From: a virus
Virus record (IMG/VR): IMGVR_UViG_3300020439_000095
Location: 1 to 22,039 of that record
DNA length: 22,039 nucleotides
Strand: one strand, 5' to 3'
The position numbers and the translations under genes are program-made. Each line of letters starts with the position of its first letter. Position 1 is the first letter of the stretch. The notes beneath the pieces are model-generated. The model was not told the DNA's origin and ran no database searches. It was given only the letters and a program-made list of their open reading frames with translations. Shown in pieces: positions 1 through 22,039 of the stretch.

Positions 1-396
1 CAGTCGGATATAGTATCCAGTTCGGATTCAAAATTTTTACAGGGAGAAAAGGTAGTAGGTTCTACCAGTTCGGCATTTGGATATGTCACTAAGATAGACC
101 CTACTAATAAACAATTGATTCTTAATGATGTCCAAGGTGTATTCCAAGTAAACGAAACTGTCACAGGCTCCCAGTCGTCCAAGAGTTTTACTCTTAGTTC
201 GGTCAGAAATTTTTCAGATAGTCCACACCATTACATCAACTCAGATGGTAACAAAACAACCTCAGAGACCACTACTATGGTCACCAATAGTGAATATGAA
301 CAAACTCTAAATGATTCTAAGAGGAATATAAGGTATATTAAAACAGACTTTGTACCACAATTACTCAGAGAATTCAAGAGTATGATAAGAGAATAA
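1..396 (+). CDS. 53: Baseplate wedge protein gp53-like, C-terminal part
   Basis: The frame is open from base 1 to the TAA at 394-396, so only the last 131 residues are present; the start lies upstream of the window. The tail of the protein has the pattern YEQTLNDSKRNIRYIK followed by a helix ending QLLREFKSMIRE, which resembles the conserved end of T4 gp53-family wedge proteins. Before it lies a beta-rich segment (GEKVVGSTSSAFGYVTKI, then FQVNETVTGSQSS) of the same SGxxA/GExV type found repeatedly in the gp7-like and DUF4815 proteins downstream. In T4, gene 53 also lies directly upstream of a hub gene (5); here the next gene begins 6 nt after the stop. The gp53 assignment rests on position and C-terminal pattern only; another wedge component is possible. 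Confidence 0.62.
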   Translation, partial: QSDIVSSSDSKFLQGEKVVGSTSSAFGYVTKIDPTNKQLILNDVQGVFQVNETVTGSQSSKSFTLSSVRNFSDSPHHYINSDGNKTTSETTTMVTNSEYEQTLNDSKRNIRYIKTDFVPQLLREFKSMIRE

Positions 397-402
397 TCAG
401 AG

Positions 403-1917
403 ATGCCTATTACAGTCGGAAGAAATCAACCTAATTCTTATAGGATTGAGAGTATTACTATTAGTAATAATGAAGGTAATTCCTATGAAGTAAGTAATTT
501 AATGGTAGACTTTGAGATATCTGAAAGTATTTATCAGATGTTTCTTACAGGTTCTATTACACTAGCGGACTCTGCAAATTTATTTAATCGTATCGGATTT
601 ACTGGTCAAGAATATATTCGTATTCATATCGGTGGTATACAGGGAAATGAAGAAATAGTCCCAGCAAACCAACAAATTGACCAAGTATTCCGAATATTTA
701 ATGTTTCAGTCCATTACAGAGACATAGATAACCCTACAAATACATTATATAATCTAGAATTTTGTTCTCCTTTGGAATATTTAGCAAAAACTCAGAGAAT
801 ATCTCAGATGTATAGAGGCAAGACTGGAGATATATTAAATAAAATATGTGTGGATAAATTATTATTTAAGGGGAATAAAAGCAATGCTAAAGTGCATACG
901 CCAGGGGGGAAGGAACTCGGTAACTTCTTTAGTGTCTTTCAGTCCGAGGGAGATGAAACCTCAGTCCTAGTACCTAATTGGTCAGTGTATAAAACCTTAG
1001 AGTGGCTGAGAGACCACACCTCAGACGACACAGATAAACCTTGGGGCGACTCTTATTACTTCTATCAGACAGCATTAAATGGCTTTAAGTTTCACAATGT
1101 GGAGTCTATGTATAAAGTAGAGTACTTAGAGGGAGATGTGAAGTTTGCTCCGCGTATGGGAGATGGAGATGACTCTTTTAATTACGACTTCGTAGATGCA
1201 CGCGGGAACGACATACTCTCCTACATTAAGAGAAACACACATAATGTCTTAGATAATCACTCTCACGGCCTATATGGGGGTGCTATACAGGTATATAACC
1301 CTATTGCAAAGACTTTGACCACTGTTGACAGTCAATTTACACAACAATTCTCTCTCAAACAGGGAAAAAGAGGTGGAAATGCAGTTACTTACAAGAAAAA
1401 GTCCTTAAGTGAAGCGCCAAATTTCCGATTATCTAATGAATCTATCAGAATACCACCAGATGGGGGCGTTGGAAGTGTCTTAGATACCGCTGCTGTTGCC
1501 CATAAGGGAGATAGTATCATAGAAAACCCAGGCGCGTCTATCACTTTTGATTATAATACACCTTTTTCCATGGGTCAAGGGGTAAATCCGAGTGGAAATA
1601 GTGTATTATATGGGACTGAGAGTGATAAATTAAACAGAGATAGAGTAGAAAAACTATTCGAGAGTAATCGTATGGACATTCAGATATCTGGGAGAACTAA
1701 TATCTCATCTGGTATGGTGATTAATATCGATATTAAACAACCAACTCCGACTACTACAGTGAAGGATGAGATAACGCACAATGGCAAGATGCTTGTAGAA
1801 GGTATTACTTGGAGAGGGACAGGAGATGGACTCGAAACACAACTCACAGTCACCTCGGATGGATATCAAGTGTCTATGGATACTCATGCAGACCATGGGC
1901 CAGAACCACAATATTAG
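403..1917 (+). CDS. 27: Baseplate central hub protein, gp27-like
   Basis: This 504-residue protein has the layout of T4 gp27 (391 residues), the trimeric hub that joins the tail tube to the gp5 spike. Residues about 30-75 hold a domain with the pattern GSITLADSANLFNRIGFTGQE. A second beta domain contains FRIFNVSVHYRD and LEFCSPLEYLA, then a helix (GKTGDILNKICVDKL). VPNWSVYKTLEWLRDHTSDD followed by SYYFYQTALNGFKFHN matches the gp27-family step where a helical segment leads into a YFFY-type strand. The C-terminal MDIQISGRTNISSGMVINID and KMLVEGITWRG match the gp27 end domain. No lysozyme or PAAR motif is visible. Base composition is clearly richer in GC than most of the window (sampled 60-base lines at 961 and 1021: 27 and 24 G+C), with CGC, GCG and CCG codons. 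The start has only a weak ribosome site. Hub identity is probable; the exact T4 gene number is inferred. Confidence 0.75.
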   Translation: MPITVGRNQPNSYRIESITISNNEGNSYEVSNLMVDFEISESIYQMFLTGSITLADSANLFNRIGFTGQEYIRIHIGGIQGNEEIVPANQQIDQVFRIFNVSVHYRDIDNPTNTLYNLEFCSPLEYLAKTQRISQMYRGKTGDILNKICVDKLLFKGNKSNAKVHTPGGKELGNFFSVFQSEGDETSVLVPNWSVYKTLEWLRDHTSDDTDKPWGDSYYFYQTALNGFKFHNVESMYKVEYLEGDVKFAPRMGDGDDSFNYDFVDARGNDILSYIKRNTHNVLDNHSHGLYGGAIQVYNPIAKTLTTVDSQFTQQFSLKQGKRGGNAVTYKKKSLSEAPNFRLSNESIRIPPDGGVGSVLDTAAVAHKGDSIIENPGASITFDYNTPFSMGQGVNPSGNSVLYGTESDKLNRDRVEKLFESNRMDIQISGRTNISSGMVINIDIKQPTPTTTVKDEITHNGKMLVEGITWRGTGDGLETQLTVTSDGYQVSMDTHADHGPEPQY

Positions 1918-1940
1918 AAAGCCTCGAAGGGACAGTAGTT

Positions 1941-1951
1941 TGGGACTCCTA
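1941..1951 (+). repeat. 11-bp repeat TGGGACTCCTA, copy 1
   Basis: This is the first of four exact copies of TGGGACTCCTA in the window, 24 nt after the gp27-like stop. The core GGACTCC is an odd-centred palindrome (GGA-C-TCC). Copies 1 and 2 share extra flanks: AGTTTGGGACTCCTAGGGT and AGTTATGGGACTCCTAGAGT. The role is unknown. Confidence 0.8.
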
Positions 1952-1963
1952 GGGTATTTTTTT
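1945..1963 (+). terminator. Possible weak intrinsic terminator after the hub gene
   Basis: A short stem, ACTC-CTA-GGGT (1945-1955, with one G-U pair), is followed by A and seven T residues (1957-1963). It overlaps repeat copy 1. The stem is only 4 bp, so termination would be weak. An alternative pairing of AGGG (1951-1954) with CCCT (1967-1970) would hide the T run in its loop. It would separate the hub gene from the panD island. Confidence 0.28.
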
Positions 1964-2001
1964 GTGCCCTTTGCTCAGCCCTAAAATGTCTTGGGAAGTT
2001 A

Positions 2002-2012
2002 TGGGACTCCTA
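2002..2012 (+). repeat. 11-bp repeat TGGGACTCCTA, copy 2
   Basis: Exact copy, 61 bp downstream of copy 1 and 20 bp upstream of copy 3, in the non-coding gap between the hub gene and the first small membrane ORF. Confidence 0.8.
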
Positions 2013-2021
2013 GAGTTTATC

Positions 2022-2032
2022 TGGGACTCCTA
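2022..2032 (+). repeat. 11-bp repeat TGGGACTCCTA, copy 3
   Basis: Exact copy, 20 bp after copy 2, about two helical turns. It lies at the point where composition drops into a very AT-rich stretch (TAAATAATAATAATAAA) leading to the next gene. It ends about 19 nt before the AGGAGA ribosome site at 2051-2056. Confidence 0.8.
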
Positions 2033-2061
2033 AATAATAATAATAAACATAGGAGAAATAT

Positions 2062-2202
2062 ATGTTAGAAAAAATAATAGACAAACATAAGGAAATGATG
2101 TATGATTTTATTGATTTAACTGGTATTAGTGACTATGAATTAGCATGGATTTGTTTTACTAAAGGAGTATTATTTACTCTTTTATTATTTTGGATATTTT
2201 AA
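2062..2202 (+). CDS. Small 46-residue membrane protein, unknown function
   Basis: This gene is too short for usual ORF cut-offs. The ATG at 2062 follows a strong ribosome site (AGGAGA, 2051-2056), which is the main reason to accept it. The product begins with a charged amphipathic part (MLEKIIDKHKEMMYDFIDL) and ends in one probable transmembrane helix at about residues 29-46 (WICFTKGVLFTLLLFWIF), so it is likely a C-tail-anchored inner-membrane peptide. The stop at 2200-2202 is one base before the next ATG, implying co-translation with the 61-residue ORF. The segment is very AT-rich (15 G+C in the 60 bases from 2101), unlike the hub gene upstream. I do not recognise a family. Holin or spanin functions are not supported: there is one helix and no lipobox. 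Confidence 0.62.
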   Translation: MLEKIIDKHKEMMYDFIDLTGISDYELAWICFTKGVLFTLLLFWIF

Positions 2203-2203
2203 T

Positions 2204-2389
2204 ATGGAATTTATATTCATACCTTTACTTGCATGTATTATTTTAATGATAGGGGAACATTCAAACCCTAGAGGTATGAATATTTTTTGGTATAAATTTA
2301 ATATTAAAAAAAGAGAATATTTTAAAGCATTAACAGAATATGATTCTGGTAATAATAAAGGGAATGGTAAACATTCAAGGATTAAATAA
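2204..2389 (+). CDS. Small 61-residue membrane-anchored protein, unknown function
   Basis: The product has a hydrophobic N-terminus (MEFIFIPLLACIILMIGEH, about residues 1-18) that could be a signal anchor, then a basic, polar tail (about residues 35-61, rich in K, N and G). A Cys at position 11 lies inside the hydrophobic run but lacks a proper lipobox. The ATG is one base after the previous stop, and the stop TAA (2387-2389) overlaps the panD ATG as TAATG. The three small genes 2062-2766 therefore look like one translationally coupled unit. No family is recognised. It shares the low GC of its left neighbour. Confidence 0.55.
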   Translation: MEFIFIPLLACIILMIGEHSNPRGMNIFWYKFNIKKREYFKALTEYDSGNNKGNGKHSRIK

Positions 2390-2766
2390 TGACACGATGT
2401 TTTTTAAATAGTAAAATACATGGTGCAGTTTGTACTGATGTAGATTTAGATTATGAAGGTTCTATTTTAATAGACGAAGACTGGATGGATGAGGTGGGAC
2501 TCCTAGTCCATGAACAGGTTGATGTCTATAATAAAACCAATGGTAACCGACATACGACTTATGTCCTACCTTTACCCAGAGGTTCGAATGAAGTTTCAGT
2601 CAATGGTGCAGGAGCTCATCTTACCAACATAGGTGATGAACTAATTATTTGTTCTTACATTTACCTAGACGATAACTACGAGGTTCTACCTTTACGACAT
2701 GAACCTAAAATAAAAATAATCGACCCTAAAGACCGAATGTACAGAGAACTATTAGGATTAAACTGA
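2389..2766 (+). CDS. panD: Aspartate 1-decarboxylase PanD (phage-borne)
   Basis: PanD decarboxylates L-aspartate to beta-alanine, the precursor that PanC joins to pantoate to make pantothenate (CoA pathway, cytosol). The 125-residue product lines up with bacterial PanD from residue 1 with no gaps in the core. It has K9 and H11 in SKIH, Y22 and the self-cleavage site G24-S25 in YEGS (Ser25 becomes the pyruvoyl cofactor), and R54, T57 and Y58 in NGNRHTTY. It also has N72 and A74 in SVNGAGAH and the GDELIICSY strand. Family length is about 115-140 residues, so it appears full length and active. The start overlaps the upstream stop (TAATG, 2387-2391), and its stop TGA overlaps the gp5 ATG (2764-2768), placing it in the structural operon. 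The first third is more AT-rich than the rest. A TGGGACTCCTA repeat lies at codons 36-39. Function follows from the family; activity in the infected host is inferred. Confidence 0.93.
   Translation: MTRCFLNSKIHGAVCTDVDLDYEGSILIDEDWMDEVGLLVHEQVDVYNKTNGNRHTTYVLPLPRGSNEVSVNGAGAHLTNIGDELIICSYIYLDDNYEVLPLRHEPKIKIIDPKDRMYRELLGLN
2495..2505 (+). repeat. 11-bp repeat TGGGACTCCTA, copy 4, inside panD
   Basis: An exact fourth copy lies in panD, read as V-G-L-L. It is 463 bp from copy 3. Composition upstream of it (2033-2494) is lower in GC than downstream. Near-matches occur at 3574-3582 (CTGGGACTC, gp5) and 5612-5622 (TGAGACTCCTA, gp6, one mismatch). Confidence 0.75.
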
Positions 2767-3851
2767 TGCCGAAATTTACAGGATTACAATCAAACTTTTA
2801 TACAGGAGTAGTCGAAGACCGAAACGACCCATTACAAGTTGGTCGAGTTCGTGTGCGTATCTATGGACTGCATACCGATGACAAGTCTCTTATTGCAACT
2901 CCAGACTTACCTTGGTGTGATGTCCTTATGCCGACCTCTACAGCATCCTTGTCTGGTCTAGGTTTGTCTCCACATGGTTTGGTTGAAGGTACAACTGTCA
3001 TGGGTATGTTCCGAGATGAATATGATATGCAAGACTTTGTAGTCATGGGTTCGTTGTTTGGTATACCAAGTAATGACTGGAAAATACCACAGGGTGATGG
3101 TGCTAATCCAATATCTCGTAGTGCCGAACATGGATTCAATGACCCTCGTAGAGACACTAGAAAAGATTACATCGACTCTATCGATGGTGCAAAAAATAGT
3201 GGTAATGGTCGTAACTGGAATCTAACTCAAGCACTAGACACTTCACCAAGAATCCCAGATAGTTTAGACCAGAAGTTAGATGGTTCTGGTACTAAAATTA
3301 ATAATCCAGATAAAGGTGTAAGATATCCAAAAGAGTCTTATACTAAAACTTCTAGCTCCGATGTAAATAAACTTGCAACGACTGGTGGTGCAAGTAATTA
3401 TCCAAATAATATGATTGAAAGGAGTAAAGGTAATACAGTCAAAGAATTATCCAGAGGTAAGTCAGTAGTAAATCCGACCTATCCTTTTAATCATGTAATA
3501 GAATCTGAATCTGGTCATGTCCTAGAATTAGATGACACACCAGCATCCGAAAGAATTCACATGTATCATAGGTCTGGGACTCGTTTAGAAGTATTACCAG
3601 ATGGTTCTCAAACTATGAAAATAGTCAACGACTCTTATGAGATTACTTTAAAAGATAAGAAAATATTAATTGGTGGAAGTGCAGATATAGAACTCTCTAA
3701 TGGTGATTATAATTTAATTACTCAGAAAGGTACTACCGAAGATGGTGGTAATGTGTTTATCACTGTAGATAAAGACTGCACAATTACTTCTAAAGGTGGT
3801 GCAATTAAATTAAAAGGAAAAGTATCAATTAATGGTACTGCATATGATTAA
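2766..3851 (+). CDS. 5: Baseplate hub/spike protein gp5-like, no lysozyme domain
   Basis: This 361-residue protein carries the N-terminal OB-fold of T4 gp5 and VgrG-type spikes (residues about 5-110: FYTGVVEDRNDPLQVGRVRV, then LPWCDVLMP, GLVEGTTVMGMF and VVMGSLFG). A polar, proline/asparagine-rich linker (about 115-240) follows. The C-terminal spike begins at about residue 246 (ESGHVLELDDTPASERIHMY) and continues as alternating beta strands to GTAYD. T4 gp5 is 575 residues because a lysozyme domain lies between these parts; here that space holds only the linker, and no catalytic Glu/Asp/Thr lysozyme arrangement is visible. It would trimerise under the gp27-like hub and form the membrane-puncturing needle. 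The ATG overlaps the panD stop (TGATG) and the stop overlaps the next ATG (TAATG). AGGAT at about 2753-2757 may serve as ribosome site. Confidence 0.88.
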   Translation: MPKFTGLQSNFYTGVVEDRNDPLQVGRVRVRIYGLHTDDKSLIATPDLPWCDVLMPTSTASLSGLGLSPHGLVEGTTVMGMFRDEYDMQDFVVMGSLFGIPSNDWKIPQGDGANPISRSAEHGFNDPRRDTRKDYIDSIDGAKNSGNGRNWNLTQALDTSPRIPDSLDQKLDGSGTKINNPDKGVRYPKESYTKTSSSDVNKLATTGGASNYPNNMIERSKGNTVKELSRGKSVVNPTYPFNHVIESESGHVLELDDTPASERIHMYHRSGTRLEVLPDGSQTMKIVNDSYEITLKDKKILIGGSADIELSNGDYNLITQKGTTEDGGNVFITVDKDCTITSKGGAIKLKGKVSINGTAYD

Positions 3852-4852
3852 TGACAACCTCAGTTTCAGTTCCATGTCCTAAAGTATTTGTTCCAACTGC
3901 TGAAGAATTAGAAAAAGTAATTATATCCATAGGTAACAAATATGGTTGGCAATACTTTGAACCGATTGAAGAAATATTAGGTGCATTTCCTTTATCTCAT
4001 ACATGGGATAAAATAAACTTTGATGTCCCAGAATTAGAATGGGAAAAAAGAATTCAATGTATGGTTGAGGAATTTAAATTATTTCCAGCCATAAAAATTG
4101 CAGAAGCAATATCTAAACTAGGCCCAATTGATTTAGTTATAACTGACCCAATCTTTGGAGTTCAAGTTGATATACTTAGATTAATAAATGACCCAGCATA
4201 TAAAGGTTCTCTTGCAACAGAGTTTGCAACAAAGTTTGATGAATTTAAAGCATTGTTACCACAAATATCTTTAGAAAATTGGGATGGTACAGATGGAATA
4301 GACAATCCAGCTTTACTTGCAACTCAAATGTTTAAAGAAATGATTGACGAAGTTAAAAAAATGATAACTCAAAATATTTATTATGGGTTTCTTAAACTAA
4401 TAGAGTTGTTTGAAGAAGCATGGGAATTATTTGATTTTGATTTACCACTTACAATAATAATAGAGATATTAACTTTTGATATTGATGGATTTTTACTTGA
4501 ACTTAAAAAAGCTGCAAAAGATGCTGGTAAAGATTTTAAAGAAATGTTATTAGAAGCTAAATTACCCCTTATAGAAATAACAATAGGTGATTTACTTAAT
4601 TTAGAAAACGAAGATAAATTAATTGACTTTCCTAATTTTGATGTGCAAAAAATAATTGATAGGATTAAAGCATACATGAGAGATTTCCCACAAAAATTAT
4701 TAGAAGACTGGATGAAGACAGTTTTAGATTTTTTAGAAGAAATTAAATTTTCAATACCAATTCCAATTCCATTTGACCTTTGTATGTTCCTAGAAGAAGT
4801 TGGTTTTCCAAAAGAGATATCTGTTTCTAATCTAGTACTAGAAGGGACATAA
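3851..4852 (+). CDS. Uncharacterised helical protein between gp5 and gp25
   Basis: The product is 333 residues, predominantly alpha-helical and acidic, with many E/D/K/L/I residues and few glycines, unlike the beta-rich neighbours. It begins with a proline-rich MTTSVSVPCPKVFVPTAEEL. It has long amphipathic helices (for example residues 168-200 and 220-245) and ends in IPIPIPFDLCMFLEEVGFPK. The repeated IPIPIPF segment and the helical character could suit a membrane-contacting or tube/chaperone role, but I see no diagnostic motif. The start codon overlaps the gp5 stop (TAATG); the next gene starts 8 nt after its stop. The coding sequence is very AT-rich (13 G+C in the 60 bases from 4441). Its fixed place in the hub/wedge operon suggests a virion or assembly protein. 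T4 has no obvious counterpart at this position. Confidence 0.8.
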   Translation: MTTSVSVPCPKVFVPTAEELEKVIISIGNKYGWQYFEPIEEILGAFPLSHTWDKINFDVPELEWEKRIQCMVEEFKLFPAIKIAEAISKLGPIDLVITDPIFGVQVDILRLINDPAYKGSLATEFATKFDEFKALLPQISLENWDGTDGIDNPALLATQMFKEMIDEVKKMITQNIYYGFLKLIELFEEAWELFDFDLPLTIIIEILTFDIDGFLLELKKAAKDAGKDFKEMLLEAKLPLIEITIGDLLNLENEDKLIDFPNFDVQKIIDRIKAYMRDFPQKLLEDWMKTVLDFLEEIKFSIPIPIPFDLCMFLEEVGFPKEISVSNLVLEGT

Positions 4853-4860
4853 ATAATAGT

Positions 4861-5280
4861 ATGAGTGATAATTATTTCAAGAATCAAAACAAGATAACTG
4901 CAAGAAGGTGGTACACAGATATTGATTTAAATCTGACCCCACATCCTTCTTCTAAAGACTTAACTCTTAAGTATGATAAGGATGCAATTAAAAGGTCACT
5001 AAGAAATATCATGTTAACTAATAATTATGAAAGACCTTTTAGACCAAACTTTGGTGCAAACTTAAGAGGTCTTTTATTTGAACTTGCAGATGATATCACT
5101 AAATTTGAAATAAGAAAACAAATAACAGAAGCAATAGAAGCTTATGAACCTAGGGTGCAAATAGACGAAATATATTTAAACGAAGATAAGTCTAATAATA
5201 TGTTTATAAATTTACATTATGGAATTAGAGGTGTGATAGAACCCCAAGAAGTAGAAGTAATATTACAGAGAGTACGATAA
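4861..5280 (+). CDS. 25: Baseplate wedge protein gp25 (GPW/gp25 family)
   Basis: This 139-residue protein (T4 gp25: 132) has the family layout. WYTDIDLNLTPHPSSKDLTL near the N-terminus is followed by DKDAIKRSLRNIMLTNNYERPFRP, FGANLRGLLFELAD, and the core EPR triplet (E96-P97-R98 in YEPRVQIDEI). gp25 joins gp6 and gp53 in the wedge core and serves as the platform from which the tail sheath starts to polymerise. It is encoded immediately before gp6, with the stop overlapping the gp6 start (TAATG, 5278-5282). In T4 itself gene 25 is in another cluster, so this 25-6 adjacency is the arrangement of other contractile-tail systems. Assignment is secure. Confidence 0.94.
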   Translation: MSDNYFKNQNKITARRWYTDIDLNLTPHPSSKDLTLKYDKDAIKRSLRNIMLTNNYERPFRPNFGANLRGLLFELADDITKFEIRKQITEAIEAYEPRVQIDEIYLNEDKSNNMFINLHYGIRGVIEPQEVEVILQRVR

Positions 5281-7151
5281 TGGCAACAGTAAAAAGTTCA
5301 CAAGTCAATATCACCGATTTAGATTTCGATGATATTTCGAAAAATTTAAAAAACTATTTAAAGGGTCAATCGACTCTTAAAGACTATGATTTTGAAGGAA
5401 GTAATATTAGTTTACTTATAGACCTTCTTGCATATAGTTCACATGTCTCAGCGTTCAATGCAAACATGGTTGCATCTGAATTATTTTTAGATACTGCACA
5501 AATAAGAAAGAATGTAGTATCTCGTGCAAAAGAAATAGGATACACACCAACAAGTGCAACTGCCTCATCAGCAACCATAGATTTACAAGTTAACAATCCT
5601 TTGATTGGTGGTGAGACTCCTACATCATTAACTCTTAATAGAGGACATAAATTTAAAACAGTTTACGATGGATTTAATTATCCATATGTATTATTAGAAT
5701 CACAAACAATTACACCTCTGAATGGTGTATTTAAATTTGAGAATCTTGAAATATATCAAGGAACTATGAACTCTGATATCTTTGCATACAATGGTCAAAT
5801 ACAAAATCAAAGATTTCCACTTACAGAAGAACTCGTAGATACATCTAGTATTACAGTTACAGTGCAATCAACAGGTGGTTCATCTTCTGCATGGTCACAA
5901 TCAACTGATATAAGTTCTGTAAACTCAAATAGCACAGTATGGTATGTGCAAGAAAATGACCAAGGATTATTTGAAGTATATTTTGGTGATGGTGTTGTTA
6001 GTGCAGAACCTTTAGATGGAGATACAATTACAATTTCATATCTAGTAACAAATGAAAATCATACCGATGGTTCATCTTTATTTACCATGACAGATTCAGT
6101 TGGTGGTAACACAGATGTAACTTTAATAACTAAAACAAATTCAAGTGGTGGTAAAGATAAAGAATCTATTGATTCAATTAAGTTTGCAGCTTCTAAGTTT
6201 TATACTTCACAAAATAGATTAGTTACAGTAGATGATTACAAATCTAAATTACAAACTCTTTATCCAGGCGCAGATTCAATTTCAGTTTGGGGTGGAGAGG
6301 ATAATGAACCACCACAATATGGAAAAATATTCATTGCAATTAAACCTTCACAGACAGTTAACAAATTAACTAGTTCTGAGAAAACTTTGTTAAAACAAAA
6401 ACTAAAAACACTAAATATGTTGACAGTCAGACCAGAATTGATTGATGCAGATGTCATAGACATTCTAGTGAATACTAGTTTTAAGTACAATCCTAAAGCA
6501 ACAACAAAAACTGTATCTGAACTGGAAACACTTGTAAGAGCTGCAATCATTACACATGACAGTACTTATTTAAGTGGGTTTGATGGTATCTTTAGGCACT
6601 CAGTTCTAGCGACAGACATAGACAGTGCAGAATCTTCGATTCTTTCGAATATCACAACTGTCAAACTTAGAAAAACAATTAGTCCTACTTTCAATCAAAG
6701 TAAAGGATACACTATCGACTTTGGTAGTGGTAATGCCTTTTACAATCCTCATAGTGGTCACAACAAAGCTGGTGGTGGTATATTAGAAACCAGTGGTTTT
6801 TTAGTATCTGGATTTACAGATACATTCTACTTTGATGATGATGGTGATGGTAATTTAAGACGATATTCAATTACTGGTTCAACAAGAGTCTACGCAGATA
6901 ATCAAGCAGGAACAGTAGACTATTCAAATGGAAAAATTACAACAACAGGTATTAATATACTTTCAACAGTTAATACCGATGATACAATTCACTTTACAGT
7001 GAAACCGAATTCAAATGACAGTGTTGCATTTAGAAATAATCTTCTAGATATAAACTCGTCATTGATTGATGTGACTGGTGCAACAGACACCATTGCATCT
7101 GGTGATACGAGTGCTGGGGTGGGATATACATCCTCGTCTAGTTACTCCTAA
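5280..7151 (+). CDS. 6: Baseplate wedge protein gp6 (Baseplate_J-like)
   Basis: The 623-residue product matches T4 gp6 (660 residues), the wedge scaffold that dimerises to form the inner baseplate ring and binds gp25 and gp53. The N-terminal block is characteristic: DFDDISKNLKNYLKGQ, DYDFEGSNISLLIDLLAYSS, and an LDTAQIRKNVVSRAKEIGYTP segment (residues about 15-90). The mid region has EVYFGDGVVSAEPLDGDTI (about 230) and the J-like TVDDYKSKLQTLYPGADSIS (about 316-335), then YGKIFIAIKP. The last residues are low-complexity serine/glycine. The ATG overlaps the gp25 stop. The 3' end is followed by two hairpins, marking the end of the panD-5-25-6 run. Confidence 0.93.
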   Translation: MATVKSSQVNITDLDFDDISKNLKNYLKGQSTLKDYDFEGSNISLLIDLLAYSSHVSAFNANMVASELFLDTAQIRKNVVSRAKEIGYTPTSATASSATIDLQVNNPLIGGETPTSLTLNRGHKFKTVYDGFNYPYVLLESQTITPLNGVFKFENLEIYQGTMNSDIFAYNGQIQNQRFPLTEELVDTSSITVTVQSTGGSSSAWSQSTDISSVNSNSTVWYVQENDQGLFEVYFGDGVVSAEPLDGDTITISYLVTNENHTDGSSLFTMTDSVGGNTDVTLITKTNSSGGKDKESIDSIKFAASKFYTSQNRLVTVDDYKSKLQTLYPGADSISVWGGEDNEPPQYGKIFIAIKPSQTVNKLTSSEKTLLKQKLKTLNMLTVRPELIDADVIDILVNTSFKYNPKATTKTVSELETLVRAAIITHDSTYLSGFDGIFRHSVLATDIDSAESSILSNITTVKLRKTISPTFNQSKGYTIDFGSGNAFYNPHSGHNKAGGGILETSGFLVSGFTDTFYFDDDGDGNLRRYSITGSTRVYADNQAGTVDYSNGKITTTGINILSTVNTDDTIHFTVKPNSNDSVAFRNNLLDINSSLIDVTGATDTIASGDTSAGVGYTSSSSYS

Positions 7152-7158
7152 ACTATGA

Positions 7159-7176
7159 TTCATGTGTATGCATGAA
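7159..7176 (+). other. RNA hairpin after gp6
   Basis: TTCATG-TGTATG-CATGAA forms a perfect 6-bp stem with a 6-nt loop, 8 nt after the gp6 stop and 8 nt before the terminator stem. It could protect the 3' end or be incidental. Confidence 0.4.
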
Positions 7177-7184
7177 GTAGAATT

Positions 7185-7203
7185 CCCACATGGTGTGGGT
7201 TTT
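7185..7203 (+). terminator. Intrinsic terminator after gp6
   Basis: CCCACA-TGG-TGTGGG is a perfect 6-bp GC-rich stem with a 3-nt loop, followed at once by TTTT (7200-7203). It lies in the 81-bp gap between gp6 and the 156-residue protein gene. The short U tract suggests partial read-through, which would reduce expression of the downstream genes relative to the panD-5-25-6 run. It is the best terminator in the window. Confidence 0.7.
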
Positions 7204-7232
7204 AACAATGCTTAATTAGAGAGGAAACTAAA

Positions 7233-7703
7233 ATGGCAGATAAAAAAGTAACGGCCCTATCAGATTTAGGGACTGGTATAGCAGGTGAAGACTTGCTTCA
7301 TGTTATTGACGACCCATCTGGAACTCCAGTAAACAAAAAGGTTTCAGTCAGTAATGTTTTAAACAACCTTCCAGACTATCTTGGATTTGCTCAATCAGCA
7401 GAAGCTGTATCATTCAGTTCGAACGCTGCAACTGCAACAGCTGGTAAATGGGCACACTACTTAACTTCAAGTTCAAGTGGACAAGATATCCTAGCTTTAG
7501 GAAATGGTTCTACAGGACAAATCAAATATTTTGTTCTAGTAAGTGATGGTGGAAGTTCTCCAAGAATTACTCCACAAGGCACATTTACTGGTGGTTCAAA
7601 TGTAGAACTTGATAGTGCTGGTGATTCAGTTGTAATGTTGTACACAGGTTCAACATATGGTTGGGTTGTTATAGGTGGAAATTCCTATACTGTTAATGCT
7701 TAA
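7233..7703 (+). CDS. Small virion-type structural protein, unknown role
   Basis: This 156-residue protein has two parts. The N-terminal segment (residues 1-45: [20 protein letters not shown], then [20 protein letters not shown]) is a module often found at the N-terminus of tail and fibre proteins of marine phages. The C-terminal half is beta-rich ([13 protein letters not shown], then [17 protein letters not shown]), resembling the C-terminal fold of phage surface or fibre-tip proteins. There is no signal peptide or membrane segment. A clear ribosome site (AGAGGA, about 7219-7225) precedes the ATG. It lies between gp6 and the gp7-like gene, where T4 has no gene, and just after a terminator, so it may have its own expression level. 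It is likely a minor virion or decoration protein; no precise function can be given. Confidence 0.82.
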
Positions 7704-7715
7704 GGATAATTAGTA

Positions 7716-10700
7716 ATGCCAATTCTCAATGATAGAATAACCGACCAATTACATGAACTCTTACCAGAGTACATGAATGAGGAAGGCCAAGGATTTAAGA
7801 AGTTTTTAACTGCTTACTTTGATTTCTTAGAGAAAGGTATTCTTATCTTTGAACAAGGCACAGACCTTGAAACAATAGGATTAGAAGATGGAGAAGGGGC
7901 ACTCATACAAGAGACTAAAACCTTTTCTCCATCACCTATAGACAAAGCAAAATTATTATTCGAACAAAATACTGTAGGTCAAACACAAACAGGGTTTTGG
8001 GAGATAGGTGAATATGTTGTTGGTTCTACATCTGGTGCAACTGCAAGAATTGATGTTCTTGCAACTGTAGATAACAAACTTTATATCGAAGTATTTACCG
8101 AAGCACAATTTTTACCAGACGAAACAATTGTTGGTCAGAATAGTGGGTACACTGCAAAAGTTAACTCTTTTGAAGGTGGTGCATTATTCGCTGCAAATAA
8201 TTTATTAGATTATGCAGATGTAGATAAAACTACAGGAGACTTTTTGGAATATTTCCGAAGAGACTTCATGCCTACAATTGATTCAAAAATAATTGCAGAT
8301 AAAAGATTACTTGCAAAACACATCAATAATATCTATCTTTCAAAAGGTAGCATGGCATCGTATGATTTCTTATTCAGAGTATTATATAACGAAGACATAG
8401 AAGTTAGTTATCCTAGAGATAACATGATAAAATCATCTGATTCTAAATGGACAGAATCAACAGTATTAAATTTACATTCAGAAGAAAATCTACTTGAATA
8501 TGCAAAAGGAAAAATAATAAAAAGAAATATCGAACAACAGGTAGTCACCGATATTCAAGCAGATACAATTACAAGAACAACGAGTGGGGAAGGAGACAAT
8601 GTTTACCAAGTGGTAATTATGGAGCCCTACATTGGAAGTTTATCAATAGGTGACACAGTAGAATTACAATCAAGAGAAAATCCAAGTAAGTATCATCTTG
8701 CAACTGTTAGAGGTATTATAAGTGATATGGACACAACAGACAGTAGTGTTCTTATCAGACTTGAGTCTGGAACAGACACAGGATTTTTCTCAGCAGAGTC
8801 AGATGATACCGAAGGATTCCAATTAGAAACTGCAACAGATAACTTAGTTGTTGGAACAAACAATCTTATTCTTTTAGAAGAAGGTACATCAACAGATAAT
8901 ACTGCAAACGAACTCCATGGTAAAACACCTATCATGGTTAGAGAAACAGTTAACACACCACAAACAGAAGCTGCAATTGGTGGTGCAATGAAATCAGAAG
9001 AAGTATCTACTGGTGCATTGTATTCACAATCAGAAAATGTTGTAGTTAATTTACCACAATCAGAATTAGGCGTGGGTCAATCTGCAAAAACATTAATCGG
9101 TAATGTTGAAGATGGAAAAATAGAAAAGGTTATAGTAGACCCAGATGTAAGAGGAACAGGATATAGTGATGGAGACATAGTAGTCTTTGATAACACAGGA
9201 AGTGGTGGTACACTTGCACAGGGTGTAGTTACATCTATTTCTGGAGACATACTTTTAGAGTCTGGAACAACATTTGGTTCATTTGAATTTACTGCAACTG
9301 CAAACCAAACTACATTTTCTGGACGAGACAAGCATAATAATTTATTAGTTTACGACCCAGAAAAAGTTGTAGTTAGAGTAAAAAGGTCAGATGTAACACA
9401 AAATATAACTGCACAGGGTGGTAATGTTCCATTTTCAGTATTTGAAGAAGTAAGAGGAGCTGCAAATGTAGGACTTAATGGAAACTCTATTGTCTTTACA
9501 GGAACTTATGCAAACAGTTCCCATGCAAATTATGTTGGTCAGGCTGGAACAATAATAGAAGTATTTGCAGAACCAGAAGAAACAACTTTAATTCTGGAAG
9601 ATGGATTACAATCAACAGGAGAAAACAAATTACTTTATGACCAATCTGGTGCAAACCCAACTGGTGCAATTTCAAGAATTAGAATAACTACAAGTGGTGT
9701 TGGATATACCTCACTTCCACAAGCATTTGTGGGTGGTGAAGTATTTTATTCAGAAACAACCACACCTAATTTTACGATAGGAGAAACAATTACATCTGGA
9801 AGCACAACAGGTAAATTAGTTGACCATGATATAGGTGCAAAAAAACTTGTTATTGCTAAATTACAAACTACAACCGATACTTCTACTTTTACAGTAGGAA
9901 GTACTCTAACAGGTGCATCATCTGGTGCAACTGCAACATCAAAACAAAACAGTTTTACTACAGGAGTAGGTGCAAGACTTTTACCTTATGGTAATGACAT
10001 TGGTTCAGTAGGAAAGTTAAGAGTTATAGAATCTGGAAATCATTTTGATAAATCACAAGGTATTCCAGACTTTAGTCACCACTTTATAATAGGTAGAATA
10101 AGTGCAAACCCAGTTGCTGGTGCAACTGTTACTGGTAGTATCAGTAATGCAACTGCAACAATAAAATCATTTAATGGTGATACTGGAGTTATTTCATTAG
10201 AAAACATTACAGGATTCTTTAAAATAGGAGAACATGTTACAGTATCCGATGGAAAAACTTTTAGCATATTAGAAGGAAATCCAGCAACAGTTAGTGCAAA
10301 AAATGATTCAACATCTAAAATAGATGGAAACTACACAAGTGATGTGGGTTTCCCATCTGTAACTGCACAAAGAATTCAAGACTCTAAGTTCTATCAAGAC
10401 TTCTCATATGTAATTAAAGTTGGTCAAAGTATTAACAACTATCGTTCAGTAGTTCAACAATTACTAAATCCAGCTGGAACAATATTCTTTGGTGAAGTTG
10501 CAATCACTAATAAGATAGATGGTAGTGCAGAAACATATCGTGCTGGTTCTAATACCGAAGGATTTGATGGTGATAGAGTTACAAGGTCATTTATTCCAAC
10601 ACTTTATATTGGTTCTAAAATTGACCCAGCAAAAATTATTTTAGAAGAAGGAACAGTTGCATCTGGAGAAGAAGATGTATTCTATGCAGAAGAACAAAAC

Positions 10701-12536
10701 ATAATACTAGAATCTGGAGAGGGGGTTGCAGTCACAGAAAGATTTATTGCAGATGACAGATTATCATTGACAATCAGCACAACAGATATGTCACCAGCTG
10801 GTTCAACAACATTTACAGTTGGAGAAACAGTATCACAAAATTTATTTAAAACTGCAAGTGGAGACATTGCAACTATTACAGGTAGAGTTATTTCAAGCAA
10901 TTCTACAACATTAGTTATTGACCAAATCAGACCAGACCACACTGCAATGAAACAACTTCAATCAGAAGATGGTAGGCCTGGTGTCTTTAGTTTGTTTATG
11001 GAAACTCATGGTGATTGGAAAACAGACCAGTCAGATACAGATATAGAATTTATTCATGGTATTGTTGGTGCATCATCTGGTGCAAAGGCAATTGTTAATT
11101 CAGTTGCAGATGCAAGTGTTAAAACAGACCAAGGTTCTGGACAAGCATTTATTGTTGGAGAAGATATTGTAGAATCCGATGTAGGATTATATGACAGAAT
11201 TATTCGTGCAAATGTAACTGCACATGGTCATCAAGTTATAAAAGAATTAGAAATATATCCTCACTATGCACATCACCGAATCTATTATAACACTTTAGAC
11301 AATGCATTGTCAATAGGTCAAACCATAAAAAACAATAATAAACTAGGTCGTGTTATGGAACATGATACAGTCAATAAATTTATTATTGTCTGGTCTGGTT
11401 CAGATTCGTTTGGTGCAAACTTAGGAAGTTTTAGTACTGGTGCAGTAACAAATGAAGCAGGAAACACAACACACTTTACTGCAACAGTAGTAGAAGAACA
11501 TCATGTACATGAGAACATAGTTAAGTTCGATGTAGGACATAACTCTCCAGTATCAGTTCCAAGTAGACCATCAACAAGTGTCGACCCAAATGCAGCTTCA
11601 CATTTAACATCTGAATTTTATAATGGTGAAACACGACAACACAGAAAGAACATTACAATACTACAAACTTTTGCAAGTGCAAATACTAAGTCTGGTAAAT
11701 TACTAACTATTGTACCAGATAGTAAAGAAGATTTAAATCAACAAGGATTAAGAGGTAGTGCAAATGCAACTACGATTGCATATGTGGGTGGACTAGACTG
11801 GGGTGAAACAATTAAAAGTGCAAATAGAGATTCTATAATTAATAATCTTGCAACAGGTAGAGAAAGACACAAAGTTCCATCGGATGCAAAAAGAATTAAT
11901 TCAGTTGCAAATGTAGATGAAGAATTTATTGTAACAGAAGATGGTTCATATCTAATTGAAGAAATAGACCATGGGTTCTTAATGGCAGAACCAGAACCAG
12001 AAAAATATAATTCATATCTAACCACAGATGGGAAACAATATTTTGGTGACAGATGGACAGTAGATGCAACAGAAGAACTAACATTAGAAGATGGTAATAG
12101 ACTTGCATTAGAAGATGCAACAGATATAGAAAAACATGAAAGATTTGTGACTGAAAGGTCATATAACTTGGGTTCATACTTTATAAAATCAGAAGTACAA
12201 GATACACTTGTATACGAAGATGGTAGTAGAATAATCCAAGAAAATGCAATATCATTTGGTGAACCAGTCGAAAGACTTGGCCCTACACTAGGTGACCTTG
12301 CAAGAATAGGTTTCTCTCAAACACTTAAGTTTGAGGAAAGAATAACACAGGAAAATGGTGATGACATTCTCATGGAGAATGAAGCAGGTAGAGTACTTGT
12401 AGAAGCACCATATGAAGGTGTAAAAATTAGTGATATAAGTACTTTATATCCAAAAGAAAGTGTTTCTGATTTACAGGAACATGTAGGTAGGACAATGATA
12501 TTAAATTACCCAGCTTCTGTACAATCTGGTGTATAA
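7716..12536 (+). CDS. 7: Giant baseplate wedge protein, gp7-like
   Basis: The product has 1606 residues (T4 gp7: 1032). The N-terminus (ITDQLHELLPEYMNEE, then GFKKFLTAYFDFLEKG) and the helical block at about residues 170-270 (DFLEYFRRDFMPTI, RLLAKHINNIYLSKGSMASY) match the protein annotated as wedge initiator in T4-like marine phages; its place between gp6 and gp8 agrees. In T4, gp7 is the peripheral wedge component that binds gp10 and gp8. The rest is repeat-padded beta sequence. SGATA/GExV modules occur at about residues 95-150, 678-757, 797-860 and later. GSGY-type motifs lie near 475-510 and 655-675. Short LxxEDGxxLxxE units become dense at about 1400-1590. The ribosome site AAGGA (7702-7706) overlaps the previous stop. 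The stop codon lies within the first TATAAATA box. The gp7 name is inferred from order and N-terminus. Confidence 0.8.
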   Translation: MPILNDRITDQLHELLPEYMNEEGQGFKKFLTAYFDFLEKGILIFEQGTDLETIGLEDGEGALIQETKTFSPSPIDKAKLLFEQNTVGQTQTGFWEIGEYVVGSTSGATARIDVLATVDNKLYIEVFTEAQFLPDETIVGQNSGYTAKVNSFEGGALFAANNLLDYADVDKTTGDFLEYFRRDFMPTIDSKIIADKRLLAKHINNIYLSKGSMASYDFLFRVLYNEDIEVSYPRDNMIKSSDSKWTESTVLNLHSEENLLEYAKGKIIKRNIEQQVVTDIQADTITRTTSGEGDNVYQVVIMEPYIGSLSIGDTVELQSRENPSKYHLATVRGIISDMDTTDSSVLIRLESGTDTGFFSAESDDTEGFQLETATDNLVVGTNNLILLEEGTSTDNTANELHGKTPIMVRETVNTPQTEAAIGGAMKSEEVSTGALYSQSENVVVNLPQSELGVGQSAKTLIGNVEDGKIEKVIVDPDVRGTGYSDGDIVVFDNTGSGGTLAQGVVTSISGDILLESGTTFGSFEFTATANQTTFSGRDKHNNLLVYDPEKVVVRVKRSDVTQNITAQGGNVPFSVFEEVRGAANVGLNGNSIVFTGTYANSSHANYVGQAGTIIEVFAEPEETTLILEDGLQSTGENKLLYDQSGANPTGAISRIRITTSGVGYTSLPQAFVGGEVFYSETTTPNFTIGETITSGSTTGKLVDHDIGAKKLVIAKLQTTTDTSTFTVGSTLTGASSGATATSKQNSFTTGVGARLLPYGNDIGSVGKLRVIESGNHFDKSQGIPDFSHHFIIGRISANPVAGATVTGSISNATATIKSFNGDTGVISLENITGFFKIGEHVTVSDGKTFSILEGNPATVSAKNDSTSKIDGNYTSDVGFPSVTAQRIQDSKFYQDFSYVIKVGQSINNYRSVVQQLLNPAGTIFFGEVAITNKIDGSAETYRAGSNTEGFDGDRVTRSFIPTLYIGSKIDPAKIILEEGTVASGEEDVFYAEEQNIILESGEGVAVTERFIADDRLSLTISTTDMSPAGSTTFTVGETVSQNLFKTASGDIATITGRVISSNSTTLVIDQIRPDHTAMKQLQSEDGRPGVFSLFMETHGDWKTDQSDTDIEFIHGIVGASSGAKAIVNSVADASVKTDQGSGQAFIVGEDIVESDVGLYDRIIRANVTAHGHQVIKELEIYPHYAHHRIYYNTLDNALSIGQTIKNNNKLGRVMEHDTVNKFIIVWSGSDSFGANLGSFSTGAVTNEAGNTTHFTATVVEEHHVHENIVKFDVGHNSPVSVPSRPSTSVDPNAASHLTSEFYNGETRQHRKNITILQTFASANTKSGKLLTIVPDSKEDLNQQGLRGSANATTIAYVGGLDWGETIKSANRDSIINNLATGRERHKVPSDAKRINSVANVDEEFIVTEDGSYLIEEIDHGFLMAEPEPEKYNSYLTTDGKQYFGDRWTVDATEELTLEDGNRLALEDATDIEKHERFVTERSYNLGSYFIKSEVQDTLVYEDGSRIIQENAISFGEPVERLGPTLGDLARIGFSQTLKFEERITQENGDDILMENEAGRVLVEAPYEGVKISDISTLYPKESVSDLQEHVGRTMILNYPASVQSGV
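11926..12404 (+). repeat. LxxEDG repeat array in the gp7-like C-terminus
   Basis: Protein-level repeats inside the gp7-like gene: VTEDGSYLIEE (about residue 1405), LTLEDGNRLALEDA (about 1454), LVYEDGSRIIQENA (about 1499) and ITQENGDDILMENEAGRVLVE (about 1541, the loosest copy). Each is strand-(D/E)(D/N)G turn-strand with alternating acidic positions. Scattered single copies (LLEEG, LLESG, ILEDG, ILEEG) occur earlier, at about residues 56, 386, 511, 627, 974 and 996. Confidence 0.6.
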
Positions 12537-12549
12537 ATACATATAAATA
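12532..12549 (+). promoter_or_regulatory. Tandem T4-type late promoter boxes
   Basis: Two exact TATAAATA boxes, each followed by C, lie 10 bp apart (12532-12539 and 12542-12549). TATAAATA is the T4 late promoter element read by the gp55 sigma factor. The first overlaps the gp7-like stop codon (GTA TAA ATA). Transcripts would start about 6-7 nt downstream of each box, giving a leader of roughly 30-45 nt that carries the ribosome site AGAGGAAAGGA (12574-12584) for gp8. The 10-bp spacing is one helical turn. Expression of gp8 and the DUF4815 gene is the likely purpose. Confidence 0.78.
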
Positions 12550-12588
12550 CTTACTAGTATTAATTTTTAACTTAGAGGAAAGGATAAA

Positions 12589-14022
12589 ATGGCAGCGATA
12601 ATTACCGAAAAATTTCGTCTCCACAATGCAAAGGAATTCAAACAAAGTGCAACCGAATCTGGTAATGCAATGTATATGTTTATTGGAAGACCATTGTCTT
12701 GGACAGACGACAACAACCCGCCTACTCCAGTAGACTCTCTAAACGATGAGTATGATGCATATGCAAATATGGTTGCTTTGAAGAAAGTTTCATCTACAGA
12801 TGTAAGTCATGCCATTATCCGAAGAGACTGGACAGGAAATACAGTATATGACGAATATCGTCATAATTATACTTCAAGCAACACTGCAAGTAGTGGTGCA
12901 TCAACCTTATGGGCATCAACATTCTATGTTGTTACCAGTGATTACAATGTATATAAAGTAATCTCAAACAATGGTGGTGCTCAGTCAACAGTAATGCCCA
13001 CAGGTACTTCAACATCAATCTTAACAACAGCAGATGGATACAAATGGAAATACATGTACTCTATCTCTGCATCCGATGTTATTAAATTTGTAACATCTGA
13101 TTTTATACCAGTAAAAACTATTGGTGCAAAAGCAGCGGTTGATGGAGATGTTGGTGGACTAGGAACTGCAGCTGATGACGATAACTCTGCACAATGGGAT
13201 GTAGAGAATGGTGCAGTAGATGGTACTATCGAACATGCAAGAGTCACAGCAGGTGGTTCTGGTTATGGTTCAGATGGAGACTATAATGTTGCAATCAGTG
13301 GAGATGGTTCAAGTGGACAACTTACAGTGACAGTATCTTCTAATGCTATTACAGCAGTAGCAATAAATGCAGTAGGTTCTGGTTACTCAGTTGCAAGTAT
13401 AGATAACAGTTTACTTCAAACTGCAACAAGTTCTACAGGAACAGGTGCAGCTTTTGATATTATTATCAGTCCTAAGAATGGACATGGTTCAGACCCAGTG
13501 GAAGAATTGGGTGGAAACTATGTCATTGCAAACTCAAGATTAGAGTATGCAGAAGGTTCTGGTGATTTTCCAACAGATAACGATTTTAGACAAATAGGAT
13601 TGATAGTAAATCCAACAGACGCTGGTGGTAACACTTTATCAAGTGCAACTACATTGAGTGCATTAAATAGAATTACATTAGACTCTGGTGCAACAATGCC
13701 AGTAGTTGATGACACTATTGCAAATGCAGCTTCAATTGTATCTGGAACAGCAGTAGGTAAAGTTGTTTCTGTAGATTCAACAAATAGATTTATATACTAC
13801 TTACCAGCTGAAGATTCAGTAGGAAACTTTAATAGTTTTAGTGCAACTAATACAATATTTGTAGGTTCGACATCAAAAGGAACAATCTCAAGTGGTGGTG
13901 TAAGTGGTTCATATCCAGAGGTACAAAGAAACTCTGGTGATATCGTCTATTTAGAAAACAGAGGTGCAGTTGCAAGGGCAGCTGACCAGATTGAGGATAT
14001 TAAACTAATAATTGAAATGTAG
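12589..14022 (+). CDS. 8: Baseplate wedge protein gp8-like, with insertion
   Basis: The product has 477 residues (T4 gp8: 334). The N-terminal block (ITEKFRLHNAKEFKQSATES, MYMFIGRPLSW, IIRRDWTGNTVYDEY) and YKWKYMYSISASDVIKFVTS (about residues 145-165) are characteristic of the gp8 family, which dimerises and links gp7 and gp10 at the wedge periphery. The extra length is in the middle: residues about 215-270 hold two glycine-rich GSGY units (VTAGGSGYGSDG and INAVGSGYSVAS). Residues about 375-440 hold an SGTAVGKVVSVD unit of the module shared with gp7-like and DUF4815 proteins. The C-terminus RAADQIEDIKLIIEM is helical. It has the best expression signals in the window: tandem late promoters and a strong ribosome site. 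Its stop TAG overlaps the AGGA used by the next gene. Confidence 0.9.
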   Translation: MAAIITEKFRLHNAKEFKQSATESGNAMYMFIGRPLSWTDDNNPPTPVDSLNDEYDAYANMVALKKVSSTDVSHAIIRRDWTGNTVYDEYRHNYTSSNTASSGASTLWASTFYVVTSDYNVYKVISNNGGAQSTVMPTGTSTSILTTADGYKWKYMYSISASDVIKFVTSDFIPVKTIGAKAAVDGDVGGLGTAADDDNSAQWDVENGAVDGTIEHARVTAGGSGYGSDGDYNVAISGDGSSGQLTVTVSSNAITAVAINAVGSGYSVASIDNSLLQTATSSTGTGAAFDIIISPKNGHGSDPVEELGGNYVIANSRLEYAEGSGDFPTDNDFRQIGLIVNPTDAGGNTLSSATTLSALNRITLDSGATMPVVDDTIANAASIVSGTAVGKVVSVDSTNRFIYYLPAEDSVGNFNSFSATNTIFVGSTSKGTISSGGVSGSYPEVQRNSGDIVYLENRGAVARAADQIEDIKLIIEM

Positions 14023-14033
14023 GATAACTAACA

Positions 14034-17000
14034 GTGGCTCAGAAAACAGACCTTAATGTTAGTCCTTATTATGATGACTTTGCAGAGGACAAGAATTTTC
14101 ATCGTGTCCTTTTCAAACCATCTGCAGCTATACAAGCTAGGGAACTAACACAATTACAATCAATACTTCAAAATCAAATTGAAAGATTTGGTTCTCACAT
14201 GTTTAAAGAGGGTGCAATCATCCTTGGTGCAAGAACTAACTATGATAATCAATATTTTGGAGTAAGGGTTGAAGATACAAATCCAAATGGAAGTGGAGTT
14301 CAAGCCACTGAATCTTTTCGTACTGAATCTGTAGGTAAATTTTACCAAGGACAAACAACAGGAGTTGTAGGTAAGGTTGTAAATACAAGTCAAAAAACTA
14401 CAGATGACCCATTAACACTTCATGTTAAGTATCAAGCAACAGGTAATGTTGGTTCTACATTCTACACAGAATTTCAAGATGGTGAAATACTAGATGAGGT
14501 AACTCAAGATTCAAATAATCTTGGTGGTTATTCTTCTGCATCGTCCAATAATCAATTTAAAGTTTTTTCAATAAGTGGTTCTACAGATGTAGGGTCAATG
14601 GTTGGTTCTTCTGCAAGTATATCCGAAGGTATTATATACACTAGAGGTATGTTTGTCAAGGTGCCTGCACAAACCATTATACTAGAAAAATATTCTAATA
14701 CTCCATCCTACAAGATTGGTGTAGATATTGCAGAAACGCTTACAACTTATACAGAAGATTCAAGTCTATTAGATAATGCAGCTGGTTCGTCAAATGAAAA
14801 TGCGCCAGGAGCAGATAGACTTACAATCACACTAACTCTTGCAAAAAAATCATTAACTGCAACAGACTCAACAGACTTTATAGAATTAATGAGATTGTCT
14901 GCTGGTGAAGTTGTTAAGAAACAAGAAATAACAGAATATAACAGACTACAAGAAACTCTTGCACGAAGAACATTTGATGAATCTGGTGATTATACATTAC
15001 AACCTTTTACTCTAGGATTCAGAGAACATTTAAATGATTTATCAAACAATGGTGTTTATACATCTACTGATAGTCCAAGAGGAGACTCAGAAAAATTCAT
15101 AGCTACATTATCTGCTGGTAAAGCATATGTAAGAGGTTTTGAAGTAGATAAACAAACTCCAACATTTTTAACATTTGACAAAGCAAGAACAACACTATCA
15201 AAAAATAATGTTGCATCACCATTTAGAATTGGTAATTTTTTAAGAGTTAATAATACTTTTGGATTACCAGATATAGATGAAGAAAATCCAGTAAATTCTT
15301 ACAGTACAATAAATCTTTATGATACTGCATTAGGTTCTTCTGGTAATGGAACTGGTGGTGGACAACAAATAGGTTTTGCAAGAGTAAGAGCATACGAAGG
15401 TAATGCAGATTCAACCGATGACGAAGTATATCTATTTGATATAACAATGTTTACTAAACTTGGTGCATCTGGTAATTTTGGTTCTGGATTTGTTCAAGGT
15501 ATAAAAGTAAAAGGACAATCTTCTGGTGCAACAGGTATTACTGCAACAGATTCAAGCAGTTCCTCAACTATGTTATTACATAGTGTTGTAGGTACATTCC
15601 AAGCAAACGAAACTGTACAAGTATTTAACGATAGTAGTAAAACAAAAGCAACTGACTCACTTAGAATATATGACTCTGGTGAAATCAAAAGATTACATCA
15701 AGACAGGGGAACTGGTGACCAGGCTGTATTTGGTGCAGATGTAGTTTTAGAAGATAACTTCTTTTTAACAGGAAGTGCAAGTGTCACATCAGATACCGAA
15801 ACATCTAATCCAGATACCATCACAGGTTCAGCATCAAGGTTCTTATCAGAACTTGTAGTAGGAGATAAACTTTTATTACCTAATGGTGATACTACTACAG
15901 TGACAGGAATCAGTAGTAATACTTCTATAACTGTTTCTGATATTAGTAGTACAGCAGAAGTTATAACAGGAAACATAATAAGACAAAGAGCAAAGTTTCA
16001 AAGACCAGACCAAACAGTTGCAATCTCTGGTTTACCAAATCAAGGTATTAAGGATATTTCACAAGTTGAAACAGAAATAATTAGAAGACAAAAAAATATT
16101 ACAGTTGCTAGTAATACAGTCACTATGTCTGCATCAGATGGTACATTTGTTGCATTTTCAGAAGATGATTATCATGTTGCATTACCAGATGGAAGTAAAT
16201 TAGCTTTAAATAATACAGGTGGAGTAGGATTTGTCAATGGAGCTGGAACAAATTCAGTAGTAATTAATGTAGGAAGTGTTTCTGGTGTATGTAAAGTTAT
16301 TGCAACTTTACAAAGAGCAACACCAACCATAAATGTAAAAAACTTTGTACAAGGTGCATGTATAACAGTAAACTCTGCAAGTGTGTCAAATAATTATGGA
16401 ATTGGTTTCCAAGATAAAGATATATCATTGGGTGTTGCAGATGTGTATGCAATAAGAGGAATCTATGAAGGTGGTGATGCACTTAATCCTACAGGTGGTT
16501 CTTCTGCATCAGATTTTGTGACTACACCTTTACCACCATCATTTACATATACACCAGATGCTGGTGGAAATACATTAAGTACTGCTGGAACAGAAATCGT
16601 AGGAGTTGTCTCTGGTGCAAGAGGTGTTTTAATTGATAACGATGGAACATCAAACTTCTTTTACTATGTAGAAAACTCTCCACTATTCCAAAGTGGTGAA
16701 GGAATAACATTCGTAGATGGAACATCTAAATCTGGAACAATTGCAAATGTCACAAAAGGTTCAAAAAATATTACAAGTAGTTATATATTTGATGATGGTC
16801 AAAGAGATGGTTTTTATGGTTTAAGTAAAATTACTAGAAAAGAATCTGGTGCTGCACCACAAAATCCAATCATGATTGTATTTGATTACTTTACACATAA
16901 TTCTGGAAATAACTTTACAGGTGTTGCATCTTATCCAGACTTATCACCAGAAGAAATACCAGTTTATGAATCAGATAGATTTGACCCATCTGCATCTCTT

Positions 17001-20000
17001 GATGAAGATGGTGTGTTTAACCTTGCAGACTCAATTGACTATAGACCAGTAGCAGGTAAATTAGTCACAGATAATCCAGACCATGATGTGTCAACTGCAC
17101 AGGATATCTCTTCTGTTATATCTGTAAAACCATTTGATTATAATCAAACAGGTTTTGATGGAGATGGATATGCACCAGACCTTGCAAAAATAGGTTCAAA
17201 TATAACAATAGATTACGAATATTATTTACCAAGAAGAGATAGAATATTTTTATCTTCACAGGGTGAGTTTATAGTTGTCACAGGTGAACCATCTGAAAAT
17301 CCAGTAAAAGGTGCAAAGGTTGATAATGCAATTGAGATTGCAGAAGTATTCATACCAGCATTTACTCCAGATGTAGGAGAAGTACAAACTAAACTAATAC
17401 ATCATAGAAGATATACCATGAGAGATTTAGATGGTATACAACGAAGACTAACACAATTAGAAACAGCAGTCTCACTTTCTATGTTAGAAGAAAAGACTGA
17501 AACATTACAAGTTTTAGATGATGATGGATTTGATAGATTTAAATCTGGTTTTGTTGTCGATGCATTCAAAGGTCATGGAGTCGGAGATGTATTTCATCCA
17601 GATTATGGTGTATCAATAGACCAGAAAAATGGAGTATGTCGTCCAGCACACAGAACAAATTATTTTGATTTAAGTTATAATAGTGGTTTATCATCGACAA
17701 TAACTAGAAGTGGTGATTTACTTACATTACCATTTACAGAAGAAGCACATATCACATCTACAAAAGCATCTAAACAAGTTAATGTAAACCCATATGATGT
17801 TGCAAACTTTGTAGGTAGATTAGAATTAAGTCCAGACAAAGATGTTTGGCATGACATGGAACAATTACCAAATATTATAAGTTCTCAAGAAGGTAATTTT
17901 GACGCAATATTAGCTGGTGTAGAAGTAGGAACAGTATGGAATGACTGGCAACAAACATGGGCAGGAACTCCAATAATTACAAGACAATCAGATGAAGTAA
18001 TTGAGACAAGAAGATTTTCTGGTATAGCTCGTGGTGACTTTGAAGCAGAACCAGAAATGAGAAGAGGACGAAGAAGAAGATTCAGAAGAAGAGGAAGAGG
18101 AAGAAGAGGTGTTCGTACTACAGTAACAAGAACTATTCCTACACAGGATACAAGAACAGGTATAATCACAAATGTTGTTGAAGATATTGTAGAAACAAGA
18201 GCAGATAGAGTTGTAGGTGTATCTGCAATCAACTTCATGAGAACTATTGATATAACTATATCTGGTGAATTGTTAAAACCAAATACTGCATTGAATGTAT
18301 TTTTTGATAATGTTCAAGTAAATGCACACTGTACTCCTTCATCTGCAACTTATGGTGTAAATGGTGGAACTACAAAAGGAACACAATTAAAAACAGATAA
18401 CCAAGGTAAATTAAATGCAATCTTTACTGTACCTAATACAGATGCACTTAGATTTGAAACTGGTATTAGAACATTAAAGGTTACTGATACTGCAACAGTA
18501 GATAGTGAATTATCTACTACATCTGCATTTACCAACTTTATGGCAAATGGTTCATTAACATCTCAACAAACAGAATTTATATCTACAAGAAATGGTAGAG
18601 TCACACAGGAAACTGTAAACGAAGCAAGAGGTGGACAATTAGTCACAACAAACTCATCAACAAGATGGGTTGACCCACTTGCACAATCATTCTTAATAGA
18701 AAAAGAAGAAGGTGTATTTATAAATTCAATCGAAGTATTCTTTAGTGCAAAAGATGGTGGTGGTTTACCAGTGACATGTTCTATCAGACAAATGTTAAAT
18801 GGTTCACCAACTCAAAAAGTATTACCTCTTGCAGAAAAAACTTTATATCCAAATGAAGTTAATGTTAGTGTAAATGCACAAACACCTACTAAGTTTACTT
18901 TTCCAGCACCAGTTTATTTAAATCCACAAACAGAATATTGTTTTGTACTTGAATCAAACTCAAATGCATATTTAACATGGGTTGCAGAAATGGGTGATTT
19001 TGATGTACATACAAAAGAACCAATTGATAAACAACCATATGCTGGTGTATTATTTAAATCACAAAACAGTTCAACATGGACACCAGAACAATTACAAGAT
19101 TTAAAATTCAATATTAACAGATGTAAGTTTACTTCATCATCTGGTAAAGTTGTATTAGAAAATAATGCAGTACCAGTTAAAAAACTAAAAGACAATCCAA
19201 TTCAAGTTTTCGGTAGTGCAGATAGAGACAGAGTAAAAGTATTCCATCAAGCACATGGTATGTATGATACAGATTCCAAAGTTATACTTGCAAATGTAAA
19301 AGGTGATAGGTCTAATAGTATTAGAACATTTACAGTAGGAAGTCCAGCAGGAACTGCTGCTGGTACAGCTGGTACACATACTGCAACTGGAGTTGCAAGT
19401 GGAAATGGTAAAAGTGCAACATTTAATTTAACATTATCGGATACAAATCAAATTACATCTGGTACAGTAAAACTAAACAATCCAGGCTCACAATATGCAG
19501 TTAATGAAACTTTTCAAATTCCTAATAGTCAAGTTGGTGGTACTGGTTCAGATGAGTTTGTTACAATTACAGTAAACTCTGTAGAAGATTCATTAGGTGG
19601 AATACCTATTAGTTTAATTAATGCAACAAATCAAATTGCATCTTTTGATATAGATTCATATGAATTTGATGTGTCTATACCATCTACTATGTTAGGTGCA
19701 GTTGAATCTACAAGAGGTGGTGGTGAAGATGTCACTGCAACAGAAAATATGTACTACGATGTACTGCATACTTTAGTACCTAATATCATACATCCTAAAA
19801 CAGGAATAACATCTGAAATATTTAGAACAACTACAGGACAAATAAATGGTGATGATAATAGTTATTCTAGAAATTCTGCTGGTGAGGTAATTGTTCTTAA
19901 CGACAATAACTTCTTATTTAATTCTGGGATTGTTGCATCAGAGGTAAACGAAACTGATAATATGTCTGGAGTTAAATCATTTAAATTAGAACTTGATATG

Positions 20001-20483
20001 ACATCAACATCTGATTTTGTTTCACCAGTAGTTGATGTCGGTTCTATAGGTGCAAACACTATTATGAACAGAATTGATGCTGGTACTACTGCAACTAATA
20101 CAGGAACAGTTGCATCAACAGAACCAGAAGGTGATAACAATGCAGCTATCTACTGTACAAGATTAGTACAATTAGAAAATCCAGCATCACAACTTAAAGT
20201 TGTCTTTGATGGATTTAGACCAGCAGGTATTGCAGATGGACAGATAAGAACATACTTTAAATTATTAAAATCAGATTCTACTCTTCCATTTGAAGAACTA
20301 GGATGGACAGAATTTGCAACTACAAATGTACCAGATGCAGACTCAAGTAAATTTAGGTCATACGAATATGATGCACTAGACTTAGAAGAGTTTGTAGGGT
20401 TTGCAATTAAAGTAGTAATGCAAAGTAAAAGAACAGTTGAACCATGTGCAATAAGAGCATTTAGGAGTATAGCACTTGCGTAA
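14034..20483 (+). CDS. Giant DUF4815-type virion structural protein, gp10 position
   Basis: The product has 2149 residues from a GTG start; AGGA at 14021-14024 is the ribosome site. The N-terminus (DLNVSPYYDDFAEDKNFHRV, then AAIQARELTQLQSILQNQIE, FGSHMFKEGAIILGA) is the DUF4815 signature of large tail/baseplate proteins of marine myoviruses. Middle sections include SGATG/GExV units (about 110-125, 490-530, 850-900). A conserved helical patch lies at about 1124-1160 (HRRYTMRDLDGIQRRLTQLE). An arginine-rich stretch sits at 1343-1361. An Ig-like region follows at about 1395-1530 (ITISGELLKPNTALNVFFDN). A domain starting WVDPLAQSFLIEKEEGVFIN (about 1545-1700) and a C-terminal beta domain ending EPCAIRAFRSIALA complete it. 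It occupies the position of T4 gene 10, but similarity to T4 gp10 is not evident to me, so no symbol is given. It likely builds the outer baseplate and holds fibres. Confidence 0.87.
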   Translation: MAQKTDLNVSPYYDDFAEDKNFHRVLFKPSAAIQARELTQLQSILQNQIERFGSHMFKEGAIILGARTNYDNQYFGVRVEDTNPNGSGVQATESFRTESVGKFYQGQTTGVVGKVVNTSQKTTDDPLTLHVKYQATGNVGSTFYTEFQDGEILDEVTQDSNNLGGYSSASSNNQFKVFSISGSTDVGSMVGSSASISEGIIYTRGMFVKVPAQTIILEKYSNTPSYKIGVDIAETLTTYTEDSSLLDNAAGSSNENAPGADRLTITLTLAKKSLTATDSTDFIELMRLSAGEVVKKQEITEYNRLQETLARRTFDESGDYTLQPFTLGFREHLNDLSNNGVYTSTDSPRGDSEKFIATLSAGKAYVRGFEVDKQTPTFLTFDKARTTLSKNNVASPFRIGNFLRVNNTFGLPDIDEENPVNSYSTINLYDTALGSSGNGTGGGQQIGFARVRAYEGNADSTDDEVYLFDITMFTKLGASGNFGSGFVQGIKVKGQSSGATGITATDSSSSSTMLLHSVVGTFQANETVQVFNDSSKTKATDSLRIYDSGEIKRLHQDRGTGDQAVFGADVVLEDNFFLTGSASVTSDTETSNPDTITGSASRFLSELVVGDKLLLPNGDTTTVTGISSNTSITVSDISSTAEVITGNIIRQRAKFQRPDQTVAISGLPNQGIKDISQVETEIIRRQKNITVASNTVTMSASDGTFVAFSEDDYHVALPDGSKLALNNTGGVGFVNGAGTNSVVINVGSVSGVCKVIATLQRATPTINVKNFVQGACITVNSASVSNNYGIGFQDKDISLGVADVYAIRGIYEGGDALNPTGGSSASDFVTTPLPPSFTYTPDAGGNTLSTAGTEIVGVVSGARGVLIDNDGTSNFFYYVENSPLFQSGEGITFVDGTSKSGTIANVTKGSKNITSSYIFDDGQRDGFYGLSKITRKESGAAPQNPIMIVFDYFTHNSGNNFTGVASYPDLSPEEIPVYESDRFDPSASLDEDGVFNLADSIDYRPVAGKLVTDNPDHDVSTAQDISSVISVKPFDYNQTGFDGDGYAPDLAKIGSNITIDYEYYLPRRDRIFLSSQGEFIVVTGEPSENPVKGAKVDNAIEIAEVFIPAFTPDVGEVQTKLIHHRRYTMRDLDGIQRRLTQLETAVSLSMLEEKTETLQVLDDDGFDRFKSGFVVDAFKGHGVGDVFHPDYGVSIDQKNGVCRPAHRTNYFDLSYNSGLSSTITRSGDLLTLPFTEEAHITSTKASKQVNVNPYDVANFVGRLELSPDKDVWHDMEQLPNIISSQEGNFDAILAGVEVGTVWNDWQQTWAGTPIITRQSDEVIETRRFSGIARGDFEAEPEMRRGRRRRFRRRGRGRRGVRTTVTRTIPTQDTRTGIITNVVEDIVETRADRVVGVSAINFMRTIDITISGELLKPNTALNVFFDNVQVNAHCTPSSATYGVNGGTTKGTQLKTDNQGKLNAIFTVPNTDALRFETGIRTLKVTDTATVDSELSTTSAFTNFMANGSLTSQQTEFISTRNGRVTQETVNEARGGQLVTTNSSTRWVDPLAQSFLIEKEEGVFINSIEVFFSAKDGGGLPVTCSIRQMLNGSPTQKVLPLAEKTLYPNEVNVSVNAQTPTKFTFPAPVYLNPQTEYCFVLESNSNAYLTWVAEMGDFDVHTKEPIDKQPYAGVLFKSQNSSTWTPEQLQDLKFNINRCKFTSSSGKVVLENNAVPVKKLKDNPIQVFGSADRDRVKVFHQAHGMYDTDSKVILANVKGDRSNSIRTFTVGSPAGTAAGTAGTHTATGVASGNGKSATFNLTLSDTNQITSGTVKLNNPGSQYAVNETFQIPNSQVGGTGSDEFVTITVNSVEDSLGGIPISLINATNQIASFDIDSYEFDVSIPSTMLGAVESTRGGGEDVTATENMYYDVLHTLVPNIIHPKTGITSEIFRTTTGQINGDDNSYSRNSAGEVIVLNDNNFLFNSGIVASEVNETDNMSGVKSFKLELDMTSTSDFVSPVVDVGSIGANTIMNRIDAGTTATNTGTVASTEPEGDNNAAIYCTRLVQLENPASQLKVVFDGFRPAGIADGQIRTYFKLLKSDSTLPFEELGWTEFATTNVPDADSSKFRSYEYDALDLEEFVGFAIKVVMQSKRTVEPCAIRAFRSIALA
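18060..18116 (+). other. Arginine-rich stretch within the DUF4815 protein
   Basis: Residues 1343-1361 read RRGRRRRFRRRGRGRRGVR: 14 of 19 are arginine, mostly AGA codons, so the DNA is a long purine tract. It is preceded by the acidic segment RGDFEAEPEM and followed by a Thr-rich segment. The rest of this protein is neutral to acidic. Confidence 0.9.
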
Positions 20484-20694
20484 AAAAGTAGAAGGACATA
20501 AACATCTTGTAAAAGATGAATTTAGTAAAGCAGTTATAAATACTGATAAGGATGCTTATACTTTATATAAAAAGAGAAGGACTCTTATACAAGCAAAAAA
20601 TGGAGAAATAGAACAATTAAAATTAGAAATGTCAGAATTAAAATTAATGATGACTCAAGTTTTGGAAAAATGCAATGGCGAAGAATGTAAGTAA
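20476..20694 (+). CDS. Small coiled-coil protein upstream of the tail fibre
   Basis: This is a 72-residue protein. The start is TTG at 20476: a strong AGGAG (20463-20467) lies 8 nt before it, an in-frame stop (TAG, 20470-20472) excludes longer forms, and the first internal Met is far inside. The N-terminal half is basic (RKKVEGHKHLVKDEFSKAVI, then NTDKDAYTLYKKRR). The C-terminal half (about residues 42-66) is a leucine heptad helix (IEQLKLEMSELKLMMTQVLE), probably a coiled coil, ending in CNGEEC. The GHKHLVKD...INTD pattern recalls small proteins found next to tail-fibre genes in T4-like marine phages; their function is not established. It overlaps the upstream gene by 8 nt and the fibre gene by 20 nt. 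A TATAAATA box lies inside it. An assembly chaperone or fibre connector is possible. Confidence 0.8.
   Translation: MRKKVEGHKHLVKDEFSKAVINTDKDAYTLYKKRRTLIQAKNGEIEQLKLEMSELKLMMTQVLEKCNGEECK
20535..20542 (+). promoter_or_regulatory. T4-type late promoter box before the fibre gene
   Basis: An exact TATAAATA followed by CTG lies inside the 72-residue gene, 132 bp before the fibre ATG. A transcript would start at about 20549 and give a leader of roughly 125 nt. In this AT-rich DNA a chance match is possible, but its context upstream of the fibre gene is sensible. Confidence 0.5.
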
Positions 20695-22039
20695 TAATCA
20701 AACTTTAGAAGAGTTTAGACAATCCTATAACAGTCTCGTAGATGAGGTTGGTGGAATAGGTTCGCTAAGAACCAGTCAAAAAGGTTCAGTAGTAGATGCA
20801 GTCAATAGTATTATTGACCAATATTTCTTTTTTCAAGATTTTGAATTCGATGGTTCAGATGGTTCAAGTTCAAATAGAACATTTAGTGGTACAGATAACT
20901 TTGGTGAAACACTACAGTATTCTGTTAATAGACTACTAGTATATAAAAATGGATTACTACTTAGAAGTGGTACAGATTATTCTGCAACAAATGGTACAAG
21001 TATTACCTTGCAATCATCAGCTGCAAACTCAGACATTATAAGAATTACATCATTTACTGGTTCATACGAAGGTGTTGCTGGTGCAACTCAAGGTGCAGTA
21101 ACACAATGGACTAAGACTGGTGCTGGTTCTATTTACAATCACGATACTACAGGTGGAGTTGTTATTAACTCAGATGCAACTGGTATTGTTACAGCACCTT
21201 CAAGTGGATATGGAATACAATTAGAATCAGATGGTTCAAACATTTTCTTAAATACTGGTGGTACATCAAACGAAGTATTCGTAAATGGTAATTTAAATTT
21301 AACAAGTGGTGGACAAATAAAAGTAAATGGTTCACAAATTACTGCATCAGATTTATCTGGATTCAATACAAGTGTTAGAGGACTTATCAGTGGTGATGGT
21401 TCAACCATTGCATATAATTCTAGTACTGGTGTAATTTCTGCAACAGGTACAGCAGATACAACAGGTAACGCTGCAACTGCAACTGCATTACAAAATGCAA
21501 GAACAATTCATGGAGTATCATTTGATGGTACTGCAAACATAGACCTTACAGAACAAATACAAGATACTGTAAATGGAGTATTAGTAGCAGGCACTAATAT
21601 GTCATTGTCATATGATGACGCTGCAAACACTTTAACAATTAGTTCATCTGGTAAAACTCAAGAAGAAGTAGAAGATATTGTTGGTGCAATGTTCAGTTCT
21701 AATACTGAAACAGGTATTACTGTTACATATCAAGACTCAGATGGTACTTTAGATTTAGTAATAGGTAATGATGCAATCGTAAGTTCAATGATTGCTGATA
21801 ACACAATTGTCGGTGGTAATATTGCAGCGAATACAATTGGAAGTTCAGAAATAGCTGCAAACGCGGTTGGTGCTAGTGAGTTAGCTGATAATGCAGTAGA
21901 CACAGATGCAATTGCAAATAATGCTGTAACTCTAGGAACAAAAACATCTGGTGCATATGTTTCAGATATCAATGTAGACTCTGGAGAACTTACTGCATCA
22001 GAATCAAACGATGCTGGAGAAACAAATTCAGTTACATTA
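20675..22039 (+). CDS. Tail fibre protein, N-terminal 455 residues (runs off window)
   Basis: The frame is open from the ATG at 20675 to the last base, with no stop. The start overlaps the previous gene by 20 nt in another frame; GGAA at about 20663-20666 is a weak ribosome site. The N-terminus (NVSNNQTLEEFRQSYNSLVD) is the virion-attachment type seen in marine T4-like fibres. Residues about 85-125 hold RLLVYKNGLLLRSGTDYSAT, a fibre repeat module. Residues 275-289 (ARTIHGVSFDGTANI) match the repeat of T4 long- and short-fibre proteins. Residues about 373-423 are a run of short units (IADNTI, IAANTI, IAANAV, LADNAV, IANNAV) that usually form a slender trimeric beta shaft. The receptor-binding tip is not in the window. 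It probably binds the host surface together with the outer baseplate. Confidence 0.88.
   Translation, partial: MAKNVSNNQTLEEFRQSYNSLVDEVGGIGSLRTSQKGSVVDAVNSIIDQYFFFQDFEFDGSDGSSSNRTFSGTDNFGETLQYSVNRLLVYKNGLLLRSGTDYSATNGTSITLQSSAANSDIIRITSFTGSYEGVAGATQGAVTQWTKTGAGSIYNHDTTGGVVINSDATGIVTAPSSGYGIQLESDGSNIFLNTGGTSNEVFVNGNLNLTSGGQIKVNGSQITASDLSGFNTSVRGLISGDGSTIAYNSSTGVISATGTADTTGNAATATALQNARTIHGVSFDGTANIDLTEQIQDTVNGVLVAGTNMSLSYDDAANTLTISSSGKTQEEVEDIVGAMFSSNTETGITVTYQDSDGTLDLVIGNDAIVSSMIADNTIVGGNIAANTIGSSEIAANAVGASELADNAVDTDAIANNAVTLGTKTSGAYVSDINVDSGELTASESNDAGETNSVTL
21779..21946 (+). repeat. Short tandem repeats in the fibre shaft
   Basis: Five units of about 8-11 residues with pattern (I/L)AxN(T/A)(I/V) occur in a row (about residues 373-423). 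At DNA level the copies are degenerate (gctgataacacaattg, gcagcgaatacaattg, gctgcaaacgcggttg). Confidence 0.7.

Follow-up and report, generated by a model that had tools for sequence, protein, structure and literature searches.

An aspartate decarboxylase gene between tail and baseplate hub genes of a T4-like phage clade, accompanied by a repeated DNA motif

Introduction

Aspartate 1-decarboxylase (PanD) is best known for pantothenate synthesis. In the stretch of viral DNA analysed here (22,039 nucleotides, positions 1 to 22,039 of IMG/VR record IMGVR_UViG_3300020439_000095; hereafter the window), an open reading frame (ORF) resembling panD is embedded in a block of baseplate genes. The initial annotation took it for a complete enzyme, with packaging in the virion or a structural use as another possibility, and the locus raises the question of what such a gene does between genes for the tail and the baseplate hub. 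We find that panD is an ordinary enzyme gene in an unusual place; the less expected part of the finding is a short repeated motif at the same locus.

Results and Discussion

Organization of the panD locus

The gene order in the window is gp27-like, a non-coding leader, orf46, orf61, panD, gp5, a 333-aa ORF, gp25 and gp6. The genes that frame panD, and its predicted processing site, are as follows.

403 to 1917, + strand: gp27-like tail protein, which bounds the slot on its upstream side (PHROGs family phrog_350, tail protein; E 3.4e-44)
2062 to 2202, + strand: orf46, a small hydrophobic protein and conserved upstream neighbour of panD (36 of 36 loci)
2204 to 2389, + strand: orf61, a small hydrophobic protein that varies in presence within the clade
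2389 to 2766, + strand: panD, aspartate 1-decarboxylase proenzyme (125-aa ORF; profiles, residues and model)
2458 to 2463, + strand: Gly24-Ser25 codons of panD, the predicted self-cleavage and pyruvoyl site (sequence and alignments)
2766 to 3851, + strand: gp5 baseplate hub protein with an OB domain, the downstream border of the slot (PF06714, E 1.7e-20; phrog_430, E 4.4e-73)

The coding sequences are tightly packed: panD shares one base with the ORF before it (TAATG, from 2387) and one with gp5 after it (TGATG, from 2764), and AGGAG is present at 2051-2055 ahead of orf46. The placement of panD between two hub genes, a 27-like gene and gene 5, is real and conserved as to position, and gp5 is confirmed; the gp27-like gene, however, is identified only through phrog_350, with no match in Pfam, and since the leader and two small ORFs separate it from panD the two are not direct neighbours. 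A Pfam search found no lysozyme domain in gp5 (2766-3851); a match to a phage lysozyme family was seen in one other ORF of G001, a 146-kb relative. No tRNA genes were found in the window, and neither sigma-70 promoters nor terminators near panD were more numerous than in shuffled sequence. Host contamination as the source of panD was ruled out by its phage neighbour genes.

The panD product

The 125-aa product matches the PF02261 profile across positions 1-113 of 115 (E 1.7e-34; 118.6 bits, with a cut-off of 25) and scores 111.9 bits with the NCBIfam panD equivalog model TIGR00223, for which the cut-off is 106; the description of the gene as a full PanD holds by both measures. There are 25 distinct matches among PDB sequences, every one of them named aspartate decarboxylase, and E. 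coli PanD (1ppy) is matched with an E-value of 3.1e-24 and 46 identities in 120 aligned residues. No PHROGs family matches at E 0.01.

With residues numbered as in E. coli PanD by alignment with cellular PanDs, K9, H11, Y22, G24, S25, R54, T57, Y58, N72, G73, A74, A76 and H77 are all found in the window PanD, which includes every catalytic residue named at the outset. The same 13 residues are invariant across 31 rows of the clade and are kept in 14 other aligned rows of two viral lineages. The roles of those other than the Gly24-Ser25 cleavage site are general background on the enzyme.

An AlphaFold2 model of the protein has a mean pLDDT of 91.0 when more diverse rows are supplied (53.3 from clade sequences only) and has the double-psi beta barrel of PanD; E. 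coli PanD entries head its matches in the PDB, with 1ppy at the top (E 3.5e-14, TM 0.82/0.89). Family, catalytic residues, predicted fold and length are all like those of bacterial PanD (EC 4.1.1.11; PF02261, TIGR00223; E. coli 1ppy), and to judge from these comparisons the gene encodes an intact PanD that probably has enzyme activity. Cleavage of PanD is placed at Gly24-Ser25 in the available sections of PMC4537548, according to which class II PanD requires no PanM/PanZ for this step.

Distribution of panD in the clade and its relatives

Searching IMG/VR with the window PanD yielded 39 contigs. An alignment of PanDs as query yielded 45, among them three additional hub-type contigs (L064, L069 and L076) and four of a second lineage (L070-L073), and a third scan yielded 46, including three distant ones (L292-L294) at 40-48%. 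Among the 39 loci, orf46 is upstream in all 36 that reach past the 5′ side of panD, and the gp27-like gene in 35 of these, the contig L016 beginning after that gene; gp5 is downstream in 37 of the 37 that extend that way.

As a second marker we used gp6, in an alignment search from which the best 80 of 385 loci were taken, many of the contigs being shared with the 39-contig PanD set. At gp6 identities of at least 80% to the window there are 37 loci, 20 of them with both slot borders, and panD is present in 20/20. A sister group at 74% identity comprises three loci, all with both borders, and panD is found in 0/3, the slot holding other small ORFs instead. Below 65% there are 40 loci, and the 29 with both borders, which in this group lie merely 33-152 bases apart, have panD in 0/29. 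Partly covered loci, 28 in number (17 at 80% or above and 11 below 65%), stand outside these counts; part of panD is visible in six of the 17. The presence in 20/20 against 0/3 and 0/29 indicates that panD was most likely acquired on the branch leading to this clade, for which the gp27-like to gp5 slot would simply be the insertion site.

One contig goes against an unbroken rule. L196 is 98.8% identical to L076 up to the end of orf61 and then continues with an unknown ORF and other genes and no panD; in its region 2937-4200 the hub cassette stops just ahead of where panD would be, and the break may reflect a rearranged genome or an assembly join. L041 (NYUU01000001.1) is a 30-kb contig of this clade with a hub-type panD locus in a metagenome-assembled genome (MAG) labelled Synechococcus; its neighbours are phage genes, so L041 is phage DNA in that bin, and no other panD was found in the MAG. 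The phages of the clade are probably marine, to judge from their nearest cultured relatives.

In the second lineage (L070-L073), with PanDs 71-74% identical, panD is followed by one small ORF and then by PhoH, and the setting has no match to any hub gene of the window. In L070, genes for a peptidase M15 and a carbamoyltransferase lie near panD, and a gene for an AMP-binding enzyme lies some 3 kb upstream of it.

Origins, and panD in other phages

In a tree of 38 rows, the hub-type and PhoH-type PanDs, 15 in all, lie together on one side of a branch with support of 100/98, and the cellular PanDs sampled branch apart from them. The row adjoining the viral group is a deltaproteobacterial MAG with a long branch, and its position is unsure according to the program's own warning. 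The top cellular identity is 51% over 85% of the query (a Monoglobus plasmid, among the best 20 of 294 records), and a match at 49% was found in the phylum of the Synechococcus-labelled MAG, in which matches came from 74 of 98 genomes, phage contig L041 accounting for one of them; the cellular sampling for a donor contains no SAR11 or OM43 genome.

A panD in a phage is of a kind already known, since the gene is annotated in two unrelated cultured phages, the Gordonia/Rhodococcus phage Jace and Achromobacter phage 2-1. Their PanDs are 40% and 33% identical, respectively, over 70% of the query, the genes lie beside nuclease, polymerase or DNA-binding genes, and the Achromobacter 2-1 protein is without R54 and N72. 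Both, together with a faecal phage contig, fall outside the viral PanD group in the tree, so that panD entered phages more than once, unless long branches have been misplaced. Further panD matches in records labelled as phage (H1-H11) may be bacterial DNA; one of these, H7, is an Acinetobacter phage record in which panD adjoins pth.

The supposition that metabolic genes stay outside structural blocks is a weak one: the Pelagibacter phages HTVC008M and Mosig, which are related Kyanoviridae, carry 2OG-Fe(II) oxygenases and other host-like genes within the baseplate block. These are other genes and lie between gp5 and gp25, whereas the panD of the window lies between gp27 and gp5; neither phage is among the 15 panD matches of the phage search. 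As to earlier reports, we take K00606 to be panB. This identifier is listed in the accessible portion of PMC4022391, and PMC7863781 mentions, in a passage that names no genes, viral sequences from a sponge in which the pathway to pantothenate and CoA was found. Titles, term counts and abstract openings of the literature matches listed gave no recognisable report of panD in T4-like marine phages, and "panD" and "pantothenate" as whole words are absent from the main text of PMC10980836, PMC11126160 and PMC11128263, for each of which a term count gives one "pand".

The phage, its host and the supply of CoA

G001 (L002), with 106 of its 172 ORFs scanned (25 of the 37 families of the third batch being listed), encodes gp23, gp20, UvsW, UvsY, gp45 and gp32 along with further T4-type genes. 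By capsid protein the closest cultured phages are Melnitz, which infects Methylophilales (68.5%), and the Pelagibacter phage HTVC008M (64.2%), with cyanophages further off, and these affinities make a heterotroph the more likely host than a cyanobacterium. The same genome has host-like matches (L161-L168) to alternative oxidase, NifU-like and Fe-S assembly proteins, a redoxin, cytochrome c and a CHASE2/cyclase protein.

We consider it likely that panD encodes a genuine pyruvoyl-dependent aspartate 1-decarboxylase and is an auxiliary metabolic gene of the phage, and extend this assessment to the steps that the explanation comprises. The chain would cleave itself at Gly24-Ser25 to generate the pyruvoyl group and would convert aspartate to beta-alanine, which the PanC of the host would couple with pantoate to give pantothenate and, from it, CoA. 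Transcription of panD would be late, from a TAAATA at the end of the leader and together with orf46, orf61 and gp5, so that the supply of beta-alanine would go up while virions are being made. No panC was found in four clade records (one of 146 kb, the others fragments of 37-76 kb), so the host would have to supply PanC; two cytidylyltransferase-like proteins of G001 were rejected as other CoA genes, as they match NMNAT, NadD or CoaD models far below cut-off. We infer a role in CoA supply, and a limitation of the host by CoA during infection would be plausible. The presence of pantothenate in the growth medium of Melnitz's OM43 host, given in the available part of PMC9004378, is a weak hint.

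An active decarboxylase could also, through beta-alanine or by removing aspartate, serve an end other than CoA, such as osmolyte, nitrogen or pH control or the making of another product. The lack of panC in the four records would suit such a role, as would the AMP-binding and carbamoyltransferase genes near the L070 panD, but the slot ORFs of nine clade loci are small and point to no such partner, and pantothenate synthesis, the pathway named at the outset, is also where the excerpted text of PMC4537548 places the enzyme; we regard a benefit of this other kind as unlikely.

Selection on panD and its exchange among phages

Nei-Gojobori dN/dS values were calculated between the window and 15 members of the clade, of which 13 to 15 could be used for any one gene. 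The median for panD is 0.113, the lowest among the seven genes tested, with a median dS of 0.97 that puts dS near saturation; gp25 and gp6 have medians of 0.19, gp5 and the gp27-like gene have 0.27, and the 333-aa ORF and orf46 are at 0.43 and 0.46, respectively. We observe a host-type gene that lies among viral neighbours and is kept intact by selection, as expected of an auxiliary metabolic gene.

The panD of L003 is 98% identical to that of the window (dS 0.21), whereas the gp27-like and gp5 proteins beside it are only 54% and 64% identical (dS 1.47 and 0.99). Identity is 88-100% along panD and at most 85% in the flanks, with steps at the panD ends; recombination at the repeated motif described below was rejected, as the jump occurs at the gene ends and not at motif copies. 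This pattern indicates that panD was swapped alone among phages whose hub genes differ, and it counts against a part fitted to the hub. L005 has the same tendency, and L018 the opposite one, its neighbours being closer than its panD, as expected if alleles have been mixed.

These data bear on the proposal that the baseplate hub has co-opted PanD as a structural component or a packaged protein. Its position between tail and hub genes, with an overlap into gp5, is in keeping with that proposal, and so is a C-terminal tail ending in (D/E)(R/K)xYRELLG(L/I) in 28 of the 31 clade rows; this tail, however, is absent from L030-L032 and from L070, L072 and L073. Conservation is that of an enzyme, with all of the catalytic residues retained, which a structural part would not need, and a dN/dS lower than that of the neighbouring genes; a near-identical PanD lies beside the divergent hub proteins of L003, and the other viral lineage has its panD away from hub genes altogether. 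We judge a hub role to be very improbable, and a function as an auxiliary metabolic gene to be likely.

A repeated motif in the leader and within panD

The features of the leader, and an invariant block in panD, are as follows.

1918 to 2061, + strand: non-coding leader of the orf46-panD cassette, aligned over 24 and 19 sequences, window included
1941 to 1951, + strand: TGGGACTCCTA copy 1, also in relatives
2002 to 2012, + strand: TGGGACTCCTA copy 2, also in relatives
2022 to 2032, + strand: TGGGACTCCTA copy 3, continuing into TAAATA, also in relatives
2031 to 2036, + strand: TAAATA, T4 late-promoter-like by word match (TATAAATA in several relatives)
2488 to 2504, + strand: 17-nt block GATGAGGTGGGACTCCT inside panD, with synonymous sites also invariant

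The 11-mer TGGGACTCCTA is nearly palindromic (TGGGA-C-TCCTA), and on both strands of the window it has four exact matches and one with a single mismatch, against 0.34 expected. The fourth copy (2495-2505) is in panD, with all except its last base inside the GATGAGGTGGGACTCCT block. TAAATA resembles the T4 late-promoter consensus.

The arrangement recurs throughout 39 loci that have orf46, some of which are near-identical. At least three copies of the 10-mer GGGACTCCTA are present in the 200 bases ahead of orf46 in 38 of them, the sole exception being L016, where this region is cut by the contig end; TAAATA follows within 14 bases of the last leader copy in 39/39, and GATGAGGTGGGACTCCT is found inside panD in 39/39. 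Among 22 panDs less than 97% identical to one another, GATGAGGTGGGACTCCT is the longest invariant run in the first 270 nt, the next longest being 7, and five invariant codons in a row have p 0.012 in a shuffle of invariant positions that ignores codon choice and relatedness.

All four copies of TGGGACTCCTA in G001 are at this locus, and in four other clade records GGGACTCCTA occurs only at the locus or up to about 3.5 kb downstream; single copies of the 8-mer GGGACTCC turn up at other places in G001 and G003. Within the gp6 set the 10-mer is found 103 times forward and five times reverse in the 175 kb up to gp6, and 0 times in the 171 kb beyond; the sister group has 14 forward copies and one reverse up to gp6 and none beyond, and the outer gp6 group has no copies of the 10-mer. 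Nor do L070 and L072 of the second lineage contain any copy of the TGGGACTCCTA motif. Several copies of GGGACTCC lie between gp5 and gp25 in the sister clade L118-L120, which has no panD, two of them shortly before TATAAATA (L118 at 6449 and L120 at 6837).

Motif pairs were also found in 14 viral stretches where none of the ten query proteins has a match, the comparison covering the stretches themselves; their GC ranges over 0.32-0.67 and some resemble one another. Among 194 genomes from a single phylum one has such pairs, and it is the phage contig. The 14 stretches in which the motif is clustered include L193, L212 and L220, and in L202, L206 and L215 runs of short ORFs that start like MNxY(E/D/K)(R/K)I are beside such clusters. 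A literature search for GGGACTCC together with "phage" gave a match on an unrelated subject only.

A structured RNA in the leader is not supported. RNAalifold, applied to 19 sequences, pairs just two invariant repeats with each other (12 pairs, one double change), six single folds of the leader have z from -0.24 to -2.25, and a search of 1700-3000 with Rfam produced two matches, each well short of its cut-off. GC skew in G001 was uninformative as to an origin, the cumulative skew falling nearly throughout except in a stretch of opposite-strand genes. Another model considered for the leader is a mobile regulatory cassette of the sort found in T4-type phages.

We favour the motif as a putative protein-binding control element at late promoters, with an iteron-like replication element recalling T4 oriE as the main alternative. 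T4 oriE presumably lies near gene 5, and the window likewise has clustered short direct repeats near gene 5. The oriE iterons are described in PMC3016281 as short direct repeats that are conserved in related T4-like genomes and whose role is undefined. The likeness is one of description, and unlike oriE the motif of the window stands beside a late-type box and inside a coding gene. T4 late promoters lack an upstream element according to PMC2988020, and as a control element the motif would be an addition to these promoters.

A bolder reading, held tentatively and at slightly short of even confidence, is that TGGGACTCCTA is an undescribed phage cis-acting element, acting in arrays, through which the hub-panD cassette of this clade may be controlled in its late transcription or its replication. 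The copy fixed within panD may then tie a metabolic gene, through DNA or RNA, to the control of structural genes. That the panD frame is kept mainly for such an element, with the enzyme secondary, is scarcely credible: the 17-nt invariant block is as it would predict, but purifying selection acts on the protein, all catalytic residues included, and L070 and L072 retain the enzyme without the motif.

Implications

The finding extends the gene repertoire of one T4-like phage clade to the step of vitamin B5 and CoA synthesis that yields beta-alanine, and there is evidence that selection acts on the gene. Should the enzyme be active, one could test whether phage growth in the likely hosts, streamlined marine heterotrophs, is limited by CoA precursors. 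The repeat motif, common to otherwise unrelated viral contigs, would offer a new way into the study of gene control in phages that are uncultured.
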